Below are positions 1 to 64,000 of a stretch of 64,000 nucleotides of DNA, one piece after another. Both the position numbers and the translations under genes were made by a program. The notes beneath the pieces are model-generated. The model was given only the letters and a program-made list of their open reading frames with translations. It searched no databases and was not told the origin of the DNA. Position 1 is the first letter of the stretch, and every line of letters begins with the position of its first letter. The DNA comes from an uncultured Bacilli bacterium (GTDB taxonomy: Bacteria; Bacillota_I; Bacilli_A; RF39; UBA660). The stretch spans positions 1 to 64,000 of the forward strand of contig CANRDN010000010.1 in assembly GCA_947629375.1 (NCBI GenBank), in the 5' to 3' direction.

Positions 1-20
1 GGGGGGGGGTACTTTATAAT
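1..20 (+). promoter_or_regulatory. Poly-G tract (at least 9 G) followed by tactt and TATAAT -10 box of the surface protein gene
   Basis: G1-9, TATAAT at 15-20, ATG ~30 nt downstream; tract is cut by the window edge. Confidence 0.55.
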
Positions 21-55
21 AAAGTTAAGAATAAAAGAATAGAGGAAGTATGTGT

Positions 56-2095
56 ATGAAAGCAGTAAAAAAAGTATTAACTTTATTATTAATTTTAACT
101 ATAATTAGTCAAATATTTATACCTAGTAATGTAGAAGCACAAAATACAATAAGAACATATGATAGTAATTCACTTTATGATGAGGTTGCTAAAAATGCAG
201 TACTAGATAATATAAGAAGTAAGTATGTAGATAGTGATACAGGAATAGATTTCACTAAAGGAGCATCAAGCACAAATGGACAAGGAGTATACACAATAGC
301 AAGTACTAAAGATGACTTATATCCAATCCATTATTATAGAGGAAATATAGATAACAATAATGTCTTATTTGGAGGATTCTGCTGGCAAATAGTAAGAACA
401 ACAGAAACAGGAGGAGTAAAACTGATTTATAACGGTTCATCAGACAAGAACGGAAAATGTGAAAGTCCAGAAAAAGACTGGAAATTACAAATAGAAAATG
501 ACAAAAACATCTCATATATGTATGGAATAGATGTCGATAGTTTAATTAAATTTATTGATAATCGTAATTGGTACGAATTGGCTGAAAATCTATCTGAAAA
601 CATTTATGTTGGCGTAGAATCAAATATTTCAAATATAGATTTTTATTATAGTGAAGAAGTAGAATATTCTGAGGATACAGGATACACATTAAAAAATGCT
701 CAACATCATAATAGAGGTGATAGCATAGAAAATTTAAAAACTATAACACCATTATATTATTGTGATGGCGTTTTGGAAAACTGTAGTGAAGTAAGATTAA
801 TTCTTTTGGATACTTATGAAGAAGATTATGACGATGTCTACTATTTAGAATTATCAAATGGTTTTACATATGAAGATGTTAAAAAAATAAATCTAGTATT
901 TTCAAATGATGTTGAATATAAAGATGGACATTATGAATTAAAAAATATTATTAATATACCTTTAATGTCTGTAAATGCTGAAGAAAATATTAAAAAGGTT
1001 TTGGGAGGGCATCATTATTTCTGTGATGATTTTAATAATAGCTGTAATGAAGTTAATTATATTTATAGTTATGATGATTATGAACTTAATTATTTAACAT
1101 TTGCAGACGGAGATAAAGCAGATGATATATATAATGAATTCAAGAATTCAACAAATAAAAATGATTCAGAATTGAAGAATGTTATTGATAAGTGGTATAG
1201 TGAAAATTTAATCGATAATACAGAGTATTTAGAAGATACAATTTGGTGCAATGACAGGAGCAAGATTGGTGAACCATATAATAAAAATAATACAATAACA
1301 GAAGAGTTAATTTCGGGTGATTCACACGGAGGTGGTGGATATTATTATGGGGACATTAGTCTATCACTAAATTGTGTGAATAAAAATGATGAATTTACAG
1401 TTAATAGCAAAAATGGAAACGGGAAATTAACTTATCCAACTGCTACTATAACATTGCAAGAAGCTATTTATGCTGGAAGCCCATTTGAGAATATAGACAA
1501 TAATAAATTGCGTGTGAGAAAGCCTTACAGTTATTTAAATCGTTATAATCGTTCTATTTATACTATGACTCCTATGGATATTAGAACTGGAGTATATCTT
1601 ATTGAAGGTGATACTATAACATTTGATTCTTTTTCGTGTAAGTCAATATCAGGGAGTTGTTACATAGATTCTGGTGCTTTTCCAATGATTTCTCTAAAAC
1701 ATTCTATGGTTGTGTCTAGTGGTGATGGAACACCATCTAATCCTTATGAAGTGGTTGAGGGTAACACTGTTGAATATGTAATTGATGGTGAGTCTCCTAA
1801 TGGATTCCTTCCACCTGAAGTAGAGTCTTACTTAAAAGGTTCTAAAGTTAAAATGAATGGTTTAAAAGCTGGTGACATTGTTAATGGTTATCGTTTCCTT
1901 GGTTGGCAAACAAAAGATGTAGAAGTAGTTGATGGTGCCTTCGATATGCCTGATAATAAAGTAGTCTTTGTGGGTCGTTTTGAGAAGATTGAAGATTCAC
2001 CTTTGACTTATGACTCAATAAGTAAATATATAACAACTGGTATAATTGGAGTAGTCGGTCTCTTTGGACTCGTTCTACTTAAGAAAAAGTATTAA
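56..2095 (+). CDS. Large secreted/surface protein: N-terminal signal peptide, C-terminal InlB-B-repeat-like segment and C-terminal TM anchor
   Basis: ORF 50..2095; start ATG 56 has better SD spacing (agagg). Hydrophobic N-terminus, GYRFLGWQ-type repeat motif, C-terminal IIGVVGLFGLVLLKKKY anchor. Confidence 0.75.
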   Translation: MKAVKKVLTLLLILTIISQIFIPSNVEAQNTIRTYDSNSLYDEVAKNAVLDNIRSKYVDSDTGIDFTKGASSTNGQGVYTIASTKDDLYPIHYYRGNIDNNNVLFGGFCWQIVRTTETGGVKLIYNGSSDKNGKCESPEKDWKLQIENDKNISYMYGIDVDSLIKFIDNRNWYELAENLSENIYVGVESNISNIDFYYSEEVEYSEDTGYTLKNAQHHNRGDSIENLKTITPLYYCDGVLENCSEVRLILLDTYEEDYDDVYYLELSNGFTYEDVKKINLVFSNDVEYKDGHYELKNIINIPLMSVNAEENIKKVLGGHHYFCDDFNNSCNEVNYIYSYDDYELNYLTFADGDKADDIYNEFKNSTNKNDSELKNVIDKWYSENLIDNTEYLEDTIWCNDRSKIGEPYNKNNTITEELISGDSHGGGGYYYGDISLSLNCVNKNDEFTVNSKNGNGKLTYPTATITLQEAIYAGSPFENIDNNKLRVRKPYSYLNRYNRSIYTMTPMDIRTGVYLIEGDTITFDSFSCKSISGSCYIDSGAFPMISLKHSMVVSSGDGTPSNPYEVVEGNTVEYVIDGESPNGFLPPEVESYLKGSKVKMNGLKAGDIVNGYRFLGWQTKDVEVVDGAFDMPDNKVVFVGRFEKIEDSPLTYDSISKYITTGIIGVVGLFGLVLLKKKY

Positions 2096-2126
2096 AGAGA
2101 ATTAAAAATTATTTCTCTTTTTTTCT
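2096..2126 (+). terminator. Rho-independent terminator
   Basis: AGAGAA..TTTCTCT followed by T-run. Confidence 0.6.
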
Positions 2127-2202
2127 GTCTTTTTTTAGTATTTTGCTTATTTTGTTTACTTTTTACCCCAAAATAAGGTAAAATATTCCTAGGAGGTAGA
2201 AG

Positions 2203-2931
2203 ATGAAAGCATTAATATTAAATTCTGGGGTTGGAAAAAGAATGGGAGATATTACGAAAAGTCATCCTAAATGTATGACTGAAATAACAGAAGAAGACAC
2301 AATTTTAAGTAGACAATTGAAGCTTTTATCTGAAAACGGAATTACGGATGTTGTAATGACAACTGGTCCTTTTGAAGATGTTTTAATTGCATATTGTAAA
2401 AGTTTAGATTTACCTTTAAATATAAAATTTGTAAAAAATCCAATATATGATAAAACTAATTACATTTACTCAATGTATAATGCTAAAAATGATCTTGATG
2501 ATGATATAGTACTTATGCACGGAGATTTAGTTTTTGATGAAGATGTACTTAGGGATTTATTAGATAGAGAAGAAAGTTCTATGACAGTTAGTAGTACTTT
2601 ACCACTTCCTGAAAAAGATTTTAAAGCTGTTATAAAAAATGGCGAAATTAAAAAAGTAGGAATAGAGTTCTTTGAAGATGCAATGGCAGCACAACCTCTA
2701 TACAAATTCAATAGAAAAGATTTTGCTAAATGGATGGAATCTATTAAAACATTCTGTGAAAGAGGAGTTACTAATTGTTATGCCGAAAATGCTTTAAATG
2801 TTATTACTGATGAACTTGTTTTAACACCATTTGATGTTGAAGATAGATTATGTAATGAAATTGATAATCCGGATGACTTAAGAGTCGTTTCAGATAGAGT
2901 TACAGAGGGTAAAAGAAAGGAAAAGAAGTAA
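2203..2931 (+). CDS. Nucleotidyltransferase (NTP_transferase/LicC-PntC-like), probable phosphonate cytidylyltransferase
   Basis: ALILNSGVGKRMGDITKSHPKCM nucleotide-binding motif; adjacent to pepM. Confidence 0.7.
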   Translation: MKALILNSGVGKRMGDITKSHPKCMTEITEEDTILSRQLKLLSENGITDVVMTTGPFEDVLIAYCKSLDLPLNIKFVKNPIYDKTNYIYSMYNAKNDLDDDIVLMHGDLVFDEDVLRDLLDREESSMTVSSTLPLPEKDFKAVIKNGEIKKVGIEFFEDAMAAQPLYKFNRKDFAKWMESIKTFCERGVTNCYAENALNVITDELVLTPFDVEDRLCNEIDNPDDLRVVSDRVTEGKRKEKK

Positions 2932-4244
2932 TGGAGAAAAAAGAAAAAATAGTTTATATGTGTATGTCTACTGATGTTATTCACGGTGGTCATATTGCTA
3001 TATTAAACAAAGCAAAAAAATTAGGAAAACTTATTATAGGAGTCTTATCTGATGAAGCAGTAAGTAGCTATAAAAGATTTCCACTAGTACCTTTCGAAGA
3101 AAGAAAGTTACTATATCAAAATATCGAAGGAGTATATAAAGTAGTTGAACAAAAAGATTTAAGTTATATTGAAAACTTAAAGAAATATAAACCTGATTAT
3201 GTTGTTCACGGCGATAACTGGAAGAGCGGTTACCAAAAACCTATAAGAGAAGAAGTTATCGAATACTTAGCAACTTATGGAGGAAAATTAGTTGAATATC
3301 CTTATTCAAAAGAACAAAAATATCAAGATATAGATGATATGATGAGAGGACAACTATCTCTTCCAAATATTAGACTTCAAAGATTAAAAAGAGTTCTTGA
3401 TATGAAAGGACTTATAACTGCTATGGAGGCTCATAGTGGTCTTACAGGTTTAATTGTTGAAAAAACAGCTGTCGAAGAAGAAAAAGGTGGCTTAAAACAA
3501 TTTGATGCAATGTGGGTAAGCTCACTTTGTGATTCAACTGAAAAAGGAAAACCTGATATTGAACTTGTCGATATGACATCAAGATTTAGAACAATTGAAG
3601 ATATAATGGAAGTTACAACTAAACCTATTATCTTTGATGGAGATACAGGTGGACTTAAAGAACACTTCGTATATACTGTTAGATCTCTTGAAAGAATGGG
3701 AGTATCAATGGTAATAATCGAAGACAAGATAGGTCTTAAAAAGAATTCACTATTTGGAACAGAAGTAAAACAAACTCAAGATGAAATAGAAAACTTCTGT
3801 GAAAAGATAAGAGCAGGAAAAGCAGCACAAAAAGGAAAAGACTTTATGATTTGTGCAAGAATTGAAAGTCTAATACTTGAAGCTGGTATGGATGATGCTT
3901 TAAAAAGAGCTTTTGCATATGTTAAAGCTGGAGCTGATGCTATAATGATTCACTCAAGAAAGAAAGATCCTGCTGAAATATTTGAATTTGTTGAAAAATT
4001 TAGAGCAAAAGATAAGACAACTCCAATAGTAGTTGTTCCTACATCATTTAATACAGTAACAGAAGAAGAATTCAAAGCTCGTGGAGTAAATATTGTAATA
4101 TATGCTAACCAGTTAATAAGAGCAGGATTCCCTGCAATGCAAAATGTAGCTAAGTCAATTCTTAAGAATCATCGTGCTAAAGAAGTAGATGATCAATGTA
4201 TTTCAATTAAAGAAATTATTACATTAATACCAGAAGATTATTAG
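2931..4244 (+). CDS. pepM: Phosphoenolpyruvate mutase with N-terminal cytidylyltransferase-like domain
   Basis: N-term STDVIHGGHIAILNKAKKLG (nucleotidyltransferase HxGH-like); C-term isocitrate lyase/PEP mutase fold with GDTGG and EDKIGLKKNS motifs. Confidence 0.88.
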   Translation: MEKKEKIVYMCMSTDVIHGGHIAILNKAKKLGKLIIGVLSDEAVSSYKRFPLVPFEERKLLYQNIEGVYKVVEQKDLSYIENLKKYKPDYVVHGDNWKSGYQKPIREEVIEYLATYGGKLVEYPYSKEQKYQDIDDMMRGQLSLPNIRLQRLKRVLDMKGLITAMEAHSGLTGLIVEKTAVEEEKGGLKQFDAMWVSSLCDSTEKGKPDIELVDMTSRFRTIEDIMEVTTKPIIFDGDTGGLKEHFVYTVRSLERMGVSMVIIEDKIGLKKNSLFGTEVKQTQDEIENFCEKIRAGKAAQKGKDFMICARIESLILEAGMDDALKRAFAYVKAGADAIMIHSRKKDPAEIFEFVEKFRAKDKTTPIVVVPTSFNTVTEEEFKARGVNIVIYANQLIRAGFPAMQNVAKSILKNHRAKEVDDQCISIKEIITLIPEDY

Positions 4245-4252
4245 GAGTAAAT

Positions 4253-5368
4253 ATGGAAATTACATTAGGAGAAAAGACTGGCTTAGAAAAATTAAAAAAA
4301 TATCTTTTAGATAATAAAGTAAAAAATGTATTTGTAGTAGCATATCAGTTCAAAGAAAAACCAAGTGTTATCTTATTGTTAGAAGAACTTGGTATAAGTT
4401 TAACAATATTTACTGATTATAGACCTAATCCAACTTATGAAGAAGTTTGTAAGGGCATTGAAGTATTTAAGAAAAGTAAAAGTAACTTCATCTTAGCAAT
4501 AGGTGGAGGAAGTGCTTTAGATGTTGCTAAATGTATAAAAGTTTTTAGTACGATGGATACTAAAGAAAATTATTTGAAACAAGAAATAAAAGATAATGAT
4601 ATTATTTTGTGTGCTTTACCTACAACTGCTGGTACAGGAAGTGAAGCAACAAGATATGCCGTAATCTACTATGAAGGAAATAAACAATCTGTAACAAGTA
4701 ATTATTTACTTCCAAATCTTGTTTTGTTTGATAGTACTGTTTTAGAAACGCTACCTTTAAATGGAAAAAAAGCAACAATGATGGATGCTTTCTCTCATTC
4801 CATTGAATCTATGTGGTCAGTTAATTCCACAGAAGAAAGTAAAACTTATGCTAGTAAGGCTTTAAAACTTATTTTAAAGAATATGAAGACTTATTTAGAA
4901 AATGATTCTAAAACTTATAAAGCAATGCTTGAAGCTTCTAACTATGCAGGAAAAGCAATAAACATAACACAGACTACTGCAGGTCACGCTATGTGTTATA
5001 AACTTACTAGTCTTTATGGAATACCACACGGTCACGCTGCTATACTTGTAAATTCTGAATTATTCCCTTATATGATTGAACACACTGATAAATGTATCGA
5101 TGAAAGAGGGAAGAAATATCTAGAGTCTACATTTAAGTCTATAGCAAAATTAGTAGGATGCGCTTCTTTAGAAGAAGTAAAGGACTATATTAGAAACCTA
5201 GTAGATGATTTAGGCTTATACGATGTTACTTGCAATAAAAAAGATATAGATTTACTTACTGATTCTGTTAATGTAACTAGATTAAAAAATAATCCGGTAA
5301 AACTAGAAAGAGAAGATATAAAAATTATTTATGAAAGATTATTTAAAGAAATAGAAAGAAGGAAATAA
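4253..5368 (+). CDS. Iron-containing alcohol dehydrogenase, probable phosphonoacetaldehyde reductase
   Basis: AIGGGSALDVAK, PTTAGTGSEAT, Fe-ADH His motifs; position in pepM-ppd operon. Confidence 0.8.
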   Translation: MEITLGEKTGLEKLKKYLLDNKVKNVFVVAYQFKEKPSVILLLEELGISLTIFTDYRPNPTYEEVCKGIEVFKKSKSNFILAIGGGSALDVAKCIKVFSTMDTKENYLKQEIKDNDIILCALPTTAGTGSEATRYAVIYYEGNKQSVTSNYLLPNLVLFDSTVLETLPLNGKKATMMDAFSHSIESMWSVNSTEESKTYASKALKLILKNMKTYLENDSKTYKAMLEASNYAGKAINITQTTAGHAMCYKLTSLYGIPHGHAAILVNSELFPYMIEHTDKCIDERGKKYLESTFKSIAKLVGCASLEEVKDYIRNLVDDLGLYDVTCNKKDIDLLTDSVNVTRLKNNPVKLEREDIKIIYERLFKEIERRK

Positions 5369-5369
5369 G

Positions 5370-6494
5370 TTGAAAGTTATAGATTTTTTAAGTGTTTTAA
5401 ATAAAAAGTTTTTCACAGGAGTACCAGATTCACAATTGAGACCTCTTTGTGATTACTTAATGAATACTTATGGAATAGATAGTAAACATCATCTAATAGC
5501 TGCTAATGAAGGAAACTGTGTAGCTTTAGCAGCAGGATATCATTTAGCAACAGGAAAAGTTCCCGTTGTCTATATGCAAAATAGTGGAGAAGGAAATATC
5601 ATTAATCCAGTTGCATCTTTACTAAATGAAAAAGTTTACAAAATTCCAATGATCTTTGTAATAGGATGGCGTGGAGAACCTGGTGTTCACGATGAACCAC
5701 AACATATCTATCAAGGAGAAGTTACTTTAAAATTATTAGAAGTAATGGGAATAGAGTACTTTGTAATTGATAGTGAAACAACTGTCGATGATTTGAAAAA
5801 GCAAATGACATCTTTTAACAAAGTTTTAAAAGAAGGAAAAGATGTTGCCTTCGTTATTAAAAAAGGTGCTTTAGAGTACGATCAAAAAGTTAAATATCAA
5901 AATGATAATGTTATGACTAGAGAAGACATTATTAAGCACATTGCTAATGTTAGTGGAGAAGATCCAATCGTATCTACAACTGGTAAAGCTTCTCGTGAAT
6001 TATTTGAATATAGAGAAGAGAAAAAGAAATCTCACAAGTATGATTTCTTGACAGTAGGTTCTATGGGACACTCTTCATCAATTGCTCTTGGAGTAGCACT
6101 TAACAAGAAGAAAACTAAAGTTTGGTGTATCGATGGTGATGGAGCTGTATTAATGCATATGGGTTCTATGGCTGTTATTGGAAATAATAAACCAAAGAAT
6201 TTAGTTCACATAGTAATTAATAATGGTGCTCACGAAACTGTTGGAGGAATGCCTACAGTAGCAAGTAATCTTGATTTATGTAAGATTGCTAAAGCTTGTG
6301 GATACAAGAAAATTTATAGTGCTAAAAACTTCGAGGAATTAGATGATGCTTTAAATAAAGCTAAAGAGAATAAAACTTTGACATTTATCGAAGTAAAATC
6401 ATCTATTGGAGCAAGAAGCGATCTAGGTCGTCCTACAACTACAGCACTAGAAAACAAAGAAAACTTTATGAATTATTTATCAACATTGAAATAA
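5370..6494 (+). CDS. aepY: Phosphonopyruvate decarboxylase (TPP-dependent)
   Basis: FFTGVPDSQLRPLCDYL N-terminus and TPP motif GDGAVLMHMGSMAVIGNNKPKN. Confidence 0.88.
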   Translation: MKVIDFLSVLNKKFFTGVPDSQLRPLCDYLMNTYGIDSKHHLIAANEGNCVALAAGYHLATGKVPVVYMQNSGEGNIINPVASLLNEKVYKIPMIFVIGWRGEPGVHDEPQHIYQGEVTLKLLEVMGIEYFVIDSETTVDDLKKQMTSFNKVLKEGKDVAFVIKKGALEYDQKVKYQNDNVMTREDIIKHIANVSGEDPIVSTTGKASRELFEYREEKKKSHKYDFLTVGSMGHSSSIALGVALNKKKTKVWCIDGDGAVLMHMGSMAVIGNNKPKNLVHIVINNGAHETVGGMPTVASNLDLCKIAKACGYKKIYSAKNFEELDDALNKAKENKTLTFIEVKSSIGARSDLGRPTTTALENKENFMNYLSTLK

Positions 6495-6503
6495 GGTGAT
6501 AAA

Positions 6504-6959
6504 ATGAATAAATCTGTTGTCATATTTATAATTTCTATAATTGTTACCGGTCTTTTAGCGTATTTTGTTACTACTTACTTTGTCCAAATTGCCTATGTCT
6601 ATGGTGAATCAATGGAACCGACTTACGAAAATGACGATATTATCTTTATTAATAAAAATTATAAAAATATAGATAGAAATGATGTTGTTGTTGCTACTAA
6701 AAATGGTATTGTAATGGTAAAAAGAGTAGTAGGTGTAGAAAACGATAAAATAATAATTAAAGATGGAAAGTTATATATTAATGATAAAGAATATAAGAAA
6801 ATTGATAAAATTGAAGTTGCAGGTATTGCCGAAGAAGAAATACAATTGGGAAAAGATGAATACTTTGTAATTGGGGATAATATCAATAAAAGTATCGATA
6901 GCAGATATAAAGAAGTCGGGATTTTAAAGAAATCCGATATAATTGCAACAGTTTATTAA
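6504..6959 (+). CDS. lepB: Signal peptidase I
   Basis: GESMEPTY catalytic Ser, MVKRVVG catalytic Lys, GDNINKSIDSR. Confidence 0.88.
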   Translation: MNKSVVIFIISIIVTGLLAYFVTTYFVQIAYVYGESMEPTYENDDIIFINKNYKNIDRNDVVVATKNGIVMVKRVVGVENDKIIIKDGKLYINDKEYKKIDKIEVAGIAEEEIQLGKDEYFVIGDNINKSIDSRYKEVGILKKSDIIATVY

Positions 6960-6988
6960 GGAAGACTAGAAATAGTCTTCTTTTCTTT
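6960..6988 (+). terminator. Rho-independent terminator
   Basis: GAAGACT-agaaat-AGTCTTC-TTTT. Confidence 0.7.
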
Positions 6989-7092
6989 CATTGAAAAATA
7001 GTGTCACTAGTGTCAGCGAATTTCAATGGACTTTTTTCAAGTTTTTCTACTAAAAAGGAGTTGTTGTTCATATTATTTTATAGGTGATTTTA

Positions 7093-8175
7093 GTGAAGAT
7101 TCTTTCTAAAGTAGTACTAGTATTGGTATTATTTTTCTTTTCTTTAGATGTCTATGCATTAACTGATACATCTAGAGCCAGTGTCGTCATCGATATGGAT
7201 AGTGGAAGAATTCTTTATGAAAATAATAAAGATGAAAAATTACTTATTGCGTCTACTACTAAAATAATGACTGCTGTTATAGCAATCGAAAATAAGAATT
7301 TAAATGAAGTAGTAACAATTGGAGAAGAAGTTCTTCCAATGTATGGGTCAAATATCTATATTGAAGTGGGGGAACAAATGACTCTTCGAGATTTACTTTA
7401 TGGACTTATTTTAAGAAGTGGTAATGATGCTGCTGTAAGCATTGCGAAATACGTAGGTAAAAGCGAAGAGAACTTTGTTAAAATGATGAACGAAAAAGCT
7501 AAAAAGTTAGGAATGACCAACACAGTATTTAAAAATCCTCACGGACTAGATGATGACACGGAAAACTATTCTACAGCCTACGATATGGCAATACTTATGA
7601 AATATGCCTATACTTTAATGGATTTTGTTGAAATATCCGGCACGAGGAAGTGGAGTGTAACAACCAATAAAAAATCTTATGTTTGGTACAATAGAAACTC
7701 TTTACTTACAGAGTATAAATACGCAACTGGTGGAAAAACAGGGTACACTCCTAAAGCAGGTAAAACACTTGTGTCTACTGCAAGTAAGGATGATTTAAAT
7801 TTAGTAGCAGTCACTTTAAATGATGGAAATCACTATAAAACACAAGAGTCACTTTATGAATATGTTTTTTCTAACTATAACAGCATTAAAGTAATAGATA
7901 AAAATAATTCTAATTTTGAAAATGATTTATATGACAATTTATATGTTAAATATAGTTTTTCTTATCCTTTAAGAGATGATGAATTAGAAGATATAAAAAC
8001 TTACATAGATTTATACAAGTTAGATGATTATGAAAATAATGATAAGGTGGGAGAAATATATGTTGTATTTAAAGACGAAGAAGTTTATCGAGAAAATGTC
8101 TATGTTAAAACAAAGGAAAAGGAAAAGAAGGGATTTTTAGAAGTATTGAAGGATTTTTTTAATTCTATTTTTTAG
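7093..8175 (+). CDS. dacA: D-alanyl-D-alanine carboxypeptidase (serine, S11)
   Basis: IASTTKIMTA (SxxK), SGND (SxN), TGGKTGYT (KTG). Confidence 0.88.
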   Translation: MKILSKVVLVLVLFFFSLDVYALTDTSRASVVIDMDSGRILYENNKDEKLLIASTTKIMTAVIAIENKNLNEVVTIGEEVLPMYGSNIYIEVGEQMTLRDLLYGLILRSGNDAAVSIAKYVGKSEENFVKMMNEKAKKLGMTNTVFKNPHGLDDDTENYSTAYDMAILMKYAYTLMDFVEISGTRKWSVTTNKKSYVWYNRNSLLTEYKYATGGKTGYTPKAGKTLVSTASKDDLNLVAVTLNDGNHYKTQESLYEYVFSNYNSIKVIDKNNSNFENDLYDNLYVKYSFSYPLRDDELEDIKTYIDLYKLDDYENNDKVGEIYVVFKDEEVYRENVYVKTKEKEKKGFLEVLKDFFNSIF

Positions 8176-8206
8176 AAATATGTTATAATCTTCCTAGGTG
8201 ATTGAT

Positions 8207-8935
8207 ATGGAACGATTACAAAAAGTAATTGCAAATAGTGGGGTTACATCAAGAAGAAAAGCTGAAGAATTAATTTTAAACGGAAAAGTAAAAGTAAATG
8301 GTAAAGTTGTATTAACTCTTGGTACACAAGTAGAATCAAGCGATTTAATAGAAGTAAATGGTGTTACTATAGCAAAGGAAGATAAAGTATACTATCTTTT
8401 AAATAAACCAAGAGAAGTAATAGCAGCGGTTAGTGATGACAAAGGAAGAAAAACAGTTGTCGATTTGATTAAAGAAGACAAAAGAATTTACCCCGTTGGA
8501 AGATTAGATTACGATACGACTGGGGCAATAATACTTACAAATGATGGTGAATTTGCTAACTTACTAATGCATCCTAAAAACGAGATAGATAAATGCTATG
8601 TTGCTAAAATAGAAGGGATGTTGAATCCTAAAGAACTTATGACACTAAAAAAAGGTGTTTTAGTTGATGGGGTTAAAACAAGAAACGCAAGAGTAAAGGT
8701 AAGAAAAACCGATAAAGAAACGAATACTTCTATTGTCGAAATAACAATTCACGAAGGAAAAAATCATCAAGTAAAGAAAATGTTCGAAGCCGTTAATCAT
8801 CAAGTATTAAAATTAAAAAGAGAAAGAATTGCTTTTTTAGATTTAACAGGTCTTAAATCTGGAGAATATCGAAAACTAAATCATAAAGAAGTGACAACGT
8901 TATATGCACTTGCTAAAAACAAAGAAAAAAAATAG
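8207..8935 (+). CDS. rluB: 23S rRNA pseudouridine synthase, RluB family
   Basis: S4 domain plus GRLDYDTTGAIILTNDG. Confidence 0.85.
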   Translation: MERLQKVIANSGVTSRRKAEELILNGKVKVNGKVVLTLGTQVESSDLIEVNGVTIAKEDKVYYLLNKPREVIAAVSDDKGRKTVVDLIKEDKRIYPVGRLDYDTTGAIILTNDGEFANLLMHPKNEIDKCYVAKIEGMLNPKELMTLKKGVLVDGVKTRNARVKVRKTDKETNTSIVEITIHEGKNHQVKKMFEAVNHQVLKLKRERIAFLDLTGLKSGEYRKLNHKEVTTLYALAKNKEKK

Positions 8936-8957
8936 TACCAAAAATACTATTTTTTTA
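8931..8957. terminator. Bidirectional terminator between convergent genes
   Basis: AATAGTA-ccaaaaa-TACTATT-T7. Confidence 0.7.
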
Positions 8958-9140
8958 TTCTTCAACGCTTATAGCTGATGTAGGGCATCCTTCTTTAGCT
9001 TCTACTACTGCTTCTTTGTTAGCATCTTCTACAGGTGCAGTTACAACTTTACCTTCAGCATCAAAACTGAATACTTCTGGACATACAGCAGTGCAAGCTC
9101 CACAACCGATACAAACGTCGTGATTAACTGTTGCTTTCAT
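8955..9140 (-). CDS. Ferredoxin
   Basis: CIGCGACTAVCP and distal CP motif, 61 aa. Confidence 0.88.
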   Translation of the reverse strand: MKATVNHDVCIGCGACTAVCPEVFSFDAEGKVVTAPVEDANKEAVVEAKEGCPTSAISVEE

Positions 9141-9289
9141 ATCATTGTTCCTTTCATATTAGATTATACAATATAATGTCTAACTTTACAATTTATTTTT
9201 ACAATGCTTTACACACATTATTGACTGAATTGTTTCATTTTTTTCTTATTTATGCTAGAATGTGGGTGTAGGAGTAGGAGCTGATTATT

Positions 9290-10171
9290 ATGGAAAGACG
9301 AAGCGATAGATATAAAGACTTAAATAATGACACCGAAGAAACAACTTCTAGATCTAGAGTTTCCAAAAACAGAGTGCTTTATGATGAACTAAACAGCAAA
9401 ATAGGTTACGAAGAAATTCCTACATATGAAGCACACGAGGAAATAAATTTATCTTCACTTGATATGAATAACCTTAAAAGAGGAGATTATCAAAAAGTAA
9501 AAGAATTTAAAGAAATAATGGAAGAAGATAAACAAGAAGAACCTCCAAAAGAAGAGAAAAAAGAAGAAGTAAAAGAAGAAAAGAAACCACACGAATACGA
9601 TATAAATAAAGTTTTAGAAGAAGCTAAAAAGAATAGACAAAAAGATGAAGCTGAAATAGAAAAAGAAGAAAGAAGAAATTATAAAGAAGAAGATTATAAC
9701 GTCTTAAAAAATCTTAATAAAAAGTATTTGTACCAAAAAGGTTTCAGTGAAGAAGACAATGAAGAACTTAAAGAGTTAATAGATACAATTACTTCTAAAA
9801 CGATGGTCGATGATATTAAAGATGAAGAAGAAAAAGAATTATTAAGTGAACTTCTTGCTACGACAATAGATATTAAACTTGAAAGTGAACTATCTAAAAC
9901 GCAAATTGAAGAACTTGCAGAAGCTAATTTAAATAAAGAAGAAGAAAGTGACACTAACTCCTTCTATACTAAATCTTTGGAATTATCTAAAAATGATTTA
10001 CTAGAAGAAAACGATGAAGATGATACAACTAAGCCGGATAATGAAGAAACCATTGTCTCAGAGGAAAGTGAATATAATGTTCCTAAAATAATCTTTATTT
10101 CGATAATTCTTTTAGTAGTACTTGCAGTAGTTATCTACTTTGTCCTACAAATGCTTGGCATAAAAATATAA
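9290..10171 (+). CDS. Hypothetical acidic/coiled-coil protein with C-terminal TM
   Basis: Glu/Lys-rich body, C-terminal IIFISIILLVVLAVVIYFVLQ. Confidence 0.6.
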   Translation: MERRSDRYKDLNNDTEETTSRSRVSKNRVLYDELNSKIGYEEIPTYEAHEEINLSSLDMNNLKRGDYQKVKEFKEIMEEDKQEEPPKEEKKEEVKEEKKPHEYDINKVLEEAKKNRQKDEAEIEKEERRNYKEEDYNVLKNLNKKYLYQKGFSEEDNEELKELIDTITSKTMVDDIKDEEEKELLSELLATTIDIKLESELSKTQIEELAEANLNKEEESDTNSFYTKSLELSKNDLLEENDEDDTTKPDNEETIVSEESEYNVPKIIFISIILLVVLAVVIYFVLQMLGIKI

Positions 10172-10183
10172 TAAAGTTAAATT

Positions 10184-10209
10184 AAGTTATCTAAAAGATA
10201 ACTTTTTTT
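10184..10209 (+). terminator. Rho-independent terminator
   Basis: AAGTTATC-taaaa-GATAACTT-T-run. Confidence 0.65.
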
Positions 10210-10231
10210 CATATATTTTACTGGTGAAATA

Positions 10232-10930
10232 ATGACTAAAGGTAAAAAGTTTTTAATTATTAATGTAATTATCGTAATACTTACAATACTTAATATCTGT
10301 TATATCAATAATAGAACTAAAGGAAAACTAAAGGATTACACCTATATGATTGCAAGTAAAATAACTAAATATGTAGTAAATAATGCCTATGTTCGTGAGA
10401 AAGTCAATTACTATGCTAACGATATATACGATATAGTTAAAGACGATTCTAATGAAATTAAAAATATCGTTTATGATTCAGCAGTTATTAATGACTTAAT
10501 CAATTCCATAACAGATAGAGTATATAATATGTTTAATATGTTAGAATATGGTGATTTAAGTAAGTTAAATATAAGAGAAAATATTTTAACGACAGGGGTA
10601 AACGATAAAGATGGAATAGTAATTGAAGTTCCTAGTGGAGTAGTAACAGATAATTACTTATTATCTAATTTAGGACCTAAAATTCCTATTAAGCTATCAC
10701 TTACTGGAGAGTATGAATCATACATTACTACTGATGTTATTGAATACGGAATTAATAACGCTATGGTAACAGTTTATATCAATGTAAGAGTAAGCGAACA
10801 AATAACAATGCCTTTTGTAAACGATAAAATAGTAATAGAAAACAAAATACCAATATTTATGAGTTTAGTTAATGGAACAATACCAAATTACTTTATTGGA
10901 GGATTTTCTAAAAATTCTAATCTATATTAA
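10232..10930 (+). CDS. yunB: Sporulation protein YunB family
   Basis: VPSGVVTDNYLLSNLGPKIPIKLSLTGEY...YGINNA resembles YunB. Confidence 0.8.
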   Translation: MTKGKKFLIINVIIVILTILNICYINNRTKGKLKDYTYMIASKITKYVVNNAYVREKVNYYANDIYDIVKDDSNEIKNIVYDSAVINDLINSITDRVYNMFNMLEYGDLSKLNIRENILTTGVNDKDGIVIEVPSGVVTDNYLLSNLGPKIPIKLSLTGEYESYITTDVIEYGINNAMVTVYINVRVSEQITMPFVNDKIVIENKIPIFMSLVNGTIPNYFIGGFSKNSNLY

Positions 10931-10964
10931 AGAAAAATATGCTATAATAAAAAATGGTGAGAAT

Positions 10965-11249
10965 ATGAAGAAAGTAAAACTACTAGAACAAGATTATAAC
11001 CTTATTAAAGATGAAAATAATGCCTTTGATTTAGAAACTTTATCGACACTTGCAACGGATTACTTTAAACCATACGATTATATCTTTGGTGATTATTCTT
11101 ATGGTAAATTAAGACTTAAAGGTTTTTATGATGACAAGAGTAAAAATGCTAATAAAATCAACAAAATAAGCACTTTGGATGAATATATTAAAGATTATTG
11201 TGCTTATGGATGTAAGTATTTTCTACTAGAAAAAGAAAAAAATAATTAA
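10965..11249 (+). CDS. Hypothetical protein (YutD-like/unknown)
   Basis: ORF 10872..11249; likely start ATG 10965 after ggtgag SD. Confidence 0.55.
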   Translation: MKKVKLLEQDYNLIKDENNAFDLETLSTLATDYFKPYDYIFGDYSYGKLRLKGFYDDKSKNANKINKISTLDEYIKDYCAYGCKYFLLEKEKNN

Positions 11250-11313
11250 ATTTTGTTGAAAAGAATTACAAATGTGATAAAATTGTTATATAAAGAATAA
11301 GGAGGCTATTTAT

Positions 11314-11586
11314 ATGGATGAAGAGAAAAAGATAATGTCAATTGTTCTTGAGGATGGTTCAATTGATGAGGTTGAAGTCTTATTATCCTTTAAATTTACG
11401 GATACTAACACAGAATATATGGTTTATACAAAGAACGAAACCGATGATAATGGTAATGTAACTATTTATGTTGCATCAGTCGATAGAACTGATGGAGGAG
11501 ATCCAAGACTTGGAAGTGTTGACAGTGAAGAGGAATGGACAAGAATCAAAAATGTTTTAAAAGAATTATCAAAACCAGTTGAATAA
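11314..11586 (+). CDS. DUF1292 family protein
   Basis: 90 aa, acidic, EWTRIKNVLKEL C-terminus typical of DUF1292. Confidence 0.65.
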   Translation: MDEEKKIMSIVLEDGSIDEVEVLLSFKFTDTNTEYMVYTKNETDDNGNVTIYVASVDRTDGGDPRLGSVDSEEEWTRIKNVLKELSKPVE

Positions 11587-11609
11587 AAAAATAATACGGA
11601 GGTGTTCTT

Positions 11610-14009
11610 ATGAGCAATGTATTGGAATTAACTACAATAACCGCTAGGGGAAATAGAATAGAACATGTTGGTTGGGGAGAACCTAGTAAACTAAGATTTA
11701 CTCCAGCAACAGAGCAATCACTTAGAAAGAATATAAAAGCCAATATGCCTAAAATCTTAGAAGCTTTTAATTCTGAATACAATAGAATATTAAGCGCTTA
11801 TGTTATAGAAGCAACTGCTCAAGCAGAACAACAAGCAAGAGATAATGCTCTAAATGATACTAAGGCAGAGGCTCAAAGAGCAGCTAGAATAGACGAAGAG
11901 AATAGACTAGCAAAAATCACTTCAGCTGGTATAGTAAAAAGAAGAAGTAATGTTTTAAGATTAGATGTTCAAAAACTTACAGGAAGATTTGGAACATTAG
12001 GACAAAATTTTGGGGTAAATGTAAAGCAGGGATATACTCCAAAAGCTTTAAGCATACCTTCATTTTATAGAAAAGTATATCAAACAATTTCTAAAAAATC
12101 AGATTTATATAAATTAGCCGATGAGTTAGATGCAACTGATCCAAGCTTATTAGGAGAGCAACAAACAGAGACAAAGAAAGCAAATTGGAGAGGTTTGTTC
12201 GAAAATACAAGCGCACCTGTAGTAAATGAAGTTAATGTTGCTATGGAAGGTGAGGAAGAGGAAAATGTTGTAATACCTACTCAAGAAGTACAAGAAGGAT
12301 TGACAGCAGGAGATATCAAACAAAGAAGTTTAATTGGTCAAATTGGTGATGAATTAACTGAAATAGATACGATGATTAACAGTCTAGGTGGAGAAAATTC
12401 ACCATTTAATAAAGGACTTGTTGAAAGAAAAATTAACTTACTAAATATGCTTGCTGATATAACAGGAGTTCAATCAATTGCTCAAGAAAGAGTAACTTCT
12501 CAAAAGAAAGAAGAGAATACTACTTTCCAAAATCTTATCGAAGATATTCTTGGAGTTACAGAACCTGTTAGCAAAGATGAACACGATCAAAAGCAAGATG
12601 AACTTGATGCTTACTATTCAAATCCAGAAGTATCAGAAATTATCGATAATTTAAGAGAAAAACAAATTCTATTTGGACTTAACAATCCTGAAAACTATAA
12701 GAAAGTTGCAGAAGCAGAAAGAGAAGCAGATAGAAGAGTTGTTGAAAGTTTACTAGAAGAAAGTGAAAAGAAGGAAGAAAAAGCAACTGAACCAGCAAAA
12801 CCAAGCATTAAAACAATAACAGTTGAACCTTTAATAACTAGTGAACCTGAAGTTATAGATACGAATAAACAAATTGAAGTAGCAAAAGAAGAAGAAAAAA
12901 AGAGAGCTTTAGAAGAAGAAGCAAAAGCTCTTGAAGCTCGTAAAGCTGAAGAAGCAAGACTCGCTGAAGCGCAAGCTTTAAAAGAAGCAAAGGAAAAAGA
13001 AGAAAGAGAAAGCATCATAATGGGTGCTGAAGAACAAGCAAAAATTTTGTTTGAACAAAATCAACTTGATGAACTTCTTTTAGGAGCTCAAGAACAAGCT
13101 AAATTATTAAATAAACAAAATGAACTTGCAGAAATTTATGCAGGTGCCGAAGAACAAGCAAAAATGCTTCAAACATTGAATTATTTTATAGATAGAAAAG
13201 AACTTGAAGAATTAAGAGCGCAAAAAGCCCAAGCAGAAAAAGAAAAATTAGCAAGAGAACAAGCAGAAGCACGTAAACAAGAAGAAAAAGCTGAACACGA
13301 AAGACTTGTTGCTGGAGCACAGGAACAAGCTCGTATGTTACAAGCTCAAAAAGAACACGATGACTTAGTAGAAGGAGCAAAAGAAGAGGCTCGTAGACTT
13401 AAAGCTAGAGCTGAAAAGGAAGAACTAGTTTCTGGTGCTCAAGAACAAGCTCGTATGCTACAAGCTCAAAAAGAACACGATGATTTAGTAGCAGGTGCTG
13501 AGGAACAAGCAAAGATGTTGAGTGTTGCTAAAGAAGAAGAGAAAGAAGTAACTCCTACACAAGCTGATGTTGCAAATCAAATAGTATATGAAAACGCTAC
13601 TGAAGATTTCATTAGAGAAGGAGCAGCAGAGCAAGCAATATTAATTCACAAAGCAAACGAAAGAGCAAAAGTATTAGAATCTGCTAAACAACAAGCTAAA
13701 ATGTTAGCTGAACAAGAAGAACCAGTTGTAGGAAAAGTTGCAGAAAAACCAGAAGATTTATTAACAACTAAACTTGGTCCAAATGTAATGAAACTTGATC
13801 TTAATGATAAATATTTAAGTGAAGTAGCTGAAGCAAGAAAAATAAAATTAAGAGATGTTCACTTCAAACAATTAATGTCATCATTAAATGCAGGACATAG
13901 TAATAAATATAAATATTTAAAAGAGTTAAGAGATGAATTAGCTGCAAGTGATGAATCTCCTGAATATGGTTTTCTTACATATGGTGAACAAGTAATGAAA
14001 AAAGCTTAG
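11610..14009 (+). CDS. Large coiled-coil protein with degenerate internal repeats (GAxEQAKML)
   Basis: 799 aa; repeated GA(E/Q)EQA(K/R)ML modules, Ala/Glu/Lys/Gln-rich. Confidence 0.65.
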   Translation: MSNVLELTTITARGNRIEHVGWGEPSKLRFTPATEQSLRKNIKANMPKILEAFNSEYNRILSAYVIEATAQAEQQARDNALNDTKAEAQRAARIDEENRLAKITSAGIVKRRSNVLRLDVQKLTGRFGTLGQNFGVNVKQGYTPKALSIPSFYRKVYQTISKKSDLYKLADELDATDPSLLGEQQTETKKANWRGLFENTSAPVVNEVNVAMEGEEEENVVIPTQEVQEGLTAGDIKQRSLIGQIGDELTEIDTMINSLGGENSPFNKGLVERKINLLNMLADITGVQSIAQERVTSQKKEENTTFQNLIEDILGVTEPVSKDEHDQKQDELDAYYSNPEVSEIIDNLREKQILFGLNNPENYKKVAEAEREADRRVVESLLEESEKKEEKATEPAKPSIKTITVEPLITSEPEVIDTNKQIEVAKEEEKKRALEEEAKALEARKAEEARLAEAQALKEAKEKEERESIIMGAEEQAKILFEQNQLDELLLGAQEQAKLLNKQNELAEIYAGAEEQAKMLQTLNYFIDRKELEELRAQKAQAEKEKLAREQAEARKQEEKAEHERLVAGAQEQARMLQAQKEHDDLVEGAKEEARRLKARAEKEELVSGAQEQARMLQAQKEHDDLVAGAEEQAKMLSVAKEEEKEVTPTQADVANQIVYENATEDFIREGAAEQAILIHKANERAKVLESAKQQAKMLAEQEEPVVGKVAEKPEDLLTTKLGPNVMKLDLNDKYLSEVAEARKIKLRDVHFKQLMSSLNAGHSNKYKYLKELRDELAASDESPEYGFLTYGEQVMKKA

Positions 14010-14031
14010 GAAGTAAATGCTTCCTTTTTTC
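14009..14031 (+). terminator. Rho-independent terminator
   Basis: GGAAG-taaatg-CTTCC-T6. Confidence 0.6.
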
Positions 14032-14068
14032 TTTGCTTATAATTCTTTTATTTTTATCATAAAATTAA

Positions 14069-14938
14069 TTGGTGATAGTTTTGGAACAAGTTTTATTTCT
14101 TTTTTATAATTTAGTAGAATTAAAAAACAAAAAACGAATCGATAATGGAATTTACTTTATAAAAAAAAATACAAAATACTTGTTTTTAGAATTTAAAGAT
14201 GTAAATGTACCATTTCTTCTTTTTACACAGAATTTTTTAAAATTTCATAAAATAATTTTAAACAAATATAAAGAACCAATATCTATTTTTTATGGAAGAC
14301 AGTATCTTCTTATGAAAATAAATGAAAATTTAATTAATAGATATATAAATTTAGAAGATGTAATTGAGCTATCTAATATAAAAGTATTTTTAAATTCTTC
14401 CAAAATAAATTATTTACAAGTTTGGGAAAATAAAATAAATTTTTTTGAGAACTATTTTAAAACATCTAAATGTGCTTTTTATATGGATCACGATTATTTT
14501 TTAGGTCTTGCTGAAATTTCTTTTACTATTGCTAAAGAAATTAATTTCAATAATATTACTTATGGTTTTTCAATGAATAGATTTTATAAGATAGAGACAA
14601 TATATGATTTGTATAATCCAGTTAATAATTCTTATGGCCCAATTGTTAACAGCATTTCTGAATATATTAAATATGCTTACTTTACATTAAATAAAAAAGA
14701 AGACTTTAATAAAATCTTTACTTTAAAATTTACAAAAGATGATATTTTATTTTTAATTGCTAGACTTATTTTTCCTACATATTACTTTGATATATATAAA
14801 ATAGAAGATAATTATGACGACTATAATACAATTGTTAATAAGATAGAAGGATATATTACTTATATAAAAGAAATATTTGAAGAAATTAAAAAAAGGTATA
14901 ATTTACCTTTCTTAAATATTATAATTAATCTACTTTAA
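14069..14938 (+). CDS. Hypothetical protein; possible divergent YutH/CotS-type spore coat protein
   Basis: 289 aa; DHDYFLGLAE motif and position next to YutI-like and near YunB genes. Confidence 0.35.
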   Translation: MVIVLEQVLFLFYNLVELKNKKRIDNGIYFIKKNTKYLFLEFKDVNVPFLLFTQNFLKFHKIILNKYKEPISIFYGRQYLLMKINENLINRYINLEDVIELSNIKVFLNSSKINYLQVWENKINFFENYFKTSKCAFYMDHDYFLGLAEISFTIAKEINFNNITYGFSMNRFYKIETIYDLYNPVNNSYGPIVNSISEYIKYAYFTLNKKEDFNKIFTLKFTKDDILFLIARLIFPTYYFDIYKIEDNYDDYNTIVNKIEGYITYIKEIFEEIKKRYNLPFLNIIINLL

Positions 14939-15164
14939 TTACTTGTTTAACTTCAGGAATCTCATTAACGAGTATTTCTTCAATTCCTTCTTTTAATGTT
15001 ACATCAATTAATGAACATCCTGAACAAGCACCAGTTAATTTAACATAGACATTGCCATCTTCAAATTTTACAAATTCGATGTTTCCACCATCACTTTGTA
15101 GAAAAGGTTTGATTTTTTCAATTTCCTCTATAATCCTTTTGTTTATATCCATTTTCATCACCAA
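14925..15164 (-). CDS. NifU C-terminal-domain Fe-S scaffold (YutI-like)
   Basis: IKPFLQSDGGNIEFV...GACSGCSLIDVTLKEGIE. Confidence 0.88.
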   Translation of the reverse strand: MVMKMDINKRIIEEIEKIKPFLQSDGGNIEFVKFEDGNVYVKLTGACSGCSLIDVTLKEGIEEILVNEIPEVKQVIKVD

Positions 15165-15251
15165 ACTAATTATATATTTTTAATCAAATTAAGTAAAGTG
15201 TAATTGCTAAAATAAAAAAATCTTGATATAATCATCGATGAAGGTGTATTA

Positions 15252-15611
15252 ATGGCAAAGTATGAAAAAGATAATATTGTTACAGGTTATGTAACAGGCA
15301 TTGAACCTTATGGCATATTTGTCTCTTTAGATGATTATTATGATGGTCTTATTCATATTTCTGAAATTTCAAGTGATTATGTAAAAAATGTTTCTGATTT
15401 TGCTGTAATTGGTGAAACATTAAAAGTGAAAATATTAGATGTAGATGAAAAAAAGCATCAAATAAAATTAACGATTAAAGATATCGATTATAGAAATAAA
15501 AAAAATGCAAAGATAAAAGAAACAATTCACGGTTTTGAGACATTAAAGGAAAAATTACCATATTGGATTGATGAGAAAATAGGAGAAAATAGCAAAAAAA
15601 AGGATATATAA
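15252..15611 (+). CDS. S1 RNA-binding domain protein (YugI/CvfD-like)
   Basis: GYVTGIEPYGIFVSLDDYYDGLIHISEIS. Confidence 0.8.
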   Translation: MAKYEKDNIVTGYVTGIEPYGIFVSLDDYYDGLIHISEISSDYVKNVSDFAVIGETLKVKILDVDEKKHQIKLTIKDIDYRNKKNAKIKETIHGFETLKEKLPYWIDEKIGENSKKKDI

Positions 15612-15685
15612 GTTATTTTTTTGTTGACAAAACCCATCTCAAATGTTATATTTTATATTGTCATATGTGATGGGTCCATATTTTT

Positions 15686-15762
15686 GGAGGATTAGCTCAG
15701 TTGGTTAGAGCACCTGCCTTACAAGCAGGGGGTCATAGGTTCGAGTCCTATATCCTCCACCA
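15686..15762 (+). tRNA. tRNA-Val (TAC)
   Basis: Cloverleaf by eye, CCA-encoded, anticodon loop cttacaa. Confidence 0.95.
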
Positions 15763-15769
15763 TATTTTT

Positions 15770-15847
<78 letters not shown>

Positions 15848-15853
15848 TTTTTT

Positions 15854-15937
15854 GGAGAGGTAGCGAAGTGGCTAAACGCGGCAGACTGTAAATCTGTTCC
15901 TTCGGGTTCGATGGTTCGAATCCATCTCTCTCCACCA
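15854..15937 (+). tRNA. tRNA-Tyr (GTA)
   Basis: Class II long variable arm, anticodon loop ctgtaaa, CCA end. Confidence 0.93.
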
Positions 15938-15941
15938 GGAT

Positions 15942-16016
15942 TGCCTCGTAGCCAAGCGGTAAGGCACGAGACTTTGACTCTCGCATGCGCTAGTCCGAAT
16001 CTAGCCGAGGCAGCCA
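15942..16016 (+). tRNA. tRNA-Gln (TTG)
   Basis: TGCCTCG/CGAGGCA acceptor, anticodon loop ctttgac. Confidence 0.93.
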
Positions 16017-16021
16017 TATTT

Positions 16022-16097
16022 GTTCCGTTAGCTCAGTCGGTAGAGCATTTGACTTTTAATCAAAGGGTCTGGAGTTCGAATCTCCAACGGGACACCA
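16022..16097 (+). tRNA. tRNA-Lys (TTT)
   Basis: Anticodon loop cttttaa, CCA end. Confidence 0.93.
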
Positions 16098-16107
16098 TTT
16101 ATGAATT

Positions 16108-16132
16108 GAAAAGCCTTTTAGGCTTTTTATTT
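16108..16132 (+). terminator. Terminator within the tRNA cluster
   Basis: AAAAGCC-tttta-GGCTTTTT. Confidence 0.65.
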
Positions 16133-16285
16133 TTAATAGAACTATAACAATTTAAAATTTATTTGAGGAATAATTATAAAATCCCTTAATAAAATAACTA
16201 ATATAGGCAACAAAAAGCAAAAAATACTTGCTTATTTAAAAAAATTGTTATATAATCAAATAGTCTTAACGAAAAAAAGACAGTT

Positions 16286-16374
16286 GCCTGAGTGGCGGAA
16301 TAGGTAGACGCACAGGACTTAAAATCCTGCGAGTGTCATAGCTCGTGCCGGTTCAAGTCCGGCCTTAGGCACCA
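16286..16374 (+). tRNA. tRNA-Leu (TAA)
   Basis: GCCTGAG/CTTAGGC acceptor, long variable arm, anticodon loop cttaaaa. Confidence 0.93.
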
Positions 16375-16383
16375 CTTAATTTT

Positions 16384-16476
16384 GGAGGAATACCCAAGTC
16401 TGGTTGAAGGGACCGGTCTTGAAAACCGGGAGGTCGAGCAATCGGCGCAGGGGTTCGAATCCCTTTTCCTCCGCCA
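16384..16476 (+). tRNA. tRNA-Ser (TGA)
   Basis: Class II, anticodon loop cttgaaa. Confidence 0.93.
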
Positions 16477-16494
16477 ATTTATTTTTTTACATAT

Positions 16495-16570
<76 letters not shown>

Positions 16571-16572
16571 AT

Positions 16573-16648
16573 GGTTTCGTAGTGCAGTGGTTAACACGTC
16601 TGCCTGTCACGCAGAAGATCACGGGTTCAATCCCCGCCGAAACCGCCA
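16573..16648 (+). tRNA. tRNA-Asp (GTC)
   Basis: Anticodon loop ctgtcac, CCA end. Confidence 0.93.
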
Positions 16649-16653
16649 TTTAT

Positions 16654-16729
<76 letters not shown>

Positions 16730-16751
16730 TTTTAATTGAATTTGTATCCAC

Positions 16752-16828
16752 GCGCTCGTAGCTCAGCTGGATAGAGTGTTTGGCTACGAACCAAAAGGTC
16801 AGGGGTTCGAATCCCTTCGGGCGCACCA
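16752..16828 (+). tRNA. tRNA-Arg (ACG)
   Basis: Anticodon loop ctacgaa, CCA end. Confidence 0.93.
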
Positions 16829-16841
16829 TTTTTTTATAGCT

Positions 16842-16918
16842 CGGGAAGTGGCTCAATTTGGTAGAGCACTTGGTTTGGGACCAAGGGGTTGCAGGTTCAA
16901 ATCCTGTCTTCCCGACCA
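16842..16918 (+). tRNA. tRNA-Pro (TGG)
   Basis: Anticodon loop tttggga, CCA end. Confidence 0.93.
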
Positions 16919-16929
16919 TTTGTATTTAA

Positions 16930-16955
16930 CCTTGATTTAATCAAGGTTTTTATTT
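16930..16955 (+). terminator. Terminator at the end of the tRNA cluster
   Basis: CCTTGATT-TA-AATCAAGG-TTTTT. Confidence 0.7.
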
Positions 16956-17030
16956 TATATTTTGCAGTTGTTGACTATAACAAATTAAAAAAATATAATT
17001 AATAATGTGTAATAAAAGTTGTATATAAAT

Positions 17031-17744
17031 ATGTTAAAAAAGGGAATGATATTAATGCTAAATATTTTCTTGCTGTTTACTATTTATTCATTTTTTGGAT
17101 GGTTAATGGAAGTTATATTTAAATTTGTGCAATTAAGAAGATTTGTCAATAGAGGCTTTTTAATTGGTCCTTTTTGCCCAATATATGGAGTAGGTGGAGT
17201 GGGCATTCACTTAGTACTATCAAGGTTTAGCAATAGTATTGTACTAGTGTTTTTTCTTGGAATGTTTTTATGTGCTATTCTTGAGTATTTTGCAAGCTGG
17301 CTTCTAGAAAAAATATTTAATGCAAGATGGTGGGATTATTCTCAAAAAAAGTTTAACTTGAATGGTAGAATTTGCTTACGAAACTTACTGTTTTTTGGAA
17401 TATTGGGGTGTCTCGGTGTATATTACATCAATCCATTTTTGTTTTCAATATTTGATAAAATACCTATAAAGACTATTAATAAATTATCTATAATAGTGTT
17501 AATTATTTTCATATTAGATGTAGTGATATCAGTAACATCGATGTTCAACTTAAAAGAAACTTTCCACGACTTAAGAAGAGATGCAACTGAAGATATATCC
17601 AAAAGAGTTAAAAATCTACTTTTAAAGAACAGCTCATACTTTAGAAGAATAATAAAAGCTTACCCAAATTTCCATTTTTCAGGAATAAATTTTCAAAATG
17701 TTAAAGAAAAGATAACAAAATATTCTAAAAAATTAAAAAAGTAA
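17031..17744 (+). CDS. Putative ABC transporter permease-type membrane protein (PF06541-like)
   Basis: FSFFGWLMEVIFK...GFLIGPFCPIYGVG...WDYS signature; paralogue at 38577-39077. Confidence 0.7.
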   Translation: MLKKGMILMLNIFLLFTIYSFFGWLMEVIFKFVQLRRFVNRGFLIGPFCPIYGVGGVGIHLVLSRFSNSIVLVFFLGMFLCAILEYFASWLLEKIFNARWWDYSQKKFNLNGRICLRNLLFFGILGCLGVYYINPFLFSIFDKIPIKTINKLSIIVLIIFILDVVISVTSMFNLKETFHDLRRDATEDISKRVKNLLLKNSSYFRRIIKAYPNFHFSGINFQNVKEKITKYSKKLKK

Positions 17745-17801
17745 TTCAATAAATAAAATAATATATGTTAAGATATAGATGATAAGTAAAAGGTGATTTG
17801 A

Positions 17802-17906
17802 ATGAAAAAAAGAAAGTTAGATTCGTTTGAGTGGTTTTCAGTAGCAATTATGATAGTAGGAACAATTTTCATAATTTATAATTTAATAATAATGTTTGGC
17901 GATTAA
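17802..17906 (+). CDS. Small single-TM protein, 34 aa (MKKRKLDSFEWFSVAIMIVGTIFIIYNLIIMFGD)
   Basis: ATG at 17802 with aggtgatt SD; not in the ORF track because of its length. Confidence 0.55.
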   Translation: MKKRKLDSFEWFSVAIMIVGTIFIIYNLIIMFGD

Positions 17907-17907
17907 T

Positions 17908-18765
17908 ATGGGAACTTTATATGTTGTTGGAACTCCTATAGGTAATCTTAATGATATAACATTAAGAGCTCTGGAAGTTTTAAAAACTGTCGATTTAATT
18001 GCTTGTGAAGATACAAGACAAACACTTAAATTATTGAATCATTATGAAATAAAAAATAAACTAGTTGCTTATCATAAATTTAATGAAAAAGAAAAAAGTA
18101 CAAAATTAATTAAAGATTTATTAGATGGTAAAAACATTGCTATTGTAACAGATGCGGGAACTCCTTGTATATCAGATCCTGGGTACATCCTTATAAAAGA
18201 AGCTCACCAAAATAATATTGAAGTGTTGGCAATACCTGGTGCTAGTGCAGTTGTGTCAGCATTATCAGTATCAGGAATCGATACCAGTAATTTTGTTTTT
18301 ATCGGTTTTTTACCACAGGATAATAAGAAGTTCAATGAGGAACTAGAAAAAATAAAAGAAAGTAGAATACATACTTTTGTTATTTATGAATCACCAAAAA
18401 GAATAGTTAAACTAATCGAAAAATTAAAAGAAATATTTAAAAATGCTAATGTTTATATTGCATCAGACTTAACTAAAATTCACGAAAGAGGTATTTTTGG
18501 GGAGATTGAAGATGTTTATCAAAGACTTTTGATAGATGAAAATATCGAAAAAGGTGAGTATGCAATTATCCTTGAAAAAAAAGATGAAATAAAAGAGGAA
18601 ATGAAAGAAAAAACTTCGATTGAATCACAACTTGTCGATATTATGGTTAAAGATAATGTAAGTTTAAAAGAGGCAATTAATAAACTTAATAATGAAAATA
18701 AAGATTTGAGAAAGAAAGAAATATTTGACGCAAGTTTAAATCTTAAGAATATGTTTAGAAGTTAA
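17908..18765 (+). CDS. rsmI: 16S rRNA (cytidine1402-2'-O)-methyltransferase
   Basis: LYVVGTPIGNLNDITLRALEVLK...CEDTRQT...SDAGTP-like motifs. Confidence 0.92.
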   Translation: MGTLYVVGTPIGNLNDITLRALEVLKTVDLIACEDTRQTLKLLNHYEIKNKLVAYHKFNEKEKSTKLIKDLLDGKNIAIVTDAGTPCISDPGYILIKEAHQNNIEVLAIPGASAVVSALSVSGIDTSNFVFIGFLPQDNKKFNEELEKIKESRIHTFVIYESPKRIVKLIEKLKEIFKNANVYIASDLTKIHERGIFGEIEDVYQRLLIDENIEKGEYAIILEKKDEIKEEMKEKTSIESQLVDIMVKDNVSLKEAINKLNNENKDLRKKEIFDASLNLKNMFRS

Positions 18766-18815
18766 CATATTCTTTTTCTTTTCTTTTTATGATACAATTT
18801 TTTCGAGGCGATATT

Positions 18816-19685
18816 ATGTTAGTATGTAATGATTGGAAAGATTATGAACTTATTGACTGTTCTTGTGGAGAAAAACTTGAAAGATGGGGAAATATCTATT
18901 TACTAAGACCGGATCCTCAAATAATATGGGATAATGGTGACTTATTAAAGAAATATAACAATATTAATTCTCATTATCATCGTAGCAATAAAGGTGGAGG
19001 AAATTGGGAAAATTTAAAGAGTACACCTGCCACTTGGAAAGTTAATTATAAAAATTTAACTTTTAATATAAAACAGATGGGATTTAAACATACAGGATTG
19101 TTTCCAGAACAGGCTTCTAACTGGGATTTTATGATTGAAAAAATTAAAAATGCCAAAAGACCAATTAAAGTTCTTAACCTTTTTGCATATACAGGCGGAG
19201 CCACTGTTGCGTGTCTATCAGCAGGAGCTAGTGTAGTTCACGTTGATTCTTCTCGTGGGATGGTCGACTGGGCTAAAGAAAACGTCAAATCATCTGGACT
19301 TGAAAATGCAAGTGTAAGGTATATTGTTGATGATGTAGTAAAGTTTGTTAAAAGAGAAATTAGAAGAGGCAACAAGTATGATGCCATAATTATGGATCCA
19401 CCAAGTTATGGAAGAGGCGCCAATAACGAAGTTTGGGATATTGAAAAAGATTTGTATGGTTTAGTTGAACTATGTAATGAACTTTTAAGTGACAAACCAT
19501 TATTCTTCATAATAAATACTTATACGACAGGACTTTCTCAAGAAGTTTTTAAAAACATTTTAGAACTTACTGTCAACAAAGAAAAAAAAGGAAAGGTATA
19601 TTCAGAAGAAATTGGAATACCTATTAAAAATAGCAAATTAGTTCTTCCTTGTGGAATATGTACGAGGTTTATAGGAAATGAATGA
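18816..19685 (+). CDS. Class I SAM-dependent (rRNA-type) methyltransferase
   Basis: VLNLFAYTGGATVACLSAGA...VHVDSS...DAIIMDPPSYGRG. Confidence 0.82.
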   Translation: MLVCNDWKDYELIDCSCGEKLERWGNIYLLRPDPQIIWDNGDLLKKYNNINSHYHRSNKGGGNWENLKSTPATWKVNYKNLTFNIKQMGFKHTGLFPEQASNWDFMIEKIKNAKRPIKVLNLFAYTGGATVACLSAGASVVHVDSSRGMVDWAKENVKSSGLENASVRYIVDDVVKFVKREIRRGNKYDAIIMDPPSYGRGANNEVWDIEKDLYGLVELCNELLSDKPLFFIINTYTTGLSQEVFKNILELTVNKEKKGKVYSEEIGIPIKNSKLVLPCGICTRFIGNE

Positions 19686-20349
19686 TATAAAGATACTTTA
19701 TGAAGATAACCATATAATTGTAGCAGTTAAACCTTTTAATGTACTAAGTCAAGGTGATTCTACTAAAGATAAAGATATGCTTTCAATGCTAAAAGATTAC
19801 ATTAAGGTTAAGTATAATAAACCAGGTAATGTTTACTTAGGGCTTGTTCATAGGCTTGATCGACCAGTTGGGGGAGTAATGGTCTTTGCAAGAAGCTCTA
19901 AGGCTGCATCTAGACTTACAGAAATGATTAAAAATCACGAGTTTCATAAAACATATCTTGCTGTCGTTGAAGGAATATTAGATGAAAAAGAAGGAACATT
20001 TACAGATTACTTATTAAAAAAAGATGATGGTAATACGATTGTCACTACTAAAGAAAAGGGAAAAATTGCAAAATTAAACTACAAAGTAATAGAAGAAAAT
20101 AAAAGTAATAATTTATCTCTTGTTGAAATAGAATTGTTAACAGGAAGACATCATCAGATAAGAGTTCAATTTTCATCAAGAAAGCATTCATTATATGGAG
20201 ATCAAAGATACGGAAAAGAAAATAACAAGCAAATAGCACTTTGGGCATATAAATTAGAATTTGTTCATCCTGTAAAAAAAGAATTGATGAAATTTGAGTA
20301 TCTTCCACCCAAAATTGACGGGTTTAAAATCTTTAGTAGGAAAATATAA
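19678..20349 (+). CDS. RluA-family pseudouridine synthase
   Basis: LGLVHRLDRPVGGVMVFARSSKAASRL; TGRHHQIRVQF. Confidence 0.88.
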   Translation: MNDIKILYEDNHIIVAVKPFNVLSQGDSTKDKDMLSMLKDYIKVKYNKPGNVYLGLVHRLDRPVGGVMVFARSSKAASRLTEMIKNHEFHKTYLAVVEGILDEKEGTFTDYLLKKDDGNTIVTTKEKGKIAKLNYKVIEENKSNNLSLVEIELLTGRHHQIRVQFSSRKHSLYGDQRYGKENNKQIALWAYKLEFVHPVKKELMKFEYLPPKIDGFKIFSRKI

Positions 20350-20423
20350 AAAAGCACTTGCAATAAGATTTATTTTTTGTTATTATTTTATTAGAATAGA
20401 TTAGGGAAGAAGGATAGAAAAAT

Positions 20424-21134
20424 ATGAATTTATTTGTTTTTGATTTTCAAGAGTTTGTTACATCACCAGCAGGAATATTAATTATATTAGGAGTTTTATT
20501 CCTACTAATTGGTATTGTAATGTTCTTAAAAGAAGGAAAAAAGAATAGTAAAAATACAAGCGAGGTAAAGGAAGAACCTACAACAACTACAACTACTACT
20601 GAAACAACTACAGCTACAGCTACACCAGAAGATAATTCTCACGAGCCAGCTCCAGCAGTTGAAACACCAGTTGTTGAAACTCCAGCACCAGCTCCAGCAG
20701 TTGAAAATGTTGCTGAAGCAACACCAGTTGTTGTTCCAACAGAAGGTGATGGTGTTAAAGAAGTAGCAACTGCACCAGTAGAAGAAAAGATTAACTTTAG
20801 TGAACCAGCTCCTGCAGTAGCACCAGTTGTAACACCTGCAGTAGAAACTCCAACAGTTTATGGTGGAGCAAGTCCTGAGGTTCCAAAGGCTGAAGTTTTA
20901 GAAGAAAAACCAAGAGAAATTTATGGAGGAGCTAATCCACTTGAAAATACTTCTCCAATTCCTAAAGTAGTTAATGCAACAGATGTTAAACCTGAAGTTG
21001 CAACTCCAGCTCCAGCAGTTGAAACGCCAGTTGTTGAAACTCCAGCACCAGCTCCAGCAGTAGAAACTCCTGCACCTGCAGTAACAGCACCTGCTGAAGA
21101 GAAAAAAGAAGAAATTGAAAAATTAGAATTCTAA
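20424..21134 (+). CDS. Membrane-anchored Pro/Ala/Val/Glu/Thr-rich repeat protein
   Basis: N-terminal TM then repeated APAVETPVVETPAPAPAVE. Confidence 0.6.
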   Translation: MNLFVFDFQEFVTSPAGILIILGVLFLLIGIVMFLKEGKKNSKNTSEVKEEPTTTTTTTETTTATATPEDNSHEPAPAVETPVVETPAPAPAVENVAEATPVVVPTEGDGVKEVATAPVEEKINFSEPAPAVAPVVTPAVETPTVYGGASPEVPKAEVLEEKPREIYGGANPLENTSPIPKVVNATDVKPEVATPAPAVETPVVETPAPAPAVETPAPAVTAPAEEKKEEIEKLEF

Positions 21135-21160
21135 GATGACGAGAGTCATCTTTTTCTTTT
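21134..21160 (+). terminator. Rho-independent terminator
   Basis: AGATGAC-gaga-GTCATCT-T5. Confidence 0.7.
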
Positions 21161-21217
21161 ATTAAAAGTTCTAAAATTGTCTTCCTTTCATATAATTAAT
21201 TGAAAGGAAAAATAATT

Positions 21218-21478
21218 ATGGAAACATTAAAAGTATCAAGTAAATCAAATCCAAATAATGTAGCTGGAGCATTAGCTAATATCTTGAAAGAAAATAACAA
21301 AGTAGAAGTTCAAGTGATTGGAGCAGGATCTCTTAATCAACTTGTAAAATCAATAATAATATGTCGAGGCTTTCTAGCACCTCTTGGGATTAATCTTGTA
21401 TGTGTACCATCGTTTACTGATGTTAAAATTGAAGACTCAACTAAAACAGGAATTAAGATGTTAATAGAGGTAGCTTAA
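21218..21478 (+). CDS. spoVS: Stage V sporulation protein S
   Basis: METLKVSSKSNPNNVAGALANILKE...GAGSLNQLVKSIIICRGFL. Confidence 0.93.
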   Translation: METLKVSSKSNPNNVAGALANILKENNKVEVQVIGAGSLNQLVKSIIICRGFLAPLGINLVCVPSFTDVKIEDSTKTGIKMLIEVA

Positions 21479-21586
21479 TGTGCAAAATATACGAAAATGT
21501 TTGACTTTCTGCCTAAATTGTGCTATAATACCCTTACATCTAGAAAATTGGGGTTATAGATGTTTGGTTGTAGGGGGTTGAATACT

Positions 21587-22006
21587 ATGAAACAATGCTA
21601 TATCTTTGAATATCAAAATGAGAATGACTTTAGAAAAAAAGAAAGAACATTAAGAAAATATAATATGTTCGCTTATAAAAAATTGACATTCGAATTTTAT
21701 CCAGAAATAAGAAATGGTAATTTCCTTGGTGAACTTGTATCTGTATCTAAAAAAGATCATACAAAATCTTATGAGTTAAAATTACCAACTGCAGAATTGT
21801 TTGCAAAGGTTCACGGACAAATTAGACTTCATTATACAGTTTATGAAGATAAGAATATTATCTTATTAACTAATATTACTCCAGAAGGTATCCTTGATGA
21901 AGGACATCGTGCTGAGTTGTCAACATATAAAGGTGTTATGATTTCTAAAAGTAATCCTGAAAAAGATATGTTCAAAGTTAATTTAATGAGTATGTTACAA
22001 AAATAA
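21587..22006 (+). CDS. Hypothetical protein
   Basis: ORF 21560..22006; likely start ATG 21587. Confidence 0.55.
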   Translation: MKQCYIFEYQNENDFRKKERTLRKYNMFAYKKLTFEFYPEIRNGNFLGELVSVSKKDHTKSYELKLPTAELFAKVHGQIRLHYTVYEDKNIILLTNITPEGILDEGHRAELSTYKGVMISKSNPEKDMFKVNLMSMLQK

Positions 22007-22032
22007 AGACTGTCTAGCAGTCTCTTTTTTTT
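22007..22032 (+). terminator. Rho-independent terminator
   Basis: AGACTG-tctag-CAGTCT-T-run. Confidence 0.65.
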
Positions 22033-22093
22033 ATTTAATTTATTGAAAAAGCTTTACTTTAATATTATAATCGTATTAAGGTATGGTGATGAT

Positions 22094-22705
22094 ATGAAAA
22101 TATTGAAGAATAAAAAGGGTTTTACCTTAATAGAGTTACTTGCTGTTGTAATTATTTTGGGTGTTATTATGACTATTGCAATTCCAAATATAGTATCAAC
22201 ACTTGATAAAAATAAAAGAGATTCATTTATTAAAGATGCAAAAAGAGCTGTAACATCTGCAGAGTATACAATAAGAAGTGATACAAAGTATGAGTGGCCT
22301 GATAGTCACACGGCTTTGGTGTTTAAACTATCAAGTTTAAAAAATCTAGACATTGAAGTGTCTTCATTTGACACTTATTATTCATTAGATGATTCCTTTG
22401 TTGTTGTTACAAATGAACCAATAACTGGTGGAGCAGATTCAGAAATAATGTATTATGTACATCTTGTATCTTGTACTGATAGAAAATGTGAAAACTTAGA
22501 TGACGATTCTGTGTCAAGTAACAGAGGAATAAATCTTACAAAGGCTTCAAATCTTGATACGAGTGGTAGATATGATTTAGTTGTTAAAGGAGACGAAGTA
22601 ATAATTGATTACTTAAGAGATACAACTGGTTATTATCAAGGAATAAAAACAGCATTGGCTCAAGAGATGAAAAACAATTCGATAACAAATGTTATAGTAT
22701 ATTAA
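22094..22705 (+). CDS. Type IV prepilin-like protein
   Basis: KKGFTLIELLAVVIILGVIMTIAIPNI prepilin N-terminus. Confidence 0.85.
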   Translation: MKILKNKKGFTLIELLAVVIILGVIMTIAIPNIVSTLDKNKRDSFIKDAKRAVTSAEYTIRSDTKYEWPDSHTALVFKLSSLKNLDIEVSSFDTYYSLDDSFVVVTNEPITGGADSEIMYYVHLVSCTDRKCENLDDDSVSSNRGINLTKASNLDTSGRYDLVVKGDEVIIDYLRDTTGYYQGIKTALAQEMKNNSITNVIVY

Positions 22706-22735
22706 AGGACTTTACATTAAAGTCTTTTTTTTTGT
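22705..22735 (+). terminator. Rho-independent terminator
   Basis: AGGACTTTA-cat-TAAAGTCTT-T-run. Confidence 0.65.
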
Positions 22736-22819
22736 AAAGTTTATTTCTAATTATTGACTGTTAAAATTTCGTGTATTATAATCAAATTACAATAATAAGA
22801 AGAGAGGAAGAAAGAAAAA

Positions 22820-23533
22820 ATGAAAAAAACAAACAAAAAAGGTTTTACTTTGATTGAATTGTTAGCAGTTATCATTATCTTAGGTATATTGATGATTATA
22901 GCAGTTCCAGCAGTACAAACTTATATCACAAACTCAAGAAAGAGTACATATGTAAACACAGCTTCAAAATTCGTATCAGCTGTAACAACTGAAGCACCAA
23001 CAGGTAAAGCAATGAACTTTAACTCACCTGATACATTATACTTAGTACCAGTTGGAGACAAAATGTTAGGTGGAACAGGAGAAAATGCAGGAAATAGTTG
23101 CATTGGTCTAGACTCAGGTGGACAATCTCCATTTGGTGATGAATGGACATATGCATATGTTGGTGTTACAACAGATGGTAAAACATTCCACTATTATTTC
23201 ATAAGTCAAGATAGCGATGGATACGGACTAGACTTTATGACAGAAAAAACTATGAAGAATGAAGGAGAAGATTTATTATATACTACTCCAAACGATTCTG
23301 GAAAAACAGCAGGTTCTAATCAAGAAAATACTGCAGCAGGATCTACTAGTGATATTAGAACATTCTTTACAAATCAGTACAAATCTGGAACTAATAAAGT
23401 TATAACTCCAGGATCTGCTGGTGAAGGTATTACAACTGATTATTTTGCAAAATTACAAAAGATTATTGCTAAATCTGATAGTACTCCAAAGACAACTGTT
23501 GTAATCTATGGTGCTTGCAAAACAACTGAATAG
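22820..23533 (+). CDS. Type IV prepilin-like protein (major pilin candidate)
   Basis: NKKGFTLIELLAVIIILGILMIIAVPAVQTYI, C-terminal Cys pair (C-93 region / CKTTE). Confidence 0.85.
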   Translation: MKKTNKKGFTLIELLAVIIILGILMIIAVPAVQTYITNSRKSTYVNTASKFVSAVTTEAPTGKAMNFNSPDTLYLVPVGDKMLGGTGENAGNSCIGLDSGGQSPFGDEWTYAYVGVTTDGKTFHYYFISQDSDGYGLDFMTEKTMKNEGEDLLYTTPNDSGKTAGSNQENTAAGSTSDIRTFFTNQYKSGTNKVITPGSAGEGITTDYFAKLQKIIAKSDSTPKTTVVIYGACKTTE

Positions 23534-23543
23534 TAAATAATTA

Positions 23544-23568
23544 ACAATCCGAAAGGATTGTTTTTTTG
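23544..23568 (+). terminator. Rho-independent terminator with GAAA loop
   Basis: ACAATCC-gaaa-GGATTGT-T7. Confidence 0.75.
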
Positions 23569-23602
23569 TCTCATTTATTATAAAATTTAGATGGTGATGT
23601 AT

Positions 23603-24466
23603 ATGTTAATTATTGGAAGCCACGTTAATTTTTCAAATTCTGATCAGTTGCTTGGAGCTTTAAATCAAGCGTTATCTTATGATGCCAATACTTTTATGTT
23701 TTATACAGGTGCTCCTCAAAATACTTTAAGAAGTAAAATTGATGATGGTACTACTTCAAAAGCTTTAGAAAAAATGAAAGAAAACAATATTGATATATCA
23801 AACGTAATTGTTCACGCTCCATATATCATTAATCTTGCTAATAATAAAGAAGAAAGTAAATATGATTTTTCTATAAATTTCTTGAAGCAAGAGATAAAAA
23901 GGTGTGAACAAATCGGTATTAAATATCTTGTTTTACATCCTGGAAGCCACGTTGGATTAGGAGTAGATGAAGGTATTTCCAATATTATCTTTGCCTTGAA
24001 TAAAGTTAATGAATCTAATAGTTCAGTTGTCATACTTTTAGAAACTATGGCTGGCAAGGGTAGTGAAGTTGGAACAAATTTTGATGAGATTAAAAGAATC
24101 ATCGATGGAGTTAAAGATAAAACTAAAATAGGAGTTTGTCTTGATACTTGTCACTTGAATGATGCTGGATACGATATATCTGAGTTTGATAAAGTACTTG
24201 ATGAATTCGACAAAAAAATTGGACTTTCATATGTCCACTGTGTTCACATAAACGATAGCAAAAATATAAGAGGGGCTCATAAAGATAGACACGAAAATCT
24301 AGGTTATGGCACGATTGGATTTGATAATTTAATAAATGTTATCTATAACGATAGACTTGATAATATTCCAAAAATATTAGAAACTCCTTGGATTGGTGAA
24401 TATCCACCATATAAGGAAGAAATAGAAATGATTAGAACTAAAACTTTTAATGGAAATTTAAAATAG
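23603..24466 (+). CDS. nfo: Deoxyribonuclease IV (endonuclease IV)
   Basis: MLIIGSHVNFS; VLHPGSHVG; LETMAGKG; CLDTCHLNDAGYD; HINDSKN. Confidence 0.93.
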   Translation: MLIIGSHVNFSNSDQLLGALNQALSYDANTFMFYTGAPQNTLRSKIDDGTTSKALEKMKENNIDISNVIVHAPYIINLANNKEESKYDFSINFLKQEIKRCEQIGIKYLVLHPGSHVGLGVDEGISNIIFALNKVNESNSSVVILLETMAGKGSEVGTNFDEIKRIIDGVKDKTKIGVCLDTCHLNDAGYDISEFDKVLDEFDKKIGLSYVHCVHINDSKNIRGAHKDRHENLGYGTIGFDNLINVIYNDRLDNIPKILETPWIGEYPPYKEEIEMIRTKTFNGNLK

Positions 24467-24471
24467 ATGCT

Positions 24472-24723
24472 TTATTTAAGCATCTTTTTATATTTATCAT
24501 ATACTTCTAATACTTTTAGGTAAGTATCAGGTCTTAATTTTTCTTTTAATTCTTTAAAAATAACATCTGTTTCACCATCTAATAAATCTTCCCAGTAGTT
24601 TTTCAAATATAAATAAATAATTTTTGTTTCTTCATCCGTTAAAGTTACTTTTTCTTGTTCTGCAAACTTTTTAATATCATCTTCTGTAATGTTATTTATA
24701 TACTCTTTAAATATAAATTTCAC
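24472..24723 (-). CDS. Small conserved protein, possibly DUF2624/YqfT-like
   Basis: 83 aa, helical; neighbour of nfo as yqfT is of yqfS in Bacillus. Confidence 0.5.
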   Translation of the reverse strand: MKFIFKEYINNITEDDIKKFAEQEKVTLTDEETKIIYLYLKNYWEDLLDGETDVIFKELKEKLRPDTYLKVLEVYDKYKKMLK

Positions 24724-24790
24724 AATATCACCTTAATAAAATATATTAAATATATTTGGTATTATTACACAAAATAATATTGTGATAAGT

Positions 24791-26797
24791 ATGAAGAACA
24801 AGAAGAAAAATATTATTATAGATAAAAGAATCTCAAGATTTAAATACATTTTAAGTCTTTCTTTTTTAATATTGTTGTTTGCTATTTGTTATATTGATAT
24901 TGTCGATAAAAATTACTATTCCTTAAAACTAGAAGAGTATAATAACCCTGTATATTATTTAAATTATGCTCCAAGAGGAAGAATTTACGATAGAAATCAT
25001 AATTTACTAGTAGATAACAAACTAGTTCCTTTTATCTATTATTTGAAGCCTTCTAAAATAACTGTAGAAGAAGAAATAGAACTTTCTTATAAATTAAATG
25101 ACTTAATAGATATAGATTGTTCAAAAGTTACTGATAAAATTATTAAAGACTTTTATATTGCTAAGAACGATACTTTCTTTTTAATAACTAAAGATGAAAT
25201 ATCTAAATATGAAGGAAGAAAATTAAGTAGTGATGATCTTTATAATCTAAAGTTAGAAAGAATTGATGTAGAAAGTCTTAACTTAAGTCTAGAAGATAAG
25301 AAAGCGGCATATATTTTTTATCTTCTAAATAATGGCTTTTCTTATGGTATGAAGTTAATTAAAAAGAACTTATCGGATAAAGAGTTGTCTATTATTAATG
25401 ATAATTTAGATGACTTAGATGGTATTTTCGTAGACTATACCTATGAAAGAGAATATTTATACAAAGATACATTTAAAAGCATTTTAGGAAATATTTCTTC
25501 GATTCCTTACGAAGATAAAGACTATTTTTTATCTCTTGGGTACAAGCTTTCTGATAGCGTGGGAAGTAGCTATCTAGAAAAGCAATATGAAGAATATTTA
25601 AAAGGCGAAAAGGGAACTTATACGATAGTTAACGATAAAGTAGTTAAGTTAACGGAAAGTAAAAGAGGTAAAGATTTAGTACTCACTATTGATATTAAAC
25701 TTCAAAAAGAAATAGAAAAAATCATCGATGAAGAATTAATTAGGAGTAGGAGTGACCCCAATACCAATTTATTTAATAGCGTTTATGTTGTCATTAAAGA
25801 TCCATCTACTGGCGATATTTTGGCAATGTCGGGAAGAGGTATTAGAAAAGTAAATAATAAATATGAAACTTACGATATAACACAAGGAGTTATTACTAAT
25901 TCGATTACTCCAGGAAGTGTCGTAAAAGGAGCCTCTATTATGGTTGGATATAAAGAAGGTGCGATAAAAATTGGGGAGACAATGACCGATAGTTGCATTA
26001 AAATATTTTCTTATCCTAAAAAGTGTTCTTGGAAGACTTTAGGAGTTGTCAATGATATAAAGGCTTTGAGTCTTTCTTCTAACGTTTTTCAGTTTAAGAC
26101 AGCTCTAAAAGTAGCAGGTGTAAATTACTATTACAATAAAAAGGTGACGGATGTATCGGAGGCTTTTAACAAGTATCGAGAATTCTTTAAAGAAATTGGC
26201 CTTGGAAGTAAAACAAATATCGATCTTCCAATCGATGGCATCGGAAATGTCGGAACAAATTCTAGTCCTGATTTATATTTAAACTATGTTATTGGACAGT
26301 ATGATACCTATACAACAATGCAGTTATCTGAATATATCTCGACAATTGCAAATAAAGGAACAAGAGTAAGTCCCCATCTACTTTTAGAAGTAAGAAATAA
26401 TGATAATTCTGATACTTTGGGGTCTGTTTTTTATAAATATGAACCAGAAAAAACCACTTTAAACATCGATAAAAAGTATATAAACAGAGTAAGAGAAGGA
26501 TTTAGAGAAGTGATGACTTCTGGTCTTGGAAGAAACTTTATGGGTAATGTTCCAACACCTGCTGGGAAAACAGGAACAAGTGAATCTTTTTACGACAGCA
26601 ATGGTGATGGAGTTATCGATTCGCCGACAGTAAGTAATGCCTTTGTCGGTTATTACCCAGCAAATAACCCAAAGATGAGTATTGCCATAACTTTTCCTAA
26701 TATAATGGCAATAAATGGTGACAGTGAAGCAAGAAGTTACGTTCACAAAGAAATTACAAGGAGAATATCGAATAAATTTTATGAACTGTATGGATAA
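24791..26797 (+). CDS. Class B penicillin-binding protein 2 (transpeptidase)
   Basis: PRGRIYDRNHNLLVDN; SITPGSVVKG (SxxK-like); KTGTSE. Confidence 0.88.
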   Translation: MKNKKKNIIIDKRISRFKYILSLSFLILLFAICYIDIVDKNYYSLKLEEYNNPVYYLNYAPRGRIYDRNHNLLVDNKLVPFIYYLKPSKITVEEEIELSYKLNDLIDIDCSKVTDKIIKDFYIAKNDTFFLITKDEISKYEGRKLSSDDLYNLKLERIDVESLNLSLEDKKAAYIFYLLNNGFSYGMKLIKKNLSDKELSIINDNLDDLDGIFVDYTYEREYLYKDTFKSILGNISSIPYEDKDYFLSLGYKLSDSVGSSYLEKQYEEYLKGEKGTYTIVNDKVVKLTESKRGKDLVLTIDIKLQKEIEKIIDEELIRSRSDPNTNLFNSVYVVIKDPSTGDILAMSGRGIRKVNNKYETYDITQGVITNSITPGSVVKGASIMVGYKEGAIKIGETMTDSCIKIFSYPKKCSWKTLGVVNDIKALSLSSNVFQFKTALKVAGVNYYYNKKVTDVSEAFNKYREFFKEIGLGSKTNIDLPIDGIGNVGTNSSPDLYLNYVIGQYDTYTTMQLSEYISTIANKGTRVSPHLLLEVRNNDNSDTLGSVFYKYEPEKTTLNIDKKYINRVREGFREVMTSGLGRNFMGNVPTPAGKTGTSESFYDSNGDGVIDSPTVSNAFVGYYPANNPKMSIAITFPNIMAINGDSEARSYVHKEITRRISNKFYELYG

Positions 26798-26852
26798 TTT
26801 ACAATAATTTTTCTATATGTTATAATTTTCTAGTAATTACTAGGTGATAAGT

Positions 26853-27965
26853 ATGATTAAAGAAAGAAAATCCAATATTGAATTTCTTAGAATTATTGCA
26901 ATGTTACTAATAATATCATTTCACTATGTATATAAGAGTAATTTTACTTTTGAATCTCTAAACTTTAATTCTTTTATTGTAAAATCTTTTTATTATTTTG
27001 GTGAACTAGGTACTAATATATTTGTTTTAATAACGGGATACTTTATGGTAAAAGGTAAGTTTTCTATGAAGAAGCTTATTAAACTAATGTTAGAAGTTAA
27101 CTTTTATTTTGTGGTATCTTCAGTAATTGCAGAAATATTATATGGAAATATTTCCGGTATATTGTCTTTTAAATCTATACTTTGGTTTTTTCCAATTATT
27201 TTTGGAAAATATTGGTTTGTAACAGGTTATGTTCTTATATATATCTTTAGTCCGTTTTTCAATAAACTTATAAATAGTTTTAGTAAAGAAGACTTTAAAA
27301 AACTTTTGCTTGTTTTCTTATTGCTTTGGTCTTTTATTCCTACTTTTTTTGGAGTATTTAATAATGGAACAGAACATTACTTATTTTATAGTAGATTTAT
27401 CTGGCTTATTATCTTGTATTTTATAGGTGCATATATAAGACTTTATTCAATTAATTTTTTCAAAAAGAAACATAGAGCTTTATTAGTAGCGGTAGTCTCT
27501 TTTATCGTTATGGAACTTGCAATAGTTGTAATTTTCTTATTTAAAGATATATTTGCTAAAATTGGAACGACGGAAGTTGCTTATTTTTGGCCACCAAACT
27601 CATTACCAATGTTATTTCTTAGTGTTGCAGTATTTTATATGTTTCTTAATATCAATATCAAAAAGAATAGGGTCATCAATTTATTTGCATCTACAACGCT
27701 TGGTATTTATATGATACACGACGGACCATTACAATATTTTTTATGGCATAAGTGGTTTAGAATTAATCACTATTTAAAAACTTCAATTCCCATTTGTTAT
27801 ATTTTAGCAGGGACAATAATTATTTTTGTAACTTGTGCTTTAATAGATATAGTAAGGCAATTTGTGGAAAAGTATACGATAGATAAACTTTTAAATAGTA
27901 AACTATATACTAAAGCGCAGGAAAAATGCAATAAACTATATCTAAAATTATGTAATTTACTTTAA
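26853..27965 (+). CDS. Acyltransferase family 3 membrane protein
   Basis: RKSNIEFLRIIAMLLIISFHY, multiple TM helices. Confidence 0.82.
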   Translation: MIKERKSNIEFLRIIAMLLIISFHYVYKSNFTFESLNFNSFIVKSFYYFGELGTNIFVLITGYFMVKGKFSMKKLIKLMLEVNFYFVVSSVIAEILYGNISGILSFKSILWFFPIIFGKYWFVTGYVLIYIFSPFFNKLINSFSKEDFKKLLLVFLLLWSFIPTFFGVFNNGTEHYLFYSRFIWLIILYFIGAYIRLYSINFFKKKHRALLVAVVSFIVMELAIVVIFLFKDIFAKIGTTEVAYFWPPNSLPMLFLSVAVFYMFLNINIKKNRVINLFASTTLGIYMIHDGPLQYFLWHKWFRINHYLKTSIPICYILAGTIIIFVTCALIDIVRQFVEKYTIDKLLNSKLYTKAQEKCNKLYLKLCNLL

Positions 27966-27981
27966 AAATAACTTTTAAGAG

Positions 27982-28014
27982 TAGTATTTAAGAGATTAAA
28001 TGCTATTTTTTTCT
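27982..28014 (+). terminator. Rho-independent terminator
   Basis: TAGTATTTAA-gaga-TTAAATGCTA-T7. Confidence 0.65.
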
Positions 28015-28160
28015 TAATAATGATAAATATTCTTTGATTTCTTAATAATTTTATGCTATAATCAACTAGCGTGAGTGGTATTTTTTGAGTATTTAAGAGT
28101 TTAAATCTTTTAAATAGTTTGATATAATAATACCAGTAAAAACCAAGGAGGGATTTTAAG

Positions 28161-28325
28161 ATGGCAAAAGTAGGTAATAGACAAGGAAAGATTCTTGTAT
28201 GTCAAGAATGCAAAGAAGAAAACTATGTTACAGCAAAAAATGTTAAGAATACAACAGATCGTCTTGAATTAAATAAATATTGTAACAGATGTCAAAAGCA
28301 TACAGTTCACAAAGAAAAGAAATAA
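28161..28325 (+). CDS. rpmG: 50S ribosomal protein L33
   Basis: [54 protein letters not shown] (54 aa), SD aaggaggg. Confidence 0.88.
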
Positions 28326-28358
28326 TATATAATATAACAAAGATTGGATGTGAATCAC

Positions 28359-28916
28359 TTGATAGGTGTAAATGATATTAAAAATGGATTAACAATAAAG
28401 ATTGATAATAACTTATATACAGTAGTAGAATTCCAACACGTAAAACCAGGAAAAGGTTCTGCTTTTGTTCGTACTAAATTAAAAAATTTAAGAACAGGTA
28501 CTACAGTTGAAACTACATATAATACTAATGTTAAGTTAGAGACAGCTCATATTGAAAAGCAAACTATGCAATTCTTGTATGCTCAAGGTGACTCTTATTG
28601 CTTTATGAATATGCAAACTTATGACCAAGTGGAATTAAAGAAATCTCAACTTGGAGAAGATTATAAATTCTTAAAAGAAAACTTGGAAGTAATCATATCT
28701 TTCTATGAAGGTGAAGTTCTTGGATTAATTTTACCTGATAAGATTGAATATACAATTACTAAATCAGAACCTGGAGTTAAAGGAAATACAACTTCAACTG
28801 CAATGAAGGATGCTGAACTTGAAAATGGTATGACTATTAAAGTTCCAATGTTCATTGAAGAAGGAGAAAAAATACTTGTTTCAACTTCAGATGGAAAATA
28901 TGTTTCAAGAGCGTAA
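28359..28916 (+). CDS. efp: Elongation factor P
   Basis: VNDIKNGLTIKIDNNLYTVVEFQHVKPGKGSAFVRTKLKNL; likely TTG start. Confidence 0.93.
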   Translation: MIGVNDIKNGLTIKIDNNLYTVVEFQHVKPGKGSAFVRTKLKNLRTGTTVETTYNTNVKLETAHIEKQTMQFLYAQGDSYCFMNMQTYDQVELKKSQLGEDYKFLKENLEVIISFYEGEVLGLILPDKIEYTITKSEPGVKGNTTSTAMKDAELENGMTIKVPMFIEEGEKILVSTSDGKYVSRA

Positions 28917-28982
28917 TGCTCTTTTTTTGTTGAAAAAAAAGAAAAAATTCTGTATACTTATTATAGAATAGAGGAATAAATT

Positions 28983-30128
28983 ATGGGGAATAGAAAGTTA
29001 GAGCATAGAACATTTGAAATGCTTGAGTACTACATAACTAAATTGAAAGCAAGTTATAATGACCTTTCTCGTTTGGGTGAAAAAAATGAAGTACTAGAGG
29101 CTGCTTTTGATGCTTATATAAACCAAATATATAGAAGAAATATTGCAAAGATATGTAATGTCAATGAAACTTTTATTAATGATGAAATATTAAAGTATAT
29201 TCAGTATGGTACAAAGTATGATGAGATAATGCCTGATGGAAGATATACGATGGCATATCGCCCTTTTACTAATGAAGAAGTTGTAGCAATCGTATTAAGA
29301 TATCTTGAAAATAACACTTTTTATCGTTATGAACCACAAGTTCCAAGTAATGTAAGGTCTCCTCTTGAAAATAGTCTTAAAAGTACGATGAATGTAGGTA
29401 CTGTTCAAAATACAAGTACTGATGTAACTCCTAAAGTTGAAACTGAGGATGCTCCTAGTGAAGAGCAAGAAACGGTACAAGATGAAGAAACAATAACTGA
29501 TATAACTTTAGGTGAAGATACTTATAAAAGTGATACTGATTATTCAGCTCTTGATGAAGTGGAAATTAATCCAGATGAACTTGTAGCAGTTGAAGAAAGT
29601 AAAATAGAAAATGTAGAAGAACCTACTAACCAGGAAGAGAACAAAATAGATGAGAAAGTTGAAGCACCTATAGAAGTTAAAGATGAAGCAAATGTTCAAG
29701 AAAAAGTAGAAGTAGCTAGTCCTCAACCAGAAGTAAAAGATGATAAAACCATACAAAATAATGAGACTTCTTTAGATTTAAATGCAAATACAAAAGACAA
29801 GATAAGTACTGTTCAAAAATATTGTGCAAAATTATATGAAGATTATTATAAATTAGGTATTAAGGATGATGCTAAATTCCAAAAGATAGCAGTAGAAGAG
29901 CAGAATCTTTATCGAAAAGCTATTGCTTTACTTATGGGAATAAAGGAAGAAGAAGTTAAAGACTTCGTTGTTAATTATGTTAAAGGTGGAATAACTTATA
30001 CGGAGACTAATGACAAAGATGAAAGTATAACAAAGATAAGGACTCTTACTGATGATGAAGCTTTACTTATTGCTAAAAATATTAACAATATGACGCAAGA
30101 ACAGGTAGTAGCATTGCTAAATAGTTAA
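28983..30128 (+). CDS. Hypothetical protein with acidic low-complexity middle flanked by two similar globular segments
   Basis: 381 aa; N- and C-terminal segments both carry YxxKL...Y..L..LG and ITYTE/GTKYDE motifs. Confidence 0.55.
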   Translation: MGNRKLEHRTFEMLEYYITKLKASYNDLSRLGEKNEVLEAAFDAYINQIYRRNIAKICNVNETFINDEILKYIQYGTKYDEIMPDGRYTMAYRPFTNEEVVAIVLRYLENNTFYRYEPQVPSNVRSPLENSLKSTMNVGTVQNTSTDVTPKVETEDAPSEEQETVQDEETITDITLGEDTYKSDTDYSALDEVEINPDELVAVEESKIENVEEPTNQEENKIDEKVEAPIEVKDEANVQEKVEVASPQPEVKDDKTIQNNETSLDLNANTKDKISTVQKYCAKLYEDYYKLGIKDDAKFQKIAVEEQNLYRKAIALLMGIKEEEVKDFVVNYVKGGITYTETNDKDESITKIRTLTDDEALLIAKNINNMTQEQVVALLNS

Positions 30129-30160
30129 TTTAGACTTATAATATCTTGCTGGAGGAACTT

Positions 30161-30421
30161 ATGGATCAAGAATACGATATTGAAAAATTAGTTAATGACA
30201 TTGATTTTGAGAAGAACTCTTTAGCATATATTAATGGAGAAATAGTTTTAACTAATAGAGAAGTTGAAATATTAAAAAGTCTAGACATTAATTATCAGGC
30301 ATATACTAGTATGTCTTCACTTATTAATGCTCTTGAAGAATATAGTGATGAAGATGAAGAAATAGAAGAAATACTAAAGGATATGGCAGATAGAAATTAT
30401 TATTTGAATGTCAATAAGTAA
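30161..30421 (+). CDS. Hypothetical protein
   Basis: ctggagg SD before ATG 30161. Confidence 0.55.
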   Translation: MDQEYDIEKLVNDIDFEKNSLAYINGEIVLTNREVEILKSLDINYQAYTSMSSLINALEEYSDEDEEIEEILKDMADRNYYLNVNK

Positions 30422-30490
30422 TAATTTCTTTTTTTGTAACTTTATTGTAACTTTCGTATGTTACTCTTAATTTAAGAAAGGAAAGATTAT

Positions 30491-31159
30491 ATGGAAATCG
30501 TTAAAGTAGAAAGTTTAACAAAAGTATATGGAAAAGATAACACTAAAGTAGTAGCACTTGATAATGTCTCATTTAGTGTTGAACAAGGAGAGTTTGTTGC
30601 TATTGTAGGTGCTAGTGGTAGTGGAAAATCAACTCTTTTACATTTGCTTGGTGGTGTTGATAGACCAACGAGTGGAAAAGTATTTATAGGAGGAAAAAAC
30701 ATTTATGAATTAAGTGATGATAAACTTGCTATCTTTAGAAGAAGAGAAGTAGGTCTAATCTATCAGTTTTATAACTTGATTCCTGTATTAAATGTTGAAG
30801 AAAATATTACTTTACCACTTGATTTGGACAATAAAAGTGTAGAACCTGAAAGACTTAATAACTTAATTAAGTTACTGGGATTAAGCAATAGAAAAAATCA
30901 TTTACCTAATGAACTTTCTGGTGGACAACAACAAAGAGTATCAATAGGAAGAGCTCTTATTACTCATCCATCAGTCGTTTTAGCAGATGAACCAACCGGA
31001 AACCTTGACTCTAAAAGTAGTGATGAAATAATGACACTTTTAAAAAGAAGTAATGAAGAATACAAACAGACAATAATTATGATAACTCACAATATGGAAC
31101 TTGCTAAGGTTGCCGATAGAATAATTGTTCTTGAAGATGGTCATATAAAGGAGAATTAG
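30491..31159 (+). CDS. ABC transporter ATP-binding protein (MacB/BceA-type)
   Basis: Walker A GASGSGKST, signature LSGGQQQR, Walker B VVLADEPTGNLDS. Confidence 0.92.
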   Translation: MEIVKVESLTKVYGKDNTKVVALDNVSFSVEQGEFVAIVGASGSGKSTLLHLLGGVDRPTSGKVFIGGKNIYELSDDKLAIFRRREVGLIYQFYNLIPVLNVEENITLPLDLDNKSVEPERLNNLIKLLGLSNRKNHLPNELSGGQQQRVSIGRALITHPSVVLADEPTGNLDSKSSDEIMTLLKRSNEEYKQTIIMITHNMELAKVADRIIVLEDGHIKEN

Positions 31160-31160
31160 T

Positions 31161-33650
31161 ATGAAGATACTTAAAAAACTCGTAATAAAAGACTTAAAAT
31201 TAAACAAAAAAAGAACAATTGGAACGCTTGTTGGAATAATACTATCTTGTGCCTTAATAATGGTTGTCGGTGGAATGTTTTTCACTGGCCAAAATAGTTT
31301 AATGCAAAGTGAAATAAATAATGGTGGCTACTGGCACATAAGACTTAGAAATGTCGATGAAAAAACAGTAGATGAAATAAAAACAACCCGCTTATTTAGT
31401 GATGTAACATCTATCTATAATGTCGGATATACATATTATGAAAAAGAGTATAATTTCACTGGAGATATATATTCAATGGATAAGAAAACATTCGATAAAC
31501 TAGGTTACTCACTATTACAAGGAGAGTTTCCTAAAGACGAAAATGAAATATTAATTAATAGATATTTTCAAAGTATATATTCACTAAAAGTTGGAGATTA
31601 TTTTGATTTAGAGGTTGGGGACTTAGAAAATGATGATATTTATTCAAATCAGGATCTTCAAAATTCCACAACTAGAAAAGTTAAAATAGTAGGTATTGTT
31701 AATAGATATAACGATATTATAACGACAAATTTAAAAAGTGATAAATATATATCTTATTTAGCTTTAGAAAATCCAAGTGACTATAAAGAAGATATAAGTA
31801 GCTTTTTAGGAGTATCAGATTATAAAAGTGAACATTCTAAAAAATATAAAAGTTATGAAGTTAATGAGAATTTATTAAGATGGGAAGTATTTGATTTTTC
31901 AGATGATGTACTAAGAGTTCTAACTACTATGGTAGGAATCATTATCTTTGTAATTCTTGTAACAAGTATTTTCTCAATTAGAAACTCATTTGCTATTTCG
32001 ATAACGGAAAAGTTAAAGATGTTTGGAATGGTATCTAGTGTAGGTGCCACTAAAAAACAAATAAGGAAAATGGTTCTATATGAAGGACTAGTTCTAGGTC
32101 TTGTCGGTGTTACATCTGGAGTACTACTTGGACTTTTAGTAACCGTATCGTTAACTTGGATTATAAATACAATTGCGGAAAGTGCTAGTCTTTTTGGTGA
32201 AGGAATGAGTTTAGTTTATAAGTTTTCCTTTATTCCAATAATTATCTCAGTTGTACTAAGTTTCTTAATTATTTACTTATCTCTATTATCAAGTGCTTTT
32301 AGAGCAAGTAGAGTAAGTCCTTTAAATAATATTAGAAATTCCGATAATTTAAAGAGTAAAAAGTTAAAAACACCAAAACTTATTAAAAAGATATTTGGAA
32401 TAGGTGGAGTACTTTCATATAAAAACTTAAAAAGAAGTAAAAAGAAATATCGTGTAACAATTATTTCTCTTACTGTAAGTATCTTTATCTTCATAGTCGT
32501 ATCAACATTCATCGAGTACACCCTAGATATTGTGCACACTGAATTAGTAGAGACAAATTACAATGTAGCAGTATACATAGAAGGAACACCTGAACAAGAA
32601 AAAGATGGAATTAAAAACTTAAATGAATTAATTGATAAAGTATCAAAATTAGAAACACCTTATATAGAGTATAGAATTTCATATGATGACAATAGTTTTT
32701 CACCAGAATTAAAGTGTGATTCACATATATTAGATAAAGATAATTGTTATGGTGATGATAAATTTAATATAAACTTTATGTTATATAATGACGCTGCTTT
32801 TAAAGAATATGCAGAAAGAATTGGACTTAACTATAAAGATGTAAAAGATACAGTAATACTTGTTAATGAAGTAGAAGATTATTCATCAGATAAGAAAAAT
32901 GCAACAATAAAATTAACAAATTATAAAAAGGGAGATCCTATAACTTTATATAACTATTTATATGGAAATGAAGAAAATAGTATAGAAAAGTATGAATTTA
33001 CTGTAGGTGGTGTTACTAAAGAACTTCCAATTGGTGGTTACGATACTAATGTTTTAACTGTGGTTGGAAGAGAAGGATATTTTGAAGAATTAGGAGTAGA
33101 TGCAATTCCTTTAACACTTTATTTTGATTCAGATGAACCTTATGATTTAGTTACTAATATTAAAGAATTGTCAGATGAAAACAAAACAACTATCTATATT
33201 GAAAATATAGAAGAACAAGCTTCTCAAATGAGATCAATGCTTTTAATCGTATCAATAATTGTCTATGGCTTTATAATTGTCGTAACATTAATTGGAGTAT
33301 CCAGTGTATTTAATACGATAAACTCTAATATGTTATTAAGAAGTAAAGACTTTGCTACTTTAAAGAGTGTGGGAATGACTAAAAAAGAATTCAATAATAT
33401 GATTAATCTAGAAGCAATATTCTATTCATTTAAGAGTTTAGTCTATGGACTTGTCCTAGGTTTAATCGGAAGTAGAGTAATCTTTGAACTATTTACAGAT
33501 GATTACGAATTCCCATATAAATTACCAACTACATCGATATTTGTTTGTATTATATTTATAGTTATAATAGTACTAATGATAATGAAATACTCAATTGGTA
33601 AGATTAGAAAACAAAATATCATTGAAACAATAAGAAATAATAACATATAA
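31161..33650 (+). CDS. ABC transporter permease (FtsX/BceB-type, two FtsX domains)
   Basis: 829 aa, FtsX-like segments and large extracellular loop. Confidence 0.85.
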   Translation: MKILKKLVIKDLKLNKKRTIGTLVGIILSCALIMVVGGMFFTGQNSLMQSEINNGGYWHIRLRNVDEKTVDEIKTTRLFSDVTSIYNVGYTYYEKEYNFTGDIYSMDKKTFDKLGYSLLQGEFPKDENEILINRYFQSIYSLKVGDYFDLEVGDLENDDIYSNQDLQNSTTRKVKIVGIVNRYNDIITTNLKSDKYISYLALENPSDYKEDISSFLGVSDYKSEHSKKYKSYEVNENLLRWEVFDFSDDVLRVLTTMVGIIIFVILVTSIFSIRNSFAISITEKLKMFGMVSSVGATKKQIRKMVLYEGLVLGLVGVTSGVLLGLLVTVSLTWIINTIAESASLFGEGMSLVYKFSFIPIIISVVLSFLIIYLSLLSSAFRASRVSPLNNIRNSDNLKSKKLKTPKLIKKIFGIGGVLSYKNLKRSKKKYRVTIISLTVSIFIFIVVSTFIEYTLDIVHTELVETNYNVAVYIEGTPEQEKDGIKNLNELIDKVSKLETPYIEYRISYDDNSFSPELKCDSHILDKDNCYGDDKFNINFMLYNDAAFKEYAERIGLNYKDVKDTVILVNEVEDYSSDKKNATIKLTNYKKGDPITLYNYLYGNEENSIEKYEFTVGGVTKELPIGGYDTNVLTVVGREGYFEELGVDAIPLTLYFDSDEPYDLVTNIKELSDENKTTIYIENIEEQASQMRSMLLIVSIIVYGFIIVVTLIGVSSVFNTINSNMLLRSKDFATLKSVGMTKKEFNNMINLEAIFYSFKSLVYGLVLGLIGSRVIFELFTDDYEFPYKLPTTSIFVCIIFIVIIVLMIMKYSIGKIRKQNIIETIRNNNI

Positions 33651-33672
33651 AGGCATCTATAAGATGCTTTTA
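33651..33672 (+). terminator. Possible terminator/hairpin
   Basis: AAGGCATCT-ata-AGATGCTTTT. Confidence 0.45.
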
Positions 33673-33688
33673 TATATGGAGGTGTAAA

Positions 33689-34822
33689 ATGAAAAAATTT
33701 ATATCTTTTATAAAGAGACACTATAAAATATTTATAATACTTTTACTATTCGTTTTTCTTTTGATAGGTATCTACTTTTACTTTACTGGAACTTTTCACG
33801 AACTATCTACTTACATAATGAAAAACTTTAAAGAAGTTACTCATAGAGAGTTAGATATAAGAGAAAAATATAGTGATGAAAATGGAATAATATATGAAAT
33901 TCATAATGAAGAAAACACAGATTTTAAAATATTACAGTTAACTGATTTACATCTTGGTGGATCACGAGCTAGTTACGATAAAGATATTAAAGCTTTAAAT
34001 GCCGTATATAAATTAATTAATTAATTAATTAATTATACAAAGCCTGATTTTATTGTAATAACAGGGGATATGTTATTTGTATCTTTATTAAGTAGAAATG
34101 TTAACAATAAATCGGCAGCAGTAGACCTTAAAACATTTATGGATAATGTTGGGATTCCTTGGACTTTCGTTTTAGGAAATCACGATTCGGAGTTTTATAA
34201 TCTTTATGATAATGATGAGTTAAAAGATATCTTTAAACAAGGAGAAGATGATTTGTTACTTGAACCAACTAAAATAGAAGGAAATAGTGATACTAAAGAT
34301 CAAGTTATTCTTTTATATAATGGTGAAAAAGTAAATACATCACTAATATTTATGGATTCTGAATATTTAATAGAAAATCCTAAAACAGCAATTGATTGGT
34401 ACTCTAAAGTAATAGATAAAGTAAACGAAGATAATAGTAAAAATGTTCCTTCAATGTTATTTATGCACTATCCTTTATATGAGTTTGAAGAAGCTTACAA
34501 GAAGTATGAAAAAAATGAAGAAGATGTGGAATTTATCTACGGAAAGAAAAGAGAAAACATTTGTTACGAAGAAAAAACTGATTTATTTAAGACAGTCTTA
34601 GAAAAAGGTAGTACGAAAGCAATATTTGTAGGTCACGACCATCTAAACGATTTTTCTCTTAATTATAAAGGTGTAAGATTAACTTATGGAAAATCAATTG
34701 ACTACATAACTTATTTTGGAATAGGAAACAAATCTGAACAAAGAGGTGCTACTCTTATAACAATTAAAGATGATTCTAGCTTTGAAATTGAACCAATCAA
34801 ACTTGTGGATATCGAAAAGTAA
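33689..34822 (+). pseudogene. Metallophosphoesterase interrupted by in-frame TAA in an (ATTA)6 repeat (possible phase-variable gene)
   Basis: ORFs 33689-34024 and 34070-34822 are in the same frame; DLHLGG / DFIVITGD / GNHD / GHDH motifs span both. Confidence 0.85.
34012..34035 (+). repeat. Tetranucleotide simple sequence repeat (ATTA)x6
   Basis: Direct reading: aa(atta)6tac. Confidence 0.98.
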
Positions 34823-34874
34823 TCTATCTATTCAAAAGAAGAAAATTGATTTATACTATTTTTAGGAGGCAGTT

Positions 34875-35519
34875 ATGATTTTACTTGTCGAAGATAATGA
34901 AAATATTTCTAAAGGTTTAAAGTTTTCATTAGAAGAAAATAATTACTCTGTATTAGTTAAAGATAGAATAAAAACAGCTATTGAATGTTTAACTAGTGAT
35001 ATAGACCTTATTATTCTTGATGTGTCCCTTCCAGATGGTAATGGCTTTGACTTCTATGAAGATTACATCAAAGATAAAAATATAAGTACAATCTTTTTAA
35101 CTGCTAAAGATAGTGAAGAAGATATTGTAAAAGGACTAAATCTAGGAGCAGACGACTATCTAACAAAACCATTTTCTACTAAAGAATTACTAGCAAGAAT
35201 CAATAGAATCATTAAAAAGAACAAAAGAAATAACATAATAAAAGTAAAAAATATCTCTTTTGATATCGATAAAATGGAAGTTTATAAAGATAATGAGAAG
35301 ATAAATTTAACTAGTCTTGAACTTAACATCTTAAATCTTTTATTTGTGAACCTTAATAAAATTGTAACAAGAGAAATGATATTAGAAAAAATCTGGGAAT
35401 GGACAGGAAATGATGTCGATGATCACACGATAACGGTTTACTTAAAAAGAATAAAAGATAAAATAGATGAAGACTTTATTACTACTATTAAGAAAGTAGG
35501 GTATAGAATAGATGGATAA
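34875..35519 (+). CDS. OmpR-family response regulator
   Basis: LVEDNENISKGL receiver, DVSLPDGNGF, winged-helix C-terminus. Confidence 0.92.
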   Translation: MILLVEDNENISKGLKFSLEENNYSVLVKDRIKTAIECLTSDIDLIILDVSLPDGNGFDFYEDYIKDKNISTIFLTAKDSEEDIVKGLNLGADDYLTKPFSTKELLARINRIIKKNKRNNIIKVKNISFDIDKMEVYKDNEKINLTSLELNILNLLFVNLNKIVTREMILEKIWEWTGNDVDDHTITVYLKRIKDKIDEDFITTIKKVGYRIDG

Positions 35520-36714
35520 CAAAGAATACTTAAAAAAGACACTTATAAAAACTATCATCTTATTTGTTTTATTCCTAATAACTTTGCTAATAGTAAATAA
35601 AATGTTCTATCAAAAATATACTGATAATTACAACAATAAAATAGCAGAAATTATCTATAAAATTAAAGAAAAATATCCAAATGTATCTAATAAAGAAATT
35701 GGAGAAATATTAAACTCAAAAGAAAATAAGATAAATTTAAAAGATTATGGAATAACTAATGAAAGTGTTATCATCGAAAATGACAATTTAAATAAAGAAT
35801 CACTTGTTGTAAATGTTTCCTTGTCTCTAGTCTTCTTTATCCTTTTAGTTTCACTATACTTAAAGTACTCTAAATATAAGGATTCTAAAGTAAAAGAAAT
35901 AAATGATATGATTGAAGAAGTATCGATGGGAAATTATAAAGTTGATTTTGAAAATAAAAGTGAAGATGAGTTGTCGATTTTTAGAGATAATTTGTTTAAA
36001 ATAACTTTAAAGCTTAAAGAAGAAAGTGAAAACTCTTTAAAAGATAAGAAAGAATTAAAAGAAAACTTAGAAAACATTTCTCATCAGTTAAAGACACCAC
36101 TTACTGCTATGTCGATATCAATAGATAATATTTTAGATAACAATAATCTAAAAGAAGATAAAAAAAGAGAGTTTTTATTAGATATTAAAAAAGAAATTAA
36201 TAATATTAACTTTTTAATTAAAGAACTTCTGAATCTTTCTAGGTTTGATGCTAATGTCGTGGTATTTGAAAGAAAAGAAAATGATGTTTTAAAAATTGTT
36301 AAGGAAGCTGAAAAAAGAGTAGATTTAATAAGAGATTTAAAAAATATCGAGATAGTTACTAAAGGTAAAAGTGAGAAATTATTCTGTGATTTTAACTGGG
36401 AAGTAGAAGCTCTATCAAATATTATTAAAAATGCTTTAGAACACTCTTTAAACGATAGTAAAATAAATATCGATATCGAAAGAAATAGTGCATTCTTAAG
36501 TATTAAAGTCACTAATTATGGAACTACGATAGATAAGAAAGACATAGAAAACATTTTTAAAAGATTTTATAATGGTAAGAATAGTATCAAAGATAGTGTC
36601 GGTATTGGACTTTCTCTTACTAAGTCGATAATCGAAAAAGATAATGGTAAAATAACAGTCGAAAGTAAAGATAATAAGACTACTTTTGAAATTAAATACT
36701 TTAACTTCAATTAA
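35512..36714 (+). CDS. Sensor histidine kinase
   Basis: NISHQLKTPLTAM H-box, N-box NIIKNALEH, GIGLSLTKSI. Confidence 0.92.
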   Translation: MDNKEYLKKTLIKTIILFVLFLITLLIVNKMFYQKYTDNYNNKIAEIIYKIKEKYPNVSNKEIGEILNSKENKINLKDYGITNESVIIENDNLNKESLVVNVSLSLVFFILLVSLYLKYSKYKDSKVKEINDMIEEVSMGNYKVDFENKSEDELSIFRDNLFKITLKLKEESENSLKDKKELKENLENISHQLKTPLTAMSISIDNILDNNNLKEDKKREFLLDIKKEINNINFLIKELLNLSRFDANVVVFERKENDVLKIVKEAEKRVDLIRDLKNIEIVTKGKSEKLFCDFNWEVEALSNIIKNALEHSLNDSKINIDIERNSAFLSIKVTNYGTTIDKKDIENIFKRFYNGKNSIKDSVGIGLSLTKSIIEKDNGKITVESKDNKTTFEIKYFNFN

Positions 36715-36794
36715 AGTGTAAATAGGGGGTAAATACTTATAGATTATTTACTCTTTTTTTTGTATAATAGTGGTGCAAAGATAGAGGTGAAAGT

Positions 36795-37667
36795 ATGATT
36801 TTAGGATTAGTCTTTGCCATTTTAGTAGCTATCTTTTGGTCTATAGGAGAAGTTACATATACGAAACTTTCAAATAAAGTAGAAAGAGAAAATGTTTACT
36901 TTTATCAATATTTATTTAGATCAATTATCTACTTAGCTGTAGTAATTATCTTTGATATAGGTCTTTTTAAAACTTTTGATTTTTCCCATTTACTCGTTTT
37001 TTTGCCAATTATTTTATGTGATTTAGTAGCGTCTTATGTCGTAAATATTGCTGTTAGAAATGGTAAATTATCAGTTGTAAGTCCCATTATGGCAGCATAC
37101 CCAATAATCGATATATTATTAGGTATAGTTCTTTTAAAAGAGAAAATATCATTTTTAGAAATTGGTCTAGCAACAATTATTACTCTTGCAATTGTGGTAC
37201 TGGCAAGAAGTGAGAAGAAGACAAAAAGAGCACCACATCCTTTAAGGGGAATATTTTTCTCTTTAGTGTATATGTTCTTAATTGCATTTTCCACATACTT
37301 TGAGAAGAATGCATATATTGGGGATTTCTCTGTTTTTGAACTTTATTACTATAAAGGATTAGTGTATCTTTTAACTAGTGGAATGTTTATGCTTATTATT
37401 GGTATTACACCTGTTAGATTAAAGAAAGTAAACTGGGATATTGTAAAGGGATCTGCAATTACACCTATAGGTAATATTCTTTATTCATTTGCTCTTAATT
37501 TTGGAAATATGATTGTCGTAACACCGGTCAGTTCGATGTACACAGTACTTACTAATTTTTTAAGTAGAAAAGTTTTAAAAGAGAAGATATCATTTAAAGA
37601 AAGTATTTGTATTACTTTGATACTTTTATGCACACTGTTGTTAATAATATGTGGAATTATCTTATAA
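36795..37667 (+). CDS. EamA/DMT-family transporter
   Basis: About 10 TM helices, two EamA halves. Confidence 0.78.
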   Translation: MILGLVFAILVAIFWSIGEVTYTKLSNKVERENVYFYQYLFRSIIYLAVVIIFDIGLFKTFDFSHLLVFLPIILCDLVASYVVNIAVRNGKLSVVSPIMAAYPIIDILLGIVLLKEKISFLEIGLATIITLAIVVLARSEKKTKRAPHPLRGIFFSLVYMFLIAFSTYFEKNAYIGDFSVFELYYYKGLVYLLTSGMFMLIIGITPVRLKKVNWDIVKGSAITPIGNILYSFALNFGNMIVVTPVSSMYTVLTNFLSRKVLKEKISFKESICITLILLCTLLLIICGIIL

Positions 37668-37679
37668 AGGTGGGATTTT

Positions 37680-38588
37680 ATGTACGATATTATAATTATA
37701 GGTGGAGGAATTGCAGGTCTTACTTCAGCGATTTATGCATCTCGTGCTTCTAAAAAAGTTTTAGTACTTGAGGCTTTATCTTATGGTGGTGAAATAATTA
37801 ACTCTATAGATATTGAAAACTATCCAGGATTGTTCCACATCTCAGGAGTAGAACTTGCTAATAGACTTTATAATCAAGCAAAAGAGTTAAATGCTGAAAT
37901 AAAGTTTGAAAAAGTAGAAAAAATTACTGACGATAAAATTAAAGAAGTTGTAACAAATAAAAATGTCTATAAGACAAAGAGTGTTATAATTGCAACAGGT
38001 TTAAAAAGAAGAAAACTTGCTCTTCAAAATGAAGAAGTGTTACTTGGAAAAGGTGTGTCTTACTGTGCAACTTGTGACGGGAACTTTTATAAAGATAAAG
38101 ATGTCGCAGTGGTAGGGGGAGGTAACACTGCCTTAGAAGATGCCCTATACCTAAGTAATATTGCTAAAACTGTTTATCTAATTCATCGAAGAGATACTTT
38201 TAGAGGAGACTTAAAGACTTTAAATCTTCTTAAAGAAAAAGAAAATGTTAAAATAATTTTAAATAGTAAGATAACTAAAATTGTTGGAGAAAATATTTTA
38301 GAAAGTATTGAAATAACAAACAATGAAAATGTTATCGACACCCTTAATATAAGTGGTCTATTTATAGCCATTGGGTTTGCACCAGAAAATGAACTTTTTA
38401 AAGATTTAATTAATCTTGATAACAACAACTACATAATTGCCGGTGAAGACTGCAAGACAAATAAAGATGGTATTTTTGTAGCAGGGGATATTAGAACTAA
38501 AGAAGTAAGACAACTTGTTACTGCTGCAAGTGATGGAGCGGTGGCAGCAACGAATGCTATTAAGTATGTGAACAGTCTAGATTTTTAA
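37680..38588 (+). CDS. trxB: Thioredoxin-disulfide reductase
   Basis: IIGGGIAGLTSAIYASRA; CATCDGNFY; NAD-binding GGGNTA. Confidence 0.92.
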   Translation: MYDIIIIGGGIAGLTSAIYASRASKKVLVLEALSYGGEIINSIDIENYPGLFHISGVELANRLYNQAKELNAEIKFEKVEKITDDKIKEVVTNKNVYKTKSVIIATGLKRRKLALQNEEVLLGKGVSYCATCDGNFYKDKDVAVVGGGNTALEDALYLSNIAKTVYLIHRRDTFRGDLKTLNLLKEKENVKIILNSKITKIVGENILESIEITNNENVIDTLNISGLFIAIGFAPENELFKDLINLDNNNYIIAGEDCKTNKDGIFVAGDIRTKEVRQLVTAASDGAVAATNAIKYVNSLDF

Positions 38589-39077
38589 ACAAGAAATAGC
38601 AAAATCTATTATGAAACAAATTAATACTAAGTAAGTGATGATACTTGGTATTTTTTTAATTATTTTATCCGTAATCGGCTTTAAAAGATAGATAACGACT
38701 AAAGACATAATTCCCCAAATAAAACTTATTTCAAGTGCAATATAGGGTCCTATATTAAATTTGAGTTTTGAATAATCCCAAAATATTTTTCCAGTTATAA
38801 ACTCGATTAAATAGCCACCCACAAACTCTAAGGCTGTAAGAATAAAAGCTGATATTAAAAAAACTAAAATTATTTTTATAAACCTTTTAACTTTAATTCT
38901 GTTAAAAACGAATCTCATAATGGCAATAATAAGACATACACCAAATCCATAAATAGGTATATAAGTTCCATAAAGAAAACCATTATTCATATTTGGAAAA
39001 AAGAATAATTTCATAAGAGTTTCAAACACGAAACCTAATATAGAATAAATTAAAAAAGTATTAATATAATATTTCAA
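38577..39077 (-). CDS. PF06541-like membrane protein
   Basis: SILGFVFETLMKL...GFLYGTYIPIYGFG...WDYS, similar to 17031-17744. Confidence 0.65.
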   Translation of the reverse strand: MKYYINTFLIYSILGFVFETLMKLFFFPNMNNGFLYGTYIPIYGFGVCLIIAIMRFVFNRIKVKRFIKIILVFLISAFILTALEFVGGYLIEFITGKIFWDYSKLKFNIGPYIALEISFIWGIMSLVVIYLLKPITDKIIKKIPSIITYLVLICFIIDFAISCLKI

Positions 39078-39168
39078 TTAACTCACCTAGTTATATTGTT
39101 TACCAAAGTATTTATTTTATAATCTTTAAAAATATAGAGATATTTGTTATAATAAGCTCGGTGATTAT

Positions 39169-39885
39169 ATGAAAACGGTTTTAATTACAGGTGGCGCAAG
39201 TGGACTTGGAAAAGAGTTGTGCCTATCTTTTAAAGAAAAAGGCTACATTGTATTATTTACTTACAACACGACAGAGCCATCTTCAGAATTAGATGGTTGC
39301 TATGGATATAAATGTGATTTATCTAAAGAAGATAATATTAAAGAATTAGTTAAAAAAATATATGAAGACTACAAAAGTATTGATGTTTTAGTAAATAATG
39401 CTGCTGTAGAAATAAATAAGGATTTTGCCTCTAAAACAAAATTTGACTTTATGAAAACTTTAGAAGTAAACTTAGTTGCACCTTTTCTTTTATGTAAAGA
39501 AATAGGTGCTAGAATGTATCTAAATGAATATGGAAAAATAATTAATATTTCAAGTAATAATTCGATAGATAAATACGATTCAACGACAGTGGACTATGAT
39601 GCTTCTAAAGCAGGTCTTAACATTTTAACAAAGTGTGTTGCTAAAGAGTATGCACCATTTGTAAACGTAAATGCAGTAGCACCCGGATGGATTTTAACAG
39701 ATAAAATAAAGAAGATCGACGATAGTCTCGATAATAAATTTGTCGAAGAAGAAAGTAAAAAAATATTACTTAATCGTTTTGCTACTTGTCAAGATATCTG
39801 TAATTTAGTTCTTTTCTTAGCAAGTGATGAAGCAAATTATATAAATAGTGAAGTAATAAGAATAGATGGTGGAAGTTATGATTAG
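39169..39885 (+). CDS. SDR-family oxidoreductase (3-oxoacyl-ACP reductase-like)
   Basis: ITGGASGLGKEL; NNAAVE; YDASKAG; APGWILTD. Confidence 0.85.
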   Translation: MKTVLITGGASGLGKELCLSFKEKGYIVLFTYNTTEPSSELDGCYGYKCDLSKEDNIKELVKKIYEDYKSIDVLVNNAAVEINKDFASKTKFDFMKTLEVNLVAPFLLCKEIGARMYLNEYGKIINISSNNSIDKYDSTTVDYDASKAGLNILTKCVAKEYAPFVNVNAVAPGWILTDKIKKIDDSLDNKFVEEESKKILLNRFATCQDICNLVLFLASDEANYINSEVIRIDGGSYD

Positions 39886-41119
39886 TGAAGAGATTAAAAC
39901 ACTTTTTAAAGGAAAGGAAAAAGAAGTAGAAGAAGAATTTAAAGAGTTAGATGAGCTATGCGATAAAAATAGTTTAAAAGTATTGAATGCTTTTAGAAAC
40001 AACAACATATCAGAAGCTCACTTTAATTCGACTACTGGGTATGGCTATAACGACTTAGGAAGAGATGCCATCGAGAAAGTGTTCAGTGAAGTTTTAGGAA
40101 GTGAAGATTCTCTTGTAAGAAGTCAATTTATATCAGGAAGTCACGCTCTTACTGTCACTTTATTTGCACTTTTAAGACCTAATGATACTTTGTTAAGTAT
40201 TACAGGAAAACCATATGACACCTTAGATGAAGTTATTGGAATTGTAGAAAATAAAAGTTCTTTAAAGTCTTTTGGTATTAACTATGAACAAGTTGATTTA
40301 ATTAATGACGATTTTAACTACGAAGAAATAGAAAAGAAATTAAAAGAAAAGAAAATAAAAGTAATTGAAATTCAAAGATCTAAAGGATATTCTACAAGAA
40401 AAAGTATTGTTTTATCAAAGATAGATAAAGTAATTAATTTTATAAGAAATATCGATAAAGATGTAATAATAATGATCGATAATTGTTACTGTGAATTTGT
40501 CGAAGAAAAATCACCTCTTGAAATAGATAATCCTGCTGATGTTATAGTAGGGTCTTTAATCAAGAATCTTGGTGGAGGTATTGCCCCAAACGGAGCTTAT
40601 GTTGCGGGTAAAAAGGATTTAATAAATCTTGTTGCAGATAGACTTACAGTGCCAGGTGAAGGAAGAGAAGTAGGGCCAACTTTAGGAATCAATAAAATGA
40701 TTCTACAAGGTCTGTTTATGGCACCAAGTGTCGTATGTTCAAGTTTAAAAGTTGCAGTCTTAACAAGTAAAGTTTTAGAAAGTTTAGGCTACGATGTTGA
40801 ACCAAAATATAACGATGAAAGATGTGATATTGTTCAAAATATAATTTTTCACGATAAGAATAAGTTAATTAAATATTGTCAAGGAATTCAGATGGGTAGT
40901 CCAATTGACTCTAATGCTCTTCCACTTCCTTGGGATATGCCAGGTTACACTGACCAGGTAATAATGGCAGCAGGCGCTTTCACTCAAGGATCATCAATCG
41001 AAATATCGTGTGATGGACCAATAAGAGAACCATATATCGCTTATCAGCAAGGTTCTTTAACTTATAATTACGGAAAAATAGCAGTTATGATGGCTGTAAG
41101 CAACTTAGATAGAGAGTAA
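39866..41119 (+). CDS. Methionine gamma-lyase-like / 'aluminium resistance' family PLP protein
   Basis: GYGYNDLGRD...VRSQFISGSHALTV...GSLIKNLGGGIAPNGAYVAGK. Confidence 0.85.
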   Translation: MVEVMISEEIKTLFKGKEKEVEEEFKELDELCDKNSLKVLNAFRNNNISEAHFNSTTGYGYNDLGRDAIEKVFSEVLGSEDSLVRSQFISGSHALTVTLFALLRPNDTLLSITGKPYDTLDEVIGIVENKSSLKSFGINYEQVDLINDDFNYEEIEKKLKEKKIKVIEIQRSKGYSTRKSIVLSKIDKVINFIRNIDKDVIIMIDNCYCEFVEEKSPLEIDNPADVIVGSLIKNLGGGIAPNGAYVAGKKDLINLVADRLTVPGEGREVGPTLGINKMILQGLFMAPSVVCSSLKVAVLTSKVLESLGYDVEPKYNDERCDIVQNIIFHDKNKLIKYCQGIQMGSPIDSNALPLPWDMPGYTDQVIMAAGAFTQGSSIEISCDGPIREPYIAYQQGSLTYNYGKIAVMMAVSNLDRE

Positions 41120-41183
41120 TCTTTATCTTTTTTTGTTCTATTATTTCATTTCTTTAATATTATTTTAATGAAAGAGGGATAAT

Positions 41184-41687
41184 ATGATAAATAAACAACA
41201 TTTATGGTTTTTGACACTTTTTTCTTTGATACTTGTCTTAAGTGTATACTATATTACAATGCCAAGTGATTTACTTTTAAGTTCACAAGTATTAAATAAA
41301 GAAGGTAAAGAAACAGATGAAAAAGTTAATTTAGAAGTAGAAGAAAGTGATGTTTTGGTATCTCTAAGACTTGATTTAGAAGAAAATAGAGAAAAAGAAA
41401 AACAAGATTTACAAAAAGTATTAACAAGTAGTGAAGCATCTGTAGATCAAAAAAATGAAGCTTATGAAAAGATTAACTATTTAAATAGTATTTATGGAGT
41501 AGAAGAAAAACTTGAAAATAAAGTTAAAGAGTGTTGTAATATTAATTCTTTTATTGAAGTTAATAATGATGAAATAAATGTCGTTGGAGTAGCAAATGAC
41601 CACGATGTAACACTTGCCAATAATATAATGAGAGCAATTCAAGAAGAATATGAAAACAAAGTAAATGTAACAGTTAACTTTAAGTAA
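41184..41687 (+). CDS. spoIIIAH: SpoIIIAH-like stage III sporulation protein
   Basis: Single N-terminal TM, KCCNINSFIEVNNDEINVVGV-type C-terminal domain. Confidence 0.75.
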   Translation: MINKQHLWFLTLFSLILVLSVYYITMPSDLLLSSQVLNKEGKETDEKVNLEVEESDVLVSLRLDLEENREKEKQDLQKVLTSSEASVDQKNEAYEKINYLNSIYGVEEKLENKVKECCNINSFIEVNNDEINVVGVANDHDVTLANNIMRAIQEEYENKVNVTVNFK

Positions 41688-41708
41688 TTTGCCCTCAACT
41701 ATAAATAT

Positions 41709-41740
41709 AATTCTCATAAAATATTATGGGAATTTTTTTA
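41709..41740 (+). terminator. Terminator between spoIIIAH-like and gerE-like genes
   Basis: ATTCTCATA-aaata-TTATGGGAAT-T7. Confidence 0.6.
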
Positions 41741-41757
41741 TTGAGAGGAGGATTATT

Positions 41758-41961
41758 ATTAAAAGTATATTGACTAATAGAGAAAAAGAAATCTTTAATC
41801 TTCTAGTTAAAAATATGACAACAAGAGAAATATCACAAAAATTAAATATAAGTGAGAAAACTGTTCGAAATCACATTTCTAATACGATGCAAAAACTAGG
41901 TGTTAAGTCAAGAAGTAGTGCCGTTGTAGAACTTATTAAATTAAAAGAATTATATATTTAA
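41758..41961 (+). CDS. gerE: GerE-type LuxR/HTH transcriptional regulator, probable ATT start
   Basis: LTNREKEIFNLLVKNMTTREISQKLNISEKTVRNHISNTMQKLGVKSRSSAVVEL; SD gaggagg at 41745-41751. Confidence 0.85.
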   Translation: MKSILTNREKEIFNLLVKNMTTREISQKLNISEKTVRNHISNTMQKLGVKSRSSAVVELIKLKELYI

Positions 41962-41990
41962 ATCCTGCATACTATTTATTAGGTGATATT

Positions 41991-42905
41991 ATGCTTAAAA
42001 AGAAAGCTATAAGAAAAATATTAATTACAACATTTGTCTTTTTTGTAGTGTTAAGTATTTATATGATTCCGTCAAGAAAGAAGAATACTGATAAATCTAT
42101 CTATCATTATTTGGATACTAAAGATGTAAGTGTCTATCTTTTGAATGATTATAATCAGCTAACAAAAGTTGACTTTAAAGTAAAGGATTCTAAAATCGAA
42201 GAAGTAATTAAGTCAATTATAAATAAGTTAACTATTTCTAAAGATGCAACTATTCCAGAATCTTTTATGCAGATTATTCCAAAAGATGTTTATTTAAATG
42301 ATATTTTCTTTGATGAAAACATTGTAGGATTAGATTTTTCAGAGAATTTTTTAAATATTAAAGAAGAAGATATTGAAAAAGTAGTGGAAGCAATTTCTTT
42401 TTCGTTACTAGAACTTGATCAAATTAATGGTGTCTCTTTGTATGTTAATGGGGAAAATATTTCTAAATATTATTCTATTATTCCAAGTATAATTACTAAA
42501 GAATATGGAATAAATAAAAGGGTAGAGTTAAAAAATTTGAAAGATATTTCTAAAGTAGTTATCTACTATGTGGATAATGTTGATGATAGCAATTATTATG
42601 TTCCTATAACTAAATATGTAAATGATAATAGGGATAAGATTAAGATTATTATCGATGAGTTATCGAGCAATTATGTTTATGAATCTAATTTAATAAGTTT
42701 ACTTGATAAGAATATTAAACTTTTAAATTATGAGATTACTAATGATTCGATAATTTTAGATTTTAACAATAGTATTTTTATGGAACAGGATAGTATTTTA
42801 GAAGAAGTAATTTATTCAGTTTTTGCTAATTATGATGTTAATGAAATAGTATTTAAGGCAAATGGGGAAGAAATTTTGCAAAAAAGTGCAAAAATTATTG
42901 AATAA
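41991..42905 (+). CDS. gerM: GerM-like spore germination/sporulation protein (two GerMN domains)
   Basis: Duplicated domain with VGLDFSENFLNI / IILDFNNSIF; next to gerE. Confidence 0.75.
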   Translation: MLKKKAIRKILITTFVFFVVLSIYMIPSRKKNTDKSIYHYLDTKDVSVYLLNDYNQLTKVDFKVKDSKIEEVIKSIINKLTISKDATIPESFMQIIPKDVYLNDIFFDENIVGLDFSENFLNIKEEDIEKVVEAISFSLLELDQINGVSLYVNGENISKYYSIIPSIITKEYGINKRVELKNLKDISKVVIYYVDNVDDSNYYVPITKYVNDNRDKIKIIIDELSSNYVYESNLISLLDKNIKLLNYEITNDSIILDFNNSIFMEQDSILEEVIYSVFANYDVNEIVFKANGEEILQKSAKIIE

Positions 42906-42946
42906 TTCGGTTTTTTGCTGTATAATCCTATTTGTACTTGAGTTAT

Positions 42947-43023
<77 letters not shown>

Positions 43024-43058
43024 TATTGATTAAATCTTGGATTATTCCAAGTATAATA

Positions 43059-43085
43059 AAACGACTTGAAAAAAAGTCGTTTTTA
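43059..43085 (+). terminator. tRNA-Arg terminator (overlaps the -35 region of sRNA1)
   Basis: AAACGACTT-gaaaa-AAGTCGTTT-TT. Confidence 0.65.
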
Positions 43086-43100
43086 TGTTATTATGAATTT

Positions 43101-43228
43101 GTCAAGGAAACTTGCATAAAATAAAAAAGGGAAATACTTAACTTTGCGATGTTGAGTACTTACCTCAAAATTAAGTCGTACTTAATCGAGAATAGTACTT
43201 AATCGAGTAGATTGAGTACTATTTTTTT
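43101..43228 (+). ncRNA. Candidate small RNA 1 (antisense RNA), with promoter at 43066-43094 and intrinsic terminator
   Basis: TTGAAA-17-TATTAT, CAAG-GAAA-CTTG hairpin, TACTTAAC/GTTGAGTA hairpin, terminator AGTACTTAATC-gagta-GATTGAGTACT-aT7; paralogous to 43506-43617. Confidence 0.6.
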
Positions 43229-43308
43229 ATGCATAGAATCATTAAAGAGACTATCAATAAAATGATAATTATTATTAGAAATGAGATTAGTAAATCTTTT
43301 TTCTTCAT
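43219..43308 (-). CDS. Candidate small hydrophobic toxin peptide, 29 aa (MKKKDLLISFLIIIIILLIVSLMILCIKK)
   Basis: Strong SD (ggaagGAGG, 9-nt spacing), promoter TTGTTT-18-TATAAT on minus strand (43373-43402), 3' end overlaps sRNA1 terminator. Confidence 0.55.
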   Translation of the reverse strand: MKKKDLLISFLIIIIILLIVSLMILCIKK

Positions 43309-43505
43309 ATTATCAAGCCTCCTTCCATAAGAAGTTGGCAAGTACTCAACAGTTAAAATATTTCCCGTTAAAATTATACATTAAAATGTAGAAGAAAAAC
43401 AATCGAACAATATGATTTTTTATATAAATTCTACGATTTTATAACATATTTTAAATAAAAGAAAAATTATCTTGCAAAAATCTTATTTTATGTTATTATG
43501 AATTT

Positions 43506-43617
43506 GTCAAGGAAACTTGCACAAGATAAAAAGGAAAGTACTTAACTTTTGCTTGTTGAGTACTTACCTTAGTTTAATTGGTTAAGTACTTAATCTACTC
43601 GATTAAGTACTATTTTT
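43506..43617 (+). ncRNA. Candidate small RNA 2, paralogue of sRNA1
   Basis: TTGCAA-16-TATTAT, same CAAGGAAACTTG and GTTGAGTACTTACC elements, terminator AGTACTTAATC-tactc-GATTAAGTACT-aT5. Confidence 0.6.
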
Positions 43618-43741
43618 ATTGATTCGTGTTATAATTAAATATATAAAGTTGTTATTTTGTTTTTTAAAATCCTTTTATAGCATAATAAAATTTTGAAAAA
43701 AGCAAATAGAAACAATGTTGATATTTAAGAGGTGGTTTTAA

Positions 43742-44317
43742 ATGAAAGAAAAAAAACTAAATGGATATACTATTGGAATAATTATAATTCTTTTTATGTT
43801 CCTATGCTATTGGGGAAGTTGTAATTCCTTACTAAGAAGGGCAAGTTTTGATGGTGATGCTTCTTATTTTTCAACGCTTCTTGCCACAATAAATGTAGTG
43901 ATAAACATTGTTATAGTTGGATTTATTCCTGTTATTATTAGATTAATTAGTAAGGATATTTATCGAAATAATGTTATTGTTATATATATCATCAATGGTA
44001 TTATAAGTATTTTTTTATCAATGCCTGTATATAAATGGGTATTAAATGATTTGTTTGGCTTTGAGGAAATGATTGAGACAGGAAATATTGGTGCGGTCGG
44101 ATCTTTAATCTTTTCTATAGCAATATATAATTTAATGAGAGGAAAAGAATCATATAAAAAAATAAAGGAAGGTAAGCAAGAACAAAGTAAAGAAAAAAAT
44201 GAATCAAATATAAACCAAATGTATGATGATTTACAAAAATTAAAAAAACTATTGGATGATCAAATACTAACGGAAGAAGAATTCGAAAAGGAAAAGAAAA
44301 GAATATTAAATAAATAG
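43742..44317 (+). CDS. Membrane protein with C-terminal SHOCT-like domain
   Basis: Four TM segments, C-term LQKLKKLLDDQILTEEEFEKEKKRIL. Confidence 0.7.
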   Translation: MKEKKLNGYTIGIIIILFMFLCYWGSCNSLLRRASFDGDASYFSTLLATINVVINIVIVGFIPVIIRLISKDIYRNNVIVIYIINGIISIFLSMPVYKWVLNDLFGFEEMIETGNIGAVGSLIFSIAIYNLMRGKESYKKIKEGKQEQSKEKNESNINQMYDDLQKLKKLLDDQILTEEEFEKEKKRILNK

Positions 44318-44319
44318 TG

Positions 44320-44346
44320 GAACATAGAAATATGTTCTTTTCTTTT
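44320..44346 (+). terminator. Rho-independent terminator
   Basis: GAACATA-gaaa-TATGTTC-TTTTC. Confidence 0.7.
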
Positions 44347-44631
44347 ATATATAAAGGATAAATTTCTATACTTTAATCTTTAAACTTTAAATCATTAATT
44401 TAAAAATTCTTTTGTTTATTTGACCATTATTGATGACTTCTATGAAACTTAAGCAAAAAAAACAAATATTATTTAATTAATACTATTATTAACTAAAAAT
44501 GACTTCTTATTTGACTTCTTTTATTGGAATTTGTGTAGGAAATAATGACTTTTAAATAAGAAAATAAAAGATATATGGCAGGAAAGTTAAGAGAATTTGC
44601 GTTTATAAATCGAAAAAGTAATTATGTATGC

Positions 44632-44746
44632 TATAATTTTATTAGCTGGTAGAGAAAAATATGTGGAATAAAGTATAGAACTTTATCCCAATAAAGAACT
44701 TTTAAACTCTACCAAAGTTTATTTAGCTAAAAAGATTGTAAGGTGA
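44632..44746 (+). promoter_or_regulatory. Extended -10 promoter (TGCTATAAT) plus structured 5' leader of the GT-HAD gene
   Basis: Nested pairings TTAGCT/AGCTAA, GGTAGAG/CTCTACC, GGAATAAAG/CTTTATCCC. Confidence 0.5.
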
Positions 44747-44751
44747 GTTCT

Positions 44752-47700
44752 ATGAATTATGGAAAATTATCGATTGTAGTGACTATTTATAATGATGAAA
44801 AAACATTAAATAGATGTCTAGATAGTTTAATAAATCAAAGTTATCAAGATTTAGAAGTTATTTTAGTTAATGATTGCTCTAAAGATAACAGTGATAAAAT
44901 AATTAATGAATATTGTAGTAAAGATAAAAGATTTAGTAAGATTAATAACACTGAAAGAATGGGTGATGCTAAATCTAAACTTAGTGGAAGTAAAATAGCA
45001 TCTGGAAAATATATAGCATTCTTAAATGCCGATGATTATGTAAGCGTTGATTTTTACAGAAATTTAATTTTTAATTTGGAAAATAATGACTCAGATATAG
45101 CTATTGGAAATGTCGTTTTAGAATATGACTCTAATAATCAAAAATGTTTTTCTATAAACGATATGAATTTTGATTTACTAACAGGAAAAGAAATAATTGA
45201 TTGCTACTTCAAACAGGAAGGTCTTAACTTTTTGTGGCATACATTATGGAATAAAGTTTATAGAATAGAATTGTGGCGTGACGCATTATCTTATTATGAA
45301 AAAGTAGAAGAATTACCAACTATTTTTGAAGATATTTACTTATCGACTGTTTTGCTTTATTACGCAAAGAAATTAACTAAGATTAATAACGATGCTTACT
45401 TTTATTGCAAAAATGATTATGGGAAATTACTTAAAAACAAAAATAATAAAATAGAGGAAAATAATACTTTTATTACTAAAACATTCGAATTGGTTTTAGA
45501 GTTTTTAAAATCTAAAAAAATAGATGTACAGTATAAAAAAGAAATAGATGAGTGGAGTAGTTGCTATAAAAAAGATTATAAAGACTTAAATAACATTTTT
45601 GATATTGAATTGAGTTACAGAAAAAATAGAATTAAAGAAAAAGAAATTATTTTTGAACTAATTAACTATTACAAAGAAAATAACAAGAAGCAACATATTA
45701 ATCTTATTTATCAGTCAAATTGGGATAATAGATTTGAAGAAATTAAGAAAGCTATTTGTGATTCTTCAATTAAATGTGTAAGTTTTGATATATTTGATAC
45801 CCTTATAACTAGACCATTTCTAGAAGCTAAAGACTTATTTTCTTTACTTGACGATGAATTTCAAACTTTAATTAACAATAAAGGAATAGAGTTTTCTAAA
45901 CTAAGAATTGCAGCTTCTATAGATGCTAGAAAAGAAAAAATAGAAGTAGAAGAAATCTCTTTAGATGATATCTATGATGTATTAAATAAAAATTATGGTA
46001 TAGAAAAAAGTATTCTTTCTAAAATGAAAAAGATGGAAATAGAATACGAAAAAAGATTTTGTGCTCAAAGAAAATCAGGATTTGAACTATATGAACTGGC
46101 TAAATTTCTAAAAAAGAAAGTAATATTCACATCTGATATGTATTTACCTTTAGATGTAATTAAAGATATTTTAAAGGAAAATAATTACAAAGACTTTGAC
46201 GAAATATTTTTGTCTAATGATATTGGAAAAACAAAGTACAATAAAACTCTTTATGCATATGTAATAGAAAAGATAAACTTAGAGCCTGGAAACATAATTC
46301 ATATTGGTGATAACTTTGATACTGATTATTTAAAAGCTAAAGAAATGGGACTTAAGGCCTTTTATTTCAAAAGGACTATCGATGTATTACTTGATAAAAG
46401 CGATACAAATAACTTAGCTCAAATATTTATAAAAGATTTACCTGATTGGGTCGACAATTTATCTTCTAAATTTAATTATCTTGGACTTAGATGTATGATA
46501 GCAGTGGTTGCAAATAAATATTTTGATAATCCATATCGACCATTTAATAAAAAAACTGATTTTAATTTAGATCCTAATTTAATTGGGTACTACGCTTTAG
46601 GAATGCATCTATTTGGAGTTACAAAATGGTTACTTGATAACTGTGAAAACAAACACTACGATAGTATAATTTTTATGGCAAGAGATGGATATTTACCTAT
46701 GAAATCCTTTAACATAATGAAAAGATTGTATAAAGATGTACCAGAAGAAAAGTATTTTTACTCATCAAGAAAAGCATCAATTCCTTTTATAATTAGTGAA
46801 AAACTAGATTTCTATAAATTGTCTAACTTTGTTTATCGTAAAACACCTAATGAAATAATTGAAATCTTAGACGACATTATTGATATAGATTACAAAAAAT
46901 TAAATAAACTTTGTGAAGAAAAGAAAATAAAATTAGATGAAAAACTAGATATTGAAAATAACTTCTATAGTTTTCTATCGATAATTGCCAATAACTTTTT
47001 TGATTCAAACAAACAAAAAGAAAAAATAAAAGTATTAAAAAAATACTTTGAAGAAATATTTAATGGAAAAACTTGCGCCTTTGATGTCGGTTATAGTGCA
47101 AGAATAGAGTTTTATCTTTCTAATTTAATTAATAAACCGATAGATACTTATTTTATCAATATCAATGCTGAAGAAGCAATGAAGTATTCTAAGATGGCTA
47201 ATTTTCAATTGGAGACATTTTACGATTATAAGCCTAAAATTACAGGATTAATGCGTGAATTCTTATTTTCTATGTGTGCACCTTCTTGTACAGGTTATAA
47301 AATAAATTTAAAAACTGAAGAAGTAGAACCAGTATTTGAAAACTATACAATAGATTATTTATCTAAAAATATTATAGAGACAATTCAAAAAGAAGCTTTA
47401 CAATTTGTAGAAGATATGATTTCAATCTTTGATAAAGATATCTTTAAATTAAATTATCAAAGGACTTATATTTCGATGCCTTATGAATCATTTATTCAAT
47501 CTGTAAATGGATTAGATAGAAAAATATTTGATTCTATTAACTTCGAAGATAAAGTAGCACCAGATAGTCAAGTAACTATAGGGGATGAGTGGGAGAAAGA
47601 GTTAAAAAAGAAAAATCAACACGAATTAGAAAAACTTCTAAATTTACAAGATTATCTTAATAAAGAATTTGTAGATCTATATGGAAAAAATACTTTAGAA

Positions 47701-47772
47701 AGAATGATTTATTATGCTATGTTTGATAGGGAAGCATTTAAAGATAGAATGAAAAAAAGAATATCTAAATAA
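44752..47772 (+). CDS. Multidomain glycosyltransferase (GT2) fused to HAD-like hydrolase
   Basis: N-term LSIVVTIYNDEKTLNRCLDSLINQSYQDLEVILVNDCSKDNS; middle SFDIFDTLITRPF...HIGDNFDTDYLKAKEMG. Confidence 0.85.
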   Translation: MNYGKLSIVVTIYNDEKTLNRCLDSLINQSYQDLEVILVNDCSKDNSDKIINEYCSKDKRFSKINNTERMGDAKSKLSGSKIASGKYIAFLNADDYVSVDFYRNLIFNLENNDSDIAIGNVVLEYDSNNQKCFSINDMNFDLLTGKEIIDCYFKQEGLNFLWHTLWNKVYRIELWRDALSYYEKVEELPTIFEDIYLSTVLLYYAKKLTKINNDAYFYCKNDYGKLLKNKNNKIEENNTFITKTFELVLEFLKSKKIDVQYKKEIDEWSSCYKKDYKDLNNIFDIELSYRKNRIKEKEIIFELINYYKENNKKQHINLIYQSNWDNRFEEIKKAICDSSIKCVSFDIFDTLITRPFLEAKDLFSLLDDEFQTLINNKGIEFSKLRIAASIDARKEKIEVEEISLDDIYDVLNKNYGIEKSILSKMKKMEIEYEKRFCAQRKSGFELYELAKFLKKKVIFTSDMYLPLDVIKDILKENNYKDFDEIFLSNDIGKTKYNKTLYAYVIEKINLEPGNIIHIGDNFDTDYLKAKEMGLKAFYFKRTIDVLLDKSDTNNLAQIFIKDLPDWVDNLSSKFNYLGLRCMIAVVANKYFDNPYRPFNKKTDFNLDPNLIGYYALGMHLFGVTKWLLDNCENKHYDSIIFMARDGYLPMKSFNIMKRLYKDVPEEKYFYSSRKASIPFIISEKLDFYKLSNFVYRKTPNEIIEILDDIIDIDYKKLNKLCEEKKIKLDEKLDIENNFYSFLSIIANNFFDSNKQKEKIKVLKKYFEEIFNGKTCAFDVGYSARIEFYLSNLINKPIDTYFININAEEAMKYSKMANFQLETFYDYKPKITGLMREFLFSMCAPSCTGYKINLKTEEVEPVFENYTIDYLSKNIIETIQKEALQFVEDMISIFDKDIFKLNYQRTYISMPYESFIQSVNGLDRKIFDSINFEDKVAPDSQVTIGDEWEKELKKKNQHELEKLLNLQDYLNKEFVDLYGKNTLERMIYYAMFDREAFKDRMKKRISK

Positions 47773-47779
47773 TAAGAAT

Positions 47780-47813
47780 AATCCTTCAAGTTAAATTGTA
47801 GGATTTTTTTCTG
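47780..47813 (+). terminator. Rho-independent terminator
   Basis: AATCCTTCAA-gttaaa-TTGTAGGATT-T6. Confidence 0.6.
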
Positions 47814-47894
47814 TAAAAATGTGTTAAAAGGATATTATTAATGAGTTAGCTTTGTTATAATTTAATTGAACGATATCATATAGGGGGATTCATT

Positions 47895-48284
47895 ATGCTT
47901 CATATTACTAGAATAATGTTAAGTACTTATAACATTACTGATACTGATTTTATGGGATATTCAATTAGTAGAGATACAGCAAATTTTCATCATTTGATAA
48001 TTCCTAAACGAAATCACGGAACGAAAACAATTTCTAATGGAGCAATACTTAATAAAGATACATCTCATCCATATTTACACATTATCGAACTTAAAGATTA
48101 TGATATCTTCTTTCAAATAACAAAAGAAATGATGAAAGAAAATCAACTTGGAACAATAAATGAAGAAAATTTAAAAAAAATAAATGAATTGCTTTCTGTT
48201 TTTGAAAGAGAACACTGTGGAGAAACAAATATAAATGGTGAACCACTTATAAGAGAAGAATATGTTAAAAGACTAATTAAATAA
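47895..48284 (+). CDS. Conserved hypothetical with HNH-like motif
   Basis: FHHLIIPKRNHGTKTISNGAILNKDTSHPYLHIIE. Confidence 0.55.
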   Translation: MLHITRIMLSTYNITDTDFMGYSISRDTANFHHLIIPKRNHGTKTISNGAILNKDTSHPYLHIIELKDYDIFFQITKEMMKENQLGTINEENLKKINELLSVFEREHCGETNINGEPLIREEYVKRLIK

Positions 48285-48308
48285 GCTTGTACTTGCTTAT
48301 TTTTTTCT
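48282..48308 (+). terminator. Rho-independent terminator
   Basis: AATAAGC-ttgtactt-GCTTATT-T5. Confidence 0.65.
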
Positions 48309-48341
48309 TTGTGATAGAATAAAGCGATAGAGGTTTTAGAT

Positions 48342-49295
48342 ATGAATGATTCGATTGACGATGAATACATAGTACAATTTGATAATGCAATTAATACTTC
48401 CAATCAAATAGATAGTTACTACGATGAATTAAAATATATTGAATATAGTGAAGGAAGAAATTGTGAAGAATATAAAAAAGTATTAAACAAAATAAAGTGT
48501 GCATTAGATTATGAAAAACAAAAACTAAATGATATTTTTATTGATCCATCTGTTCTTGTTCTTTTCTTAAAATATGTCAAAGAAAGAGATTGTAAAAGAT
48601 TATCATCTAAATTTGTAAATGAATATAACCTTGCAGAACTTATTTTTTATGCTGAAACAAATGACACTTATGATAGGATTATCGACTACTTTGATGTTGA
48701 TATTTCAAGGGATAAATACATAAAAAACGAAATTATTAAAAATGGAAACAAAGTTAAATTTAAGTCTGTGTATTATCTAATGCTTTCTAAAATGTATATA
48801 AAATTAATCGATGAATATTTAAAAGATTGTAAAGATTTAAAGATGAGAAATTATCTAATAAATATGAAGTATAAAAGTTTAGAAACTTGTAATGAACTAG
48901 AAAATTGGTACTTTGGTTTTGAACCAAGTAATGATGCTCTTCTTGTTGAAAGTGATTTTTTACTTGCGGATTCCTTTAATATGAATATCGATAATTTTGA
49001 AATAATTAAAAATAATCATCTCTTTAGTATGGTTAAAAGAATGATAGATCTTGCTTTAAAAAAGAGTGGGAAATCAGAAGAAAACAAAATGTACTACGAA
49101 ATAAACATTTTGACGATTTTATTGAATATGGAAATTTTTACTCTTTCTGATACTTATTTGTTTTTTCAAAAAATTATGGAGTACTCAAAAGGAAAGTATG
49201 ATGAAAATTCTGTTAACTTTGTAGATTCATTATTTTCTAAATGTCCTGAACTTATAAAGAAATTTACATATGTACCTAATAAAAAAGAAATGTAA
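48342..49295 (+). CDS. Hypothetical protein
   Basis: 317 aa intact ORF with SD gaggttt. Confidence 0.5.
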   Translation: MNDSIDDEYIVQFDNAINTSNQIDSYYDELKYIEYSEGRNCEEYKKVLNKIKCALDYEKQKLNDIFIDPSVLVLFLKYVKERDCKRLSSKFVNEYNLAELIFYAETNDTYDRIIDYFDVDISRDKYIKNEIIKNGNKVKFKSVYYLMLSKMYIKLIDEYLKDCKDLKMRNYLINMKYKSLETCNELENWYFGFEPSNDALLVESDFLLADSFNMNIDNFEIIKNNHLFSMVKRMIDLALKKSGKSEENKMYYEINILTILLNMEIFTLSDTYLFFQKIMEYSKGKYDENSVNFVDSLFSKCPELIKKFTYVPNKKEM

Positions 49296-49371
49296 AAAGA
49301 TGTAAATATCTTTCTTTTTTTTTAGATAGTAATAATTAGATGTTATAATAATGTTATTGGTGGAATAGTAT

Positions 49372-50394
49372 ATGGAAAACATTTATAATTTGACAATTGA
49401 ACAACTTGAAGAATATTTTTTAGGTATAGGAGAAAAAAAGTTCAAAGCTATTCAGACATATTCTTGGTTATATGAAAAAAGAATATCTTCATTTGATGAA
49501 ATGACTGATATGAAAAAAAGTGTCATTGAAAAACTTAATGAAGATTTTACTTTAGAGTCTTTAAAAGTAATCAAGGTTGAAAGAGATAAAGAAGTAAATA
49601 AATATTTATTTGAACTTTATGATGGATCCTTGGTAGAGAGTGTTCTTATGAGACACGACTATGGTACAAGTATCTGTGTTTCAAGCCAAGTTGGATGTAA
49701 TATGGGATGCCGTTTTTGTGAAAGCGGACGCTTAAAGAAAGTAAGAGACTTAAAAGCGTACGAGATGGTTTTGCAGATTCTTGAAGTGGAAAAAGATATT
49801 GAAAAAAGAATATCTCACGTTGTAATAATGGGAATTGGGGAACCATTTGATAACTACGAAAATGTAACTAACTTCATAAAAATAATAAATCATCCGAAGG
49901 GACTTGCTATAGGAAGTAGACACATAACCGTTTCAACATCAGGTATTGTTCCTAAAATATTAGAATTTGCAGATTTTCCATATCAAGTAAATTTGGCAGT
50001 GAGTCTTCACGCACCAAATGATAAAATAAGAAATGAAATAATGCCAATAAATAAAGCATATAAAATAAAAGACATAATAGATGCTTTAAAAATATATTAT
50101 AAAAAGACAAATAGAAGAATTACTTTTGAATATATAATGCTCGATGGAATAAATGATAGTGATAAAGATGCACAAGAACTATGTAACCTTTTAAAAGACT
50201 TAAACTGCTATGTAAATTTAATTCCTTATAACGAAACAAATAATATTCAATATAAAAGAAGTAAAAACGATAGAATTTTGAAATTTTATGATATAATAAA
50301 GAAGAATAATGTAGGAGTAACAATTAGAAGAGAATTTGGAAGTAAAATAAGTGCTGCCTGTGGACAACTTAGAAGTAAGAAGGAGGAACTATGA
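49372..50394 (+). CDS. rlmN: 23S rRNA (adenine2503-C2)-methyltransferase (radical SAM)
   Basis: SSQVGCNMGCRFCESG; HVVIMGIGEPFDNYENV. Confidence 0.93.
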   Translation: MENIYNLTIEQLEEYFLGIGEKKFKAIQTYSWLYEKRISSFDEMTDMKKSVIEKLNEDFTLESLKVIKVERDKEVNKYLFELYDGSLVESVLMRHDYGTSICVSSQVGCNMGCRFCESGRLKKVRDLKAYEMVLQILEVEKDIEKRISHVVIMGIGEPFDNYENVTNFIKIINHPKGLAIGSRHITVSTSGIVPKILEFADFPYQVNLAVSLHAPNDKIRNEIMPINKAYKIKDIIDALKIYYKKTNRRITFEYIMLDGINDSDKDAQELCNLLKDLNCYVNLIPYNETNNIQYKRSKNDRILKFYDIIKKNNVGVTIRREFGSKISAACGQLRSKKEEL

Positions 50395-51131
50395 AATCGT
50401 TTTATTTAACAGATGCTGGAAAAGTTAGATCTCATAATGAAGATAGTGTTATAATCACTAAAAATCAAAGTGGGAATTACTTGATGGCTGTTGCTGATGG
50501 AATGGGAGGACATTCTGCTGGTGAGATAGCTTCAAGTATTGTTGTAAGTCATATTAGCAAATGTTTCAATGAATCATTCTGCAATATGGAAAAATCAAAA
50601 GCAGTAAACTGGATGCGTGAAATGGCTACAGAAGTTAATGATATGATATTTGATTATGCTAAAGATCATCCTGAAAGTAAAGGAATGGGAACAACTCTTG
50701 TAATGGCAGTAATTACTGATGATTACGTCTTAATTGGAAATATCGGAGATTCTTCTGGATTTGTTATAAAAGATGAAAAACTACATAAAGTAACTTATGA
50801 TCACACTCTTGTAAATTTACTTATAAAAGCAGGAGAATTAACGGAAGAAGAAGCTAAAAATCATCCTAAGAAAAATGTTTTAATGAAAGCACTTGGAGCT
50901 AATAACCCAATAGATATAGATATATTCGATTGCGATATGGATATTTCTTCAGTACTTTTATGTAGTGATGGACTTACTTCTATGCTTGACACAGAACAAA
51001 TTGAAAAAGTTTTATTAAGTGAAGCTGAAATAGAAGATAAGGTAATAAAACTAATTAGAAAGAGTAACAATCGTGGGGGAACAGACAATATATCAATTGC
51101 ATACTTAGATTTATCAGAAAGTGGTGATTAG
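50391..51131 (+). CDS. prpC: PP2C-type protein serine/threonine phosphatase
   Basis: VRSHNEDSV; VADGMGGHSAGEIAS; NRGGTDNIS. Confidence 0.92.
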   Translation: MKSFYLTDAGKVRSHNEDSVIITKNQSGNYLMAVADGMGGHSAGEIASSIVVSHISKCFNESFCNMEKSKAVNWMREMATEVNDMIFDYAKDHPESKGMGTTLVMAVITDDYVLIGNIGDSSGFVIKDEKLHKVTYDHTLVNLLIKAGELTEEEAKNHPKKNVLMKALGANNPIDIDIFDCDMDISSVLLCSDGLTSMLDTEQIEKVLLSEAEIEDKVIKLIRKSNNRGGTDNISIAYLDLSESGD

Positions 51132-51133
51132 CG

Positions 51134-52930
51134 TTGTTTACAAAGGGGCAAATGATTAATGATCGATACGAGGTTATAAAAAGTATTGGCGAAGGTGGTA
51201 TGGCTAATGTTTATTTAGCTACAGATACATTTTTAGATAGAAAAGTTGCAGTTAAAGTTTTAAGAGGTGACCTTGCAACTGATGAAAAGTTTATAAGAAG
51301 ATTCCAAAGAGAGGCTTATGCAGCTTCTACTTTGTCTCACCCTAATATCGTTGAAATGTACGATGTCGGTGAAGATAACGGAACTTACTATATCGTAATG
51401 GAATACATCGAAGGAAGAACTTTAAAACAACTATTAAAGAAGCGTGGAAGTTTAACAACTCCTGAAGTTGTCGATATTATGCTTCAATTGACTGATGGAA
51501 TTGCTCACGCTCACGATATGTATATAATTCATAGAGATTTGAAACCACAAAATATTATGATTTCAGACGATGGTAAGATTAAAATAACGGACTTTGGGAT
51601 AGCGATGGCCTTGAATTCAACACAACTTACTCAAACTAATTCTGTTATGGGGTCTGTTCACTACTTACCACCAGAACAAGCAAGTGGAAAAGGATCAACA
51701 ACTAAATCAGATATTTATTCAATGGGAATAATGTTATTCGAGTTAGTTACTGGTAAACTTCCATTTAAAGGAGACAATGCCGTAGAAATAGCCTTAAAAC
51801 ATATGAAAGAGGAAATACCAAATGTTAAGAAACTAAATCCTAATGTTCCTCAAAGTTTAATAAATATAATTTTAAAATCTACTGCAAAGAATCCTAAAAA
51901 TAGATATGATGATGTTAAAGAAATGCACCAAGATTTAAAGGTTTGTTTAAATGAAGATAAACTTAACGAACCACCTTATGTATATAAATATCCAGAGTTT
52001 GAAGCAGACGATAAGGAACCTTCTTTAAAAGAAATTAAAGAAACAGATAATACTGTTAGAGAAGAAACTCCTGTTGCTAAAAAAGTGGATAAAAAAGAAG
52101 AAGAGGATGAAGAAAAAGGTAAGAGTAAAATCTCTACTATCATAATAGTCTTCTTGTTACTTGTTCTTCTAGGTGGAATAGGTGCTATTGGATATGTGTT
52201 ATTACCAACATTTAAGAATAATGAAGATATCAAAGTACCAGATGTTTCAGGACTAACAGTTACTGAAGCAGAAAAAGTTCTAAAAGGGAAAGGCTTCAAA
52301 GTTGAAGATGATACTGAGAAGAGATTTAGTGACGAAGTAGAAGAAGGATTAGTTATTGGAACAGATCCTGCAATAAATAGAAGTAGACCTAAGGGAACAA
52401 AAATAACGATAATTGAGTCCCTTGGAAAAAATGATACTTATGTTATCGAAGATTACACAGGTAAAAATTATATTGAAGTTCAAACTACACTTGAAAAAAT
52501 GTATAAGATGAAAGTTAAGATAGAGAAAAAGGATGTAGATTTGACAGAAGATATGGATTTGCAAGCAATAATTGAGCAAGATATCAAACCAGGTACTGAA
52601 ATAACAGTGGATGAAAATAATCCAACAACGATAACATTATATATTCCAAATGCTTATGAACAGTATCCAGATTTCGTTAGTGAAGGTTGGACATTAGAAG
52701 AAATTGAAGAATTTGCTGCAAAATATGAAATAAAAGTAGATGTAAAATACTTTGAAACAAATGATTTTCCACCTGGTACTGTTTATAAACAATCAAGAAC
52801 TGGAAAAATTGTAAATGGTGCTACACTTACAATAACAGTTACTAAGGAAAAGGAAGAAGAACCAGAACCACCTGTAGATGAAGAAGAAAACACTGGTGGT
52901 ACAGAAGGTGGAGAAGGCTCAACGCAATAA
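51134..52930 (+). CDS. prkC: Serine/threonine protein kinase with PASTA repeats
   Basis: Kinase HRDLKPQNIM, DFGIA; TM; PASTA VPDVSGLTVTEAEKVLKGKGF. Confidence 0.93.
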   Translation: MFTKGQMINDRYEVIKSIGEGGMANVYLATDTFLDRKVAVKVLRGDLATDEKFIRRFQREAYAASTLSHPNIVEMYDVGEDNGTYYIVMEYIEGRTLKQLLKKRGSLTTPEVVDIMLQLTDGIAHAHDMYIIHRDLKPQNIMISDDGKIKITDFGIAMALNSTQLTQTNSVMGSVHYLPPEQASGKGSTTKSDIYSMGIMLFELVTGKLPFKGDNAVEIALKHMKEEIPNVKKLNPNVPQSLINIILKSTAKNPKNRYDDVKEMHQDLKVCLNEDKLNEPPYVYKYPEFEADDKEPSLKEIKETDNTVREETPVAKKVDKKEEEDEEKGKSKISTIIIVFLLLVLLGGIGAIGYVLLPTFKNNEDIKVPDVSGLTVTEAEKVLKGKGFKVEDDTEKRFSDEVEEGLVIGTDPAINRSRPKGTKITIIESLGKNDTYVIEDYTGKNYIEVQTTLEKMYKMKVKIEKKDVDLTEDMDLQAIIEQDIKPGTEITVDENNPTTITLYIPNAYEQYPDFVSEGWTLEEIEEFAAKYEIKVDVKYFETNDFPPGTVYKQSRTGKIVNGATLTITVTKEKEEEPEPPVDEEENTGGTEGGEGSTQ

Positions 52931-52941
52931 TTAGGAGGGTT

Positions 52942-53781
52942 ATGAAAGGACAAATCGTAAAAATACTTAGCAATCTATACTTTGTAAATTGTGATGGAGA
53001 AATAATAGAATGTCATAGTAGAGGGAATTTTAGAAATAAAAAAATAACTCCTGTGGTAGGGGACTATTGCAATATAAATAAAGATGATAAGTATATATTA
53101 GAAATACTTCCAAGAAAGAATTTCTTGATTCGTCCTTTAGTAGCCAATATAGATCAAGGCTTAATTGTTACAAGTTTAAAAACTCCAGATTTTAGTACTA
53201 ATCTTTTAGATAAATTAATACTTGTTATGGAAATCAATAAGATTAAACCTATAATTTGTATTACCAAGGAAGATTTAGTTACTGAAGAAGAAAAAGAAGA
53301 GTTTAAAAAGATTATAGATTATTATAAATCTATCGGTTATAGTGTTTTCTATAATTATGAAGTAGATAAAATTAAAGAAATCTTTAAAGATAAAACAACA
53401 GTCTTTACTGGACAAACGGGTGCAGGTAAATCAAGTTTATTTAATCGTTTAGATAAAAATCTAAATTTTGATGTAGGAGAAGTTTCTCTTGCCCTTGGAA
53501 GAGGAAAACATACGACTAGATATGTTGAGTTAATCTCACTATTCGGTGGAAAACTTGTCGATACACCAGGGTTTTCTAGTATAGACTTATCATACTATAA
53601 AGATGAAGACATAAAAGCTGCATTTATCGAATTTAAAAATTATGAGTGTAAGTATAAAGATTGCAAACATAAGTCTGAAGGAATAGATGAATGTAGTATT
53701 AAACAGGCTGTCGAAAAAGGAGAAATACTTTCTTCAAGATATGAAGATTATATTAAGTTTTTAGATAAAGACAGCAGATAG
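52942..53781 (+). CDS. rsgA: Ribosome small-subunit-dependent GTPase A
   Basis: Circularly permuted GTPase: TKED, GQTGAGKSSLFNRL, DTPGFSS; CxxxxxHxxxxxC Zn motif. Confidence 0.92.
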   Translation: MKGQIVKILSNLYFVNCDGEIIECHSRGNFRNKKITPVVGDYCNINKDDKYILEILPRKNFLIRPLVANIDQGLIVTSLKTPDFSTNLLDKLILVMEINKIKPIICITKEDLVTEEEKEEFKKIIDYYKSIGYSVFYNYEVDKIKEIFKDKTTVFTGQTGAGKSSLFNRLDKNLNFDVGEVSLALGRGKHTTRYVELISLFGGKLVDTPGFSSIDLSYYKDEDIKAAFIEFKNYECKYKDCKHKSEGIDECSIKQAVEKGEILSSRYEDYIKFLDKDSR

Positions 53782-53789
53782 GAGGGACT

Positions 53790-54452
53790 ATGAAAAAGGT
53801 GTCAGTATCCTTTTTAGCGTCAAAGGATGAACAAAGAGATATACTAAAAATAAATAGATCAACTGCAGATTATGTTCACGTTGATGTAATGGATGGAAAA
53901 TTTGTAAAGAAGAAACATAAACCTTACAAGATGCTTTACAAAATGGGTAATTTTCTTAATAAGAGATTAGATGTTCATTTAATGGAAAAGAATCCATTGA
54001 AACATATCAATTATTTTGCTTCTTTAAATACAGAGTACATTACTATTCACGTGGAACTTGATAAAGTAGATAAATATATCGATTTAATTAAGCAATATGG
54101 TATTAAATGTGGACTAGCTATTAATCCTGATACTGATGTATCTATTCTTCTTCCATATTTATCTAAAATTGATATGGTTCTTGTAATGGGAGTAAATCCT
54201 GGATTACCTGGACAAGAATTTATTGATGATACAATTAAAAAAATCTTAAAAATAAAGAAGATTATAGTATCTAAAAAAGTAAAAGTAAAAATTAGTGTCG
54301 ATGGAGGAGTAGATGCTGAAGTAGCTAAAAGACTTGACTTTGTCGATATAATTGTAAGTGGTAGCTATGTAACAAATAGTGATGACTTTAGTGAAGCTGT
54401 TGAAAATTTAAGAGAAAATGCTAGTAGAAATACAAAGAAAGCTAAAGAGTAG
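53790..54452 (+). CDS. rpe: Ribulose-phosphate 3-epimerase
   Basis: VHVDVMDGKFV; DVHLM; VMGVNPGLPGQEF; VDGGV. Confidence 0.9.
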   Translation: MKKVSVSFLASKDEQRDILKINRSTADYVHVDVMDGKFVKKKHKPYKMLYKMGNFLNKRLDVHLMEKNPLKHINYFASLNTEYITIHVELDKVDKYIDLIKQYGIKCGLAINPDTDVSILLPYLSKIDMVLVMGVNPGLPGQEFIDDTIKKILKIKKIIVSKKVKVKISVDGGVDAEVAKRLDFVDIIVSGSYVTNSDDFSEAVENLRENASRNTKKAKE

Positions 54453-54462
54453 GGGATATAAT

Positions 54463-54513
54463 AAAAAATGTTGAAATTTTAAAATAATTAGAATTTTTCA
54501 ACATTTTTGTTTA
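54463..54513 (+). terminator. Terminator / long hairpin after rpe
   Basis: AAAAATGTTGAAA...TTTTTCAACATTTTTGTTT. Confidence 0.6.
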
Positions 54514-54575
54514 TAAATATAAATTTTATGATACAATATTAATAGTCATTTGAACATTTGACTTTAATATTTTTT

Positions 54576-54614
54576 GCGGACATGATTTAATGGCAGAATA
54601 TAACCTTGCCAAGG
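54576..54614 (+). pseudogene. tRNA-Gly (GCC)-like 5' fragment / degenerate pseudo-tRNA
   Basis: GCGGACAtgaTTTAATGGCAGAATATAACCTTGCCAAGG resembles tRNA-Gly 5' two-thirds; no matching TGTCCGC 3' acceptor strand downstream. Confidence 0.5.
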
Positions 54615-54672
54615 CCTTTGGTAGAGGTCAAATTTAAAGCCATTGGACTTTGATATATAAAGGGTTTATGAG

Positions 54673-54780
54673 GTAAGGAAAGTAAAAAATAGTTAAAAAA
54701 TCAATTTCGTGTACCAATTCGTGTACCAAAATAACAAACTTCAGTGAAATTGATTTTAATTATTTTTAACTATTCCTTAC
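54673..54780. repeat. Imperfect inverted repeat (about 35-bp arms) enclosing a perfect 12-bp tandem repeat TTCGTGTACCAA x2 (54706-54729)
   Basis: GTAAGGAA..TAGTTAAAAA..ATCAATTTC vs GAAATTGAT..TTTTTAACTA..TTCCTTAC. Confidence 0.8.
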
Positions 54781-54831
54781 ATCAAAATCTATCAAAAAAT
54801 TAACATCTGTGTTATAATAAAAATTGCTTAT

Positions 54832-54906
54832 GCAGGTATAGTACAGTGGTTAGTACACCGCGTTGCCAACGCGGGAACGGCAGTTCGAATCTGCTTACTT
54901 GCTCCA
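54832..54906 (+). tRNA. tRNA-Gly (GCC)
   Basis: GCAGGTA/TACTTGC acceptor, anticodon loop ttgccaa, TCCA end. Confidence 0.92.
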
Positions 54907-54916
54907 TTAGTTAATT

Positions 54917-54941
54917 AACCTCTATTTTTAGAGGTTTTCTT
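54917..54941 (+). terminator. tRNA-Gly terminator
   Basis: AACCTCTA-ttt-TTAGAGGTT-TTCTT. Confidence 0.6.
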
Positions 54942-54963
54942 ATGTAATAAAACCCAAAGACCA

Positions 54964-56547
54964 TTATCTTTGGGTTATTTGTTCCTTTAAAGGTTCAATC
55001 TTTATCTTCTTATAAATTGGTTTAAATCCTATCAGCAATGCTTCTATATCTTCATCATCTAATTCATCATCAATTTTAGCAATCTTATTAAAAATAGGAA
55101 ACAAATCAAATAAATAGTTTTTACACAATTGCAAATCAGTATCATAATCAATCTCATCAACTGATTTATTCAATATTTTTTGCAATACATTATTAATTTT
55201 GCGCTTGTTATTCAGTCTACCCATGCATATACTATATAACTCAGCATAACTAACACCTAAAGCATTTCTAAATTCCTCATCAAACTTTTCTAACAACCGT
55301 CTGTCATCATCTAGATTACTCTGTTCATATACTGCCATCATCGTACTATCTTTAGACCATCCAAAGCGCTTCTTAACAGCTTTAAAATTTGTCTCACCTT
55401 GTAACATAAAACTAGCCGAACTATGTCTAACAATTCTTAGAGGTAAATCCTGACTATTGTATCCTAACTGATCAAGGAATTTGTTCCACTCTTCGGTATA
55501 TCTATCTGGACTAATTAACTCATTATCATCCCATGAAGTAAAAATAAAATCATCATTTGACACTTTCATACCTAATTCTTCTCTAAAAGATCTATAATGA
55601 TCTATTAAGCTTAATACACAATCACTTATTGTAATTTCTCGAATACTAGCATCTGTTTTAAGAAGATCTTCAACAATCAATTCGCCTGTTAATCTTGATT
55701 TAGTAACTGAACGCATAATATTAATTGTGCTTCTATATCTATTAATATCAGAAAACTTAATTGCTACCGCTTCCTCAATACGCATGCCTGTTTCTAAAAC
55801 CAAGTTAATTAAGGTTTTAAACCTAATATTCTTTTTACTGATCTCATCTAATACAAAATGCATATCAATAGTAGCTAGGTAATCTCTATTTTTAGGTCTA
55901 TATTTAGGTTTACCCTTAGTAGCATCAAAAGGATTCGAAGAAATGACTTTTAATGTATTTTTAAAGTATTCGAATGCCATATGAACGAATGCATAATGTC
56001 TATTAGTTGTATTCTCTGATAATAATTCATCACTATCTAATCTTCTAGTAGAAAGTAGCTTATCAACAAAAGCTTGTGCAATTTCAGTAGATACATCTAC
56101 TATTTTCATATTCAACAAATCCGATTCACTGATTAATCTATCTTTATATGTAATTAGGTTCTTCTCGTAAGTAGATCTACGCAACTCAGGCTTACCTGAA
56201 GGGCCTTTCTTATTAACTAATTCTTTTCTATATTCAAGAAAATTCTCAAATCCATCTTTAACAGTAAAATCAATATAAGCATTAATACCTTCTCGCTGTG
56301 TCCTTACACATTGTTTTCTAATAGAGTCAAGAATTTCCCATTTCCTATTAATAGCATTAAGAAGACCATATACAACCTCAGTATATCTTTCCTTACTGCC
56401 TGGCTTTCTTATAGAAATTCTAAACTTATCAGGACCAATTTCAGAAATATACTTTAAGTCCTCGTCAGTTATTTTTAACTCTTTTGCCTTATTAAAGGAA
56501 ATGGAGAACCTTTCTAAGGTTTCTTTAGAAAGCTTAGATTTGTTCAT
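54964..56547 (-). CDS. Tyrosine recombinase / integrase (527 aa)
   Basis: ETGMRIEEAVAIKF (R I), LRIVRHSSASFML (HxxR-like), MAVYEQ C-terminal Tyr. Confidence 0.85.
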   Translation of the reverse strand: MNKSKLSKETLERFSISFNKAKELKITDEDLKYISEIGPDKFRISIRKPGSKERYTEVVYGLLNAINRKWEILDSIRKQCVRTQREGINAYIDFTVKDGFENFLEYRKELVNKKGPSGKPELRRSTYEKNLITYKDRLISESDLLNMKIVDVSTEIAQAFVDKLLSTRRLDSDELLSENTTNRHYAFVHMAFEYFKNTLKVISSNPFDATKGKPKYRPKNRDYLATIDMHFVLDEISKKNIRFKTLINLVLETGMRIEEAVAIKFSDINRYRSTINIMRSVTKSRLTGELIVEDLLKTDASIREITISDCVLSLIDHYRSFREELGMKVSNDDFIFTSWDDNELISPDRYTEEWNKFLDQLGYNSQDLPLRIVRHSSASFMLQGETNFKAVKKRFGWSKDSTMMAVYEQSNLDDDRRLLEKFDEEFRNALGVSYAELYSICMGRLNNKRKINNVLQKILNKSVDEIDYDTDLQLCKNYLFDLFPIFNKIAKIDDELDDEDIEALLIGFKPIYKKIKIEPLKEQITQR

Positions 56548-56848
56548 GAGTTCTCCATGACATTAAACTATGTGGATTCTTATGAGTTCTTTCTTTAAGA
56601 AACTTCTCAATGTCACTAATATAGAAGTGTCTTTCATTTCCAATTCGTACAACAGGAAGTAAACCCTCATTAATTGCTTTTGTTAAAATATACTTAGATA
56701 ACGCTGGATATATCTTTGTAACCTCAGTAATACTACATAGTTGATCTGTATTCTCTTTAAGCTTATTGATTTCCATATTATCCTCATATACTTTTATAAG
56801 CTTATAAAACTCCATAGCCACATCGCTTAAACGAAATTCTTTGTTCAT
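56534..56848 (-). CDS. Helix-turn-helix protein, excisionase-like
   Basis: SITEVTKIYPALSKYILTKAINEGLLPVVRIGNERHFYISDIEKFL (HTH_17-like); overlaps integrase start. Confidence 0.7.
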   Translation of the reverse strand: MNKEFRLSDVAMEFYKLIKVYEDNMEINKLKENTDQLCSITEVTKIYPALSKYILTKAINEGLLPVVRIGNERHFYISDIEKFLKERTHKNPHSLMSWRTHEQI

Positions 56849-57252
56849 TAATTACCATCCTTTCTAAATACAATTCTTTTGTCTAATCTAGAAACTATTT
56901 CATCTACAATATAGTTCCTTACCTCATTGTGAAGATCTATTGCCTTAGGTTGTGTAAATACTCTTGATTTAACATTATCTGTCCACATATTATTTGCAGT
57001 ACAATCGATATGGTGACCAATCAAAACAACCATTTGATTATTGAAATCTCTTTTTCTTGGCAAATAGGTCCATATAACAAGATCTATCTCAGGATTATAT
57101 GTATCAAAGATTTTCAATAAAGTTCCTTGTTCGATACCATCATTGAAAACTTCAATAACACCATCGATATCAATATTATTTTTTTGTAATAAATCTTTTA
57201 CACCAGGAAAGATTTTCCCGGACTTTATAATCTTATCGCTCCAACGTATCAT
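56848..57252 (-). CDS. Hypothetical element protein
   Basis: 134 aa, overlaps downstream start codon by 1 nt. Confidence 0.5.
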   Translation of the reverse strand: MIRWSDKIIKSGKIFPGVKDLLQKNNIDIDGVIEVFNDGIEQGTLLKIFDTYNPEIDLVIWTYLPRKRDFNNQMVVLIGHHIDCTANNMWTDNVKSRVFTQPKAIDLHNEVRNYIVDEIVSRLDKRIVFRKDGN

Positions 57253-57316
57253 TAGCTAATTCCCTCCGTTTTCTTTGTATTTAAACGTACAATAGGAATT
57301 AAAGCAACTTGGGTAA

Positions 57317-58402
57317 TCATAGTTGATCGCCTTCTTCCAATTCCTTGAAATAAGCGTATTCAGGAATAAAATCCAAAGGGACAGAAACATGATCTAGTCC
57401 AAATCGGGATTTCACAATATTTAAACAAATTTTCTTTTGTTTTGGACCACCTAAAACTGTTGTTTCTTCACCAGCTGTTATTCGGATGAGAACATCAGCC
57501 ATATATTCTATGTTGCCACTTTCTTTACTAAAAGAAAGGTCATATTCAGAATTTTCATTAAAACTTGACTTGCTATAAGAAGAACGATTCATGGATGTAA
57601 TCACGATTATAGGTACATTATATATACTGCTATATCTCTTAAGTTCATTAATGACCTTATCAATTTCTAATCTCTTATCATAGACACTATAAGAGTTATC
57701 TTCTTCTGTAGATGAACTGAGTTTATTTTCCATCCTTTGTAAAAAATCAATTACTACTACAGGGTTAGCGTTTAAGAAAAGTTGAACATTCTTAATAGCA
57801 ACCTCCACAGAAGCAACATCGTTTACAGCTGAATCATTTCCTTTATTATCTAGAGTAGGTGAAATAACATTAATATACGGATCATAAGTTGTGTGATATT
57901 TTCTGTAAATTTCCCTTATACTGTCTTTTATATGTTCTCCATCTAATAACAACTTTGGATTAGACAACTCATTAATTGTCATATTTTCCAAATCTTGATT
58001 TCTGTATGTAGAGTTTGCTAAAAGCCTTAGACTAGTTTGCAGCTCAGACATATCTAAATTGAAGTATAGACTACACCTTTTGTGTTCTGCAATATTCATT
58101 AAAATATGCAATAGAAAACTACTTTTTCCCATACCGGGGATGGCTCCTATAACATATAATCCAGCCCTAAGACCACCACCCAATTTCTCATCAAGTGATT
58201 TGATACCTGTAGGAATGACTTCGCTTTTTTTAATATTCGTTTTAGTATCTTGTAAGCCTTTTAAGTAATTACCTATAACATCATTCTTAAAACTGCTTAT
58301 AGATTTTTCCTTAAATCTTCTAATCGTATTATTAAAACCTTCCTCATAAACCTCATTATTATATAATGTCTCTCCCTTGGCGTTATTAAAAATAAACATC
58401 AC
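57317..58402 (-). CDS. DnaB-like/RecA-fold ATPase (361 aa)
   Basis: GIKSLDEKLGGGLRAGLYVIGAIPGMGKSSFLLHILMNIA; Walker B-like PVVVIDFLQ. Confidence 0.78.
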   Translation of the reverse strand: MMFIFNNAKGETLYNNEVYEEGFNNTIRRFKEKSISSFKNDVIGNYLKGLQDTKTNIKKSEVIPTGIKSLDEKLGGGLRAGLYVIGAIPGMGKSSFLLHILMNIAEHKRCSLYFNLDMSELQTSLRLLANSTYRNQDLENMTINELSNPKLLLDGEHIKDSIREIYRKYHTTYDPYINVISPTLDNKGNDSAVNDVASVEVAIKNVQLFLNANPVVVIDFLQRMENKLSSSTEEDNSYSVYDKRLEIDKVINELKRYSSIYNVPIIVITSMNRSSYSKSSFNENSEYDLSFSKESGNIEYMADVLIRITAGEETTVLGGPKQKKICLNIVKSRFGLDHVSVPLDFIPEYAYFKELEEGDQL

Positions 58403-58457
58403 TATTCACCTCCATCCTGTTAATAATCACTATATTATTGCATAGCTTCTTAATCAT
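58386..58457 (-). CDS. Possible 23-aa leader ORF (MIKKLCNNIVIINRMEVNSDVYF) overlapping the start of the 361-aa ATPase
   Basis: SD aaggaggg upstream; stop lies inside downstream gene start. Confidence 0.4.
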   Translation of the reverse strand: MIKKLCNNIVIINRMEVNSDVYF

Positions 58458-58771
58458 AAATATCCCTCCTTATATTTGATTAAAAATGCATTTGGCGGAG
58501 ACTAAAAATAATAGGAAGTCTCTATGCCATAACAGCAAAAGCGCGGAATATTTCTTCTGTAAGAAGTCAGTATGTCCTAATCCCTCAACTTATATAATCT
58601 AGTAAGGGAGAGTAAGGTATTAATAATTCTCAAAATGATTTGTTGAGCGATTAGTACATACTAACATAAGGTACAAAGCATCAAGATTTGCTCAACAATA
58701 TTAGCATTTAGAAAATAGAAAAATATACTTTAAAAATCTAAAAATTCAAAACTTAAAGTTAAAAATAAACT

Positions 58772-60016
58772 TTAAAATTTCAACTTAATCAATAAATCAC
58801 CTGTCCTGATAAGATATGCTAATCTAGCTTTGTCAAAAGCTAAGTTACTCTTAGTATAAATTTCATTATATAGTTTAACTACTTGAACACTAATATCCTC
58901 TTTATTGGTTAATTCCTTAGAAGCAACTATATATTTGTGTAGATCAATTTCTTTATTTCTTATTACAAAGTAAGCAGAAAATTGACGAACACATTGTAAA
59001 TTTGTTAAACATAAAAGAATTGCTTTTAAAAGTTTACAAATTGATTCTTTCGAATTTGCTTGATTAACAATTTGATAAAAGTAAGTGTAACCTCCAATTT
59101 TTGAATTGTTATAAACATAAATTTCATTAGTCAAATCACTTAATTTCTTGTTATATACTAGATTGTGTTTATTTCCCTTTAACTTCAAATTAAGATAATA
59201 ATCAAGCTTACTAGCAACTGTATATCCTAAATAATTTAGTCTAAGACTTTCTATAGGAAAATAGTTATAAATTTGCTTTAAGGTATATCTTAATTTCATA
59301 AAATTAACAATTCGACATATAATACCTTTAATTTCTACTGATTCCCCATCAATACCATTTCGATTCTTCTTAGGTAAATAAAGAATACTAATATTTGCAA
59401 TTCTTTCTCTATCACCATCTACTAACTGACTTTTCTTTAATTTGTCAGCATAGTATGAATTCTTAAAACTCCAGTACACTTTCTTCGTATTTAACTTTTC
59501 ACAAGTAATGACAATCTGTTCCTTTAATTTTACATTATTTATATGTGGAAAAATTAACCTTAAAGAAGAAATTGGTATATAAACATAATTATCATTAAAA
59601 CCAGCTTTACTACTTAAAGAGATATAATAATGATTAATTAGTTTTAATAACTTCATTTCTGCTAGAGTAAAAGTAGCATTATGCACATCTATTCCAAAAG
59701 AAAAGCTCTTAGCCTTACCATATAAGATTTCTTTCTGATAAATGTTATTTGAATAATCATTACATGTAATGCTCATATCAAACATCTCATATGTGAACTT
59801 GTCACCAAAATCACTTATAGTTTTTGATATATCAACATTATGCCTATAAGCCAAATCATGTGATAAAAATTTCAAATAGCTTTGTATTGAATCATATAAT
59901 GGATCAATTGCTGCATAATTAGTTGCCTCAGCAATAGTAGCATCTAAACCATCATTAGGTTGTAATTTAAAGATGCCATCCTTTTGCATTTGTTTTAATG
60001 CATTAAACATAATCAA
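58772..60016 (-). CDS. Putative replication initiator-like protein (winged-helix type)
   Basis: 414 aa; position between two helicase genes, initiator-like layout; family assignment weak. Confidence 0.4.
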   Translation of the reverse strand: MIMFNALKQMQKDGIFKLQPNDGLDATIAEATNYAAIDPLYDSIQSYLKFLSHDLAYRHNVDISKTISDFGDKFTYEMFDMSITCNDYSNNIYQKEILYGKAKSFSFGIDVHNATFTLAEMKLLKLINHYYISLSSKAGFNDNYVYIPISSLRLIFPHINNVKLKEQIVITCEKLNTKKVYWSFKNSYYADKLKKSQLVDGDRERIANISILYLPKKNRNGIDGESVEIKGIICRIVNFMKLRYTLKQIYNYFPIESLRLNYLGYTVASKLDYYLNLKLKGNKHNLVYNKKLSDLTNEIYVYNNSKIGGYTYFYQIVNQANSKESICKLLKAILLCLTNLQCVRQFSAYFVIRNKEIDLHKYIVASKELTNKEDISVQVVKLYNEIYTKSNLAFDKARLAYLIRTGDLLIKLKF

Positions 60017-61572
60017 TCACTCCCATAATCAAATGTAATTTCTCCAAACTCATCACCAATGCCACCTTGTCTACCTATAGCTGTATTTAAACCTAAGTCA
60101 TCAAAATCACTATAGTTATCAAACACACCCATAATATCTTGGAAAGTATCATCATCCATGGTCGTATGAATCGTAGAACCTGTACTGCCAATTAATTGAT
60201 GAGCAAAATCTGCAGGAACAACCATCGCATCATTAGAACGATTGCCGTCTCTATTCTTTAAGATACCAATCTTGGCTTGTTTAGAAACAATTAATGAAGG
60301 ATCGGAGAAAATACCTAAAATAACTGCAGCACAAGTCTCTAACTCATTAGCTTCCTTAAGAGCTGTCATATCATACATACCATCTCTTCTAATCGCTTTC
60401 TGATAACCTTGTCGATTAATTTGTGAAACCAGAATAGTATGAATCTGTCTCTTTGTCTTAAGAAAATCTAAACAGTTACTTCTAAAGTAATTACACCATC
60501 TATTGATAACAGTATTCTCTGAAAGATTTGATGACTGATCAGAGTAAGCTAACATTTGAATGTGGTCAATAATAAGTAAATCTAACCCTTTGCCAGTTTC
60601 CTCAATACATAAATTCTCAATCTCTTGTAGCTTACTATCAAATACAAAGTAATCATAAGACTCGATGTCTTGTTCATCCAAAATATAGAACTTACCCGGT
60701 AATGAGTCTAAATCAGGTAAAATATCACTCTCAACATAATCTCTTTCTTCTTTTGTTAAAGATTTAGACTTTAGATTCTTGTGTTCAATCTTCTTAGTCA
60801 TCTTAGGTTCCAAAGAATGTCTAGAAATTAAGTTATACATTAAATGTTCTGCTGAAATTTCCAAAGAAATGTAACAAACATTGTAACCCTGTGTTATAGC
60901 AGAATGCATAATACTTACTGAACAAATAGATTTACCCATACCAGTAAAACCAGCTAAAACTGAAACTTGACCAGCTTTAAGACCACCAATCTCTTTATCT
61001 ATTTGCTCTATACCAGTCTTGATACCAGAGTTATCTAATTTCCGATCATATAAATCTACTATTCTATCCATAATGTTTTCATACTTTACATTGGTAGAAC
61101 TCGAATTCAAAATATTTGTGAAATGTTCCATAATTTCTGGTGTCTTTCCCTCAACAGGAATTCGCTTTGCCTCATTAATTAACAACTTACTAGTGTTTAA
61201 ATCCTTTCTTTGGGTAACAAACAACTTAACAAGCGATAGCACATCTTGCATTTCAACGTTAGAATCAACCTTAGTCTTTGAAAATTGATTTTGAAAAATT
61301 TCAAAAGAAGGAATAGCATTTAACTTCTTATATAAATTTTCAAAAGTAAAAAGCATTGTTTCTTCATTATTGGATAATAACTTATTGTCCAAAAGACTAC
61401 TCTTAATGAAACTAATACAATCCTTAACTAGATTCTCATTTGCATTGCATAGGTTCTTTATTATGTCTTCAAAACGATATGCTCTAACAACGCTAGTTCC
61501 TATTTTCAATTGTGATTCTTTATAATTATTACAAATCATAAATAAGCTTTCCTTTCTATTAAACTTAATCAA
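60013..61572 (-). CDS. DnaB-like replicative helicase (519 aa)
   Basis: N-terminal helical domain plus GIEQIDKEIGGLKAGQVSVLAGFTGMGKSICSVSIM; LDLLIIDHIQML; VSQINRQGY. Confidence 0.85.
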   Translation of the reverse strand: MIKFNRKESLFMICNNYKESQLKIGTSVVRAYRFEDIIKNLCNANENLVKDCISFIKSSLLDNKLLSNNEETMLFTFENLYKKLNAIPSFEIFQNQFSKTKVDSNVEMQDVLSLVKLFVTQRKDLNTSKLLINEAKRIPVEGKTPEIMEHFTNILNSSSTNVKYENIMDRIVDLYDRKLDNSGIKTGIEQIDKEIGGLKAGQVSVLAGFTGMGKSICSVSIMHSAITQGYNVCYISLEISAEHLMYNLISRHSLEPKMTKKIEHKNLKSKSLTKEERDYVESDILPDLDSLPGKFYILDEQDIESYDYFVFDSKLQEIENLCIEETGKGLDLLIIDHIQMLAYSDQSSNLSENTVINRWCNYFRSNCLDFLKTKRQIHTILVSQINRQGYQKAIRRDGMYDMTALKEANELETCAAVILGIFSDPSLIVSKQAKIGILKNRDGNRSNDAMVVPADFAHQLIGSTGSTIHTTMDDDTFQDIMGVFDNYSDFDDLGLNTAIGRQGGIGDEFGEITFDYGSD

Positions 61573-61635
61573 GTCCTCATTACATTTTTAGTGCAGTTTT
61601 GGCTCTTGACAAATACGATTATACTCATCGCGCAA

Positions 61636-61672
61636 TTGACCAAAATTGAAATAAGCGTTATAATAAGCGTTA
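61636..61672 (+). promoter_or_regulatory. Promoter TTGACC-17-TATAAT with two 11-bp direct repeats AATAAGCGTTA flanking the -10
   Basis: -35 61636-61641, -10 61659-61664, repeats 61650-61660 and 61662-61672. Confidence 0.65.
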
Positions 61673-61743
61673 CAAGAATCAAATAACATCATTATCAAAA
61701 ATTATCAAAGGATATTAAAAGCTTAAAAAGAAAGGATAGTGTT

Positions 61744-63012
61744 ATGAAAACATTAGTTAAAATTCATAGATTTAAAAAATATGAAAAGTACAATTTAAGC
61801 GTTGACGAAGCAGTTGGAGACATATTGTTGACAGGATATAACCAGTTAGAATGTTCATCAGAGGATTCACTAGACATTTCACAATTAGTTAAAAAGACAT
61901 ATAACCTTGGTAAAAAGTTAGTTAAAATAATTAATGATCGAAGTAAAGAACTTGGGATAAATGAAGATGATACAAGAAAATTGGATAAGTATGATAAAAA
62001 TACAATCAATGATAAAATTAAAGAACGTATAGAAAAATTCATCTCAATGCCTAATAAAAACTATCCACATTATAAAGCCATGAGTAAATTTTATGGTACT
62101 GCAATAGATTTATTGCAAAAATACAATATTGAATGTGAAATTGAACAAACATTAAAGAGTAAAATAAAAAACTGGGATATTATTGACAATTTGGTATATT
62201 CTGCTGAAGAATTATCGGAACTTGAACGTAATTATAAAAACATATTTAATAAAGTATTAGAAAACATTGATACACATAATTTCACTTCATTAATTAACTA
62301 TTTAAGTGACATCCCATATACTATTTCAAAATTTAATGAAGAAATATTAAATATCAGACAAGATTCAAGCCAAGAAAGTGCAAAAAAAATATTTGAAGCA
62401 ATAGTAGAATGGTGCCAAGAGTTTGGATTGCCATTTTGTTCAGAAAATAAAAAACTTTATGGAATTATAAAAGATAAAATTATTACTGATGGGGAAATTT
62501 ATGAATGTTGGGATAGTAGTAATGTAAGAGATGAATCATTAAGCATAGGCGAGTATGCAAAAAATACTGTTCCAATCAACAATTTCATTGGAATTTGTCT
62601 CTTAATATATGAATTTTATAATGCTACAAGTTATGATAATTGGGATATTCAGCTAATTGAATATTATCATAGACAAGTTATGGAAAGATATAACAATATC
62701 TTCAATATTCCGCTTAAAATATATGAAAAAAAGATTCCTATAATAAAAGATAATAAAAAAATATTATATAACGTAAAAGAATATGAGAGTGTAGCGATTG
62801 CAGCATGGGATGTTTTCTACCATGATTACTTTGGTAATCCAAACTTTCCTCTTTCAGAACCTATAGAATTTTGTGATGAATGTCAAAAAGAAATAAAAGA
62901 ATCAGGACATATTACAAAATCCGGATTACATCTTTGTAATGAATGCTTTGCCAAAAGGAAAAAAATTCAGGGTAAAGAAAGACAAAATAGGTTTAGAAAA
63001 AATAAAAAATAA
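61744..63012 (+). CDS. Unknown 422-aa protein with C-terminal CxxC...CxxC zinc ribbon
   Basis: FCDECQKEIKESGHITKSGLHLCNECFAKRKK; divergently oriented inside the element. Confidence 0.65.
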   Translation: MKTLVKIHRFKKYEKYNLSVDEAVGDILLTGYNQLECSSEDSLDISQLVKKTYNLGKKLVKIINDRSKELGINEDDTRKLDKYDKNTINDKIKERIEKFISMPNKNYPHYKAMSKFYGTAIDLLQKYNIECEIEQTLKSKIKNWDIIDNLVYSAEELSELERNYKNIFNKVLENIDTHNFTSLINYLSDIPYTISKFNEEILNIRQDSSQESAKKIFEAIVEWCQEFGLPFCSENKKLYGIIKDKIITDGEIYECWDSSNVRDESLSIGEYAKNTVPINNFIGICLLIYEFYNATSYDNWDIQLIEYYHRQVMERYNNIFNIPLKIYEKKIPIIKDNKKILYNVKEYESVAIAAWDVFYHDYFGNPNFPLSEPIEFCDECQKEIKESGHITKSGLHLCNECFAKRKKIQGKERQNRFRKNKK

Positions 63013-63018
63013 TGGTAA

Positions 63019-63050
63019 TTGTGTCCTATAATTTGAGATATAGGACACAA
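63019..63050. repeat. Perfect 12-bp inverted repeat with 8-bp asymmetric spacer (TTGTGTCCTATA-atttgaga-TATAGGACACAA)
   Basis: Direct reading, 12/12 complementary. Confidence 0.95.
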
Positions 63051-63061
63051 AATTAAGCATT

Positions 63062-63091
63062 AAAAAAGGGGCTATAATTGCCTCTTTTTCA
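63062..63091. terminator. Bidirectional terminator between 61744-63012 and the recombinase gene
   Basis: AAAAAGGGGC-tataatt-GCCTCTTTTT. Confidence 0.65.
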
Positions 63092-63095
63092 AACC

Positions 63096-63992
63096 CTATT
63101 TATCAGAGTTGTTAACATTAAAATAAGCTTCAAGTAGTTTTTCAGGTGCATTAGAAATGCGCTGATCTTCATGTACATATATTGTGGTTGTGTTAATATC
63201 ACTATGCCTTGCAAATATTTGTGCCTGCAGAAGATCATCATTACTTGCTTTTGTAACGGAAGTTATGGCAGTATGCCTTAAACTATGAGGTGTGACTCTC
63301 TTATTCTTAACATTATTTGCTACCAATAATTTAGTAATAATACGCCTTATACTCCTCGTTGTTAGCCTTGTATTCGGTTTATTGTAAGCAAGACCGACAA
63401 ATAGAGGATCAGTAAATTTGTAATCACTACGAGCCACTAAATAATCATTTAAAGCCGCCATAACAGTTGGACAAAGAACAATAAAGCTATTCTTCTCGTT
63501 CTGAAATTTACCTTGAATATACAAGATATTCTCATTATCACGTGTGCTGATATCTTCTACATTTGCACGTTCTAGCTCACACTCCCTCAAACCATTACGA
63601 AGACATAACTCAAAAATTGCATAATCTCGCTTTTCTTGAAGTGTTTCTCTTTTAATATTATTCTGTATAGTCAATGCCTGTTCCCTAGTTAATGGAAGCT
63701 TTTTATGATTCTTACTTTGCTTAACACTTTTTATTGTTGCCATAACATTAGGTATTCCAATAGTTTCTAAATATCGGAATAACGAACGCACCCCAGCTAA
63801 ATATTGATTCACAGTAGAAGCAGATGAATACTTACTAACTAGATACCGCTTATAATCCAGAATAACCTGTCTATTAACTGACTTTATATCATTATTGATA
63901 AGCCAATTCAAAAAATACCGAATACTAGCCAAATAATTATAACTTGTCCCTTTATTAACATCTAATGAATTGGCATAATCCTCAATGATCAT
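63096..63992 (-). CDS. Tyrosine recombinase (XerC/D-like, 298 aa)
   Basis: SAM-like N-terminal domain; LRNGLRECELERA, TPHSLRHTAITS, FARHSDINTTTIYVHED. Confidence 0.88.
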   Translation of the reverse strand: MIIEDYANSLDVNKGTSYNYLASIRYFLNWLINNDIKSVNRQVILDYKRYLVSKYSSASTVNQYLAGVRSLFRYLETIGIPNVMATIKSVKQSKNHKKLPLTREQALTIQNNIKRETLQEKRDYAIFELCLRNGLRECELERANVEDISTRDNENILYIQGKFQNEKNSFIVLCPTVMAALNDYLVARSDYKFTDPLFVGLAYNKPNTRLTTRSIRRIITKLLVANNVKNKRVTPHSLRHTAITSVTKASNDDLLQAQIFARHSDINTTTIYVHEDQRISNAPEKLLEAYFNVNNSDK

Positions 63993-64000
63993 TTTAGTCG

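Follow-up and report, generated by a model that had tools for sequence, protein, structure and literature searches.

The small RNA gene at 43472–43617 on the plus strand of the window, the whole 64,000-nucleotide stretch of DNA analyzed here, is a full paralogue of a second small RNA gene at 43066–43227 on the same strand. We refer to them as RNA2 and RNA1, respectively. RNA1 is convergent with a putative toxin gene on the minus strand. RNA2 has kept its promoter, hairpins and terminator and has no toxin gene opposite it. Both RNAs belong to a small-RNA family outside Rfam.

RNA2 repeats the architecture of RNA1

The preliminary description of this DNA had proposed that 43472–43617 repeats the architecture of RNA1. 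This proposal is borne out, as the promoter, hairpins and terminator can all be read directly in the sequence. The predicted promoter (43472–43499, plus strand) consists of the -35 element TTGCAA (43472–43477), a 16-nt spacer and the extended -10 element TATTAT (43494–43499) with a TG one base upstream. In a promoter scan it agrees with the consensus at 9 of 12 positions, and its -10 block is conserved throughout the family. The RNA itself, an orphan antitoxin-type small RNA delimited by covariance models and a predicted start site, spans 43506–43617 on the plus strand. It begins with a constant domain, the 5' hairpin CAAG-GAAA-CTTG (helix 1, 43508–43519), followed by an A-rich linker, CACAAGATAAAAA (43520–43532), which in the alignment differs from the family consensus CATAAAATAAAAAA. 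The specificity hairpin (helix 2, 43533–43568) is composed of the arm GGAAAGTACTTAAC, the loop TTTTGCTT and the arm GTTGAGTACTTACC; its stem is formed by GTACTTAAC at 43538–43546 pairing with GTTGAGTAC at 43555–43563. The terminator hairpin (43585–43617), evident in the sequence and in a terminator scan, reads AGTACTTAATC-TACTC-GATTAAGTACT at 43585–43611, with TACTC as the loop, and is followed by ATTTTT. The promoter and terminator scans recover the predicted sites, and the latter returned four terminator-like hairpins where 0.1 would be expected in shuffled sequences.

RNA1 and RNA2 are spaced 405 nt apart and align in blocks of 47 nt (96% identical), 42 nt (86%) and 33 nt (88%). The covariance model R1 assigns RNA2 a score of 116.9 bits. 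The model R2, built without the window, finds both copies, at E values of 4e-13 and 4e-14, and the paralogy is therefore far above chance. RNA1 also contains a tandem repeat of GTACTTAATCGAG, 17 nt apart, between the specificity hairpin and the terminator (43178–43207), which is missing from most relatives.

RNA1 is paired with a putative toxin and RNA2 is an orphan

RNA1, with its promoter (TTGAAA/TATTAT), was delimited by sequence, covariance models and scans, and is the cognate antitoxin-type RNA of a class-A hydrophobic peptide, MKKKDLLISFLIIIIILLIVSLMILCIKK, encoded at 43219–43308 on the minus strand. This peptide matches the toxin HMM at 6e-14, the sole such match in the genome, and is conserved in relatives; it is most likely a toxin. 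Its gene has a Shine-Dalgarno sequence, AGGAGG, at 43323–43318. The 5' leader of the mRNA (43337–43366, minus strand) repeats the arms of the RNA as GGGAAATATTTTAAC-T-GTTGAGTACTTGCC, and the predicted -10 element of its promoter, TATAAT, lies at 43373–43378 on the same strand. By position, RNA1 overlaps the 3' part of the toxin mRNA. A hairpin formed by ACGACTT and AAGTCGT (43058–43083), terminator-like on both strands, overlaps the RNA1 promoter at its -35 element and is absent before RNA2. Such a hairpin recurs in many copies of the family, with a stem of at least 7 in 16% compared with 1% of shuffled sequences. It may serve as a terminator for the tRNA transcript as well as for the toxin mRNA.

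The type I layout, in which a small hydrophobic peptide gene faces an antisense RNA, is found at RNA1 and at about 156 of 201 surveyed copies, where the open reading frame is intact and encodes 24–37 residues. It is not found at RNA2. The toxin HMM score opposite RNA2 is 0.4, and the only open reading frame there is a 26-residue frame at 43635–43715 that starts with TTG and has no ribosome site. Thus, the earlier claims that the minus strand has no comparable hydrophobic frame and that RNA2 is an orphan antitoxin, that is, an intact antitoxin gene whose toxin frame is missing, are well supported by the comparative data. RNA2 is one of about 14 toxin-less copies among the 188 that are not at contig ends; another 8 face a broken toxin. 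The count is given as about 14 rather than 16, as at least one copy scored as having none (L177_-2079) has a missed toxin.

With the window-free model, RNA2 scores 101.8 bits and RNA1 107.8 bits. The paired copies (n = 102) range from 85 to 128 bits with a median of 111, placing RNA2 at their 14th percentile. As a group, orphan and broken units score below paired copies (p = 0.003), a rough comparison in that the paired set holds some training sequences and some loci were found by exact pattern. RNA2 is not a wreck, yet it lies toward the low side of the paired scores.

A family of small RNAs with at least five specificity classes

No Rfam family matched at its gathering score, and with relaxed thresholds the matches remained far below the cut-offs (the best, for example BsrG, 12.6 vs 55 bits). 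Of 293 genomes from the host's taxonomic family, 214 have covariance-model matches, and the host genome has eight copies. In a class-wide sample of 197 genomes, only one genome outside that family has a match. This copy (L209/L222, genome G466) is located less than 200 nt from the end of a 12-kb contig and could be due to transfer or a binning error. Where matches carry a name, they belong to Bacilli and Tenericutes of the gut that are uncultured, such as Candidatus Faecisoma merdavium.

When 31 sequences from all classes are aligned, 92% of the cells are paired and 17 of the 24 base pairs have changed on both sides. Helix 1 is almost invariant, with 99% of its cells paired. Helices 2 and 3 covary strongly, with 91 double-changed cells compared with 6–28 in controls in which the partner was slid by 1–3 columns; in helix 2, both sides have changed in 7 of 9 pairs across classes. 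The covariation analysis was repeated without the window sequences. The preliminary description had named independent drift of the shared segments as the observation that would speak against it; the arms and stems stay paired across five specificity classes, and this check did not refute its reading.

The arm sequences of the specificity hairpin divide the 201 copies into classes: TACTTAAC/GTTGAGTA in class A, ACATTCAGTT/GTTGAATGT in class B, ATTTGATT/AATCAAAT in class C, TACCTAAT/GTTAGGTA in class D and ATTCAAT/GTTGAGTG in class E. Each class has its own type of peptide, and the mRNA leader of that peptide carries the same arms as the RNA. Because the arms are self-complementary, each arm of the RNA can pair with the opposite arm of the mRNA, arm 1 with arm 2 and vice versa. 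Arm duplexes are, broadly, most stable between members of the same class, and classes A, B and E overlap. At one locus (L051, G006:C86), the peptide gene joined to a class-A RNA is broken and class-B-like, suggesting that modules recombine at the palindromic terminator.

The arms of RNA2 fit the mRNA of the neighboring putative toxin

It had been noted that RNA2 is more complementary to the toxin mRNA than is RNA1, and this was confirmed: 43533–43546 of RNA2 complements 43350–43337 of the toxin mRNA at 13 of 14 positions, with one G-U pair, compared with 12 of 14 for RNA1. The energies of each RNA with the toxin leader were analyzed by partition-function co-folding, which did not separate the true pairs from shuffled sequences. 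Co-folding is uninformative here, since in both RNAs the arms form stable hairpins of their own, and it was replaced by the duplex energies of the arms. The arms of RNA2 form a duplex with the toxin leader of -19.0 kcal/mol, with 7 of 1000 shuffles as good; for RNA1 the energy is -16.2 kcal/mol, with 39 of 1000 shuffles as good. Both RNAs are thus complementary to the toxin mRNA beyond chance, as type I antitoxins are.

The mean energy of cognate class-A pairs is -17.2 kcal/mol, and class-A RNAs of other species fit the toxin mRNA of the window almost equally well (mean -17.2 kcal/mol). The better fit of RNA2 is inherited family complementarity rather than a special adaptation. In the whole genome there is a single class-A toxin and a single leader with a perfect GTTGAGTACTTGCC site. 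That RNA2 acts in trans on the neighboring toxin mRNA is, from these fits, only plausible. Mainly because published tests of cross-regulation between paralogues were negative, we regard repression in trans as close to an even bet. We also considered whether the constant 5' domain pairs with the ribosome site and dropped the idea: the energy in the window is striking, at -17.0 kcal/mol, but among class-A loci it is hardly better than that of shuffled sequences (-9.8 compared with -8.5 kcal/mol).

The family resembles known type I systems

The layout of the family is that of type I toxin-antitoxin modules and resembles par without being par. As in par(pAD1)/Fst (PMC7472228), there are convergent promoters, a short hydrophobic peptide and a common 3' hairpin; repeats in the toxin leader are carried by both RNAs, and a stem is predicted over the ribosome site. 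The convergent promoters, as predicted from sequence, and the direct repeats crossed by both RNAs are both found here. In contrast to par/Fst, the family adds a constant 5' hairpin domain and a stereotyped position behind tRNAs, and its peptides show no sequence relation to Fst and no PXXXG. The Fst signature, a hydrophobic domain with P/D/S/TXXXG and a charged C-terminus, was not found in the class-A peptides; the peptides had no match in Pfam and none above cut-off in NCBIfam. Nor, judged by sequence, is there a bidirectional intrinsic terminator: a toxin-side U-run is present in 0 of 38 class-A loci, and the run is on the RNA side only. As both the peptide signature and the bidirectional terminator fail, assignment to par was rejected.

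The duplicated type I locus zorO-orzO/orzP of E. coli (PMC3919570, PMC11264685) offers a second likeness. In E. coli a toxin-less antitoxin gene is widespread, about 30% of genomes being orz-only, and the orphan OrzPmg is transcribed in MG1655 as seen by northern blot (PMC11264685). The sequences are unrelated to those studied here, and the zorO-orzO layout is divergent, without a shared terminator. OrzP does not repress zorO (PMC3919570), whereas the arms of RNA2 fit the neighboring mRNA at least as well as those of RNA1. SprA1/SprA1AS and SprA2/SprA2AS of S. aureus are likewise paralogous convergent type I pairs; they are about 75% alike, reside in one genome and show no cross-regulation, and, unlike RNA2, both retain their toxins (PMC6393315). 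The type I modules of Clostridioides difficile (PMC6563280) also combine a convergent overlapping RNA with a small hydrophobic peptide in several copies per genome. Compared by description only, they differ in having longer, lysine-rich peptides, in being widespread in prophages and in that no constant 5' domain is described.

The modules lie behind tRNA genes

Of 199 copies, 50 have a tRNA on the same strand no more than 200 nt upstream, compared with about 2.5 expected, and the tRNAs are of many kinds. The distance from tRNA to RNA has a sharp peak at 69–73 nt and a second peak at 41–46 nt, and the spacer is conserved (GATTGATAGGAAACTCGAACTTTTCGAGT...). Examples are found in the window (43020–43092) and at L043, L055, L083, L104 and L161. 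Tandem units with a spacing of 350 nt are common (e.g., L121, L137 and L153).

The gene next to tRNA-Arg is present in 9 of 11 other genomes of the genus, and no module follows that tRNA-Arg in those where the subsequent sequence is readable. Directly after RNA2 (43742–44317) is a gene for a membrane protein with a SHOCT-like C-terminus. Because this gene occurs in 0 of the 11 genomes, it may be part of the insertion at tRNA-Arg. With the tRNA-Arg site empty and the downstream gene absent in the genus, there is no RNA2 orthologue to compare. No mobile carrier was found: the core motif has no exact matches in viral contigs, plasmids contain no similar DNA, and in a phage search the tRNA was the sole match.

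A second locus has lost its toxin and kept its RNA

L128 and L156 are the same locus in two related genomes. The class-A peptide is intact in L128 and cleanly gone from L156. The tRNA-Leu and the RNA are identical at 265 of 266 positions, compared with 93% in the downstream coding flank. Over its roughly 128 nt the orphan RNA at L156 has a single change, for which p = 0.001 if it evolved at the rate of the flank. This hints that it has been retained, with the caveats that some divergence may precede toxin loss and that the RNA directly abuts the tRNA. No other class-A peptide was found in the L156 genome; a retained orphan thus needs no resident target. At both loci the CCA of tRNA-Leu and the small RNA are contiguous (L128:1890–1900, L156:138–146), leaving no space for a promoter. 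Since a promoter has no room, this RNA is probably cut from the tRNA transcript.

Discussion

We suggest that RNA2 is an orphan type I antitoxin left behind by toxin loss, possibly still serving as a back-up repressor, and give this reading about an even chance of being correct. It rests on comparison: membership in the family, conserved structure, absence of the toxin, intact signals and the fit of the arms. A tandem pair of toxin-antitoxin units would have arisen behind tRNA-Arg, and the second unit would then have lost its toxin gene. RNA2 is probably still transcribed, ending at its own terminator. Its first arm would bind the copy of the arm that the leader of the neighboring class-A toxin mRNA carries just upstream of the ribosome site. 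Through this pairing, RNA2 may repress the mRNA in trans, as a weaker back-up to RNA1. Several observations weigh against this explanation: the linker is off consensus, the orphan group scores lower, a loop contact with the toxin mRNA is lost, co-folding energies do not set true pairs apart from shuffled ones, and the orphan of L156 persists in a genome in which no class-A toxin was found, so that retention alone is no proof of a target. Some of them would suit a mere leftover of toxin loss, perhaps still transcribed and with no selected function, a possible reading that we consider on the unlikely side. Toxin-less and broken units recur, as decay predicts, and RNA2 shares the low scores of its group; however, its signals are all intact, the changes in its stems preserve pairing, its terminator stem is perfect, and the orphan at L156 has changed less than its flank. 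Retention at L156 could alternatively mean that orphans are kept to disarm incoming class-A modules that travel as units behind tRNA genes. Modules do follow a wide variety of tRNAs at distances of 41–83 nt, and species of the same genus have none at this site. We consider this rather improbable for RNA2, as a complete class-A module already adjoins it, RNA1 would do the same job, and viral contigs, phages and plasmids yielded no carrier.

The terminator loops raise two further possibilities. The loop of RNA1 is GAGTA and that of RNA2 is TACTC; they are reverse complements, the sole such pair among 81 class-A loops. The toxin mRNA carries TACTC at the same hairpin position, that is, the same loop as RNA2. 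In par(pAD1), first contact is made loop-to-loop at the shared terminator (PMC7472228). By analogy of loop sequence, such initiation with the toxin mRNA could be possible for RNA1 and lost for RNA2, and RNA2 could contact RNA1. The computed terminator duplexes are -49.3 kcal/mol for RNA1 with the toxin mRNA, -44.6 for RNA1 with RNA2, and -25.4 for RNA2 with the 3' end of the toxin mRNA. The terminator of RNA2 might therefore be a mimic of the toxin mRNA's 3' hairpin that titrates RNA1, favoring toxin expression. Yet the palindromic stems would let any two class-A RNAs pair, which leaves only the five loop bases informative, and terminator hairpins seldom open; because of those few bases, we assign titration a low probability. 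It is very improbable that RNA2 has switched sides altogether, its inverted loop making it antisense to RNA1 and its arms continuing to bind the toxin leader. If true, RNA2 would have a dual action: as a third RNA competing for toxin mRNA and antitoxin alike, it would tune a type I module.

The family to which the orphan belongs, with its stereotyped position behind tRNAs, is a larger find than the orphan itself. Its putatively RNA-silenced membrane peptides in uncultured gut Bacilli form a large group that has apparently not been described before. A single constant RNA scaffold carries five or more specificity classes, and the family would be useful for studying how paralogous antisense RNAs are insulated from one another. 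Natural toxin losses, as in L128 versus L156, let the question of whether orphan RNA antitoxins are kept for a reason be tested directly.
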